52,663 nt of DNA, taken from an uncultured Gammaproteobacteria bacterium (lineage in GTDB: Bacteria; Pseudomonadota; Gammaproteobacteria; Poriferisulfidales; GCA-002705445). A model generated the notes under the pieces. The model saw only the letters and a program-made list of their open reading frames with translations. It had not been told where the DNA came from and searched no databases. Of the stretch, positions 1 to 52,663 are shown in pieces. The DNA lies in assembly GCA_913042035.1 (NCBI GenBank), contig CAJWIN010000003.1:1-52663 (forward strand), written 5' to 3'. Each line of letters opens with the position of its first letter. The first letter of the stretch is position 1. The position numbers were made by a program, and so were the translations under genes.

Positions 1-1
1 T

Positions 2-1126
2 CCTATGTTTCATAGTATACTAGAACACTTACATGCACAAGGCCGAACTGCAGAAGTAAGCATAGAAGTTAATACAAATGGCACCAACCTCAACCGAGAC
101 TTTAAACGTTTGGTACAACCATTTAAAAAATTAGTTCTTTTTAGCATAGATGGCTATGGTGAATTAAACAATGCAATACGATATCCCACCAAGTTCTCCG
201 CAGTATCTAAGAACATACTAGCATACAGTGATATAGATAGTGGCTTAGGTGATGAAGTAATAGTGCCAACGCTTACGTTTGGTGCGACCGCGAATGCGGT
301 GATCACCGCTGGAGCTACGGTTGTTTTTGCCGATTCCGCCACCGATAGTTGGAACATCGATTCCGAGGGTATTGAGAGGCTTATAAGCACAAAGACGAAA
401 GCGATTATCGCAGTACATTTGTATGGTCAGGCTGCTTGTCTCGACGATGTTCAAAAATTCTGCACATTACATAATCTCCCCTTAATTGAAGATTCATCTC
501 AAGCACATGGAGCTTTTTGGAAGAGAAAAAGGCTTGGTTCAATTGGAGATATAGGTTGTTTTAGTTTTTATCCAACTAAAAATCTTGGAGCGCTAGGTGA
601 CGCAGGTCTAATGACTACTAACAACTTGGAGCTCGCAGAGAAGATTCGTGCATTGCGTGAATATGGTTGGAAAAATGTTAGATTTATAAGTGAATTATCT
701 GGTAGGAATAGTAGATTAGATGAGATACAAGCTGCAATATTAAATATAAAACTTCAGTATATTGACAAGTTTAACCTTATGAGAACTAAATTAGCAGATA
801 TATATAATGAAGAATTAAAAAATTTAGAAATTATTAATCTGCCAAAAAAAAATGAGCATGGATTTCATGTTTATCATCAATATACAATAAATTCAAAAAT
901 TAGAAAAAAAATTAAAGACGAGTTAGAAAAAAACAATATTGGCTCGGCTATATACTACCCAATATCACTGGAAAAACAAAGAGCCTTCACAGATATATAT
1001 GGTGAAATAAATTATTGTAAGAATTCTAACTATTTATCTAAAACATGTTTATCTTTACCAATGTATCCCCATCTTGAAGAAGAAGATGTGTTAAAAGTAT
1101 GTAAAGTTATCAAAAAAATTATATGA
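2..1126 (+). CDS. Mosaic ORF, open at the 5' edge: N-terminal ~75 aa resemble a phage-type radical SAM (twitch) protein, remainder is a DegT/DnrJ/EryC1/StrS-family PLP aminotransferase lacking its normal N-terminus
   Basis: N-term 'PMFHSILEHLHAQGRTAEVSIEVNTNGT...FSIDGYGELNNAIRYPTKF' is radical-SAM-like; from 'GDEVIVPTLTFGATANAV...LIEDSSQAHGAFW...GDIGCFSFYPTKNLGALGDAG' it is a classic DegT aminotransferase. Frame is open upstream of the ATG at position 5. Confidence 0.8.
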   Translation, partial: PMFHSILEHLHAQGRTAEVSIEVNTNGTNLNRDFKRLVQPFKKLVLFSIDGYGELNNAIRYPTKFSAVSKNILAYSDIDSGLGDEVIVPTLTFGATANAVITAGATVVFADSATDSWNIDSEGIERLISTKTKAIIAVHLYGQAACLDDVQKFCTLHNLPLIEDSSQAHGAFWKRKRLGSIGDIGCFSFYPTKNLGALGDAGLMTTNNLELAEKIRALREYGWKNVRFISELSGRNSRLDEIQAAILNIKLQYIDKFNLMRTKLADIYNEELKNLEIINLPKKNEHGFHVYHQYTINSKIRKKIKDELEKNNIGSAIYYPISLEKQRAFTDIYGEINYCKNSNYLSKTCLSLPMYPHLEEEDVLKVCKVIKKII

Positions 1127-2232
1127 AGAAGGATATGAAGAAAATTATAATAGTTGCTGGAGAAGAATCTGGAGATATGTATGCATCAAAAATAATTGAT
1201 AATTTTTCATTAAATAATAACATAAAGTTTTATGGAATGGGTTCGAGTAAAATGAAGAACACAAAAGCTAAAATAATAGTTGATTCCTCTAGTATTTCAG
1301 TCATGGGATTTTTTGAAATATTAAAGATATATCCCAAACTTATAAAATCTTTAAATCGTATGAAAAAAAGTATAAGAGAAATAAAACCTGATCTTTTAGT
1401 ACTTATAGACTATCAAGAATTTAATATGAAATTAGCAAAATATGCTAAATTAAATGGGATCAAGGTATTATTCTATATTAGCCCGCAAATATGGGCTTGG
1501 AGAAAAAATAGATTAAAGTATATAAAAAATTATATTGATGAAATGGCTGTTATATTTCCTTTTGAAAAAAAATTTTATGAAGATGAAGGAATAAGTTCGC
1601 ACTATGTAGGACATCCTTTATTAAACGATGATTCTTATAAAATAAAATATAACGTTAATAAAGACTATATAGGATTTTTCCCAGGGAGTAGATTATCTGA
1701 AGTTAAAAATCATTTGCCTATCTTAAGTGTAGTTATAGATAATATGAAGAAAAAGTACCCCGAGCAAAAATTTCTAGTATCTAGATCTTGTAATATCAAT
1801 AAAAAAATATACGAAAAATACTTTTTAAATAAAAAAAATGTTTCTATAATTACAAATGAAAATATTTATGAAACAATTGACATGTGTAAAATTGCAGTCG
1901 CAGCTTCAGGAACTATCACTTTACAAATTGCTCTTAAGAAAATACCAATGTGTGTATTTTATAAAATATCCTCATCAACGTTTTTTATAATTAAATTTTT
2001 AGTTAAAATAAAATTTATTTCTCTTGTGAATATAGTTCTGGGAAAAAAAATTGTTGAAGAATTTGTACAGAATAATGCATCGGTTAGCAATATTCAAAAT
2101 GAAATAGAAAAAATTAATTTTGATAGTGATTATAGGCAAAGTCTAATTAAAAATATAAGTAGTATTGAAAAAGTATTATTAAATAATTCTTCTAAAACAA
2201 ATATATGTCAGTTAATTGAAAAGCTACTTTAG
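1123..2232 (+). CDS. lpxB: Lipid-A-disaccharide synthase
   Basis: 'IIIVAGEESGDMYASKII', 'LVLIDYQEFNMKLAKYAK', 'FYISPQIWAWRKNRLKYIK', 'YVGHPLL' motifs. Confidence 0.95.
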   Translation: MKKDMKKIIIVAGEESGDMYASKIIDNFSLNNNIKFYGMGSSKMKNTKAKIIVDSSSISVMGFFEILKIYPKLIKSLNRMKKSIREIKPDLLVLIDYQEFNMKLAKYAKLNGIKVLFYISPQIWAWRKNRLKYIKNYIDEMAVIFPFEKKFYEDEGISSHYVGHPLLNDDSYKIKYNVNKDYIGFFPGSRLSEVKNHLPILSVVIDNMKKKYPEQKFLVSRSCNINKKIYEKYFLNKKNVSIITNENIYETIDMCKIAVAASGTITLQIALKKIPMCVFYKISSSTFFIIKFLVKIKFISLVNIVLGKKIVEEFVQNNASVSNIQNEIEKINFDSDYRQSLIKNISSIEKVLLNNSSKTNICQLIEKLL

Positions 2233-2234
2233 AT

Positions 2235-3026
2235 TTATTCTTGTTTTGAGGACTGTATAACACCTCTGTCACTTTGTTCTATAAAATTCAATAAATTTGA
2301 TACTTCTTCATGCTCTTTGCATAAATTTTCGAGTTCTTTGGTATTTGTAGGATTATTACTCGAGCGAAATATCAGTTTATATGCTTTATGAAGAGAATTA
2401 ATTTTCAGAGGATCAAAATTATTTCTTCTGAGACCTTCTCTATTCAATCCATGTGTTTTTGCAAAACTTCCAGTCGCAAGCAAATATGGCGGCAAATCCT
2501 GATTTAAGGCAGCTCCCATTCCAGCAAAGGAATAATCTCCTATTCTACAAAATTGGTGAACTAACACATATCCGGCTAGTACTATATTACTTCCCATTAA
2601 CACGTGCCCTGCTAAAGATGTTGCATTTGACATAACATTGTTATCACCTATAACGCAGTCATGAGCAATATGCACATATGCCATTATCCAATTATTGTTT
2701 CCGAGCTGCGTTATTGATTCCCCACCGGCTTTTGTTCCACGATTAATAGTGCAATATTCTCTTATGGTGTTTCCAGATCCAATGACTAATTTACAATCCT
2801 CCCCATTATATTTTTTATCTTGGGGAATCTCTGATATTGAAGCAAATTGATAAATTTTATTATTTTGCCCTATCTCGCAATCCCTTGAAATAACAACGTG
2901 CGGACCAATTACTGTATTTTTATCTATAGAAACATTTTCTCCAATAACAGAATATGCTCCAACTTCAACTGTAGAGTCAATTTCTGCTGAAGAATGTATT
3001 ATTGCTGATGGATGAATTTTTGACAA
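2235..3026 (-). CDS. lpxA: Acyl-ACP--UDP-N-acetylglucosamine O-acyltransferase
   Basis: Left-handed beta-helix hexapeptide repeats; 'IHPSAIIHSSAEI', 'TINRGT', 'HIAHDCVIGDN', 'GLNREGLRR'; next to fabZ/lpxD. Confidence 0.96.
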   Translation of the reverse strand: MSKIHPSAIIHSSAEIDSTVEVGAYSVIGENVSIDKNTVIGPHVVISRDCEIGQNNKIYQFASISEIPQDKKYNGEDCKLVIGSGNTIREYCTINRGTKAGGESITQLGNNNWIMAYVHIAHDCVIGDNNVMSNATSLAGHVLMGSNIVLAGYVLVHQFCRIGDYSFAGMGAALNQDLPPYLLATGSFAKTHGLNREGLRRNNFDPLKINSLHKAYKLIFRSSNNPTNTKELENLCKEHEEVSNLLNFIEQSDRGVIQSSKQE

Positions 3027-3035
3027 AATATTAGC

Positions 3036-3494
3036 CTATAATTTTTTTGGTAACTCTTTAAAACCACACATAAGTTCAGCTGATGCTGCCACCTCATCTT
3101 CAACAGTTGCTAAAGCATCGAATACTGCAAATCCTTGCTTACTTTTTTTCATTTCAACTTTAAGTCGTAATTGATCACCTGGAATAACAGGCTTTTTGAA
3201 TCTCGCTTTATCAATTCCAACAAATAAATATAAGCTTTCATTTGGCGGGCATAAGCTTGGTGTCTTAAAAACCAAAAGTCCTGAAGCCTGAGCTAATGCT
3301 TCTAAGATTAAAACACCTGGCATAACTGGATAATCTGGAAAATGTCCGTTAAAAAAAGGTTCATTTAAACTAACATTTTTAATAGCAATAATTGATTTGC
3401 CATCTTCAAATTCTGAAATTTTGTCAACTAATAGAAAAGGATATCTATGAGGAAGGAGATTCATTATCTCTAAAATGTCACCATTATTTTTCAA
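3036..3494 (-). CDS. fabZ: 3-hydroxyacyl-ACP dehydratase
   Basis: 'LLPHRYPFLLVDKI', 'FFNGHFPDYPVMPGVLILEALAQ'. Confidence 0.97.
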   Translation of the reverse strand: MKNNGDILEIMNLLPHRYPFLLVDKISEFEDGKSIIAIKNVSLNEPFFNGHFPDYPVMPGVLILEALAQASGLLVFKTPSLCPPNESLYLFVGIDKARFKKPVIPGDQLRLKVEMKKSKQGFAVFDALATVEDEVAASAELMCGFKELPKKL

Positions 3495-3512
3495 AATAAA
3501 ACTCCATTTTTT

Positions 3513-4508
3513 TTAATTTTTTTTATTTTTTATAAAAAACTCATTAAGCTTTTTAAATCTCGCAGCACTTTTTAACCAATCCTTATTAAGCATTAGAGGT
3601 GTTCCCGAAGAATACACGCCCGCTTTTTTAATGCTGGCAGATACTTTTGTCATCCCTGTAATTTGGGTATTATCACATATTTCAATATGTCCTTGAATTC
3701 CAGCACCTCCGCCTATTGTGCAATTTTTTCCTATCTTAGCACTTCCAGCTATTCCTACGCAGCCAGCAATTGCCGTATTTTCACCGATTTCAACATTATG
3801 CGCAATCTGTATTTGGTTGTCTATTTTTACTCCATTTCCTATAATTGTATTATCTAAAGTACCTCTATCTATTGAGGTATTAGACCCAATTTCGACATTA
3901 TCACCAATTACTACTCCACCAATCTGAGGAATTTTAATCCAAGAATTATCTTCATAAGCATAACCAAAGCCATCGGACCCAATTACTGTTCCTGAATGAA
4001 TTATTATATTTTCTCCAATAATTACATTATTGTAAATCGTTACATTAGGATGTATATAAGCTCCTGCGGCAATCTTAACATTATCGCCAATTGAGCAATT
4101 ACAACCAATGAAAGATTTATTGCCAATCTCAATGCCTTTTCCGAGAACAACATTAGCACCAATATGAATTAGTCTATTTAAATTTTTTGTGTTGCTAATA
4201 ACAGAGCTATGAATATTATACTCAAAATCTAATTTAGCATTTAATAAATTTGATATCTTAGCGAAAAGAGCATAAGGATCTTTAGTAATAATTATATTGT
4301 GCTTACAAAATTTTGATAATTCACGAGTGGTAATTACAACTTTTGATTTGGTTTTTTCCAATAACTCAAGATATTTTTTATTAGATAGAAATACTACACT
4401 TGTCTCCGATGCACTTTCTATACTTGAGACTTCACTTACAAAAAAATCTCCATTTCCAGAAAACTCTACGTTAAATATTTTTGATATATTTTTTAAGGTA
4501 TAATTCAC
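3513..4508 (-). CDS. lpxD: UDP-3-O-(3-hydroxyacyl)glucosamine N-acyltransferase
   Basis: Hexapeptide repeats; 'GSDGFGYA', 'IGSNTSIDRGTLDNT', 'QIAHNVEIGENTAIA'. Confidence 0.96.
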   Translation of the reverse strand: MNYTLKNISKIFNVEFSGNGDFFVSEVSSIESASETSVVFLSNKKYLELLEKTKSKVVITTRELSKFCKHNIIITKDPYALFAKISNLLNAKLDFEYNIHSSVISNTKNLNRLIHIGANVVLGKGIEIGNKSFIGCNCSIGDNVKIAAGAYIHPNVTIYNNVIIGENIIIHSGTVIGSDGFGYAYEDNSWIKIPQIGGVVIGDNVEIGSNTSIDRGTLDNTIIGNGVKIDNQIQIAHNVEIGENTAIAGCVGIAGSAKIGKNCTIGGGAGIQGHIEICDNTQITGMTKVSASIKKAGVYSSGTPLMLNKDWLKSAARFKKLNEFFIKNKKN

Positions 4509-4516
4509 AAAAAATT

Positions 4517-5035
4517 TTATTTAGCATTAAATTGCTTTAATACTTTAGCAGTTATATTAATTCCTGTTTTGTCACTCGCATAAGTTACATCAGCGTTTGT
4601 GAATATTAAGTCATATTTGCCGCCTTCAGCAATTTTTAAAATTACTTCTTTTAACTTATTTTCAATCTTACCAAGTTCATCTCTTCTTCTTAATTTAAAA
4701 TCTTCTTGAGCTTCAGTTGCATCTCTTTTAAGATCCCTCTCTGATTTTAGAATCTTTCTTTTTAAAGATTCTATTTGATCATTTGACATTATGTCTGACT
4801 CTTTTTGAAGTTTTTCTTTTTGTTTATTAATTTTTTTCGCCTTAGACTCTAATTGTTTATTTCTAGGGTTGAACTCTTCCTCAAGTTTTTTTTGAGCAGC
4901 TTTTGCTGCTGGTGACTCATTCAATATCTTAGCAACATCAACATACCCTATTTTATAATCTGCGGCATAGGAATTACTAAATATAAAAGCTGTTACCAAT
5001 ATAATTAATATTTTATTTAAATTTTTCATTGCCAT
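4517..5035 (-). CDS. skp: OmpH/Skp family periplasmic chaperone
   Basis: Signal peptide, 'KIGYVDVAKILNESPAAKAAQKKLEEEF', coiled coil; between lpxD and bamA. Confidence 0.9.
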   Translation of the reverse strand: MAMKNLNKILIILVTAFIFSNSYAADYKIGYVDVAKILNESPAAKAAQKKLEEEFNPRNKQLESKAKKINKQKEKLQKESDIMSNDQIESLKRKILKSERDLKRDATEAQEDFKLRRRDELGKIENKLKEVILKIAEGGKYDLIFTNADVTYASDKTGINITAKVLKQFNAK

Positions 5036-5067
5036 TGTCCCTTTTTAATTGTTTAACATATTATAAA

Positions 5068-7359
5068 CTAATTGGTGCCGAGGTTGAACTGAAAGCTTTC
5101 AGTTTTATCCGTGTCCTCACTATTAACTGGAGTACTAATACTTACACTAACTCCTCCGAATGGTGATATCCACTTAATTGATAGCCCCAAGGAACCTTTA
5201 AGATCACCAAATTCAAATGAATCATAATCTTTAAATGCTTTTCCAAAATCAGCGAAAAATGCAGTTCTAAGATTTGCTATATCAACGGGTGGTTTGAAGA
5301 TTACTTCTGCAGTTCCTGCAACAGCAAAGTCTCCCCCGATTGGCTTACCTTTTGAATCATAAGGTGAAAGACTATTTTTTTCATAGCCTCGCACAGATTT
5401 AGGTCCACCAGTTTTAAACTTATCATAAAATGGTAGCCCCTTTGTTCCGCCATAGCCTTGACCATATTTTGTACTTCCCCTCAATCTAAGCACCACATCA
5501 TTTTGCTTATTTATATTAAAATATGAATCAGTTCTAAAATTTACTTTATAATATTCCAAATCACTTCCAGGTACGAAAACCTCTGTGCTTAAACTCGTCC
5601 TAAATCCTGATCTCGTAAATCTTGAGCTATCCCTAGTGTCAATAGCGTAGCTTACTAAAAATGAAAAATTATCAAACTTATCACCATTTTTACTAAGAAA
5701 ATCTATAATTTCATCTGCGCTATCAGGTGTTGATCGCACATCCCATTTAAAATATCTTAAGGTTAGATTAAATCTATTATCTTCTGTCATTGGAAGGCCA
5801 TAACTATATTCTAAACCCATTCTGTCAGCTTCATAATCTGAGACAGTTTCAGTATTATCTGTTTTTGTTTTTTGTAGATTAAACCCAAAACTTCTGCTTA
5901 CAGCATCCATATTATGATATGGGTTAAAAAAGTTAAATGCATATGTTCTGCTTGTTTTTGCCGTATTAAACTGAAAGGAAACTTTATTTCCAGTACCTAA
6001 AAAATTGTCCTGCTCAACTCCTGCATTTAAACTAAAACCGGTACCGGAACCACCAAGACCTGCTCCAAGGTTAAAACTACCTGATTGTTTTTCTTTAATC
6101 TTTACATTCAAATCAAGTTTATTTGTTGAGCCGGGTACTCTAATTTCTTCAATATTTACATTTTCAACAAACTTAAGCCTCTTTATTCTATCTCTAGAAA
6201 CTTTAATAGCATTTGCAGAATACCACCCTCCTTCCATCTGCCTAATTTCTCTTCTATATACTTCATCTTGAGTGGAAATATTTCCTAATATATTTATTCT
6301 TCTAACATATGTCCTATTACCAGGATCAATATAAAAACTTATGTCAACTTCACCTTTTAAATCTTCTGTCTTTCTTGGTAAAGGATTGACTTTTGAAAAA
6401 GCATAACCTTTTTCACTAAGACGAGCTTTTATATTCTCGCTAGATTTTGCAATATTAGTTCTTGAAATATATTCTCCAGTTGTCACTTTAATAGCATCAG
6501 CAATTTCTTCTATAGAAAGAATTAATTTCCCCGCAACATTAATTTTGTTAACAATATATTGCTCGCCTTCAATAATATTTATAGTAATATAAACTGCTTT
6601 TTTATCTTTACTTAGAGTTACTTGGGTTGATTCAATTGTAAAATCCATAAACCCTTTATCTTGGTAAAAACTAATTAAGCGATCAAGGTCTGCTGATAAA
6701 ACCGGAGAAGAATAAACACCGCTATCTGACCAGAACATATACCAAGTAGGCAAAGCAGTTTGAAAATCTTTTTTTAACTTATCGTCAGAATACTTTTTAT
6801 TTCCAACAATTTTTATTTGCTTAATCTCTGCCCTAACACCTTCATTTACATATACGTTTAAGTAAATCCTATTATCTTCGAGCATTGTTTCTTTGATTTC
6901 TATATCAACACTGTACATTCCTCTAGCAAAACTTTGTTCCCTTAACTCCGATTTTATTCTTTCTAATACTGAATTATCATAAATTCTACCAGATGCAATA
7001 TTTGCAGCATCTAATATTTTCTCTAGTTGTTCGTCTTCTATCCCATCTAAACCCTCAAAATCTATATCTACAATTGTTGGTCTTTCATCAAATGTTATAA
7101 TAAGAGAATTGCCTTTTTTTTCTATGACTATGTCATTAAAAAACTTAGATTTAAAAAGTGTTTTAATTACTGAGGGTGTCATTGAAGTGTCAAAAGTATC
7201 ACCGACTTCGAATGGAAGATAAGAATATATAGACCCACTGTCTACTCTTTGTAGGCCTTTTAAAACAATATCATCAATTACAAATATTTCTTTAGCATTT
7301 ATATTTTGAAAAATACTAAAAAGTGATAATACTAAAAATATTTTTTTATAAAATTTCAT
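5068..7359 (-). CDS. bamA: Outer membrane protein assembly factor BamA
   Basis: Signal peptide, POTRA-like repeats, C-terminal barrel with 'VRGYEKNSLSPYDSKGKPIGG'. Confidence 0.96.
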   Translation of the reverse strand: MKFYKKIFLVLSLFSIFQNINAKEIFVIDDIVLKGLQRVDSGSIYSYLPFEVGDTFDTSMTPSVIKTLFKSKFFNDIVIEKKGNSLIITFDERPTIVDIDFEGLDGIEDEQLEKILDAANIASGRIYDNSVLERIKSELREQSFARGMYSVDIEIKETMLEDNRIYLNVYVNEGVRAEIKQIKIVGNKKYSDDKLKKDFQTALPTWYMFWSDSGVYSSPVLSADLDRLISFYQDKGFMDFTIESTQVTLSKDKKAVYITINIIEGEQYIVNKINVAGKLILSIEEIADAIKVTTGEYISRTNIAKSSENIKARLSEKGYAFSKVNPLPRKTEDLKGEVDISFYIDPGNRTYVRRINILGNISTQDEVYRREIRQMEGGWYSANAIKVSRDRIKRLKFVENVNIEEIRVPGSTNKLDLNVKIKEKQSGSFNLGAGLGGSGTGFSLNAGVEQDNFLGTGNKVSFQFNTAKTSRTYAFNFFNPYHNMDAVSRSFGFNLQKTKTDNTETVSDYEADRMGLEYSYGLPMTEDNRFNLTLRYFKWDVRSTPDSADEIIDFLSKNGDKFDNFSFLVSYAIDTRDSSRFTRSGFRTSLSTEVFVPGSDLEYYKVNFRTDSYFNINKQNDVVLRLRGSTKYGQGYGGTKGLPFYDKFKTGGPKSVRGYEKNSLSPYDSKGKPIGGDFAVAGTAEVIFKPPVDIANLRTAFFADFGKAFKDYDSFEFGDLKGSLGLSIKWISPFGGVSVSISTPVNSEDTDKTESFQFNLGTN

Positions 7360-8708
7360 AACATAATTCTTATAAGATCATTGTAAAGAGCAAAAAAAGA
7401 AAGCAATATTAAAAAAGTTACTCCTACTTGTTGGAAAACCAACTGAATTTTTTCAGGTATAGGCCTTCTAATAACAAACTCAATTAAATAATACATTAAA
7501 TGACCACCGTCTAACATAGGTATTGGTAATAAATTTAATATCCCTATGCTTATACTTAGCATTGCCAGAAGACCAAGAAAGCTTGTATATCCACTTTTGA
7601 ATGAATCAGAAGCGTATCCTGCTATGCCCACTGGCCCAGATATACTTTTTGCAGAGACTTCACCTTTTACTAGCTTAAAAATAAAATTCAGTGTTAACAA
7701 AGTAAAATCATAAGTTTTTGCAAAAGATAATTTAATACTTTCAAAAAAATCATATTTAACAGTTATTCTATTTTGTTTTATTTCTTCATCCTCGATAAAT
7801 GGACTTATACCAAGTCTTCCAAATTCTTTATCATTTTTTTTAATTAACTCTGGTGTGACTTTGAGATATTCATATTTTTCATTTCTAAGAATATATAAAT
7901 TTAAAACATTGCCTGGATTTTTTTTTACGATATTAACTATTTCGTCCCAATTATTCACTTCATAATCATTCACTGAAATAATCTTATCTTCTGTTTTTAA
8001 ACCCGAATTATATGCGGGGGAGCCTTCTTCAACATATCCTATTTTCAAGGTTTTATTTATAAAATTTAGTATGCCCAAATTTTCAAGGATATTGTTTTGA
8101 TCTAATAATATATTTTCGTGTCCTACCGTATCAAGTTTTAACAATTCACCGTCTCTTAAAACCTCAAAAACAATATCTTTTTCTTCAGAGGATAATTTAA
8201 CAATCTGAAGAGTAACATCTGACCATGTGTTCACTTTTTTATCATTTACCGTGTAAATTATATCTTCAGGTGACATGCTAACTTCTTGTGCGATACTTTT
8301 GGGTGTTACAACACCAACTTTAGGTTTGAATCCATCGTATCCAGAAGAAAATATTAAAAAGTAAAAAAAAATTGCTAAGATAAAATTAAATAATGGCCCT
8401 GAAAAAACAATAATAAATCTTTTTAATAGACTTTGATTGTTAAAAGCACGATCTTTTTCAAAATCATTAACCTTTCCTTCGCGCTCATCTAGCATTTTTA
8501 CGTACCCGCCCAAAGGCAAAGCACAAATTTTATATTCGGTATTATCACTACCAAATTTTTTTCCAATTAACTTATTGCCAAAACCTACAGAAAATTCTAA
8601 AACTTTTACGCCGCACAGTCTTGCAGCTATATAATGTCCATATTCATGAAATGTAACAATAATACTTATTGTTAGAATGAAAATTAATATTGTGTCTATA
8701 AAGCTCAT
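7356..8708 (-). CDS. rseP: RIP metalloprotease RseP
   Basis: 'VTFHEYGHYIAARLCGVKV' (HExxH), PDZ repeats, 'GILNLLPIPMLDGGHLMYY'. Confidence 0.96.
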   Translation of the reverse strand: MSFIDTILIFILTISIIVTFHEYGHYIAARLCGVKVLEFSVGFGNKLIGKKFGSDNTEYKICALPLGGYVKMLDEREGKVNDFEKDRAFNNQSLLKRFIIVFSGPLFNFILAIFFYFLIFSSGYDGFKPKVGVVTPKSIAQEVSMSPEDIIYTVNDKKVNTWSDVTLQIVKLSSEEKDIVFEVLRDGELLKLDTVGHENILLDQNNILENLGILNFINKTLKIGYVEEGSPAYNSGLKTEDKIISVNDYEVNNWDEIVNIVKKNPGNVLNLYILRNEKYEYLKVTPELIKKNDKEFGRLGISPFIEDEEIKQNRITVKYDFFESIKLSFAKTYDFTLLTLNFIFKLVKGEVSAKSISGPVGIAGYASDSFKSGYTSFLGLLAMLSISIGILNLLPIPMLDGGHLMYYLIEFVIRRPIPEKIQLVFQQVGVTFLILLSFFALYNDLIRIML

Positions 8709-9877
8709 AAATTAATGTAGTGTTTTAAAATTTCAGTGGCTTTTATTCGGCTATCATTATCTATACGAAAAACATCCTCTATAGAAATTATTTTTTCTTT
8801 ATTATGTTTCTCTACTGTTTCATATATTATTTTATATATATCATTAAAATTTATACTATTTTTTAAAAATGCCGAAACTGCAACTTCGTTTGCAGCATTC
8901 ATAACAGTTGGAACTGATTCTCCAATTGCAGCAACTTCTTTTGCTAAATAAAAACAAGGGAATCTCTCTTTTGAAATATTCTCAAAAGTAAGTGGCTGAG
9001 ACTTTGTCAAATCGATCAAATTAACACATGAGCTTATTCTTTCTGGCCATCCTAAGCAATATGATATTGGGATTTTCATGTCATTTTTACTTACCTGAGA
9101 AATTATGGATCCATCGCTGTAACAAACCATAGAATGAACTATGCTTTGAGGATGAATGACAACATCTACTTGACTTAATTTTAAATCAAACAAATACATT
9201 GCTTCTATGATTTCTAGCCCTTTATTCATCATCGTTGCTGAATCTATGGATATTTTATTACCCATATTCCATGTTGGATGATCTAAAGCTTGCTCTTTGG
9301 TGATTTTATCAAAATCATTAAGATCCATTTTTAAAAATGGACCACCAGATGCAGTAAGAATTATTTTTTGAACAAATTTTTCGTCATTAGAAGAGAAGCA
9401 CTGATGTAATGCATTATGCTCACTATCTATTGGCAATATAGTAGCATTACTTTCTTTTGCCAAATCCATAAAAAGTTTTCCACACATAACCAGAGATTCT
9501 TTGTTTGCTAATAAAATCTTTTTTCCAGATTTTACTGCATTCAAAGATGACTCAAGACCTGCTGAGCCTGATATCGCGCAAACCACAGTATCAATCTCTT
9601 GCAAAGCTACTAAAGCATTTAATGATTCTCGCCCAAATAATACCTCAGTATTCAAATCCATATTTTTAAGGTTTAAACTAAGTTTTTTTGCATCTTCTTC
9701 TCTACTAACATGAGCATATCTAGGTTTATAAATTTTACATTGAGAAGATAAATTTTCTACTGATGAATTTGCTGTTAAAGCAAAAATACTAAAATTATCT
9801 TGATTAGCAGATATTACTTCTAGAGTATTTACTCCAATACTACCGGTTGACCCTAAAATTATGACACTATTTTTCAT
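8705..9877 (-). CDS. dxr: 1-deoxy-D-xylulose 5-phosphate reductoisomerase
   Basis: 'ILGSTGSIGVNTLEVI', 'LLANKESLVMCG', 'PIDSEHNALHQCF', 'ASGGPF', 'DHPTWNMGNKISIDSATMMNKGLEIIEA'. Confidence 0.97.
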   Translation of the reverse strand: MKNSVIILGSTGSIGVNTLEVISANQDNFSIFALTANSSVENLSSQCKIYKPRYAHVSREEDAKKLSLNLKNMDLNTEVLFGRESLNALVALQEIDTVVCAISGSAGLESSLNAVKSGKKILLANKESLVMCGKLFMDLAKESNATILPIDSEHNALHQCFSSNDEKFVQKIILTASGGPFLKMDLNDFDKITKEQALDHPTWNMGNKISIDSATMMNKGLEIIEAMYLFDLKLSQVDVVIHPQSIVHSMVCYSDGSIISQVSKNDMKIPISYCLGWPERISSCVNLIDLTKSQPLTFENISKERFPCFYLAKEVAAIGESVPTVMNAANEVAVSAFLKNSINFNDIYKIIYETVEKHNKEKIISIEDVFRIDNDSRIKATEILKHYINL

Positions 9878-10716
9878 TATTGGATTATAGCAGATAAAAA
9901 ATAACTAAATATTAGGAAAACTGGAGCAGCAGCTAATAGACCATCTACTCTATCCAAAATACCGCCATGACCTGGCAAGATATTTCCAGTATCTTTTTTT
10001 CCAGAACGCCTTTTTATTAAACTAATAAATAAATCACCAAATGCCGAAACTAAAACAGTAAAAAATGTCAAAAACATAACTTTAACTATGAAATTAAGAT
10101 CATAATTCTCAAACAAACAATATCCCAAGGCTGCAAGTAGGCAAATAATTAATGAGCCTATAAAACCTTCTTTAGTTTTATTAGGACTAATAACTTTAAA
10201 GAAAGGATTTTTACCGTACTTTTTTCCAATAAAAAAAGCAGAAATATCGCCTATTGCAACTATCGATATCAAATATATTAAAGCTTTATGAGAGTACAAA
10301 TAAATTGTATAAAGAGAGCAATAAAATGAGCTAATAACTAACAAAAATGTAAAAAAATAAAATATATTAAACATTTTTATTTGATCAATTATTTTTATAT
10401 TTGCCAAATAAAATATTATATATAACCAAAATAAAACAGAAGGGATAATCAAAAAAATCCAAGCACTATTTTTTATAAGAATATTTGAAATAAAGATAGA
10501 TATAAAAACTGTAGCAATAAAATAATAATGTTTCTTATTATTAGTTTCTTTTGTAGAGCTATAAAAACACATTTTAGAAATTTCAAAAGAAGATATAAAA
10601 ATTATTATATTTAAAAACATTCTTATTACAACGTCATTAGAATATAAAATAATTAAAATAATTAAAGGATATATCAATAATGCTGTTAAAGTTCTCTTCT
10701 GTAAATTATTTAACAT
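9877..10716 (-). CDS. cdsA: Phosphatidate cytidylyltransferase
   Basis: 'VIAIGDISAFFIGKKYGK...SPNKTKEGFIGSL' and 'DTGNILPGHGGILDRVDGLL'. Confidence 0.95.
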   Translation of the reverse strand: MLNNLQKRTLTALLIYPLIILIILYSNDVVIRMFLNIIIFISSFEISKMCFYSSTKETNNKKHYYFIATVFISIFISNILIKNSAWIFLIIPSVLFWLYIIFYLANIKIIDQIKMFNIFYFFTFLLVISSFYCSLYTIYLYSHKALIYLISIVAIGDISAFFIGKKYGKNPFFKVISPNKTKEGFIGSLIICLLAALGYCLFENYDLNFIVKVMFLTFFTVLVSAFGDLFISLIKRRSGKKDTGNILPGHGGILDRVDGLLAAAPVFLIFSYFLSAIIQ

Positions 10717-10719
10717 GCC

Positions 10720-11403
10720 TTATGACTTTCCAAACTTTCTATCAACAGAACTAAACCAATCCAAAGCTTTAAAAAAATTATTTTTACTAAAATTTGGCCA
10801 CAATATATCTGTAAAATAAAGCTCTGCATAAGACGATTGCCAAATAATAAAATTACTTATTCTTTTAAATCCGCCTGTTCTAATAAGTAAATCAACTTCT
10901 GGAAGATCTTTTGAATACATAAATTTTTCGAAATTAGGATTTTTATACCTCTCTTTTAATGCTTTATTTACAGCTTGTCTAATATCTTGCTTACCTCCAT
11001 AATTCAAAGCTACAAATAAATTTAAGCTGTTATTTTTTTTTGTCGTATTTTCCAAGAACTGCGTATTTTCTTTAATCTTTTTTGGAAGTTTGCTTAAATC
11101 TCCAATAAATCTAATTTTTATTTTATTCTCATATAAAAATTGCTTTTCCTCTGCAAACGAATAAAAAAAAATATCAAATAAGTTTTTTAATTCTAATCTT
11201 GATCTTGTTAAATTTTCGTTACTAAGAGCAAATAAAGTTAGGTTTTTTATATTTTTATCAACGGCACATTGAATTATTTTTTTGGCAGACTTAACTCCAG
11301 CTTTATGGCCTTCTTTTACATTTAAATTATTTTTTTTTGACCACGTCCTATTTCCATCCATTATTATTGCAACATGATTTGGAATATTTTTTGACAATTT
11401 CAT
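10720..11403 (-). CDS. uppS: Isoprenyl (undecaprenyl diphosphate) synthase
   Basis: 'NHVAIIMDGNRTWSKK...GHKAGVKS', 'LLIRTGGFKRISNFIIWQSSYAELYF'. Confidence 0.95.
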   Translation of the reverse strand: MKLSKNIPNHVAIIMDGNRTWSKKNNLNVKEGHKAGVKSAKKIIQCAVDKNIKNLTLFALSNENLTRSRLELKNLFDIFFYSFAEEKQFLYENKIKIRFIGDLSKLPKKIKENTQFLENTTKKNNSLNLFVALNYGGKQDIRQAVNKALKERYKNPNFEKFMYSKDLPEVDLLIRTGGFKRISNFIIWQSSYAELYFTDILWPNFSKNNFFKALDWFSSVDRKFGKS

Positions 11404-11407
11404 AATT

Positions 11408-11965
11408 TTATACTTGAATTAAATCTGTCTCTTTATCTTTTAAAATATCTTCTACATTTGCTATATGCTGATCTGTAAGTTTTTGTATACTTTCATTCAT
11501 ATTTTTTTCATCGTCTTCTGAAATTTCTTTCTTTTTCACTAAATCTTTTGCTTTTGCATTTGCATCTCTTCTAATATTTCTTATTGCCACCCTAGTTTGT
11601 TCAGCTTCATTTTTAACAAGTTTTATATAATCCATTCTTCTTTCTTCAGTCAATGGAGGTAAAGGAATTCTTATGTTTGTTCCTGCTACTGCTGGATTTA
11701 GGCCTAAGTCTGAATTTAAAATTGCTGTTTCTACTTTACTAACCATATCCTTTTCCCAAACTACAAGTAATAATGTTCTAGCATCCTCAGCTTTTATACT
11801 TGAAACTTGTGATAAAGGACTTTCATTTCCATAGTAATCTACTTTAATATTATCTAAAATTGAAGGGTGAGCTCTTCCTGTTCTAATTTTTGCTAAATTA
11901 TTTTTAAAGGATTCGACTGATTTGGCCATTTTTTGTTCTGACTCTTTTTTTATATTCTCAAGCAT
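11408..11965 (-). CDS. frr: Ribosome recycling factor
   Basis: '[21 protein letters not shown]', '[13 protein letters not shown]'. Confidence 0.97.
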
Positions 11966-11968
11966 AAC

Positions 11969-12667
11969 TTATTTTATTATAGTTCCTGTTTCTTCACCGT
12001 TAATAATGCTCATTAACGCACCCTTTTTCAACATATTAAATACTCTTAATGGTAAATTATTTTCTTTACATAAAACTACTGCAGTAGTATCCATAACTTC
12101 AAGTTCTTCACTCAAAACTTGATTATATGTTAATTTCTTATAAAACTTTGCATCATCATATTTTTTTGGGTCTTTGTTATAAACACCATCAACTTTTGTT
12201 GCTTTTAAGACCATGTCAGCATTTATCTCTATCGCTCTTAAGCTGGCAGCTGTGTCAGTAGTAAAAAAAGGATTACCTGTTCCAGCAGCGAAAATTACAA
12301 CACGGTTTTTTTCTAAATGCCTAATCGCTCTTCTTCTTATATAGTCTTCCGATATCTGATTTATTCTTACAGCTGACATTACTCTGCATTGCACGCCTAG
12401 TTTTTCTATTGCGTCTTGTAGCGCTAATGAGTTGATAACCGTCGCTAACATACCGATATTATCTCCAGTAACTCTATCTAAGCCTGCTTCTGCTAAGCCA
12501 GCTCCTCTAAATATATTGCCTCCCCCTACTACAACCGCTAACTGATTTTTGGTTTTACTAACTTCTACGATATTTTCAGAAATTTCGCTTACAATATCAG
12601 GGTCAATACCGTAATTATATTTACCAATAAGTGCTTCACCGCTTAATTTTAATAAATACCTTTTCAT
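11969..12667 (-). CDS. pyrH: UMP kinase
   Basis: '[10 protein letters not shown]', '[42 protein letters not shown]'. Confidence 0.97.
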
Positions 12668-12673
12668 AAAAAA

Positions 12674-13555
12674 CTATTTTTTTATTTGTGCCATAACTTC
12701 ATCTGCAAAATTTTCATCTTTCTTCTCAACTCCTTCTCCAACTTCGAATCTATAAAATGATAAAATTTGATTATCATTTTGTTCTAAAAGTTTACCAACT
12801 GAAATTTCGCTATCTTTAACAAACGGCTGTTCGATAAGTGTAACTTCTGAAACATACTTTTTTATTTTACCTTCAACCATTTTTTCTATTATTTCTTTTG
12901 GCTTCCCACTTTCTTGAGCCTGAGCCATATATATTTCTTTTTCTTTATTTAAGTCTTCTTTAGATATATCGTTAGGACTTAACGCTTTTGGTTTCATTGC
13001 AGCAATATGCATACAAATATCTTTTGCTAGATCTTCATTTTCTTTTTGCAGTAAAACAGCAACACCAATTTTAGTGCCGTGAATGTAATGACCAATATAC
13101 GACCCATCACTTTCTATATTTTGAATTCTTCTGATTTGAACATTTTCTCCTACTTTGCTAACTAATTCGAGTCTAACATCCTCAATAGTTTTTCCATTTA
13201 GATCTTTTGATTTATAAAATTTTTCTATATCTCCTTTGTAATTTTGTAGTGAGACATCTGAGATTTTTTTTACGAATTCTAGAAAATTTTTATCTTTTGC
13301 TACAAAATCTGTCTCGCAATTTATTTCTATTATGTTGGCTGTATTTTTATCATCGCTTAATGATAAAGCTATCACTCCCTCTGCAGCAATTCTAGACGAT
13401 TTCTTATCTGCTTTAGCTTGTCCAGCTTTTCTCATCTCTTCAACAGCTTTCTCCATGTCGCCCGAAGAATTTATAAGCGCTTTTTTGCACTCCATCATTC
13501 CTGCTCCAGTTCTGTCTCTTAATTCTTTTACCATTTGTGCATTTATATTACTCAT
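12674..13555 (-). CDS. tsf: Elongation factor Ts
   Basis: 'VKELRDRTGAGMMECKKAL', 'INCETDFVAKDKNF', 'HIAAMKPKAL'. Confidence 0.97.
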   Translation of the reverse strand: MSNINAQMVKELRDRTGAGMMECKKALINSSGDMEKAVEEMRKAGQAKADKKSSRIAAEGVIALSLSDDKNTANIIEINCETDFVAKDKNFLEFVKKISDVSLQNYKGDIEKFYKSKDLNGKTIEDVRLELVSKVGENVQIRRIQNIESDGSYIGHYIHGTKIGVAVLLQKENEDLAKDICMHIAAMKPKALSPNDISKEDLNKEKEIYMAQAQESGKPKEIIEKMVEGKIKKYVSEVTLIEQPFVKDSEISVGKLLEQNDNQILSFYRFEVGEGVEKKDENFADEVMAQIKK

Positions 13556-13606
13556 TTTTATCTCTCTAAAAAATTTATTTAAATAGTTAACATGTTTTAT
13601 TTACCG

Positions 13607-14494
13607 CTATTCAATGGAATCTTTTTCTATCACTTTTTTGGTAGCGACTTTTTTAGTAGCGACTTTTTTTGTGGCGACTTTTTTTGTGGCGACTTTTTTA
13701 GTAGCGACTTTTTTCTTTTTAACCACTACTTTTTCATCTGGCATATTTTTAGTACTTGAAGACATTATCTCTTCTTCAGTTATTTTAGGTTTTTGTGTTT
13801 TTAAGAATTCTTGGCCTTTTTTAACTGCCGCAGATATTTCAGTACAATATAAATTTATTGCCCTCATAGAATCATCATTGCCTGGAAAAAAGTAATCGAT
13901 ATTATCAAAGGAGTTATTTGTATCAACTACAGCAATTATTGGTATATTTAATTTCATAGCTTCTTTAACAGCTATATCTTCATATCCAACATCAATAATA
14001 AATAAAACATCAGGAATTGATTTCATGTCTTTGATACCGCCTAAACTATTATTTAATTTTTCTATTTCACGAGACTGAAGCAGCTGCTCTTTTTTAGTTA
14101 ATTCCTGGTTATCTTTTTCTGAATCTTCCTCTAACGATTTAAGTCTTTTGATTGACTGTCTAACAGTATTGAAGTTTGTCAACATCCCACCTAGCCATCT
14201 ATGATTTACATATGGCATATTACAATCTATGGCGGCCGTTGAAATACTATCTCTAGCGGCCCTTTTTGTTCCTACAAATAAAATCTTTCCCCCTTTAGAA
14301 GAAATTTTTTCAGCAAATGCGCATGCTTCTTTCATTAGAGGCACTGTCTGCTGAATATCAATTATGTGTATGTGATTTTTATTTCCATATATATACGGAG
14401 CCATTTTGGGATTCCAATAGCTTGTTTGATGGCCGAAGTGAACTCCCGCTTCTAATAAAGCAGGTATTGTTATATCTGTCATGTTTATCTCCAA
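13607..14494 (-). CDS. rpsB: 30S ribosomal protein S2 with a repetitive Lys-rich C-terminal tail (annotated Met may be 4 codons upstream of the true start)
   Basis: 'ALLEAGVHFGHQTSYWNPKMAPYIYG', 'VNHRWLGGMLTNF'; C-terminus (VATKK)x5. Confidence 0.96.
   Translation of the reverse strand: MEINMTDITIPALLEAGVHFGHQTSYWNPKMAPYIYGNKNHIHIIDIQQTVPLMKEACAFAEKISSKGGKILFVGTKRAARDSISTAAIDCNMPYVNHRWLGGMLTNFNTVRQSIKRLKSLEEDSEKDNQELTKKEQLLQSREIEKLNNSLGGIKDMKSIPDVLFIIDVGYEDIAVKEAMKLNIPIIAVVDTNNSFDNIDYFFPGNDDSMRAINLYCTEISAAVKKGQEFLKTQKPKITEEEIMSSSTKNMPDEKVVVKKKKVATKKVATKKVATKKVATKKVATKKVIEKDSIE
13634..13708 (-). repeat. Five tandem in-frame 15-bp units encoding VATKK in rpsB
   Basis: Direct read: units ttttttggtagcgac / ttttttagtagcgac / tttttttgtggcgac / tttttttgtggcgac / ttttttagtagcgac. 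Confidence 0.95.
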
Positions 14495-14584
14495 GGGTTA
14501 ATTATCACCTGAAATAAGTTATATAGCTTATTCAAAAGCACCCAATATAACTCTTATTAATTCCAAGCTAGTTTTTAAAATACT

Positions 14585-14611
14585 GAGTAAGTTTATATCA
14601 TAGACTTACTC
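14585..14611. promoter_or_regulatory. Inverted repeat GAGTAAGT-N11-ACTTACTC in the divergent rpsB/map intergenic region
   Basis: Perfect 8-bp arms; a TATAAT hexamer lies just downstream at 14625-14630, 34 nt before the map start codon. Confidence 0.6.
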
Positions 14612-14663
14612 TTGCAACAATCGGTATAATAATGGTTAATTATACCTTAAACAACCATATATT

Positions 14664-15422
14664 ATGATAAAAAATTCCACAGAAATCGAAAAAATGAGAG
14701 TTGCTGGAAATTTAGCATCAAAAGTCCTTCTAATGATAGAAGAATATGTGAAACCAGGCATATCTACTGAGGAGTTAGATAGCATTTGTCATAATTTCAT
14801 TATAAATGATCTTGACTGTATCCCTGCGCCATTAAATTACAGAGGATTTCCAAAGTCAATTTGCACATCAATTAACCATCAGGTTTGTCATGGTATTCCT
14901 GACAAGAGGATTTTAAAAAAACAAGATATCGTAAATATTGATATTACTGTTATTAAAGATGGTTATCATGGCGATACAAGTAAAATGTTCTATGTTGGTA
15001 AACCCTCAATACAAGCAAAGAGACTTGTAGAATTAACATATGATGCTCTAAAAATAGGCATTAGAACTGTTAAACCAGGGGCGACTATTGGAGACATTGG
15101 TCATAATATTCAGCATTTTGCTGAAAAAAATCATTGTTCAGTAGTTCGTGAATATTGTGGCCATGGCATTGGTAAAGAGTTCCATGAAGAACCTCAAATA
15201 TTACATTATGGAAAAGAGGGAGAGGGAATTAAATTAAAAGAAGGAATGACGTTTACAATTGAACCAATGATAAATTTTGGTAAAAAAGAGGTAAAGCTTT
15301 TGCCTGATAATTGGACAGTGGTTACTAAAGACCATAGCTTGTCAGCACAATGGGAACATACAATTCTTGTAACAAAAAATGGTTATGAAGTATTAACTAT
15401 GAGACCTGAAGAAAACATATAA
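14664..15422 (+). CDS. map: Type I methionine aminopeptidase
   Basis: 'PAPLNYRGFPKSICTSINHQVCHGIP', 'YCGHGIGKEFHEEP', 'MTFTIEPM'. Confidence 0.97.
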   Translation: MIKNSTEIEKMRVAGNLASKVLLMIEEYVKPGISTEELDSICHNFIINDLDCIPAPLNYRGFPKSICTSINHQVCHGIPDKRILKKQDIVNIDITVIKDGYHGDTSKMFYVGKPSIQAKRLVELTYDALKIGIRTVKPGATIGDIGHNIQHFAEKNHCSVVREYCGHGIGKEFHEEPQILHYGKEGEGIKLKEGMTFTIEPMINFGKKEVKLLPDNWTVVTKDHSLSAQWEHTILVTKNGYEVLTMRPEENI

Positions 15423-18010
15423 TGTCAAAAAAAAAATTTATAAATCATTTTTCTTTTTCAAAAAATAAAAAAAATATAATTAATGACTATATTTATGCTG
15501 AGTATAAGAAAAATACAAGTGTAAAAAAATTATTAAAATATAAATCTAGCTTAGTCGACAGTTTAATTAAAAATTTTTGGAAGAACAATAATCTTCACTC
15601 AAGAAAAATCTGCTTGATTGCTGTTGGTGGATACGGAAGATCAGAATTATACCCGTTTTCTGATATAGATATATTAATTCTTATTGAGAATTATAACGAT
15701 GATCTAATGATCAAAAATATAGAAAATTTAATAGCTGACATATGGCATCTTAAAAACTCGGTTGGCCATGCTGTTAGAACTATAGATGAATGTATTACTA
15801 AAATTAACCAAGACTCTACAATATATACAAATTTATTAGATAGAAGATTAATAGTTGGGGATAAAAATTTATATAAAAAACTCCATATAAATATTGAAGA
15901 TAGGCACGTATGGTCCAAAAGGAAATTTTTTTTAGCAAAAAAACTTGAGCAAGAAAATAGATATAAAAAATACTCAAATACTGGCTACCTTTTAGAGCCA
16001 AACATTAAAGAAGGTCCGGGCGGCTTCAGAGATTTACAAACATTAATGTGGATTGCAAAAAGAAATTTTAAGGTAAATTCTTTATCTGCTTTATATAATC
16101 TAAGTATTATTTCTAAAAAAGAATATTTGTCATTATTGCGTTCTGAAAGATTTCTATCAAAAACAAGATTTTTGCTCCATTATATTCATGATAAATCAGA
16201 AGAAAGACTTTATTTTGCAAGTCAAAAAAGCCTTGCTGAATTATTTGGTTATAACTGTAAAACAAATGAAGGTGTCGAGAAATTTATGCAAATCTTTTAT
16301 AAGCATATTACAAATATTAAACAGCTAAACGAAATATTACTTAAATATATTGAGCATCAGGAAAAGAATTTTATCGAAGATGATGGTAAAAATATTGGAA
16401 AATATTTTTGTATAAAAAATAATTCAATAAGCGTAAAAAATAAAGATGTATTTGTTAAAGATCCAAGTAAAATCTTTGAAATATTTTTACTCAAGGATGA
16501 AAATGATAATTTGTATGATATTTCAGCTAACACAATAAGGTTTATTAGAGAAAGCTTAACTTTAATTGATAATAATTTCAGGAATAATATAAAAAATAAA
16601 GAACTATTTATTAGTATTTTTTATCAAAAAAAAGGGGTTATTAAATCCTTAAGAAAAATGAACGATTATGGTGTTTTGGCAGCCTATTTAAAACCATTTG
16701 GTAAAATTGTAGGTATGATGCAATTTGATTTATTTCATATTTATACTGTAGATGAACACACATTATCTGTAGTATCCAATACTAGGTTTATGAGCACTAA
16801 TGATTGCAAAGATAAATATAGTTTTGTTTATGAAATTTTCAAAAAACTTTCATCCCCAGAAATCCTATACCTTGGAGCATTATTTCATGATATAGGCAAA
16901 GGAAATAAAAAAGACCATTCTAAAGTTGGCGCAATAGAATCTTTAAAATTTTGTGAATCTCATGGTATGAATAAGCATCAGTCCGAGATGGTGTGCTGGT
17001 TGGTAGAAAATCATTTATTAATGTCTTTAACAACACAAAAGAAAGACATTAACGACGATGAGATTATTAAAGATTTTGCAGATATTGTTAAAACTCAAGA
17101 GAGATTAGATTATTTATATTTGCTAACAATAGCTGATATTCGAGGAACAAATCCAGACTTATATACTGACTGGAAGGATTCTCTACTTAAAAAGTTATAC
17201 CTATCTTCTAAAGCATACTTTCGAAAAAATACATTTGATAATAAAAAACCAGATAGGTACCTCAAAAATTTAAAAAAGACAGTTGAAGATATGCTTGATA
17301 AAAAAATTAATAAAAATGATTTTGAAAAAACTTGGGCTTTGATGAATACCGATTACTTGAGAAGACATAGTGATGATGAAATCGCATGGCATATGGAATT
17401 AATATATAAAAATGCTCCTAATAATGCCTTATCAATAAGAAATAGTGAAATTAAAGGTTGTACAGAACTAACTATCTTCCAAAATATTAGAAAAAATATA
17501 TTTTCATATATAGCTAATATGATTGATAACTTAAATATAAACATAGTGGATGCACGAATTATAACTTTAAATAACAATCAAGCCTTAGACACATACTTGC
17601 TTTTAAGCGAAGAAGGAAAATTTATTAAGGATAAATATACTTTAAATTTTTTAAAGGATAAAATTAATACTGTTCTTCAAGATTCACAATATAAAGTTAG
17701 TAAAGTTACAAAGAGGCAGACCCGAAATGTCGCTAGTTTCAAAAAATTTATTAATGTTAATATCGTAAGAAAATCAAACAATTTTTTATTAGAAGTTAGT
17801 GCGCTTGATCATCCTGGCCTCTTATCAAAAATATGTGAATCAATGGATAGTTGTAATCTAATGGTAAAAGATGCGAAAATAGCGACTTTAGGAGAGGAAG
17901 CTAATGATATTTTTCTAGTGGTTCCTGCTAATAATGAAATTTATTTAGATACTGATATTGATATGATTAAGCATAATATTGAGCAAAAAATTTCAGAGTT
18001 ATATAATTAA
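15422..18010 (+). CDS. glnD: [Protein-PII] uridylyltransferase / bifunctional GlnD
   Basis: '[21 protein letters not shown]', HD domain '[20 protein letters not shown]', C-terminal ACT repeats; map-glnD-dapD synteny. Confidence 0.95.
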
Positions 18011-18024
18011 TTAAGAGGGTTAAA

Positions 18025-18843
18025 ATGATAAAAGAAATAATTGATGCCGGCTACGATGATTTATCTAAATCCATAGATATTTCAAAAAATACTGAGTTAG
18101 TTAATGCAGTTAATAATACTTTAAAAGAGCTTAATGAAGGAAAAATTAGAGTTGCTGAAAAAATTAATTCTGAGTGGATTGTTAATGATTGGATAAAGAA
18201 AGCTATATTAATTTATTTTAGCTTTTCAAAAAATTCTGTTGTAAAAGGCGCTGAATCAGACTTTTATGATAAAGTTCCTCTTAAATATACAAATTTAACT
18301 GAGAAAGAGGCTTTAGAAAATAAAGTTAGAATTGTTCCGAGCGCAACAGCTAGATATGGATCTTATCAAGCTCCTGGTGTAATACTAATGCCATCATATG
18401 TAAACATTGGGGCCTATGTTGATCAATATACGATGGTAGATACTTGGGTAACCGTTGGATCTTGCGCTCAAATCGGTAAAAATGTTCACTTGTCTGGAGG
18501 TGTTGGGATTGGTGGAGTTCTAGAACCACTTCAAGCCACCCCAACTATAATCGAAGACAATTGCTTTATAGGAGCAAGATCTGAGATTGTTGAAGGAGTC
18601 ATAGTTGAGAAAGGCTCGGTAATATCCATGGGGGTATACATAGGTAAAAGTACAAGAATATATGATAGAAGTACCGGAGAAATTTCTTACGGATTAATAC
18701 CTGCTGGTTCTGTTGTTGTTTCAGGTAATCTTCCATCAAAAGATGGAAAGTACAGTATGTATGCGGCAATAATTGTAAAAAAAGTTGATGAAAAAACTCT
18801 TTCTAAAGTAGGTATTAATAACATTTTAAGGGATCTAGATTAA
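18025..18843 (+). CDS. dapD: 2,3,4,5-tetrahydropyridine-2,6-dicarboxylate N-succinyltransferase
   Basis: '[50 protein letters not shown]'. Confidence 0.97.
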
Positions 18844-19979
18844 TGGCTAATATTTCTAATGTTGAAACTATCGCTAAAAAGTTAATAGAAAAAAAATCTG
18901 TAACTCCTAATGATGATGGTTGTCAAGAATATATAAAGGATGAATTATCAGACTATGGATTTAAACATGAAAATATTAATTTAGAAGACGTAAAAAATAT
19001 CTGGCTCAGAAAAGGTTTTGATAGTCCATTACTAGTTTTTGCAGGCCATACAGATGTTGTGCCTCCTGGAAATATAGATGAGTGGGAAACAAAACCGTTT
19101 GAACCTAAAGTAAAAAATAATATTTTATATGGTAGAGGTGCATCCGATATGAAATCAAGTATTTCTGCGATGATTTCTGCAGCACAAAAGTTTGTTGAAA
19201 ATAATCCTAATCACAAAGGTTCTATAGGTTTTTTGTTAACTAGCGATGAGGAAGGTCCTGCAAAGTATGGCACCCAAAAAGTTATAGAAAAATTTAAAAA
19301 AGATAATATAGAAATTGATTACTGTATTGTAGGCGAACCGACAAGTAGTGAAAAATTTGGTGATACCATAAAAAATGGTAGGAGAGGATCTTTGACAGGA
19401 CACTTAAAAATCATAGGTATTCAAGGTCATATTGCATATCCAGAACTAGCTAAAAATCCTATTCATATTGCTGGCTCATTAATAAATGAATTAAATGATT
19501 ATAAATGGGATGATGGAAATAAATATTTCCCTAAGACTTCTTTTCAAATATCTTCTGTTAAATCTGATGAAGTAGCATCAAATATGATACCCAGATCAAT
19601 TGATATTGTTTTCAATTTAAGATTTTCTAGTGAATTAACGCAAGATGACATAAAAAATAATTTTAAAAATATAATTTCAAATTTTGACTGTGAATACGAA
19701 GTTGATTGGAATTGCTCTGCAGAGCCTTTTATTACCAGCGAAGGATATCTAACAAAAGTTCTCCAAGAGGCAATAAAAGAAACTGTGAATATCGATTCAA
19801 ATTTATCTACAACTGGAGGCACGTCAGATGCAAGATTTATTTCGCAACACGCAAAAGAAACTGTTGAGTTTGGACCTTTAAATAAGACAGCTCATAAAAT
19901 CAATGAGAATATTGATTTACATAATTTAATTGATTTAGAAAAGATATACTATGCAGTTTTAAGTAAAATTTTATTATAA
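18843..19979 (+). CDS. dapE: Succinyl-diaminopimelate desuccinylase
   Basis: 'FAGHTDVVPPGNIDEWETKPFEP', 'LYGRGASDMKSSI', 'LTSDEEGPAKYGT', 'TGGTSDARF'. Confidence 0.96.
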   Translation: MANISNVETIAKKLIEKKSVTPNDDGCQEYIKDELSDYGFKHENINLEDVKNIWLRKGFDSPLLVFAGHTDVVPPGNIDEWETKPFEPKVKNNILYGRGASDMKSSISAMISAAQKFVENNPNHKGSIGFLLTSDEEGPAKYGTQKVIEKFKKDNIEIDYCIVGEPTSSEKFGDTIKNGRRGSLTGHLKIIGIQGHIAYPELAKNPIHIAGSLINELNDYKWDDGNKYFPKTSFQISSVKSDEVASNMIPRSIDIVFNLRFSSELTQDDIKNNFKNIISNFDCEYEVDWNCSAEPFITSEGYLTKVLQEAIKETVNIDSNLSTTGGTSDARFISQHAKETVEFGPLNKTAHKINENIDLHNLIDLEKIYYAVLSKILL

Positions 19980-20744
19980 ATTTTTTTCACACAATGAGCT
20001 AAACTCTTTCCAATGCTCTTTATCAGATTTATCTAGAAAACTAAATATTTCCTCTAATAATTTTTCATATTCATCTGAAGTAATACTATTTGAAATTAAT
20101 TGGTACCTTAAAAAAACAAAATATGTATTAAGTACATCTGTTTCACAATAGTCTCTTATTTTCTTAATTTCATTTGCTAAATAATAGTCAGTGACTTTAC
20201 TACCGTCAATACCGTATTTTCCTGGTGCTCCTATAAGTTGCGCAATATCTGTCAGAGATGCTGGTTTTTTAAAACCTGAAATAACATCCATCAAATCTAA
20301 ATGCCTATCATGATATCTATTTAAATAATTATTCCATTTAAACTCTCTGTCGTCATCTCCTTTGTCCCAATATTTAATTGATGAAATTCCATGGATTAGT
20401 GCACGATAATGAATAACTGGTGAATCAAAACCCTTTCCATTCCAACTTACAAGCTGTGGCTGATATTTATCTATAGCTGAAAAAAATAACTTTAAAAGAT
20501 CGCTTTCTTTTGACTCTTCATCTCCTAGTGACAGTAAAGATAATTTTTCGTTATTTTTATATAAAACTGAAATAGCAACTATTTTATGAAGATGCAAAGG
20601 CTGAAACATAGTTCCATTTTTTTGAAATTGAGTATGCTCCATTGCTTTAATGATATCTTTTTCACTCAAATCTTTTAAGTCTAAAAGTTTAGCTCCACCA
20701 GAAGTATCTGGAACTGTTTCAATGTCAAAAATTAAGGCATTCAT
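19974..20744 (-). CDS. Predicted PolB-like 3'-5' exonuclease (DEDD superfamily)
   Basis: 'ALIFDIETVPD' (DxE), 'LVSWNGKGFDSPVIHYRAL', 'YHDRHLDLMDVI', 'YCETDVLNTYFVFLRYQLI'. Confidence 0.85.
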   Translation of the reverse strand: MNALIFDIETVPDTSGGAKLLDLKDLSEKDIIKAMEHTQFQKNGTMFQPLHLHKIVAISVLYKNNEKLSLLSLGDEESKESDLLKLFFSAIDKYQPQLVSWNGKGFDSPVIHYRALIHGISSIKYWDKGDDDREFKWNNYLNRYHDRHLDLMDVISGFKKPASLTDIAQLIGAPGKYGIDGSKVTDYYLANEIKKIRDYCETDVLNTYFVFLRYQLISNSITSDEYEKLLEEIFSFLDKSDKEHWKEFSSLCEKNL

Positions 20745-21628
20745 TCGTTAAATATTCCTGTTGATATATATCTGTCACCGCGATCGCAGATAATTGAAAC
20801 AATGATTGCATTATTTTCTTTTTTTGCGACCTCAAGCGCTACCAAGGTAGTACCTCCGGATGAAGGACCTGAAAATATTCCCTCTTTTTTAGCTAACTCT
20901 CTAGTCATATTTTCAGCTTCTTTTTGCTTAATATATACAATTTCATCGATATTTTTTTCATCGTAAATTTTTGGTATATATTCTTTTGGCCACTTTCTTA
21001 TTCCTGGAATTGATGATCCCTCCTCAGGCTGAACGCCAATTATTTTTATTTCTGGGTTCATAGATTTAAGATATTTAGCCGTTCCAACTATTGTTCCTGT
21101 GGTCCCCATAGAGGCGACAAAATGAGTAACTTTTCCATCAGTATCTTTCCAAATTTCTGGTCCTGTTGAACTAACATGTGCCTCTGAATTATCTTCATTT
21201 GCAAATTGATTTAGCACATAGCCTTTTTTTTCACTTTGCATTTTTAGAGCCAAATCTCTGGCACCTTCCATTCCTTCTTGCTCTGTAACAAGCATTATAT
21301 TAGCTCCATATGCTGACATTGCCGCTCTTCTTTCTATGCTCATATTATCTGGCATAATTAAAATTAGTTTATAACCTTTAATCGCGCAAACCATTGCAAG
21401 TGCTATTCCTGTATTACCACTTGTTGCTTCGATTATAGTATCACCTAATTTTATAGCTCCTTTTTTCTCAGCGCTAGATATCATATTCATAGCCGCTCTA
21501 TCTTTAACTGATCCTGCAGGATTATCGCCTTCAAGTTTAACGAATAAGCGATTATTAGTTTTATTTAGTTTTTTTAATTCTACTAAGGGAGTATTCCCAA
21601 TTAAAGAACTTATGCTTTTTATATTCAT
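20741..21628 (-). CDS. cysM: Cysteine synthase B (O-acetylserine sulfhydrylase)
   Basis: 'LIGNTPLVELKKL', 'GDNPAGSVKDRAAMNMI', 'EATSGNTGIALAMVCAIKGYK', 'GTTGTIVG'. Confidence 0.93.
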   Translation of the reverse strand: MNIKSISSLIGNTPLVELKKLNKTNNRLFVKLEGDNPAGSVKDRAAMNMISSAEKKGAIKLGDTIIEATSGNTGIALAMVCAIKGYKLILIMPDNMSIERRAAMSAYGANIMLVTEQEGMEGARDLALKMQSEKKGYVLNQFANEDNSEAHVSSTGPEIWKDTDGKVTHFVASMGTTGTIVGTAKYLKSMNPEIKIIGVQPEEGSSIPGIRKWPKEYIPKIYDEKNIDEIVYIKQKEAENMTRELAKKEGIFSGPSSGGTTLVALEVAKKENNAIIVSIICDRGDRYISTGIFNE

Positions 21629-21630
21629 AT

Positions 21631-22008
21631 TTACTTAGTTAATATAAGTGCATTTGCAATTGCAAATTTTTTTTCGTCTGAAATTGTTAAATGTATAGTT
21701 TTGTCAAAATATTTTTCAAATTCTTTTTTTTTATTTAATTTTGCTATTGGTTTTCCGTATTCATCATTATGAACTGAAATATTTTTTAATAGATATCCAT
21801 TCAAAATTCCTATTCCAAAAGCTTTTCCAATTGCTTCTTTTGCTGCAAATCTTTTAGCTAAAAAGGATATTTTATTTTTAGATAAATCAAAACTTTTGAT
21901 TTCATTATCACTTAAAATTTTTTTCACAAACTTTCTATCATATTTCAAATATATTTTTTTTATTCTTTCGATATCTACTATGTCTACCCCGATTCCAAAT
22001 AAATTCAT
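21631..22008 (-). CDS. acpS: Holo-[acyl-carrier-protein] synthase
   Basis: 'FGIGVDIVDIERIKKI', 'FLAKRFAAKEAIGKAFG'. Confidence 0.95.
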   Translation of the reverse strand: MNLFGIGVDIVDIERIKKIYLKYDRKFVKKILSDNEIKSFDLSKNKISFLAKRFAAKEAIGKAFGIGILNGYLLKNISVHNDEYGKPIAKLNKKKEFEKYFDKTIHLTISDEKKFAIANALILTK

Positions 22009-22009
22009 A

Positions 22010-22726
22010 TTAATTACTCACGATTATATTTTTCATTTTATTTATTGCTTCTGCTAGACCAAGAAAAATTGATTCTGCTATTATAGAATGACCTATATTT
22101 AATTCATTTATATTGCTTATTCTAGCAATTTCTTTAACATTAGTATAATCAAGTCCGTGTCCAGCATTTACTATTAGAGATTTATTATGTGCATGATTTA
22201 CGGAATTTATAATTTGCTCTATATATTTTTTCTTGTCCAAATTATTTGCCTCAGCATATTTTCCAGTATGTAACTCTATTGCTCCAACATTTAACTCTTT
22301 TGCTAAATCAATAGTTTGTATGTCTGGTTCTATAAATAATGAAATTAATGATCCCGAATCCTTTAAATTATGAATTATGTTTTTTAAAGACTCGAAATTT
22401 TTTTTTACATCAAGCCCTCCCTCAGTGGTAAGTTCTTGTCTTTTTTCTGGAACAATACATACAAAGTCTGGTTTAACCTGATTTGCAATCTCACACATTT
22501 CTAGCGTAGGTGCCATTTCTAAGTTAAGTTTAGTTTTTATATGTTCTCTAGCAATTTTTATATCATTAAATTGAATATGTCTCCTGTCTTCCCTTAGATG
22601 CATAGTGATACTATCTGCACCACTATCCTCAGATATCTTTATTGCTTTAAGCATATCTGGGTATGGTGTATATCTTTGCTGCCTTATAGTAGCGACATGA
22701 TCTAAATTAACGCCAAGTTTTACCAT
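22010..22726 (-). CDS. pdxJ: Pyridoxine 5'-phosphate synthase
   Basis: 'LGVNLDHVATIRQQRYTPYPD', 'ITMHLREDRRHIQ', 'VNAGHGLDYTNV'. Confidence 0.97.
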   Translation of the reverse strand: MVKLGVNLDHVATIRQQRYTPYPDMLKAIKISEDSGADSITMHLREDRRHIQFNDIKIAREHIKTKLNLEMAPTLEMCEIANQVKPDFVCIVPEKRQELTTEGGLDVKKNFESLKNIIHNLKDSGSLISLFIEPDIQTIDLAKELNVGAIELHTGKYAEANNLDKKKYIEQIINSVNHAHNKSLIVNAGHGLDYTNVKEIARISNINELNIGHSIIAESIFLGLAEAINKMKNIIVSN

Positions 22727-22737
22727 ATTTTTTCCTT

Positions 22738-23421
22738 TTAATTTAACGAAATGTATTTAAGTATTTCTCTTGTTTTGATTTTTTTTGGCTGTATATAATA
22801 ATCTATTAGTCTTTTCATTAATACCCTTGATTCCTTAATACTTTTACTATTGTAAGCATGCCTACCTGATAAGGCCATTAAGGTTTCTCCAGAGTAAAAT
22901 TCTTTGAGGTTGGAGGTTACTTTGGGGCCAAAATTAGGTATGTATGTGTATTTTTTTGCAGAATCAATTATTTTTCCGTCCGAGTCATAATCAAAGGTTA
23001 AATAATGTCCAGTTAAAATCAATATTCCAATTTCATAATCATTGAGATTGACAAGGATATTATCAGAATTTTTTAAATTTCGTAAACTACTATTATAATG
23101 ATCATATAATTTTTCAATTTGATATTCGTTTCTTGTTAGGTAGTGCATTATTTCATTATAATACATACCAATTACATTATGCGTTGGAGACAAATCAAGT
23201 CTATCAATTGATTCGTAATCTCTAATAAATTTTATATCGCTTTTTCCAGACCAATTTATTTTATAGGGGCTAAAAAGCTCTAGGGAATTTTTTTTCTTAT
23301 TTGTTTTTATGCCCTTATGAATTAAAGTAATTTTTCCGTAATCTTTAGCAATAGCATCATAAATATTACTAGATTCTCGATATGGGGTAATTTTTATTAT
23401 ATAAATTTCAGATGTATGCAT
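22738..23421 (-). CDS. recO: DNA repair protein RecO
   Basis: 'YRESSNIYDAIAKDYGKITLIHKGIK', length, position between pdxJ and era. Confidence 0.85.
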   Translation of the reverse strand: MHTSEIYIIKITPYRESSNIYDAIAKDYGKITLIHKGIKTNKKKNSLELFSPYKINWSGKSDIKFIRDYESIDRLDLSPTHNVIGMYYNEIMHYLTRNEYQIEKLYDHYNSSLRNLKNSDNILVNLNDYEIGILILTGHYLTFDYDSDGKIIDSAKKYTYIPNFGPKVTSNLKEFYSGETLMALSGRHAYNSKSIKESRVLMKRLIDYYIQPKKIKTREILKYISLN

Positions 23422-24300
23422 TTAGCTATATGAATTAAGAATTGAGTCTGTATTCTTCCATTTTGGATCGTATTTAACAAATATTTTTAAATAAACTTTC
23501 TTCTTAAAAAAATTTTCAGAATTAATCCTAGCCATTTTGCTTATTTTTACAAGCATTGATCCATTTTTTCCAACTACAATACTCAAATGACTTTTTTTCT
23601 TTAAATATACTGTTGATGCTATTGATACAATATCTTTTTCTTTATCAAGTTTATTAATTTCAACATGCAAAGAGTATGGCAATTCAACCGAAAGGTGTTT
23701 AATGCATGCTTCTCTGATATATTCTGCTACAAAAAATTCATTAGAATTGTGGCTTAAAATGTCTTGGTAAATATTCTTATTATTTTTTGGAAGGTAAGAT
23801 TTGATTAATTTCTTCAAATTAATAATATTGCTTGAATTCTTAGCACTTATTGGAATTATTTCGTTATATACATCAGTGATCTCTATTGGAATTTGAGAAA
23901 GTATTTTTGGAAGATTTTTCCTTTTATTATCTAAATCAACCTTATTTAGAACAAGTATTTTTGGTAAGTCTGTTGCACTAATATTCTCAATGACTTTAAT
24001 ATCATCTTTATCAATTTTAAAGTAATTAACTACATGTAATATTACATCTGCTTCAATCAATGTAGATAATGCATTCCTATTTAATATTTTATTAAAATCT
24101 TTTTTAATATTAAAGTTTAACCCTGGTGTATCAACAAATAAATAGCTTGTGTCATCTTCGTTTAATACTGCGTCTATTTTATGCCTAGTTGTCTGTGGTT
24201 TACTTGTTGCGCCTGCCAAATGTTTTTTAATGAGCATATTAAATAAAGTTGACTTACCTACGTTGGGCTTTCCAATTATTGAAATATTTCCACTACTCAT
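23422..24300 (-). CDS. era: GTPase Era
   Basis: 'ISIIGKPNVGKSTLFNMLIKKHLAGATSKPQTTRHKI', 'VDTPGLN', 'LNKVDL', C-terminal KH domain. Confidence 0.96.
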   Translation of the reverse strand: MSSGNISIIGKPNVGKSTLFNMLIKKHLAGATSKPQTTRHKIDAVLNEDDTSYLFVDTPGLNFNIKKDFNKILNRNALSTLIEADVILHVVNYFKIDKDDIKVIENISATDLPKILVLNKVDLDNKRKNLPKILSQIPIEITDVYNEIIPISAKNSSNIINLKKLIKSYLPKNNKNIYQDILSHNSNEFFVAEYIREACIKHLSVELPYSLHVEINKLDKEKDIVSIASTVYLKKKSHLSIVVGKNGSMLVKISKMARINSENFFKKKVYLKIFVKYDPKWKNTDSILNSYS

Positions 24301-24976
24301 CTTTTTTAAAAATTTCTGAAATTTTATTTAAAGCTTTACTTGCAGCCTCTTGCTGAGATTTTCTTTTATTGCTTCCTAAACCCTCCTCACAAATATTATA
24401 TACTTTAATACTACAAGATGTCTTAAAGCTTATATTATTATTTAAATTTATCTCTGTGGTATCATAGTCTGGAAGATCATAGTTATGAGATTGCAAAATT
24501 TCCTGAAGTTTTGTTTTAGAATCTTTTAGATCATCATTATTTGGAAGCGAACTCATTGAATCCTTAAACACATTATGAACAAACTTTGTCGCAGAATCTA
24601 TGCCCTCAACTAGATAAACTACACCTATTATTGCCTCTAGTGCATCTGCAATTATAGATTCTCTTCTGTGACCCCCACTTTTTCTTTCTCCATCCCCTAA
24701 AATAACTTTATCACCAAGATTATGAAATTTTGCTATTTTATACAGACTTTCCTTTCTAACTAAATATGATCTCTTTCTGCTCAATGCACCTTCATCGTCA
24801 TTGGGATAATTTTTATAAAGGTATTCAGCGATAACAAATCCTAAAACGGAATCTCCAAAAAATTCTAGGCGTTCATTATTTTTACTACTGGCGCTTCTGT
24901 GTGTTAACGAATCTTTATATAATTTTGAATTTATAATTTCTTTAGATAATAATTTTTCAATATCAGATTTATTCAT
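24293..24976 (-). CDS. rnc: Ribonuclease III
   Basis: 'LTHRSASSKNNERLEFFGDSVLGFVIAEYLY', 'ADALEAIIGVVYL', dsRBD at C-terminus. Confidence 0.96.
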   Translation of the reverse strand: MNKSDIEKLLSKEIINSKLYKDSLTHRSASSKNNERLEFFGDSVLGFVIAEYLYKNYPNDDEGALSRKRSYLVRKESLYKIAKFHNLGDKVILGDGERKSGGHRRESIIADALEAIIGVVYLVEGIDSATKFVHNVFKDSMSSLPNNDDLKDSKTKLQEILQSHNYDLPDYDTTEINLNNNISFKTSCSIKVYNICEEGLGSNKRKSQQEAASKALNKISEIFKKDE

Positions 24977-24983
24977 GTAATAA

Positions 24984-25745
24984 TTATTTTATAGAATTAC
25001 CAATCCTATTATATTTTAAACTAAAGTTTTTGCTATTAAAACTCATCCATATCAAGAATGCTTCTCCAACAAGATTTTCTTCGGGTACAAAACCCCAGTA
25101 TCTACTATCACTGCTATGATCTCTATTATCGCCCATAACAAAGTAATTTTTTTCAGGAACTTCAAATTCATGATCATTCGCTGGGCTCATATTATCATTT
25201 AAAATATTATATTTTTTGTTATCTTGATTTTCTATAAATATATCCAATTCTGTTCTTCCAAAATCATCTATGTACTGATGTGTTATTTGTCTATTTTTTT
25301 TATACTCAATATTATTTACGTAAACCTTCTTGTTTATATATTTTATTTTATCTCCTGGAATCCCAATAACTCTTTTTATAAAATTGATTTTTTCGTTTGC
25401 AGGATATCTGAAAACAACTACATCTCCTCTTTGAGGTTTTGATATTTCAATTACTTGCGTTTTTGTAATTGGTAATTTTATTCCATACTCATATTTATTT
25501 ACGAGTATATAATCTCCAATTAGTAATGTTGGTAGCATTGAGCCAGATGGTATTCGAAATGGCTCAGCCAAAAAAGATCTTAAAAATAGAACAATAAGAA
25601 GTATAGGTAAAAATGATTTTGCCTGCCTATTAAGCCACTCAAAAATTTTATTTTTTTTATTTACATTTTTTTTATTTAGAAATATAAATAAAAAACTGAC
25701 AAAAATTAATAAAACTAATATAAACTCTAGATCTATACTATTCAT
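24984..25745 (-). CDS. lepB: Signal peptidase I
   Basis: 'FRIPSGSMLPTLLIGDYILVNKYEYG', 'GDVVVFRYP', 'IKRVIGIPGDKI', 'MGDNRDHSSDSRYWGFVPEENLVG'. Confidence 0.96.
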   Translation of the reverse strand: MNSIDLEFILVLLIFVSFLFIFLNKKNVNKKNKIFEWLNRQAKSFLPILLIVLFLRSFLAEPFRIPSGSMLPTLLIGDYILVNKYEYGIKLPITKTQVIEISKPQRGDVVVFRYPANEKINFIKRVIGIPGDKIKYINKKVYVNNIEYKKNRQITHQYIDDFGRTELDIFIENQDNKKYNILNDNMSPANDHEFEVPEKNYFVMGDNRDHSSDSRYWGFVPEENLVGEAFLIWMSFNSKNFSLKYNRIGNSIK

Positions 25746-25776
25746 TTATGTTTTCTTCAAATAAATTAAGTGATTA

Positions 25777-26136
25777 TTAATCTTTTTTTAGAACTGTAAG
25801 AACATCTTCTAATTCAGATACTAGTTGATTTACTAATTGCGAAGACAAGTTATTATCATTACTTACATCATCTCCTAATAGTTTCTTTCTAGCCCCTTCT
25901 ATTGTATAACCTTGCTCATACAAAAGGCTTCTGATTTGCCTTATCAATAAAACGTCATGCCTTTGATAATATCTTCTATTTCCTCTTCTTTTTGCAGGTG
26001 ATAGAGATGGAAATTCTTGTTCCCAATATCTTAAAACGTGAGATTTTACATCACATAACTCACTTACCTCGCCAATTGTAAAATACCTTTTGCTAGGGAT
26101 TGATTCGTTATGTTTTCCGTTACTCACTAAATGCAT
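25777..26136 (-). CDS. MerR family transcriptional regulator
   Basis: '[71 protein letters not shown]'; conserved downstream of ihfA in gammaproteobacteria. Confidence 0.92.
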
Positions 26137-26416
26137 TATTTTCTACTCTAGATTTTAATTTCTGTCCAGCCCTAAAAGTTACAACTCTTCTTGGGCTGAT
26201 TGTCACGTCCTCGCCTGTTTTTGGATTCCTTCCTGGACGCTCTTTTTTATCTCTTAAAATAAAATTTCCAAAGCCAGAAATTTTTACATCTAATCCAGAA
26301 ATTAATGTTTCTGATATTTCATTAAAGAAAATTTCTACAAATTCTTTCGCTTCTCTTTTATTTAAGCCTAACTCTTCGTATAAAGTGTCAGCTATTTCAG
26401 CTTTTGTAAGTGCCAT
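26120..26416 (-). CDS. ihfA: Integration host factor subunit alpha
   Basis: '[33 protein letters not shown]', '[41 protein letters not shown]'. Confidence 0.95.
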
Positions 26417-26431
26417 TAATATACCTAAGTA

Positions 26432-28393
26432 TTATTTTCTTAATTCTATTTTAAATTCATCTTCAAGACTTTTTACAATTTTTCCAACATATATATCAGC
26501 TTCTTCATGCGTAAGTGTTTTTGCATCATCTTGAAAAATAAAAGCCAAACCTAAGCTTTTTTTCCCTTTCGGGACATTTTTTCCTATATACAAATCAAAG
26601 AGTAATATTTTTTTTAAAGAATGTACATTAATTTTTTGTATTAATTCTAAAATACTTTGATATTCAATATTAACGTCTATTAAGAAGGATAAGTCCCTTC
26701 TAATATATGGCAATTTAGAGTAATGAACAAACTTTTCCTTTAAATTATTTTCAATTTTACTTATTAAGTGATTAATAGATAGTGTTAGTGTTATGTACTT
26801 TGACTTATTATCAATTATTTCTTTAATTTGATAATCAAAGTCACTTTTTGCTAGTCCAAAAATTCTAGAAAGATCTTCTACTATCGTTGTCATATCGTAT
26901 TTATCAAATTTTCTATTTTTAGATGACCAATTTTCGTCATATCTATCCCCATGTACAACACAAGATAGAACTTGATTGACATCTTCATCAAATACATTGC
27001 TTATCTCAAAAAATCTGTGAGAATTTTCAGCATTTACATTATTATTAAATTGAATATTCTTTATTAGTGACGAAACTAAATTACTTCTAAGTTTATTTTG
27101 TTCAGTACTCATAAAGTTTGAAATTCTCATGTGTTTTTCAAAATTATTATTTTTCCAATCATTGTTTTCAAGCAAATCATCATTTACAAAAGAGTAATTT
27201 ATACATTCAGAATAACTATTTTTATAAAAATATTGTTTAATTTCATTAATTATCTCAAAAGGGAGATATTTTTTGTTTGGAGCGATACTTAATTTTTCAG
27301 AGGAGACTGGAATATTATCGTATCCATACAACCTAGCAACTTCTTCAACATAATCTGCATGTATAGACAAGTCGTATCTATAACTTGGGTTCGTTACTGA
27401 GTTATTTTTTTTATTGTATTTGCATCCGATTGATAATAGTAATTCTATAATCTCAGTATCTTGAATATTTATACCTATCTGACTTCTTATTTTTTCAAAA
27501 TTTAATTCAACCTCAGAAGAAGCTGGAAGCAAAGTCACATCTTCAATAATGTTAATGTCTGAAAACTCACATATTTTTATTTCATAAATAATATCAATAA
27601 ATCTATTTAACGCTTTATTTGGTAGTTCAAAATCAACTCCTCTCTCAAATCTATGTGAGGATTCTGTTTGTAATTTTAATTTTCTTGCTTTATTTGCAAG
27701 CAATTTTGGATTAAAAAAAGCACTTTCTATAATTATATTTTTCGTTTTCTTAGTTACAGCAGAATCCTGAGATCCAATTATGCCCGCTAAAGATATTATG
27801 TTTTTTGAGTCAGAGACAACAATATTTTCTGAGGTTAATTTATATTCTATTCCGTCTAAAGCTTTAAAGGATTCATTTTGTTTCGCATATCTTATACTTA
27901 TATCACCTGAAATTTTATCAGCATCATAGGCATGCATTGGCTGTCCCAAATCTATCATTAAATAATTAAGCAAATCTACAATTGGGTGAATTGATTTTAT
28001 TCCAATATTTTGCAATCTTTTACTAATAATTTCTGGCAAAGCACATTCAGAATTAATATTCTTTAAATAAATATATTCGTATCTCGGACATAATTCCTTA
28101 TTTGTTATATTGAAATTTATTTTTGAATTTTCACAATAATCATAGGAAACATTATTTTCTTTAATTATTTGTTCTTTATATTTCTTATTAATGCTTTTAA
28201 GTTCTCTGGAGATTCCAGAAACTGATAGGCAGTCAGATCTATTAGGTGTCAAGTCGATATCTATAAGTTCATCGTTGTTAATTTTAGATATTTCGTCAAC
28301 CTCAAGTCCAGCCATTGTTAATTCATGACAAATTTCTTCTATGCTTCCAGAAGTTTCCAAATGATCATCAAGCCAGCTTTTCGTAATTTTCAT
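26432..28393 (-). CDS. pheT: Phenylalanine--tRNA ligase beta subunit (appears to lack the N-terminal tRNA-binding EMAP-like domain)
   Basis: 'TKSWLDDHL', 'IDLTPNRSDCLSVSGISREL', 'LARLYGYDNIPVS'-like; 653 aa; next to pheS. Confidence 0.94.
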   Translation of the reverse strand: MKITKSWLDDHLETSGSIEEICHELTMAGLEVDEISKINNDELIDIDLTPNRSDCLSVSGISRELKSINKKYKEQIIKENNVSYDYCENSKINFNITNKELCPRYEYIYLKNINSECALPEIISKRLQNIGIKSIHPIVDLLNYLMIDLGQPMHAYDADKISGDISIRYAKQNESFKALDGIEYKLTSENIVVSDSKNIISLAGIIGSQDSAVTKKTKNIIIESAFFNPKLLANKARKLKLQTESSHRFERGVDFELPNKALNRFIDIIYEIKICEFSDINIIEDVTLLPASSEVELNFEKIRSQIGINIQDTEIIELLLSIGCKYNKKNNSVTNPSYRYDLSIHADYVEEVARLYGYDNIPVSSEKLSIAPNKKYLPFEIINEIKQYFYKNSYSECINYSFVNDDLLENNDWKNNNFEKHMRISNFMSTEQNKLRSNLVSSLIKNIQFNNNVNAENSHRFFEISNVFDEDVNQVLSCVVHGDRYDENWSSKNRKFDKYDMTTIVEDLSRIFGLAKSDFDYQIKEIIDNKSKYITLTLSINHLISKIENNLKEKFVHYSKLPYIRRDLSFLIDVNIEYQSILELIQKINVHSLKKILLFDLYIGKNVPKGKKSLGLAFIFQDDAKTLTHEEADIYVGKIVKSLEDEFKIELRK

Positions 28394-28396
28394 ATT

Positions 28397-29410
28397 CTAC
28401 ATTCTCTGAAATTGCTTTAAAAATCTTAAATCATTTTCATAAAATAATCTTAAATCTGTGATACCTAGCTTAAGCATAGCTAATCTCTCTACTCCTAATC
28501 CAAATGCGTAACCACTATAAATAGATGAATCAATTTTAGCCATATCAAGTACGTTAGGATGAACCATTCCACAACCCAAAATTTCTAACCAATTTTTATT
28601 GCCTTTGGAATCTACATACTCGATATCTACTTCAGCGGAAGGCTCTGTAAATGGAAAATATGATGGTCTAAATCTAATCTTTAAGTCGTCTTGCTCAAAA
28701 AAACTTTTTAAAAAAATATTAATAATTGACTTTAAATTAGAAAAGGAGACTTCTTTGTCGATATATAGACCCTCAATTTGATGAAACATTGGTGTATGTG
28801 TTATGTCAGAATCTTTCCTATATACTTTTCCAGGAGCAATTATTCTAATAGGGGGGTCTTGTTGATCCATTGTTCTAACCTGCACTGAAGAAGTGTGAGT
28901 TCTTAGCAAGAAATTATTATCAAGATAAAATGTATCATGCATTGCTCTAGCTGGATGTGATTCAGGAATATTTAATGCTGAGAAGTTATGAAATTCATCT
29001 TCAACTTCTGGTCCCTCAACACATTCAAATTTTAGAGACTCAAAAATCTCAATCGATTTACCCATTATCTTGGTTATTGGATGAATGCTACCAACAGATG
29101 ATGATCTGCCAGGCATTGTTAAATCAAATTCGTCTTTGGAATTAATCGAAACTTTACTAAGCAATGCTTTTCTTTCTTCTAGAATACTATTTATAGCGTT
29201 TTTGACATTATTTAAACTTTTACCAGCTATAGCCTTCTCCTCAGAATTTAATTCTGAGAGCGATTTCATGAAACTGTTTAGTGAACTTTTTTTACCAAGA
29301 AATTTGACCCTCATTGACTCTAGTTCATCTAAGTTATTGACGGCTTTAATTGATTTTGTTGCTTCTTCTAGAACTTTTTTTAAATCGTTTTTTAAAGTAT
29401 TGCCAGACAT
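28397..29410 (-). CDS. pheS: Phenylalanine--tRNA ligase alpha subunit
   Basis: 'GSIHPITKIM', 'DTFYLDNNFLLRTHTSSVQVRTM', 'FRPSYFPFTEPSAEVDI', 'GLGVERLAMLK'. Confidence 0.97.
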   Translation of the reverse strand: MSGNTLKNDLKKVLEEATKSIKAVNNLDELESMRVKFLGKKSSLNSFMKSLSELNSEEKAIAGKSLNNVKNAINSILEERKALLSKVSINSKDEFDLTMPGRSSSVGSIHPITKIMGKSIEIFESLKFECVEGPEVEDEFHNFSALNIPESHPARAMHDTFYLDNNFLLRTHTSSVQVRTMDQQDPPIRIIAPGKVYRKDSDITHTPMFHQIEGLYIDKEVSFSNLKSIINIFLKSFFEQDDLKIRFRPSYFPFTEPSAEVDIEYVDSKGNKNWLEILGCGMVHPNVLDMAKIDSSIYSGYAFGLGVERLAMLKLGITDLRLFYENDLRFLKQFQRM

Positions 29411-29769
29411 TATGCTGCAAGTTGTGACTTCGCTTCTTTTGCAATTGCAGCAAAAGTTTCAATATCATTCATTGCTAAATCCGCGAGAATTTTTCTATCT
29501 ATTTCAATTTCTGCTTTACTCAACCCATTAATTAAAGAACTATAACTGAGGTCATACATTCTAGCAGCCGCATTAATTCTTACTATCCATAAAGCTCTAA
29601 AAGTTCTCTTTTTTTGTTTCCTGTCTCTGTAAGCATACTGCCCAGCTTTAGTTACAGCTTGTGTAGCAACCCTATATATGTTTTTTCTTGCACCATAATA
29701 GCCTTTTGCTTTTGCTTTAACTTTCTTATGTCTTGCATGTGCAATAACGCCTCTTTTTACTCTTGACAT
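29410..29769 (-). CDS. rplT: 50S ribosomal protein L20
   Basis: '[35 protein letters not shown]'. Confidence 0.98.
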
Positions 29770-29786
29770 CTTTTACTTACTCCAAA

Positions 29787-29984
29787 TTAAATATAAGGCA
29801 GCAATTTTTTAACTGCTGGTGTATCAACTTTTTCAACTAAATCAGGGGATCTTAAAGAACGTTTACGCTTTGTACTTTTTTTTGTCAGGATATGTCTTAA
29901 ATGCGATCTTTTGCACTTAAATTTTCCTGAGGAAGTTGCTTTAAATCTTTTTGCAGCACCCCTATTTGTTTTTAACTTTGGCAT
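29787..29984 (-). CDS. rpmI: 50S ribosomal protein L35
   Basis: '[23 protein letters not shown]...[15 protein letters not shown]'. Confidence 0.98.
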
Positions 29985-29999
29985 TTTCTTTCCTTTTTT

Positions 30000-30515
30000 T
30001 TATTTTCTTGGCGCAATAACCATAACTATTTGTCTACCTTCAAATTTTGGGCTTTGCTCAACTTCCGCAACGTCCTCTAAATCTTTTTCTATCCTCTCAA
30101 CTTGCTTCATTCCTAATTCTTTGTGAGCAAGCTCTCTTCCTCTAAATCTAATAGTAATTTTTGCTTTATCACCATCAGTTATAAATCTTCTTAAATTTGT
30201 AAGTTTTGTTTGGTAATCATTTTCTTCAGTACCAGGCCTTAACTTAATCTCTTTAACTTGCTGTTGCTTTTGTTTCTTTTTTGCTTGTTGAGCTTTTTTA
30301 TTTTGCTCAAATCTAAATTTCCCATAGTTCATTACTTTACACACTGGCGGCTTTGCATTTGGTGTTACTTCTACCAAATCAAGATCTGCTTCCTTTGCAA
30401 TTTCTAGTGCGTCATTTATTTTAACAACTCCTAGATTCTCTCCTTCTACTCCGATTAATCTAACCTCAGGGGTTTTAATACTCTGATTAAGTCTTGTATA
30501 TTTGTCTGAACTAAT
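30000..30515 (-). CDS. infC: Translation initiation factor IF-3, ATT start codon (the ORF track truncates it at 30377)
   Basis: Frame extends upstream as '[60 protein letters not shown]' preceded by AGGAG; 516 nt in frame. Confidence 0.95.
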
Positions 30516-30546
30516 TTCTACTCTCCTATTATATACTAAATTATTA

Positions 30547-32442
30547 TTATTTTTTACTACTCAATTTTTTTATAAAATCATCCACACTGATTGAATCGTG
30601 TTCAGTGCCATCATACTCTCTGACTGAAATATTGCCGGATGATACTTCTTTATCACCAATTATTACAACATATGGAACTTTTGCAATAATGTGTTCTCGA
30701 ATCTTATAACCAATCTTTTCATTTCTCAAGTCTAAAAAGCAACGAAAATTACTTTCAACAAGTTCTTTTTCTATTTTTCTTGCGAATTCTACATGCTTAT
30801 CCGCTATATTGGCAATTATTATTTGTTCAGGACATAACCAAAAAGGCAGTTTACCACCATAATGTTCGATTAGAATTCCAATAAATCTCTCCATCGATCC
30901 TAAAATTGCTCTATGAACCATAACGGGAATAGTTTTTTCTCCATTTTCATCTATAAAACTTGCTGATAGCGCAGTTGGCATCGAAAAATCTAATTGAACT
31001 GTTCCACATTGCCACTCTCTGTCCAAAGAATCAGTTAAGGTAAATTCAATTTTTGGCCCGTAAAAGGCACCTTCGCCTGGCAATGTTATATAGTCTGGTA
31101 CATTTTCTTTTAAAGAATTTTCTAAAATTTTTTCTGATTTATTCCAAATATCTTCACTTCCAACCCTTTTTTCAGGTCTAGTGGATAATGCGACTTTAAT
31201 ATTTTCAAAACCAAGTTCTTTATAAACTTTAAAAGTTAATTTAATTAATTTAGTAATTTCATCATGAAGTTGTGATTCTGTACAAAAAATATGTGCGTCG
31301 TCCTGAACAAATTGTCTTGCCCTCATTAAACCGTGGAGAGTTCCAGATGGCTCATTTCTATGAACAAGACCAAATTCACAAAGTTTCAAAGGCAAATCTC
31401 TGTAACTTTTTAAGCCTTGATTATAAACTTGAAGGTGTCCAGGGCAGCTCATAGGTTTTACTGCGTAATCTCTTTTTTCAGAATGGGTAGTAAAAATCAT
31501 ATCTCCAAACTTATCCCAGTGCCCAGATTTTTCCCACAGAGTTCTATCTAGGATTTGAGGTGTATTAATTTCTTTATACCCTGAATCTAAATTAATTTTT
31601 CTCATGAAACTTTTTAACAATTGGTATATTGTCCAACCCTTATGATGCCAAAAAACCATTCCCGGTGCTTCTTCTTGAAAATGAAATAAGTCTTGTTGTT
31701 TACCGATTTTTCTATGATCATTCTTTTCTGCATCTTCAATTTTTTGAATATAATTATCTAACTCATCTTTTTTATCCCAAGCAGTACCATATATTCTTTG
31801 AAGCATTTTATTATCAGAATTACCACGCCAGTAAGCTCCGGATATTTTAGTAAGCTTGAAATGTTTTAGAAATTTTGTATTTGGAACGTGAGGACCTCTA
31901 CACATATCGACATATTCTTGATGAAAATATAATGCTATCTCTTCATCATCGGGAATTTCTTTAACAATCTCTTGCTTATATGGCTCATCTCTCTCAATAA
32001 AAACACTTAAAGCTTCTTTAGCTGTAACAACTTTTCTCACAACGTCATAATTACTGCTAACCAAGTCTTTTATTTTTTTCTCGATTGTTTTCAAATCATC
32101 CAAGCTCAGTGATTCTTCACAATCGATATCATAATAAAAACCATTTTTAATTATTGGCCCAATTGCCATTTTAGCATTTGGATATAATTGCTTTATTGCG
32201 TGGCCTATTAAATGAGCAAAAGAGTGGCGCACGATATCAATCCCCTCATCGTCATTCTTTTTTATTATTTCTATATTACTATCATTTTCAATAACTACAG
32301 ACAGATCTCTCAATTGTCCATTAATTTTTCCTGCAACAGCAACTTTTGCAAGGGAATTACTAATATCTTTAGCAATATCGTACAAAGTTGTGTTATCTGG
32401 AATTTCTTTTTTATGCCCATCTGGCAATGTAATTTTTGGCAT
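30547..32442 (-). CDS. thrS: Threonine--tRNA ligase
   Basis: TGS domain '[11 protein letters not shown]', '[16 protein letters not shown]', '[10 protein letters not shown]', '[14 protein letters not shown]'. Confidence 0.97.
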
Positions 32443-32506
32443 TATTTATCCACTATTATAAAATTTATGGTTGCAGTTTATCACTAACTTTTATCTAAAA
32501 CACACA

Positions 32507-33721
32507 CTAATAATAACGCGTTAATTTTAGCGTTAGATTACTATCACGCTCAAACTGTGCTAAAGGTTCTGAGTCCTCCGCCAAAAAATATTGAGCTTCA
32601 ACTTCAAATTTCATATTTTCGCCGATACGTCTTTCGTACTCAATTGAACTAAACATTGATCCTGTTTTCCAATCAATAATTGCACCAAATAGCAATTCGC
32701 TTTCCTGAAAATCATTCCATGTAAAACGGGCGCCTACAAAAATATCGTTTTCAAATAATGTTGATGCTGTTTTATTTTCATCACGATTATCATAAAGCCC
32801 TTCAAATAATATGCCTATATCAATACCACTATTGGAAAAATCAAAGAATGTATATTCTAATCCAAATACATTAGATGTAAAATTATCACCACTTTGGTCT
32901 GCTATTACAACTTCTAACTTTAAGAGCCAAGCATCCCAAGTACGTTGTATATCTACACCACCTTGTGTGAGCTTTTGATATATAGGTATATGACTTGTAC
33001 CTTCTCCATTTGATTTCAAAAATGGTGCTCTTGCCGTTCCTGTAAAAACGTGAATCCCAATATCAAATTGATCAATTTGATGTTGATAACGTAAAGCAAA
33101 ATCACCAGCCCACCCTTCGCGGCCTTCATCGTATTCAGCATTATCTAAATCAACAGTTAGAGGAGCTCTTTGACGACCATCTACACCTGGAAATGTTCGT
33201 TCACGAAAATATGGTAGATAATAGACTTCAAATCTCCCAATATCAGTAAATTTTCCAAAACGAATCAACGGCTGACCAAGCTTATCTGTCTCATCGCTAT
33301 TTTCTACCTCATCGAATTGATTAATCACATCGACTACGTTTCGACTTTCGGCAACACCCCAAAAAATTTGAGCATTCCCAATTAAAAGGTCAAAATTACT
33401 AAAACGTTGCGAATAATTCAGCTCTCTTATATCAAAGTGTGAACGTTCGTCATCCTGCACATCAACTCGCAGAAAAGGCTCAAACTGTAAGCGCTTTTTT
33501 CGGTCTTTAGAAATCCATCTACCTTCGCCACTAAAATAAATTGAAGGTTGAAAATATTCCAACTGCCCGTCATAGGCTGGACTCTCAGGGAAATAACGAA
33601 ATTCTGTTGTAACGCTTGGAGTAAAACTAAAATCACTTGCCAATGCCGAAGATGAAATCATGGCAAATAAAACTATGATCTTAAAGCTGGCTAAGCGCAG
33701 AGGATTTAAATTCATTTTCAT
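32507..33721 (-). CDS. Outer membrane beta-barrel protein (DUF1302-like)
   Basis: Signal peptide; alternating barrel strands; 'FDIRELNYSQRF...LLIGNAQIFWGVAESRNVVDVINQFD'; C-terminal aromatic 'LKLTRYY'; next to LolA-like and RND genes. Confidence 0.75.
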   Translation of the reverse strand: MKMNLNPLRLASFKIIVLFAMISSSALASDFSFTPSVTTEFRYFPESPAYDGQLEYFQPSIYFSGEGRWISKDRKKRLQFEPFLRVDVQDDERSHFDIRELNYSQRFSNFDLLIGNAQIFWGVAESRNVVDVINQFDEVENSDETDKLGQPLIRFGKFTDIGRFEVYYLPYFRERTFPGVDGRQRAPLTVDLDNAEYDEGREGWAGDFALRYQHQIDQFDIGIHVFTGTARAPFLKSNGEGTSHIPIYQKLTQGGVDIQRTWDAWLLKLEVVIADQSGDNFTSNVFGLEYTFFDFSNSGIDIGILFEGLYDNRDENKTASTLFENDIFVGARFTWNDFQESELLFGAIIDWKTGSMFSSIEYERRIGENMKFEVEAQYFLAEDSEPLAQFERDSNLTLKLTRYY

Positions 33722-34472
33722 TAAGTTCTATCCCAAATTCATAAACTTCAACACGCAACGTCGTACTCTTGCCTGTTAAATGATTGTCCATCTGTTGAAC
33801 CATTGGACGATAGATTGTACCACCATAATTTTTAAACTCCGATTGTGTTAGTGTTTTGAAATGTGCTCCACCCCTATTAAAAAACTCAATCTTACGAAGC
33901 TGGTTAATATCTTTATCGATGTAAGCGATCAAATATGTATAACCTGAACGTTGATACAATGGTATCTGCTTAATCTTATCAACTTTTAAACCATCAAGTG
34001 TTGTGTCTTCTAGCCACTCATAAGAATATTTTCCCAGCTCTGCCGCAGTTAAATCTTCAAATGCAAATTCACTTCCAACAAATGGACCAGATTTATTTGA
34101 AGATGAAATCCGTTTAACTCTTGCCAATTCTGGTAAATATAGCCATTGATCATCAGAATCTAAAATTTTAGAATGAGATAATAATGCTGTTCCTTCAACA
34201 TCAGGTGGCGTAAAGAAAAATGTGACAGACTTATCGCCGACATTTTCATTTGGTTTTTCTTTAGTTTTGATCTCTAATTCACGTTTAGTCGAATCCCCTG
34301 CAGAATTAGTCAATGTCATTGTTAATTTCGCTATACTTGTGCCAAAACCATTATCCATTCGGTCGGATTTGGCAGCAATTCGAAATCCTTTTTCCTGAGA
34401 AGTTTCTGCGTTTGAAAATGAAGAAAAAGTAAATAATCCTATCATTATAATAAAAGAAAATAGTTTTCTCAT
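33681..34472 (-). CDS. Outer membrane lipoprotein-sorting (LolA-like) family protein
   Basis: Signal peptide; 'DQWLYLPELARVKRISSSNKSGPFVGSEFAFEDL...YSYEWLEDTTLDG'. Confidence 0.85.
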   Translation of the reverse strand: MRKLFSFIIMIGLFTFSSFSNAETSQEKGFRIAAKSDRMDNGFGTSIAKLTMTLTNSAGDSTKRELEIKTKEKPNENVGDKSVTFFFTPPDVEGTALLSHSKILDSDDQWLYLPELARVKRISSSNKSGPFVGSEFAFEDLTAAELGKYSYEWLEDTTLDGLKVDKIKQIPLYQRSGYTYLIAYIDKDINQLRKIEFFNRGGAHFKTLTQSEFKNYGGTIYRPMVQQMDNHLTGKSTTLRVEVYEFGIELNENEFKSSALSQL

Positions 34473-36820
34473 GATATTTGTCCTCTGTCTTTATTCATTA
34501 AAAATGAAAGTAAAGTTGGTAGTACTAAAAAATTGATAAACATCGCCAATAAAATTGCAATGCCAGTAACTAATCCCATATCTGTATTAGGCTTGAAAGC
34601 TGATGTCGCTAGCAAAGCAAACCCAGCGGATAATATAATTGTTGTCGCAAAAATGGCTGTTCCCGCCACATCAAACGCATACAAAATACTATCATGAAAA
34701 GATTTACTTTTATGACGATAGGCTTGCATGAATTTCGAAATCAAATGAACTGTGTCATCGATCACAAGACCAATTGCCACCGCGCCAACAATTGCAATTG
34801 AAAATCCAACTGTACCTGAGATAATAGCCCAAAGCCCAAATGTTGCTAAAATAGGAACAGTGTTTAAAACGACACTCAAAAATCCAATGCCAAATGATTT
34901 AAATGATACAGCCATAATTAAAAAAATTACGGCAATTAAAAAAAGGCTTCCTTTAATCATTGATTGAATATTTCTATCTGCAATATAATTGAATAATGAC
35001 ACATTCCCAGATGCAATTGTAGCTGCTCCAGATGAATTATTTTTTTCCATCCATTTAACAGCTTTTTCATTAAGAGTTCGTGCTTCAACTGTTGAAACGT
35101 CTTTTATAGTCGTAGTCACTCGAGTGCTCTGGCGATTAATATTAATACGGTCATTTAAATCAAGACCATAGGGAAGTGAAAGTTCATAAACTAGTAAATA
35201 TTGGCTTGCAAGTTTTCGATTATCTGGGATACGGTAAAATTTCTCATCATCAGCATTCAAGTTTTTATTTAGTCGTTTCATAACATCTGAAATTGCATAA
35301 ACATGAGCGACTTCAGGCTGGGTCTTTAGCCATTTCGTAAAACGATTAACATCTTCTAAGAATTCAGGCTCAAGAACTCCCTGAGGCTTGCCAGAATTAA
35401 TAATAAATTCAATATTATCAGTTCCAAAAAAAGGCCGTGTAGCATCAATGGAATCACGGATATCAATACCGGGACTGAAATATTTTGACCAAACATCATT
35501 GAGCTCTAAACGTGGAATGAGTGCTATAGATGCAATACAAAAAAATACTGTTCCAAAAAAAGCTTTATTTCGATACTTGTATATAACTTCGCCAATGTAA
35601 TGAAAAATTGAAGACTTTGAACTCTCACTATTAGAAGCTTCATATTTTAGAGGTAATAAATTCATGATAGCTGGAAGGAAAGTTAAGGATAAAACCCATG
35701 CCATAAAAATACCTGCCGCAGTCATATTTCCAAGATGGTGAAATGGTGGTGAATCAGAAAAGTTTAAACTTAAAAATCCAATCGCAGTTGTAATAGAAGT
35801 TAGCGTTACGGGAAATGTATTGGTTGCTACTGCCTTGACTATTGCCTCCTGCTTATTAATACCGCTATACATATGTTGTCGAAACGCAGAGAGAATATGC
35901 ACAGCATCAGCGATAGCAATGGTCAAAATAATCGTTGGGGCAGAAATTGATAATGGCGTTAGTTCTACCCCTGTCCAACCACCTAAGCCCATACCAAAAA
36001 TAGTTGATAAAATGATGATAAATAGTCCAGACACCATCGCAAGAATAGAACGCATAACAATAAACATCACAATGATAATTATCAAATACATTGCTGGTAT
36101 AAGAGTTTCAGAATCTTTCATTCCGACCTCGCTAAATGCAGAGGACAACATTGAAGCACCAGTAAGTTTTACTTCAATATTTGGATATTTTTCTTTGATC
36201 TTATCTCGAATTTCACGTGCCATTGCTGCAGTACCTAATACATCTTCAGCAATACTTCTATCCACTTGTAAAATAGAATTCACAATCGTAGCACCGCCAT
36301 CGGGTGCTGTAATAAATTTGTGTAAGAGCGGTTCATTTTCTGCAACACTTTTAAGTCGAAGCATCTGATTAGGTAGCTCAATTTCTTCCTTATCAAAAAT
36401 CAAATCTTCAACAATAAGATCGTCGCCTTTAGCAAAAGTATGCTGAAAGTTTGTCAAACTATCGACACGGGAAACAAAGGGAAGATTCCAAGCCTGGGCT
36501 GTTATATCGTAAACTGCTTCAATAACATGAGGTTGATATATGTCCCCTTCCTTTGGAATTATAACAAAGCTAACGTTGTCAGCCTTTCCATACGTAGCTT
36601 CAAAATTTAAAAATCTTTGTAATTCCGGATTTTCTTCGCCAAAAAAAATCTGATAATCTCCTGAGAAGCTAAGATTTTTGGCGCCATATCCACCAATAAG
36701 AGTTAGCATTATACATAGAAAGATAGTTAGCAATTTTCGCGTCGCTGCAAATTTAGCAACTCTCTCTCCCCACCATTCAACGTTCCTTGCGATTTGTGCC
36801 ATAGTTTTGTCACTCAACAA
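34469..36820 (-). CDS. RND superfamily (MMPL-type) transporter
   Basis: 783 aa, two repeats of TM blocks with sterol-sensing-like 'ISAPTIILTIAIADAVHILSAFR' and 'AIVGAVAIGLVIDDTVHLISKFM'. Confidence 0.93.
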   Translation of the reverse strand: MLSDKTMAQIARNVEWWGERVAKFAATRKLLTIFLCIMLTLIGGYGAKNLSFSGDYQIFFGEENPELQRFLNFEATYGKADNVSFVIIPKEGDIYQPHVIEAVYDITAQAWNLPFVSRVDSLTNFQHTFAKGDDLIVEDLIFDKEEIELPNQMLRLKSVAENEPLLHKFITAPDGGATIVNSILQVDRSIAEDVLGTAAMAREIRDKIKEKYPNIEVKLTGASMLSSAFSEVGMKDSETLIPAMYLIIIIVMFIVMRSILAMVSGLFIIILSTIFGMGLGGWTGVELTPLSISAPTIILTIAIADAVHILSAFRQHMYSGINKQEAIVKAVATNTFPVTLTSITTAIGFLSLNFSDSPPFHHLGNMTAAGIFMAWVLSLTFLPAIMNLLPLKYEASNSESSKSSIFHYIGEVIYKYRNKAFFGTVFFCIASIALIPRLELNDVWSKYFSPGIDIRDSIDATRPFFGTDNIEFIINSGKPQGVLEPEFLEDVNRFTKWLKTQPEVAHVYAISDVMKRLNKNLNADDEKFYRIPDNRKLASQYLLVYELSLPYGLDLNDRININRQSTRVTTTIKDVSTVEARTLNEKAVKWMEKNNSSGAATIASGNVSLFNYIADRNIQSMIKGSLFLIAVIFLIMAVSFKSFGIGFLSVVLNTVPILATFGLWAIISGTVGFSIAIVGAVAIGLVIDDTVHLISKFMQAYRHKSKSFHDSILYAFDVAGTAIFATTIILSAGFALLATSAFKPNTDMGLVTGIAILLAMFINFLVLPTLLSFLMNKDRGQIS

Positions 36821-36891
36821 ATAATACTAATTTGTAATATATTATTACTATATCGTACTTTATAAAATAGTTAGCTTTGCTGTTAGGCTCG

Positions 36892-36968
<77 letters not shown>

Positions 36969-37041
36969 TTATATAAAAATGTTAATATAACATTTATAAT
37001 ATAATCATGCATAATAGTATTATTTATAACTACAAAAAATT

Positions 37042-37440
37042 ATGAAAAAGCTAAATAAATATATTTCTATTTTTATCATTCTTGGACTAACAAATATTCC
37101 AAGTTTTGCAGATGAATATAAAAATGAAGATCAAGTGTATCATGTTGTTTTGGTTTGGCTAAAAACCTATAGAAATGAAATGAGAATAAATAAAATTATT
37201 GATGCAAGTAAAGAACTTAAAAATATCCCGGGTGTGTTAGAAGTTTCTACCGGAAAAGTTTTGCGAAGTTCAAGAGTAATAGTTGATGATACTTTTGATG
37301 TAAGTATTATAATTAAGTTTGCATCAAAAGAATACTTAAAGGATTACTTAGTTCATCCAATTCATGTAAAAATTGCCAACGAAGTTATAAAACCTTTAGC
37401 GAATAAAATTACGGTTTACGATACAATAATTCAAAAATAA
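37042..37440 (+). CDS. Secreted Dabb (stress-responsive alpha/beta-barrel) domain protein
   Basis: Signal peptide then 'VYHVVLVWLKTYRNEMRINKII...IPGVLEVSTGK...FASKEYLKDYLVHPIHVKIANEVIKPL'. Confidence 0.8.
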   Translation: MKKLNKYISIFIILGLTNIPSFADEYKNEDQVYHVVLVWLKTYRNEMRINKIIDASKELKNIPGVLEVSTGKVLRSSRVIVDDTFDVSIIIKFASKEYLKDYLVHPIHVKIANEVIKPLANKITVYDTIIQK

Positions 37441-37454
37441 ATCATAAGGAAAGT

Positions 37455-38573
37455 ATGCAACTAATTTTTCATAAATCTGAAAAATATATTGAAGAAGATA
37501 TTTTTTACTATATTAGTGATCAAAGAGACAAACACTCGATGATTAAACCTAAGAAAGAAGATTTAATCAGTATGACTGTGGACTCTGAAAATTTAACTAC
37601 ACCTAGTAAAAAAAAAATAGCTAATGTACTTTATCCTTTCAAAAAAAATAGTATTGACAAAATATACATAGGTTTGAGTTTTCCTTTATTTTCCAATAAT
37701 TGGGCAGCATCTTACTTGAGATATCTCCTAAAGATTATCAAAAAAGATGGATCAATAATTCTCCCGGTATATCCAGAAGAGCAAGCAAATGAAAAAGGGA
37801 TGTGGTCACGAAGCTTTTTAGAAAATATTTTTACCAGTAGAACTGGCTGGACTGGTACAAATAATGTTTGGGCAGAAAACGATGGCGTCATGTCAATGAG
37901 AATTGGAAAGAAATTTCCAAAAAAAATTAATAGTACGCTAAATTTTTTCTTAGAGGAAATCGGCAATCAGTCATTTAGGTATGATTTTGAAAATAAAGAA
38001 AGTAATAATTTAAATTTAGTCAAAAATATTTGGTCAATAAGCAAACTTAGTTCGATTGTGGAAAAAATAATACAAGATAAATTTGCTAATAATAAAATTA
38101 CATATTGCGATATTGGAAATGACCCTTACCTAGCTTTTGAAATTAATGTAAGCAGCTATATCAAAATCAAAAAAACTATTCTCATGACTGATAATGAAGA
38201 TTTATATTCTGAATTAAACAACTATTTTTCCTATAGAAACACAGCTGATTATGAAAGACTCGATAAGAGTAATTTTAAAAATATCTCATTAGCAAATCCG
38301 GATGTAATTACAATTATTTATAATTCTAATAATAAAGAGATTCTTGATGAGGTTGTAAATTGCTGTCCTAATTCAGTTGTAGTTTTTTACGGAATTTTAG
38401 ATAGCAGAGACAATACCTATGATAAGTACAATATTTCCAATTATTCATCAATAGTTGCAGCAAAATTAGATTCTAAAAAAACTATAAATCATTATTCTGA
38501 TATAATTGAGGATGAAATTAATAGCGAAATTAAAGCTGAAGGTGAAAAAATATATGTTTTGACCCCAAAATAA
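37455..38573 (+). CDS. Hypothetical protein, possible degenerate Rossmann/methyltransferase-like folds
   Basis: 'KITYCDIGNDPYLAFEI' resembles a weak SAM-binding motif I; otherwise unassignable. Stop is 1 nt before the nuclease start. Confidence 0.4.
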   Translation: MQLIFHKSEKYIEEDIFYYISDQRDKHSMIKPKKEDLISMTVDSENLTTPSKKKIANVLYPFKKNSIDKIYIGLSFPLFSNNWAASYLRYLLKIIKKDGSIILPVYPEEQANEKGMWSRSFLENIFTSRTGWTGTNNVWAENDGVMSMRIGKKFPKKINSTLNFFLEEIGNQSFRYDFENKESNNLNLVKNIWSISKLSSIVEKIIQDKFANNKITYCDIGNDPYLAFEINVSSYIKIKKTILMTDNEDLYSELNNYFSYRNTADYERLDKSNFKNISLANPDVITIIYNSNNKEILDEVVNCCPNSVVVFYGILDSRDNTYDKYNISNYSSIVAAKLDSKKTINHYSDIIEDEINSEIKAEGEKIYVLTPK

Positions 38574-38574
38574 T

Positions 38575-39351
38575 ATGGCATTTAAAAAATACTCTAGAAA
38601 CCCATATAATCCTTTGTCGGATAAGCCATATAAATTATCAAGATCACGAATTGATAACTATCTCAATTGTCCACGATGTTTTTACATGCATGAAAAAAAA
38701 GGAATTAAAGCACCTTCTGGCCCTACGTTCACTTTAAACAACGCTGTTGATAATTTATATAAAAATGAATTTGATTTATATAGAAAAGAAAAAAAGCCAC
38801 ATCCAATAATGATAAAAAATAATCTAGATTGCATACCTTATGAAAATGAGAATCTTGATCAATGGAGAAATGCTTTTAAAGGTATTCAGTGGCATGATAA
38901 AGAAACAAATTTTTTATTTTTCGGTGGTATTGATGATATCTGGATTAACAGCAACGATGAACTGCATATTGTCGACTATAAAGCTACAGCAAAAAAAACA
39001 TTTAATCCTAATTTTGATACAGGTTGGGAGGTTTGTTATAAAAAACAAATAGAAATATACCAATGGTTATTTAAGAAAAATGGCTTCAAAGTTTCAAATA
39101 TTGGTTACATTATTTATGCGAATGGTAAATCTAATCTAAAGAAATTTGATGGTAATTTAACTTTTGATCAACATTTGTATCCTTTGGTATGCAATACCGA
39201 TTGGATTGATAAAATAATACCTGAAATATATGATTGCCTAAATTCTGAGAAACTTCCAAGAAGCGGTGGCGGATGGAATGGAGAAGGTTGTGAGCAATGC
39301 GCATACAAGAAAAAATTATTTGATATTTTTAAATCCCATATATCTAAATAG
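38575..39351 (+). CDS. PD-(D/E)XK superfamily nuclease (RecB/Cas4-like), possible Fe-S cluster
   Basis: 'SRSRIDNYLNCPRCFYMHEKKGI', 'FFGGIDDIWINSNDELHIVDYKATAK', 'KKQIEIYQWLFKK', 'GEGCEQCAYKKKL'. Confidence 0.85.
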   Translation: MAFKKYSRNPYNPLSDKPYKLSRSRIDNYLNCPRCFYMHEKKGIKAPSGPTFTLNNAVDNLYKNEFDLYRKEKKPHPIMIKNNLDCIPYENENLDQWRNAFKGIQWHDKETNFLFFGGIDDIWINSNDELHIVDYKATAKKTFNPNFDTGWEVCYKKQIEIYQWLFKKNGFKVSNIGYIIYANGKSNLKKFDGNLTFDQHLYPLVCNTDWIDKIIPEIYDCLNSEKLPRSGGGWNGEGCEQCAYKKKLFDIFKSHISK

Positions 39352-39359
39352 TTTCTAAT

Positions 39360-39692
39360 TTAAGTAAAAACTGCCGCAAAATAAGGCACCCAAGCGTATA
39401 TAATTATGGCAGTAAAACCAATTTCAAAAATCGTAACTTTCTTAAAAAAAGATGCTTCTTGATTTGATTCTGAGGATGAAAATTTCACAATCAACATAAC
39501 AATATCAAACATTAAAACCATTATATATATAGGTAATGTTGCGGGAATCGCTAAAGTTAGGATAGTATCAATTACATTGCTTAATATAAGTTCTGTATCT
39601 TTAGCTGGAGCTAATATTAAAAAAGCAAAACCAAGTAATATTAATAAAAATCTAAGTACACCTATTTTTTTTATAAATATATTAATTTTTCT
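39360..39692 (-). CDS. Small hydrophobic (about 2-TM) protein directly in frame after the sat stop codon; start codon non-canonical (candidate ATT at 39684-39686)
   Basis: 110 sense codons to stop: RKINIFIKKIGVLRFLLILLGFAFLILAPAKDTELILSNVIDTILTLAIPATLPIYIMVLMFDIVMLIVKFSSSESNQEASFFKKVTIFEIGFTAIIIYAWVPYFAAVFT*. No ATG/GTG/TTG near the 5' end. GGAGG lies upstream within the sat 3' end. Confidence 0.6.
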   Translation of the reverse strand, partial: RKINIFIKKIGVLRFLLILLGFAFLILAPAKDTELILSNVIDTILTLAIPATLPIYIMVLMFDIVMLIVKFSSSESNQEASFFKKVTIFEIGFTAIIIYAWVPYFAAVFT

Positions 39693-40874
39693 TTATTCCT
39701 CCATGTAATGCTTCATTAATACTTCTGCTACTTCTGGTCTAGCAAATTCCTTAGGGAGACTTTCTCCTTTTGAAAGCATTTCTCTTACTTTAGTTCCAGA
39801 AAGAATTACAAAATCATCTTTTGTATGATCCTCTACATCTCTCATCATAACAACTTTATTAAGTTTTTTTGAATAAGCTGTATGGTCAGCTTTAAAAATT
39901 TTTATTTCAAGGGAATCTTCAGGAATATTATCAAAAATAATCTGAGCATCGAAGGCACCATAAAAATCACCTACTCCTGCATGATCTCTTCCAACAATCA
40001 AATAACTACACCCACAATTTTGTCTAAAAACCGCATGCAATAGTGCTTCTCTTGGCCCAGCGTAAAGCATATCAAAGCCATATCCTGTTATCATTACATA
40101 ATCTTTAGGAAAATAATGATCTACCATCGTCCTAATTGCAGTGTCTCTTACATCAGCAGGTATATCTCCTGGTTTAAGTTTCCCAAGTAACATATGTATT
40201 AAAATTCCATCAGCGTTGACTCGTTCACCTGCCATTCTGCATAATTCTTCGTGTGCTCTATGCATTGGATTTCGTGTTTGAAAAGCAACTACATTTTTCC
40301 AGCCCTTTGCTTCTATTGATGACCTTATTTGCATTGCAGTTCTGAAAGTTTCACCAAAATCTTTTTCAAAATAACTATAGTTGATTACATTCACGCTTCC
40401 ACTTATCAATAAATCTCCCTGCTCATAGAAAGTTTTAACTCCAGGATGAGATTGATCTTTAGTTCCGTAAACTTTATCAACAATATTATCTATTTCACTT
40501 GCACTTAATTTTTCAATTTTACTAATTTTTTGTATGGCTATTATTTGCTGCCCTTCAACATTTGGATCTATTAAAGCGACGCTTTCTCCCTCTTCAAAAT
40601 CTAGCTCTTGATTTGTTAAGTTTACAACTGGCGTAGGCCAAAAAAGACCATTATCTAACTGCATTTTATTTGCAACAGAAATGACATCTTTTTTATCCAT
40701 AAATCCATGCAGTGGCGTAAAATATCCTGCACCCAACATTACTAAATTTGCTGCTGCTGCAGAATTTACTTTCATTTTTTTCATTGATCTCGCAGCATCT
40801 AAAAGAGCAATTTTTTCTTCTTCTGTGCTAACTATTTTTGGCATTAGTTCAACTGAACCATGTGGTTTTATCAT
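39693..40874 (-). CDS. sat: Sulfate adenylyltransferase (homo-oligomeric Sat type)
   Basis: 'FQTRNPMHRAHEELCRMA', 'GRDHAGVGDFYGAFDAQIIFD', 'LSGTKVREMLSKGESLPKEFARPEVAEVL'. Confidence 0.96.
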   Translation of the reverse strand: MIKPHGSVELMPKIVSTEEEKIALLDAARSMKKMKVNSAAAANLVMLGAGYFTPLHGFMDKKDVISVANKMQLDNGLFWPTPVVNLTNQELDFEEGESVALIDPNVEGQQIIAIQKISKIEKLSASEIDNIVDKVYGTKDQSHPGVKTFYEQGDLLISGSVNVINYSYFEKDFGETFRTAMQIRSSIEAKGWKNVVAFQTRNPMHRAHEELCRMAGERVNADGILIHMLLGKLKPGDIPADVRDTAIRTMVDHYFPKDYVMITGYGFDMLYAGPREALLHAVFRQNCGCSYLIVGRDHAGVGDFYGAFDAQIIFDNIPEDSLEIKIFKADHTAYSKKLNKVVMMRDVEDHTKDDFVILSGTKVREMLSKGESLPKEFARPEVAEVLMKHYMEE

Positions 40875-40989
40875 TGTTTTCCCCTTAATTCTATTCGTTA
40901 AAACCTTAATATAATTTCTTTATTATCTACATTACGGTATGATTATCTCATAAAAGATATAATACTAAAAAATAAATACTAAAACTAAG

Positions 40990-41655
40990 ATGAAAAATTT
41001 TATAGCCCCATCAATTTTATCAGCTGATTTTGCACAACTAGGAAAAGAAGTTGATAATGTAATATTAGCAGGTGCTGATATTATTCATTTTGATGTAATG
41101 GATAATCACTATGTTCCTAATTTAACTATAGGACCTCTTGTATGTAAATCACTTTCAGATTATGGAGTAAAGAAACCAATAGATGTTCATTTAATGACAT
41201 CTCCAGTAGATGATTTAATAGTGCAATTTTGTGATGCTGGAGCATCCATGATTTCATTTCATCCCGAAGCAACTCAACACATTGATAGAAGTATAGAGCT
41301 CATAAAGTCAAGAAATTGCAAAGCCGGTATTGCTCTTAATCCAGCCTCACCTCTATCACTTCTTGATCATATTCTCGATAAAATAGATTTTATCCTAATA
41401 ATGTCAGTTAATCCTGGTTTTGGAGGACAAAAATTTATTTCTAACTCACTTGAAAAAATTAAAAAATGCAAAGAAATGATTGATAATTCTAGTTATAACA
41501 TAGAAATAGAAGTTGATGGTGGAATAGGAATTAATAATATTAAAGATATAAAAAATGCCGGGGCTAATATATTTGTAGCCGGCTCAGCAATATTTAATTC
41601 AGATAGTTACAGCGATGCCATTGAAAAAATGAAGCAAGAAATTTCGGCTGACTAA
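40990..41655 (+). CDS. rpe: Ribulose-phosphate 3-epimerase
   Basis: 'IAPSILSADFAQLGKEVDNVILAGADIIHFDVMDNHYVPNLTIGP', 'MSVNPGFGGQKFI', 'EVDGGI'. Confidence 0.97.
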   Translation: MKNFIAPSILSADFAQLGKEVDNVILAGADIIHFDVMDNHYVPNLTIGPLVCKSLSDYGVKKPIDVHLMTSPVDDLIVQFCDAGASMISFHPEATQHIDRSIELIKSRNCKAGIALNPASPLSLLDHILDKIDFILIMSVNPGFGGQKFISNSLEKIKKCKEMIDNSSYNIEIEVDGGIGINNIKDIKNAGANIFVAGSAIFNSDSYSDAIEKMKQEISAD

Positions 41656-41659
41656 AAAA

Positions 41660-43123
41660 ATGACAAAAGAAGATTTTATAAAATTTGCTAGTCAAGGAAA
41701 TTCTAGAGTTTCTGTAAATAAGATAATCGAAGATTTTGACAAAAATCCTCTTCAAGTCTATAAAATCTTAAATAATAAAAATGCATTTTTATTTGAATCT
41801 GGTTCGAACAAAGGAAAGTGGAGCAGATACTCCATTATTGGAACCCAATCTAAAGAAATTATAAAAGTACAAGACAATATAATCACATATATTAATGATG
41901 GCCACACCAAAGAGATAGAAAGCAAAGATCCTTTGGGGTGGATAGAAAAGTTCTATGCTGAAAATAAAGTTTCTAATCTTCCAAAGGATGTTCCTTTTTC
42001 TGGAGGTTTAGTTGGTTATTTTGGATACGAAACAATTAGCTTGATTGAAGAAAAGTTAAAAAATAAAAAAAAAGATAGTTTAGGAGTCCCTGATATCTTT
42101 CTATTTGTGTGTAACGAAATTATTATATTTGATAATTTAAAAAAATGTATTCACATTATTGTAAATACAAAAACAAATGAAGAAAATAGTTACGAAAATT
42201 CAATCTCAAGAATTGACGAAATTGAAAAGTTAATCTGTAAAAAAAATAAAATACCTCCCTCAGAAAAAAATTTAGGCAAAGATGAGTTCACATCCTCATT
42301 TAAAAAAGAAAATTTTATGAGTGCTGTTAATAAAACAAAAGAATATATTTCTGATGGCGATGTTATGCAGGTTGTATTATCACAAAGATTAACAAAAAAA
42401 TTTGAAGGTAATCCAATTGACATGTATGAAGCTCTTAGAGACATGAACCCTTCACCATACATGTACTTTTTAGACATGGATGGATTTCAAATAATTGGAT
42501 CTTCTCCAGAAATTTTAGTTAAATTAGAAGATAAAAAAGTTACTGTTCGGCCAATTGCTGGAACAAGGCCAAGAGGTCAAGATGAGTTGGAAGATTTAAC
42601 GAATGAAAAAGATTTACTAAAAGACCCAAAAGAAATAGCAGAGCACTTAATGCTTATTGATCTTGGAAGGAATGATATTGGAAGAATATCTAAAGTCGGG
42701 ACTGTTAAGCTTACTGAAAAAATGATCATAGAAAGATATTCTCATGTAATGCATATCGTCTCTAATGTTACAGGAGAGATTGAGGATGATACAAAACCAC
42801 TTGATATATTAAGAGCAACTTTTCCTGCTGGAACTGTTTCCGGAGCCCCAAAAATTCGTGCAATGGAAATTATTAATGAGCTTGAACCTTTGAAAAGAGG
42901 TATATATTCTGGAGCAATAGGATATCTTTCTTGGACAGGTGATCTTGATACGGCATTATCTATTAGAACTGCTGTAATAAAAGATAATTTAATTCATGTT
43001 CAAGCAGGTGCTGGTATAGTTTATGATTCGGTACCAGAAACAGAATGGGAAGAAACTATGAATAAAGCTATGGCGCTTTTAAAAGCGTCTGAAAAAGTTA
43101 ATATCTCAAATGAGGATGCATAA
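41660..43123 (+). CDS. trpE: Anthranilate synthase component I
   Basis: 'PSPYMYFLDMDGFQIIGSSPEILVKLEDKKVTVRPIAGTRPRG', 'DLGRNDIGRI', 'FPAGTVSGAPKIRAMEII'. Confidence 0.97.
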   Translation: MTKEDFIKFASQGNSRVSVNKIIEDFDKNPLQVYKILNNKNAFLFESGSNKGKWSRYSIIGTQSKEIIKVQDNIITYINDGHTKEIESKDPLGWIEKFYAENKVSNLPKDVPFSGGLVGYFGYETISLIEEKLKNKKKDSLGVPDIFLFVCNEIIIFDNLKKCIHIIVNTKTNEENSYENSISRIDEIEKLICKKNKIPPSEKNLGKDEFTSSFKKENFMSAVNKTKEYISDGDVMQVVLSQRLTKKFEGNPIDMYEALRDMNPSPYMYFLDMDGFQIIGSSPEILVKLEDKKVTVRPIAGTRPRGQDELEDLTNEKDLLKDPKEIAEHLMLIDLGRNDIGRISKVGTVKLTEKMIIERYSHVMHIVSNVTGEIEDDTKPLDILRATFPAGTVSGAPKIRAMEIINELEPLKRGIYSGAIGYLSWTGDLDTALSIRTAVIKDNLIHVQAGAGIVYDSVPETEWEETMNKAMALLKASEKVNISNEDA

Positions 43124-43705
43124 ATGATTTTGATGATAGACAATTATGATTCTTTTACATATAACATAGTTCAATATTTAGGAGAACTAGGAGCAAATGT
43201 AAAAGTTGTTAGGAATGATATGATTTCTACAAAAGACATAGAGTATATGGAGCCAGAAAAAATTGTAATATCACCTGGGCCTTGTACTCCAAAAGAAGCT
43301 GGCATTTCAATCGAAGCCATAAATCACTTTCATTCTAAATTACCAATTCTCGGAATTTGTCTAGGACATCAAAGTATAGGAGCTGCTTTTGGTGGCAATA
43401 TAATAAAGGCTAAAAAAATTATGCATGGTAAAACATCATTAATATATCATCATCAAAACTATATATTTAAAGATCTGCCAACTCCTTATACAGCAACTAG
43501 ATATCACTCTTTAGTAATCGAGGAAGAAACTATGCCTGATTGCTTAGAAATTATTGCAGAAACCAAATCAGATGATAAAAGTGAAAACGAAATAATGGCA
43601 ATTAGACATAAAGATTTTCATACGTATGGTGTACAATTTCATCCAGAATCAATTATGAGTGAGCACGGGCATCAAATTTTAAAAAATTTTCTTGAAATTA
43701 AATGA
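43124..43705 (+). CDS. trpG: Anthranilate synthase component II (glutamine amidotransferase)
   Basis: '[29 protein letters not shown]', '[14 protein letters not shown]', '[12 protein letters not shown]', '[15 protein letters not shown]'. Confidence 0.97.
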
Positions 43706-45513
43706 ATATAAATGAAGCAGTAGAAAAGTTTTCGTCTGGCGAAAATCTGAAAAAAAACGAAATTAAAGAAGTATTTCTAAGTATTATGAATAATGAATGC
43801 AATGATGCTGAGATTATTGCTTTTTTGATGACACTTAAAACCAAAGGGGAAACCGTTGAAGAAATTGCAGGTGCTGCTGAAGTTTTAAGAGAAATGTGTC
43901 AAAAATTAAAATTAGGTTCAAACGAATTAGTTGATACCTGTGGAACTGGTGGAGATGGGCAAAATACTTTTAATATATCAACTGCTTCAGCTATTGTAGC
44001 TGCGGCTGCAGGTGTAAAAATTGCTAAACATGGAAATAAATCAATTTCTAGTAAATCAGGTAGTGCTGATCTTCTAGAATATTCAGGAATCAATATTGAT
44101 TTAGATGAAGAGCAAGCAAAAAAATGTTTTGATGACCACGGTATTACATTTATGTTTGCCCCAAAATATCATAAAGCAATGAAGAGTGTCTCAACTGTTA
44201 GAAAAAATATTAAAACAAGAACAATTTTTAATGTATTAGGACCACTGTCTAATCCTGCAAATGCAAATTTTCAAATTTTAGGAGTTTATGATAAAGATTT
44301 AATTTTGCCAATTGCTAAGGTATTAAAAGATATTGGCATACAAAAAGCTTTGGTGGTCCATTCGGAAGATGGGCTAGATGAAATATCTTGCGAAAAAAAT
44401 ACATATATTGCTGAACTAAAAGACGGTGATATCTCTGAATATATAATTAACCCTAAAGATTTTGACTTGCAAGTTACATCACTAGAGTCTTTAAAAGTAA
44501 ATACAGTTGAAGAAAGTTATAAAATTTTTATCAAGATGTTAAATAATCAAGACGAAGCAGCAGTTAATATTGTGAGTTTAAATGCTGGTGCTGCAATATA
44601 TATTTCTGGAATTAAAAATGATCTAAAAAGTGGGATAGAGCTTGCAAAAGAAATTATTATTTCTGGGGCAGCTATGAAAAAATTTGATGATATTAAAAAT
44701 TCTATGCCCGAAAAAGTAAAAACACCTAAAATTTTGGAAGAAATTTTGGAAAATAAAGCAAAAGAGGTAGCCGAGAGAAAGACAAAAATTTCGGTTCAGG
44801 ATTTAAAAGAAATTGACTATATGAGATCTTTAAGAAGAGATTTTAAAACTGCATTGCTAAATAAAATTAGACAAAATAAAAATGCCGTAATCGCAGAAAT
44901 AAAGAGAGCTTCTCCTTCCATGGGGGAACTTAATATGAATATTATTCCAGCAAAGGTTGCTTCTGATTTTGAAACTATGGGGGCTGCTTGTTTATCTGTC
45001 TTGACAGATGCTAAATACTTTAAAGGTTCAGGCGCTATTTTAGAAATGGCAAAAAAAGGTTGTGGCATTCCTGTCCTTAGAAAAGATTTCATTATAGATG
45101 AATATCAAATAGACGAATCTGTAACCATGGGTGCTGATTGTATATTACTTATAGCTTCTGCTTTAGAAAAAAACTTAATGAAAAAACTTTATGACGCTGC
45201 AAAAATTAGAGATTTAGACGTAATTGTTGAAGTTCATGATCATAGTGAGCTTGAAGTTGCTCTTGAAATAGATTGCGACATTATTGGTATTAATAATAGA
45301 AATCTTCATACCTTTGAAGTTGATTTAAATACGACAGTGAATTTAATACAATATTTAAAGAATGATCAGCTTGTAATTGCCGAGAGTGGAATTCATACTA
45401 GTCAAGACGTTAAAAAAATGAATGATTGTGGAATAAATACTTTTTTAGTTGGTGAGTCATTCATGACCACAAATGATCCGATAAATAAATTTAAAGAAAT
45501 ATTTATAAAGTAA
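43702..45513 (+). CDS. trpDC: Fused anthranilate phosphoribosyltransferase (TrpD) - indole-3-glycerol-phosphate synthase (TrpC)
   Basis: N-half '[39 protein letters not shown]...[10 protein letters not shown]'; C-half '[17 protein letters not shown]...[14 protein letters not shown]...[14 protein letters not shown]...[11 protein letters not shown]'; one continuous 603-aa frame. Confidence 0.96.
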
Positions 45514-45514
45514 A

Positions 45515-46087
45515 TTGAAAATTGTAATTAAAAATTGTTCGCAGTGTGGATCAAGTAATATCAATTTTTCTGTTCCTTCCGGCGATAACAGAAATAGATA
45601 TATTTGCAAAGACTGTGGTTACATTCATTATCAAAATCCTAATATTGTTGCGGGCTCTATTTTAGAATGGAACAATAAAATCTTATTGTGCAAAAGAGCT
45701 ATAGAGCCTAGAATTAATTGCTGGACATTGCCCGCTGGTTTTTTGGAAAATGAAGAACCTCTAGAAGCTGGAGCTGCAAGAGAATGTATTGAAGAAGCAA
45801 ACGCATACTCTGATGATATGAGAATTTTCTCTATCTATAGTCTAGTGCATATCAGTCAAATATACATTATGTATTATGGAACTCTGAAGGATGGCAAACA
45901 TAGTCCAGGCCCAGAAGAATCTTTTGACACAAAATTATATAGTAAAGATGAAATCCCTTGGAGTGAATTAGCTTTTCCAATTATTAATGAGAATCTTGAA
46001 TTATTTTATGAAAAAGGGATAACAAATACTCCTCATACAGGAAGTGTTGATAAAGTTAACAACGAATACATAATCACTAGAAACTAA
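45515..46087 (+). CDS. NUDIX hydrolase with N-terminal zinc ribbon (TTG start)
   Basis: 'CSQCGSSNINF...YICKDCGYIHYQNPNIVAGSI' ribbon; Nudix box 'GFLENEEPLEAGAARECIEEANA'. Confidence 0.9.
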   Translation: MKIVIKNCSQCGSSNINFSVPSGDNRNRYICKDCGYIHYQNPNIVAGSILEWNNKILLCKRAIEPRINCWTLPAGFLENEEPLEAGAARECIEEANAYSDDMRIFSIYSLVHISQIYIMYYGTLKDGKHSPGPEESFDTKLYSKDEIPWSELAFPIINENLELFYEKGITNTPHTGSVDKVNNEYIITRN

Positions 46088-46091
46088 TTTA

Positions 46092-46280
46092 ATGGATATC
46101 AATGAAAAGGAATCTTATTGTCCTTACTGCGGAGAAGTCATCTCTTTGTTAATTGATGACTCAGTAAGTAGTCAAGAGTATGTAGAAGATTGTCAAGTGT
46201 GTTGCAGCCCAATCTTAATTAGTGTAGAAATTGATTATGAAGAAAATATATATATAAATACTAAAAAAGAAAACGAATAA
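46092..46280 (+). CDS. CPXCG motif-containing cysteine-rich small protein
   Basis: 'YCPYCGEVISLLIDDS...YVEDCQVCCSPI'. Confidence 0.88.
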   Translation: MDINEKESYCPYCGEVISLLIDDSVSSQEYVEDCQVCCSPILISVEIDYEENIYINTKKENE

Positions 46281-46906
46281 TGAATTTAACATTGATCTTA
46301 ACAGTTGCGCCACCGCTTCTTATCGTAGCGTATATTATCAAGGCTGATAAGTTTCCAGAACCTACGGGTTTATGTATCAGTACTTTTCTTTTAGGCTGTT
46401 TACTATGTATTCCTGCCGCATCACTCAATAATTATTTTATCCCTGATCTAAGTTATGCATATTTAGCCGGTTTTACTGAAGAATCATTGAAATTCGCTGC
46501 TATTTATTTTTACATTAGAAAAAAAACAGATTTTGATGAGCCTATGGATGCTATTGTATATGGTACACTGATATCACTTGGTTTCGCTACGCTCGAAAAT
46601 TTTCAATATGTCTATAATGCAGGAAATCCAGATTTCATCGCAATACTAAGATCTTTTACTGCAATACCGCTTCATGCTTGCTGCGGAATTATTATGGGTT
46701 ATTATTTTGGCCTTTATATATTTAAAGATAGAAATAAATTAAATCTTTTTAAGTCTTTATTCTTTGCTATATCTTTTCACGCTACATATAATTATTTTGC
46801 CACAAGAAATGTTTTATTAATGTTTATAGTCCTAATAATACTAATTTCATTTGCTAGGAAATTACACAAATTATTAAAAATTGAGCAATTGTCGAAACAA
46901 AATTAG
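46280..46906 (+). CDS. PrsW family intramembrane metalloprotease
   Basis: Polytopic; 'AGFTEESLKF' (EExxK-like), 'GFATLENFQYV', 'AIPLHACCGIIMGYYFG', 'SFHATYNY'. Confidence 0.88.
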   Translation: MNLTLILTVAPPLLIVAYIIKADKFPEPTGLCISTFLLGCLLCIPAASLNNYFIPDLSYAYLAGFTEESLKFAAIYFYIRKKTDFDEPMDAIVYGTLISLGFATLENFQYVYNAGNPDFIAILRSFTAIPLHACCGIIMGYYFGLYIFKDRNKLNLFKSLFFAISFHATYNYFATRNVLLMFIVLIILISFARKLHKLLKIEQLSKQN

Positions 46907-46915
46907 AAAAACTTC

Positions 46916-47629
46916 TTATAATTTTAAATAGGGGTCATCTGCAAAATCTAGTGTAAGCATTAAACGCTTCTGCTCATTTTTTTCTACCTTTGGTGAGCGA
47001 TGAATTAGTCCAGCGCCCTCATTACCTTTCCAGCTTTCGCCTTTTAAAAGACCAACATGCCCTGCACTAAGTTGTTCAATGTCATCATATTTTTTAAATA
47101 TTCCTGTATCTTCGTCAAGTTTTCCATGACTTACTTCGCCTAATTTACTTCGATCTGCTAAGTGGTGTGGAAGCCACTCAGTTGCAGTACCATGATAAGT
47201 AGTTATCAAGCGACAAGGTACTCTATCGACATGGAATCTAGGGCACATTGCATAATCAAGTATTTTTAATTTAAATACTGCTTGCTTTAAATCAAATAAA
47301 TCACAAAATATATAAACTAACTCTGAAATATCTTTACTTAAACCTAAGACATCTTCATTCAATTCAATTTTTGAATCTAGCATTTCATTAACATCTGTCG
47401 ATTTAATTACTTCAGAAATTTCAAGGTGCGGATAATTTTGAATAATATTATTTGCTGCAAGCGCAATTTTACTATTTAGCTTACGTTGCCAAATAGAGAT
47501 ATTAACTTGTTCCTGATAAATTTCAGATAATGCGGAAGAAGTATTTCCAATATAACAAGAACGATTTAAGGATGAAGGAATTTTTGGTTTAAAACAATAT
47601 TTAATTATATTCACGCACTTTCCTTCCAT
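46916..47629 (-). CDS. DUF1826-like protein (zinc-homeostasis associated)
   Basis: '[36 protein letters not shown]'; overlaps the 3' end of the COG0523 GTPase gene, as in known zinc-responsive loci. Confidence 0.8.
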
Positions 47630-48822
47630 TCATCTGGGAATGGGTCCGTAAATTTAGCCCAGTGATTTTTTCCTTGAAGTAAATCTTCATCAGACAAAAG
47701 ACATGCATCCAATTCCTTAAAAACCTGATCCTTATCTAATCCTTGGCCAATAAATACTATTTCTTGTCGCATATCACCAAACGGTTCTTCCCAATTTTCT
47801 TTAATTGAATCTAGAGAATCTTGATCTAGCGGCCATTGATCTTCTGGAACAGCTTTCCAAAACATGCCTGCAAAACCATAGCGTGCAATACCACCTGCTT
47901 GACTCCAATGCCCTGCAAACTGGGGTCTGGTTGCAAGCCAAAAATAACCTTTGGAACGAATAAGTTTGCCTGAGAGATTTTTATTATGCAGAAAATCAAA
48001 AAACTTTTGTGGATAGAACGGTTTTCTAGCTTTGTAGGCAAAACTACTTATTCCGTACTCTTCTGTTTCTGGAATATGTTCACCACGCATTTCTTTTAAC
48101 CAACCTGGTGCTTCTTCAGCCTTTTCAAAATCAAATAAACCGGTATTTAAAATTTCTTCAACATCAATTTCACCCTTAGAAATAGGAATAATTTTTGCGT
48201 GGGTGTTTAAAGTTTTTATAATTGCAATTAATTTTTTAACATCTTCTTTTTTAACTAAATCTGTCTTACTGATTAATAGAACATCAGCAAACTCAATTTG
48301 ATCAACCAATAAATCTGCTACGCTTCGCTCGTCTTCTTCACCTAAAGATTCTAACGACTCTCCAGCATCTTTTAAATATTTAGCTTCCTCATAATCTTTT
48401 AAGAAGTTCACTGCATCAACCACGGTTACCATTGTATCTAGTTTTGAAACATCTGATAATGAAACTCCATCTTCATCTGCAAAAGTAAAAGTTTCTGCAA
48501 CAGGCAAAGGCTCAGATATACCTGTCGATTCAATAACTAAATAATCAAAACGTCCTTCTTTTGCCAATTTATTTACTTCTAATAATAAATCTTCACGTAA
48601 AGTGCAACAAATACAACCATTACTCATTTCAACTAACTTTTCTTCTTTATGGCTAAGCTCCACTTCGTTTTGGATCATAGAGCTATCAATATTAATCTCA
48701 CTCATGTCGTTCACAATAACTGCAACCTTTTTGTCCTGCCTGTTATTTAATATATGAGTTAAGACTGTTGTTTTTCCAGCGCCAAGAAAGCCTGAAAGCA
48801 CAGTAACGGGTAATTTGTTCAT
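47611..48822 (-). CDS. COG0523 / CobW-family GTP-binding metallochaperone (ZigA-like)
   Basis: '[45 protein letters not shown]', metal-binding '[15 protein letters not shown]', 'SKTDLV'. Confidence 0.93.
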
Positions 48823-48850
48823 TGGAATCCACTCTTTTGAAATAAATAAT

Positions 48851-48867
48851 ATGTTATATTATAACAT
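48851..48867. promoter_or_regulatory. Putative Zur box upstream of the COG0523 GTPase/DUF1826 pair
   Basis: ATGTTATA-T-TATAACAT, perfect 8-bp arms around one base, matching the gammaproteobacterial Zur consensus core GTTATAwTATAAC; 29-45 nt upstream of the start codon. Confidence 0.85.
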
Positions 48868-48977
48868 TATATAAGTGGTTTCAAATTATTTTGGAAAAAG
48901 AGTGCTACTGACTAATTGAATTTATTTTTTTGTTTTTATTCCCGTCTCTTTTTTGGAAAATTTAATTAACTTTATAT

Positions 48978-49343
48978 TTATAAAATTTTTGTTTCTTTAA
49001 GATCTTTCCATTCATTATCACTATAAATTTCAATTTTCGTTGTTTCTAAATTTACATCACCAGTTCCATCTTCAAATTCTGTTTTCTCATTATTGTGAGG
49101 ATTTTTCTTTGCCTGATCAATGTAATCATATTCACTCAAAGACTCTCCTTCCCATCTTGCATCAAGATCATCTACTACATCTTCCCATTTTTTTATGGTG
49201 GATGACTCACCATCGCTATCGAAAGATGCCTGACCATCTTCATATGATCTCTCACATTCTATGATAACTTCCTCAGCTGTTGGTAAACCCCAATGTGTTT
49301 CAGGCGAACACTCAAACTTAAAATATACTTTATAAGATGCCAT
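48978..49343 (-). CDS. Hypothetical acidic protein, 121 aa
   Basis: 'MASYKVYFKFECSPETHWGLPTAEEVIIECERSYEDGQ...'; downstream of and co-oriented with the KAP NTPase; no family recognised. Confidence 0.6.
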   Translation of the reverse strand: MASYKVYFKFECSPETHWGLPTAEEVIIECERSYEDGQASFDSDGESSTIKKWEDVVDDLDARWEGESLSEYDYIDQAKKNPHNNEKTEFEDGTGDVNLETTKIEIYSDNEWKDLKETKIL

Positions 49344-49440
49344 GATACTTCTTTAAATTCCTCGTAATCTTCATCTTTACTTATTATCTTTAAATATTAT
49401 GTTTACACAATAGTTTTATGCCTAAATTTTATTTAATGAT

Positions 49441-51531
49441 TCAACTAACTTCATAAGTATAATCTGGATCCAAATATTTTTTACAGGCCTCAACAATTTT
49501 AGGATTTTCAGGATTTTTATAATTAAGGTTTACTGTAACAGATGAAATAGTTCCTTTGGCGTAACTAATGTTCAGTCTTTTTTTCCAGTTCTCTGTTAGA
49601 GCCATGTCTGCGGAACTTTTTAATACCTTCAAATATTTTTCTTTATTTTCTTCATAAAATTTTAAACTTGGAATAACAAAGCCACATCTCTCGCTACCGC
49701 GAGTCGAATAATGTTTTGTTTCTACAAATTTTTTAATTACATAAGGTTTGTTATTCCCAACCATTGGCATTTTATAATCATTATCATAATGTCTCAAGAT
49801 ATCACAGTATATTTTTCCTTTTTCTTTACAACCACCAAACCCTAAAAGCTTATGTTTTTCTATGTAGCAAGTGATCTCTCCAGCATACATGATTTCTGCC
49901 TCCGGAAAATTCTCTTTAATATCATCATGCAGAACTCGAATAAATTTTGCTGCCTCTTCATCTAATTGTTGACTGGATGCCCATCCATCATCAGTTGGTT
50001 CACCTGTTTTATCTAGAAGCCAAGCATCTAAACCATCAAGATATCTTCGTTTATAAGCACCCTCTCGTTCTGGAAGTACTATTTGCCCTTGATCTGTGCT
50101 TGTAACGCTCGTAACAGATGTTTCATTTAAAATTTCTGCAATAATTGATCCAAGATCTTCTTGTTTATCAGCCAGCAGATCATCTTTTATATAACTAAAG
50201 AATTTTGAAATATCTGCTGCTCTTGGCTTAAGTCTAGGGCGACCATAGCAGATTCTAAATAAAGCTTGTTCCCACTCTTCATTGAAATCATCGGTTTTCT
50301 TCGCTGTTTCAAACTCAGTATCAAATATTTTCTTCGTTTCTTCCGAGGTTTTATGGGCGTGCGCTCCTGCCCTTTCTTCAGAGCGATTAGTTTCTTTAAA
50401 GGCTAATTCATCATTCCACAAAATAAAATTTGGTTCTCTTGAAAGTAAACTATAAACCGGCGGAAAGGCGATTTGTAAACACAATAAAGCAAACAGAATA
50501 AATTTTTCATCTTCCTGATTGATTGATTTTGCATCATCATTTGGATCAGATGTTATCCCTTCTTTTTTATTTTTCTCTTGTGCTATCTGTTTTTCTTCCG
50601 AAAAAATCTGAATCAAAGAAACTGAATTCACTAAACGCTTTATTGATCTTGGGTTTCCACCGATTGTTCGCATGATAATTTCACGTACAGCCAGATCGTC
50701 CAAGCCATCTCCTTCTACAAATCCAATTTCTACCAACAATGAATTTACATACTGGCCAATATTATATTGACCCATAGGCATCATAAATGGTAATTGAATA
50801 ATCTTATCAAAAAACGCTCTGAACTCCCATTCATTCTCAGCTGTTTGCTTACCAAATTTATCTTCTAACCCCTTTACTACAACTTGATAATCAATAGCTA
50901 AAATAAATACACACTTTGGAACACTAAAAATATTTTTAAGAAGCTCCAAAATAGCAACTGCATTCTTTGGTTCAATTCGATCGAGATCGTCAACATAAAT
51001 AATAACTTTTTCATATGGGTTAGTATCTCGTTTTGCCATCTCCTCAACAACACTAGTAAGCTGCTTTCTTAAAGCTGATATGCTAACACCGCTTGATGAC
51101 GTAAGTTCTTCTGCAACTTTACCAGCTTCTAAACCTAAAGTAGCAGAAGCTCCAATTCTCAAAGCTCCTTTTAAGATAACCTGAGCACCTTTTTTAATTT
51201 TTTCGACTCGTTCTTTGTTTGGATCTGCTTCTACTAGCTCGTCAATCATTCTGGTGACAATTTTAAGAAGCGCTTCTTCTGGGGAAGACAATAGAGAATA
51301 CTCCCAAGCATTTATCCATATTTGTTTTACTTTTTCTTGTGATTCAAACGAGTGATGAATTGAATTTATTAAAGATGTTTTCCCGCTTCCCCATTCACCT
51401 TGAATACCTACGGTGATTGGAGTACTAGTTTCATTAATAAACTTAATAAGAGAGTTAGTATGTAATTCAATACCTAGATTGTCTTTCTTTCCACCAGGAT
51501 TAGCTTCGTCTATTATTCCAATCTTTTTCAT
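49441..51531 (-). CDS. KAP family P-loop NTPase with additional C-terminal region
   Basis: Walker A 'GIQGEWGSGKTSLINSI', Walker B 'KVIIYVDDLDRIEPKNAVAILELLKNIFSVPKCVFILAID', 'GGNPRSIKRLVNS'. Confidence 0.88.
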   Translation of the reverse strand: MKKIGIIDEANPGGKKDNLGIELHTNSLIKFINETSTPITVGIQGEWGSGKTSLINSIHHSFESQEKVKQIWINAWEYSLLSSPEEALLKIVTRMIDELVEADPNKERVEKIKKGAQVILKGALRIGASATLGLEAGKVAEELTSSSGVSISALRKQLTSVVEEMAKRDTNPYEKVIIYVDDLDRIEPKNAVAILELLKNIFSVPKCVFILAIDYQVVVKGLEDKFGKQTAENEWEFRAFFDKIIQLPFMMPMGQYNIGQYVNSLLVEIGFVEGDGLDDLAVREIIMRTIGGNPRSIKRLVNSVSLIQIFSEEKQIAQEKNKKEGITSDPNDDAKSINQEDEKFILFALLCLQIAFPPVYSLLSREPNFILWNDELAFKETNRSEERAGAHAHKTSEETKKIFDTEFETAKKTDDFNEEWEQALFRICYGRPRLKPRAADISKFFSYIKDDLLADKQEDLGSIIAEILNETSVTSVTSTDQGQIVLPEREGAYKRRYLDGLDAWLLDKTGEPTDDGWASSQQLDEEAAKFIRVLHDDIKENFPEAEIMYAGEITCYIEKHKLLGFGGCKEKGKIYCDILRHYDNDYKMPMVGNNKPYVIKKFVETKHYSTRGSERCGFVIPSLKFYEENKEKYLKVLKSSADMALTENWKKRLNISYAKGTISSVTVNLNYKNPENPKIVEACKKYLDPDYTYEVS

Positions 51532-51633
51532 TATTTTAATTCTTGTTATTATTGTTATTTAACTGAAATTAATATATACATATTAGACACTTACATATAA
51601 AACACAAGAGTAAAATCTAGGGGGGATAGGAAG

Positions 51634-51945
51634 ATGTTAAGGTGGGCAATTAGAGCTATTGCAGCAAGCAAATACAAGAACCAAGCTATTAAAGAATCTG
51701 GCCAAGCTACAAGAAAGGCTAAAGATGCTATGGGAAAATTTAGATATGCAAAAAACGAGAGGGATAATACAAAAAAACTAAACTATATGGCTGAGGGTAT
51801 GAGCTATTTAGCTGAGGCTGTGAATCATAATTCAAACGCAATTGATCCTTTAGCAGAAATGTCTTGGGTAGCTTCATTATTGGTGGAGAGCATACAAAAA
51901 AACTTAGACGAACAAACTAAAGATATTGTGTCAAAATTAAAATAA
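51634..51945 (+). CDS. Hypothetical helical protein, 103 aa
   Basis: Continuous ORF preceded by 'aggggggatagga' purine-rich ribosome-binding region; no recognised family. Confidence 0.5.
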   Translation: MLRWAIRAIAASKYKNQAIKESGQATRKAKDAMGKFRYAKNERDNTKKLNYMAEGMSYLAEAVNHNSNAIDPLAEMSWVASLLVESIQKNLDEQTKDIVSKLK

Positions 51946-51959
51946 ATAAAAATTTTAAA

Positions 51960-52451
51960 ATGAACGGCTTTAAAGATTTACCAAAACTATACTGCGATAT
52001 GGATCAGGTGCTTTGTGATTTTATCACAAGTGCAAATTCTGTTTTGCAAGATGATTTTACAAAAGTCAATAATGTAATACGGTGGAAATCAATTAACGAT
52101 GTTGCGGACTTTTGGGAAAACTTACCTTGGATGCCAGACGGAAAAGAACTTCATGAAATGATAATAAAATATAATCCTTATATATTATCAGCCTATTCTG
52201 AAAGAGATAAGAATTGCATAGAGGGAAAGTATAAATGGCTAAAGAATAATACCAGTATACCAAGAGCACGTGTAAATCTTGTTAAACGAGCAGAAAAAAA
52301 AACATATGCAACATTTAATGGACGACCTAATGTGCTTATAGATGATTATCTTAAGAATATTGAAGATTGGAAAGACAATGGTGGCATTGCGATACATCAT
52401 GCAAATACAGAAAGAACTGTGCATGAACTTTCAAATTTAGGTTTTATATAA
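51960..52451 (+). CDS. HAD superfamily / 5'(3')-deoxyribonucleotidase (NT5C)-like protein, phage-type
   Basis: 'LYCDMDQVLCDFITSANSVL' (DxD), 'PYILSAYSERD', 'NVLIDDYLKNIEDWKDNGGIAIHHAN'. Confidence 0.75.
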   Translation: MNGFKDLPKLYCDMDQVLCDFITSANSVLQDDFTKVNNVIRWKSINDVADFWENLPWMPDGKELHEMIIKYNPYILSAYSERDKNCIEGKYKWLKNNTSIPRARVNLVKRAEKKTYATFNGRPNVLIDDYLKNIEDWKDNGGIAIHHANTERTVHELSNLGFI

Positions 52452-52662
52452 AAATGCTGTGAGTACAAATTAAGCATAATTTGCAAAATGATAATGCATT
52501 ATCATTAAATTTAATCAAATTACCTGTTGAGAATCCATGAGCTGCTGATGTAGTTACTGTTAATATACCAACAGCACCATTATAATCCGCACCATTTGGA
52601 GTATGTGACGTTGCACCAGAAAGAATGCCATACTCGTACTGACCAAAAAGTTCGAACTTTTT
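52444..52662 (-). pseudogene. 3' remnant of a phage structural-type protein, open at the right edge, apparently truncated
   Basis: Minus-frame translation KKFELFGQYEYGILSGATSHTPNGADYNGAVGILTVTTSAAHGFSTGNLIKFNDNALSF|CKLCLICTHSIFI*; the 'YN..VGILTVTT...HGFSTGNLIKFNDNALSF' repeat style is typical of marine T4-like phage structural proteins; resemblance ends after LSF. Confidence 0.55.
52487..52506. repeat. Perfect 20-bp palindrome AATGATAATGCATTATCATT
   Basis: Direct read; self-reverse-complementary over 20 nt. Confidence 0.95.
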
Positions 52663-52663
52663 G

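What the first reader, a model, noticed from the sequence alone, without database searches (positions are those of the whole stretch)
48978..51531. KAP P-loop NTPase with an unknown acidic partner: candidate defence/conflict module
The 696-aa KAP-type NTPase has clear Walker motifs, no obvious TM insert in the visible sequence, and a long C-terminal region ('...FPEAEIMYAGEITCYIEKHKLLGFGG...SERCGFVIPSLKFYEENKEKYLKVL') I cannot assign. It is followed by an acidic 121-aa protein of unknown family. KAP NTPases are linked to phage exclusion (PifA-type) and other conflict systems, and this pair sits beside phage-derived sequence. This is the most plausible place in the window for an undescribed system.
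Basis: partly seen in the sequence, partly recalled or inferred. Interest (0 to 1): 0.65.

Follow-up and report, generated by a model that had tools for sequence, protein, structure and literature searches.

The report
KAP NTPase with swappable C-terminal domain
A marine bacterium carries, on an inserted island, an ATP-powered protein of a family known from virus defence; its relatives keep one engine but exchange their tail domain and often sit next to DNA-cutting defence genes, while the small acidic neighbour proposed as its partner looks like a bystander.

Summary
A 696-aa KAP P-loop NTPase (49441-51531, minus) is followed by an acidic 121-aa ORF (48978-49343). The 121-aa gene is an orphan: no homologue in phages, plasmids, viral contigs, 93 relative genomes or beside any of 20 KAP relatives. 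The proposed two-gene module is therefore not supported.

The NTPase belongs to a rare, patchy subfamily, mostly in marine bacteria (SAR86, SAR116, other Alphaproteobacteria, a few others). Residues 1-485 are 43-72% identical to the window protein and end in a conserved TSVTSVTS linker. The C-terminal domain is exchanged between relatives: DUF5655-like here by predicted fold, DUF4268-like or unassigned elsewhere.

Most relatives (14 of 21 loci) lie near defence-type genes: PvuRts1I-SRA and PD-T4-3/CMoRE nucleases, DUF2779/Cas4-like nucleases, a methylase-HNH protein, WYL regulators. The window copy sits on an insertion 5' of cobW, where two sister genomes have bolA-tatD; the insertion also carries a 103-aa island gene shared with SAR86 and phage-derived sequence, and runs off the contig.

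Best reading: a KAP-ring anti-phage ATPase with an interchangeable C-terminal sensor. Function is inferred, not shown. New variant of a known kind.

The parts
49441..51531 (-). KAP P-loop NTPase, 696 aa: NTPase core (about residues 1-310), helical region (about 310-475), conserved linker (474-495), DUF5655-like C-terminal domain (about 496-696)
50077..51531 (-). Constant part, residues 1-485: KAP core, helical region and TSVTSVTSTD linker, 43-72% identical in relatives
49441..50076 (-). Exchangeable part: C-terminal 211 aa, DUF5655-like fold; homologous in 4 relatives and remotely in SAR86 KAPs, replaced in others
48978..49343 (-). 121-aa acidic orphan ORF, probably a real gene; not a conserved partner
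51634..51945 (+). 103-aa basic protein of a recurring island family (49-67% identical), found in 6 of 8 SAR86 genomes with the KAP, each time within 3.2 kb of its core; divergent from the KAP gene here
51960..52451 (+). Phage-type 5'-3' deoxyribonucleotidase (HAD/NT5C), island cargo
52453..52663 (-). Fragment of a cyanophage-like structural/tail-fibre protein, cut by the contig end
48886..52663 (.). Inserted island: colinearity with sister genomes stops at about 48885, 5' of cobW, where two sisters have bolA-tatD; right end not on the contig

Best explanation
The gene encodes a soluble KAP-family ring NTPase that acts in defence against phages, most likely as a self-contained sensor-actuator that can work with whatever nucleases share its island. 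The constant N-terminal 485 residues (P-loop core plus helical region) would form a ring driven by ATP. The exchangeable C-terminal domain (DUF5655-like here), tethered by a conserved flexible linker, would recognise the trigger, most likely phage nucleic acid; ATP-driven rearrangement would then block phage replication directly or hand the DNA to an effector nuclease. Shown here: the domain anatomy, the exchange of C-terminal domains on a constant core, the island setting and the recurrent defence neighbours of relatives. Inferred: ring assembly (from QatA and RdrA), nucleic-acid sensing and anti-phage activity. The 121-aa and 103-aa neighbours are island cargo on present evidence, not shown to be subunits.
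For: KAP core at E=1.2e-38; PADLOC's best matches are PifA, PDC-S20 and QatA, confined to the NTPase part. Foldseek's top PDB hits for the full model are the heptameric RdrA ring of the RADAR defence system (E=1.7e-6), then Orc/Cdc6 DNA-binding ATPases. [quoted passage not shown] C-terminal exchange: L020, L015 and L016 have closer cores (68, 65, 64%) than L014 and L017 (57, 53%), yet L020 and L015 carry unrelated C-termini and L016 only a very remote one, while L014 and L017 share the window's; L020 falls inside a 100/99-supported clade with type A members. Defence neighbours: PvuRts1I-SRA (PADLOC mREase_II, E 2e-76 to 1e-81) in L016, L022, L042, L046; PD-T4-3 (E 7e-29 to 1e-35) in L013, L015, L017, L042; DUF2779/Cas4-like nuclease 4-28 nt after the KAP gene in L043, L045, L046; N6/N4 methylase-HNH in L047; WYL/WCX regulators in L017, L018, L024. 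Patchy occurrence: 8 of 203 genomes of the SAR86 order, 2 of 369 in the window's class, 1 of 385 in the class of G389, query genomes included.
Against: No phage challenge has been done on any member. The window copy has no recognised nuclease nearby, and none of the island nucleases was found in the 720 kb assembled for its genome (73.5% complete). 7 of 21 loci show no recognised defence gene, some being short contigs. RdrA similarity is remote (13% identity, TM about 0.3). The DUF5655 assignment rests on a predicted fold (E=7.9e-5) and one sub-threshold Pfam hit in a relative. What DUF5655 domains bind is unknown.
Confidence: 0.5

Rival explanations
1. The KAP works as an obligate pair with a nuclease (DUF2779/Cas4-like in SAR86), the ring loading or activating the nuclease; in the window the nuclease is beyond the contig end or replaced.
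For: DUF2779 follows the KAP gene by 4-28 nt in L043, L045 and L046, one gene later in L044, as a truncated gene in L047, and after a decayed KAP in L077. DUF2779 and KAP co-occur in SAR86 genomes (Fisher p=4e-4); in three of the four genomes with both they lie together.
Against: Only two of ten other KAP genomes tested have DUF2779, there within the island but not adjacent (L013, L015), and the window genome has none. DUF2779 also occurs without KAP in the same SAR86 hotspot (L074).
Confidence: 0.2
2. The first reader's module: KAP plus the acidic 121-aa protein as a two-component defence system (for example an inhibitor or trigger).
For: Same strand, 97 nt apart, coding-like composition.
Against: No homologue of the 121-aa protein anywhere searched and none beside 20 KAP relatives; four close relatives with the same C-terminal type lack it.
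Confidence: 0.07
3. The KAP serves the island or a mobile element (maintenance, transfer, superinfection exclusion) rather than host defence.
For: Island setting, phage-derived genes alongside, rarity and patchiness.
Against: No integrase, relaxase or replication gene seen beside it in the window; no member in IMG/VR viral contigs by protein or profile and only remote KAP cores in phage records; neighbours in relatives are restriction-type nucleases.
Confidence: 0.13
4. A host housekeeping or stress NTPase unrelated to phages, carried by chance near defence genes.
For: Some loci (L020, L021, L023, L048) show no defence gene within about 6 kb; L024 has a vWA-PP2C-kinase group of a kind I know from stress-response loci.
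Against: At most a few percent of genomes in each group carry it, and the window copy is absent from the same site in sister genomes.
Confidence: 0.1

Closest known systems
QatA (KAP NTPase of qatABCD)
   Same: KAP core (NCBIfam QatA 111 bits, E=5.7e-32), soluble, C-terminal domain of unknown kind
   Different: Far below the QatA cut-off of 600 bits; no qatB, qatC or qatD next to it; match mainly in the NTPase part
PifA (F-plasmid phage exclusion)
   Same: KAP core, PADLOC E=1.2e-31 over residues 9-306
   Different: Only 307 of 720 model positions matched; C-terminal part unrelated at this sensitivity
RdrA (RADAR)
   Same: Nearest solved structure: AAA+ ring ATPase with an additional C-terminal domain
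   Different: 13% identity, TM about 0.3; no RdrB deaminase nearby; different C-terminal domain
Tmn
   Same: KAP-family defence protein (PMC11846954)
   Different: Tmn has transmembrane domains; none here
DUF5655 domain proteins
   Same: C-terminal fold: best BFVD match is a DUF5655 phage protein, E=7.9e-5, prob 1.00
   Different: Window sequence does not reach the Pfam model; no solved structure matches significantly
GmrSD with DUF4268
   Same: DUF4268, mostly associated with GmrSD (PMC4619093), marginally matches the C-terminal domain of the L015 relative
   Different: No DUF262/DUF1524; the window copy does not carry DUF4268

Membership tests
KAP P-loop NTPase (PF07693) | KAP domain above the curated cut-off, Walker A and B with DDLDR | tested here: met
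   133.6 bits against 20; motifs
QatA / qatABCD | QatA equivalog cut-off (600 bits) | tested here: not met
   111.2 bits
QatA / qatABCD | qatB, qatC (QueC-like) and qatD (TatD) beside it | tested here: not met
   Neighbours are a 121-aa orphan, cobW, a 103-aa protein and a deoxyribonucleotidase; contig ends 1.1 kb upstream of the KAP start
PifA | Full-length match to the PifA model | tested here: not met
   Positions 9-315 of 720 only
Tmn | Transmembrane domains | tested here: not met
   Maximum hydropathy 1.11 in the insert region
RADAR / RdrA | RdrA with adjacent RdrB deaminase | tested here: not met
   No deaminase among the neighbours; no RdrA model among PADLOC hits
RADAR / RdrA | Heptameric ring | not testable with these tools
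   Only a single-chain model could be made
DUF5655 | Pfam match above the cut-off | tested here: inconclusive
   Window: none; relative L017: 19.9 bits against 24; fold match E=7.9e-5
Two-gene KAP plus 121-aa module | Co-occurrence of the two genes | tested here: not met
Anti-phage system | Reduced phage plating on expression | not testable with these tools
   Needs an experiment

The most novel reading that the evidence does not exclude
A modular KAP defence family in marine bacteria: one conserved ring ATPase with a conserved junction linker onto which different C-terminal recognition domains (DUF5655-like, DUF4268-like, others) are swapped, working with modified-cytosine nucleases (PvuRts1I, PD-T4-3/CMoRE) of the same islands, so that the ring senses or presents hypermodified phage DNA.
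Probability: 0.15. Interest if true: 0.75.

Novelty: new variant of a known kind. Interest (0 to 1): 0.45.

Why it matters
KAP NTPases recur in phage defence (PifA, QatA, Tmn), but what they sense is unknown. A subfamily with a nearly constant core, a fixed junction and swapped C-terminal domains gives a direct way to ask whether the C-terminal domain sets phage specificity: exchange the domains and read which phages are blocked. It also points to defence hotspots in streamlined marine bacteria such as SAR86.

Tried and rejected
Phage origin of the KAP gene: no relative in IMG/VR by protein or profile, only remote KAP cores in phage records. The 121-aa protein as a conserved partner: rejected. 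The 103-aa gene as a KAP-specific partner: co-occurrence in SAR86 is strong (6 of 8, Fisher p=9e-7) but it also stands without KAP in the same hotspot (L074, L078, L079) and elsewhere (L073, L075, L076), so it marks islands, not the KAP. Transmembrane insert: rejected. PDB sequence search with core and C-terminal profiles: nothing significant. C-terminal domain against PDB structures: nothing significant. Homology between the DUF5655-like and DUF4268-like C-termini: none by profile comparison. GatB tail of L020 (E=7e-14): that contig has ambiguous bases, so a chimera is not excluded. Rest of the window's genome for island nucleases, a second KAP or the island's other border: none. Promoter and terminator scan of the region: no more sites than in shuffles.

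Full report
Observation. Both genes are present as described. The 696-aa protein is a KAP NTPase (PF07693, E=1.2e-38, residues 26-308) with intact Walker motifs and no transmembrane insert. The 121-aa ORF is acidic and coding-like. Beyond the 121-aa gene lies cobW; on the other side of the KAP are a 103-aa gene, a phage-type deoxyribonucleotidase and a cyanophage-like structural fragment at the contig end.

Island. The window is contig C3 of G000. In two sister genomes (G003, G009) and on contig C25 of G000 itself, cobW is preceded by bolA and tatD. In the window colinearity stops at about 48885, just 5' of the cobW promoter, and the 121-aa, KAP, 103-aa and phage-type genes stand there instead. 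A third sister (G010) has yet other genes there. The right border is not on the contig and was not found in the rest of the 720-kb assembly.

Family. A genome scan gave 12 relatives and later searches eight more loci, counting the decayed copy of L077: 21 loci with the window. It is rare: 8 of 203 genomes of the SAR86 order, 2 of 369 in the window's class, 1 of 385 in another class, query genomes included. Residues 1-485 are 43-72% identical across relatives and end in a conserved TSVTSVTSTD linker that has low confidence in the model.

C-terminal exchange. After the linker the proteins diverge in kind. The window, L024, L013, L014 and L017 share one domain (29-40% identical to the window). 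SAR86 members have a remote relative of it (hhalign probability 97%, E=1.4e-11). L015 and L019 share a different domain, marginally DUF4268 in L015. L020 and L018 differ again. Core identity and C-terminal type do not go together, and L020 lies inside a strongly supported clade of mainly type A members. Domain exchange is the simplest reading; parts of the tree are poorly resolved.

Structure. The full model (14 sequences, mean pLDDT 73) matches the RdrA ring of RADAR best (E=1.7e-6), then Orc/Cdc6. The C-terminal domain alone (pLDDT 82, pTM 0.80) matches a DUF5655 phage protein (E=7.9e-5); nothing in the PDB matches it significantly.

Neighbours. 14 of 21 loci carry a recognised defence-type gene within about 6 kb: PvuRts1I-SRA, PD-T4-3, DUF2779/Cas4-like, methylase-HNH, WYL/WCX regulators or a second PifA-like KAP. 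In SAR86, DUF2779 directly follows the KAP gene in three loci and stands close by in three more. PD-T4-3 is now called CMoRE, which degrades 5hmC- or 5ghmC-modified DNA (PMC12923530); PvuRts1I enzymes cut 5hmC DNA (my own knowledge); DUF4268 is mostly found with GmrSD, which targets glucosylated hmC DNA (PMC4619093). The modified-cytosine theme is suggestive only: the window copy has no such nuclease beside it.

Partner question. The 121-aa protein has no homologue in phages, plasmids, viral contigs, 93 relative genomes, or any fetched locus. The gene that does recur with the KAP is the 103-aa one on the other side (65% identical in SAR86 L022; in 14 of 203 SAR86 genomes, 6 of the 8 with KAP, each within 3.2 kb), but it also occurs without KAP.

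Mechanism. From QatA (DNA-binding, hepta- or octameric; PMC13279940) and RdrA (heptamer whose C-terminal domain its authors suggest as sensor; PMC9994260), I infer a ring ATPase whose C-terminal domain senses infection. Ring formation, nucleic-acid sensing and defence are inferred; anatomy, exchange and setting are shown.

Verdict. A new variant of a known kind: a KAP defence-type NTPase subfamily with interchangeable C-terminal domains, not the two-gene module proposed.

Noticed in passing
L042-L047, L074, L077-L080: SAR86 hotspot between a hydroxyisobutyrate-dehydrogenase-like gene and MazG-like/RpiR/UvrD-like genes holds varying sets of KAP, DUF2779, PvuRts1I-SRA, methylase-HNH, GIY-YIG and 103-aa genes; L077 has a decayed KAP (101 aa left) before an intact DUF2779.
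   Followed up: partly
L024:8602-14037: A second, PifA-like KAP beside a vWA, PP2C phosphatase and protein kinase group.
   Followed up: no
window 45000-48885 and L069 (G000:C25): G000 holds this locus twice at about 78% DNA identity, so the bin may mix two species, or the segment is duplicated.
   Followed up: partly
window 48852-48866: Palindrome TGTTATATTATAACA upstream of cobW, kept in sister genomes; looks like a Zur-type operator (not tested).
   Followed up: no
L021:4513-5946, L022:4531-5955, L023:4496-5968: A 474-490 aa protein stands divergently upstream of the KAP gene in three SAR86 genomes; no Pfam hit in the two copies scanned.
   Followed up: no
L016:5986-11149: KAP gene followed in series by a 743-aa AAA protein and a PvuRts1I-SRA nuclease, 38 and 32 nt apart: a possible operon.
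   Followed up: no
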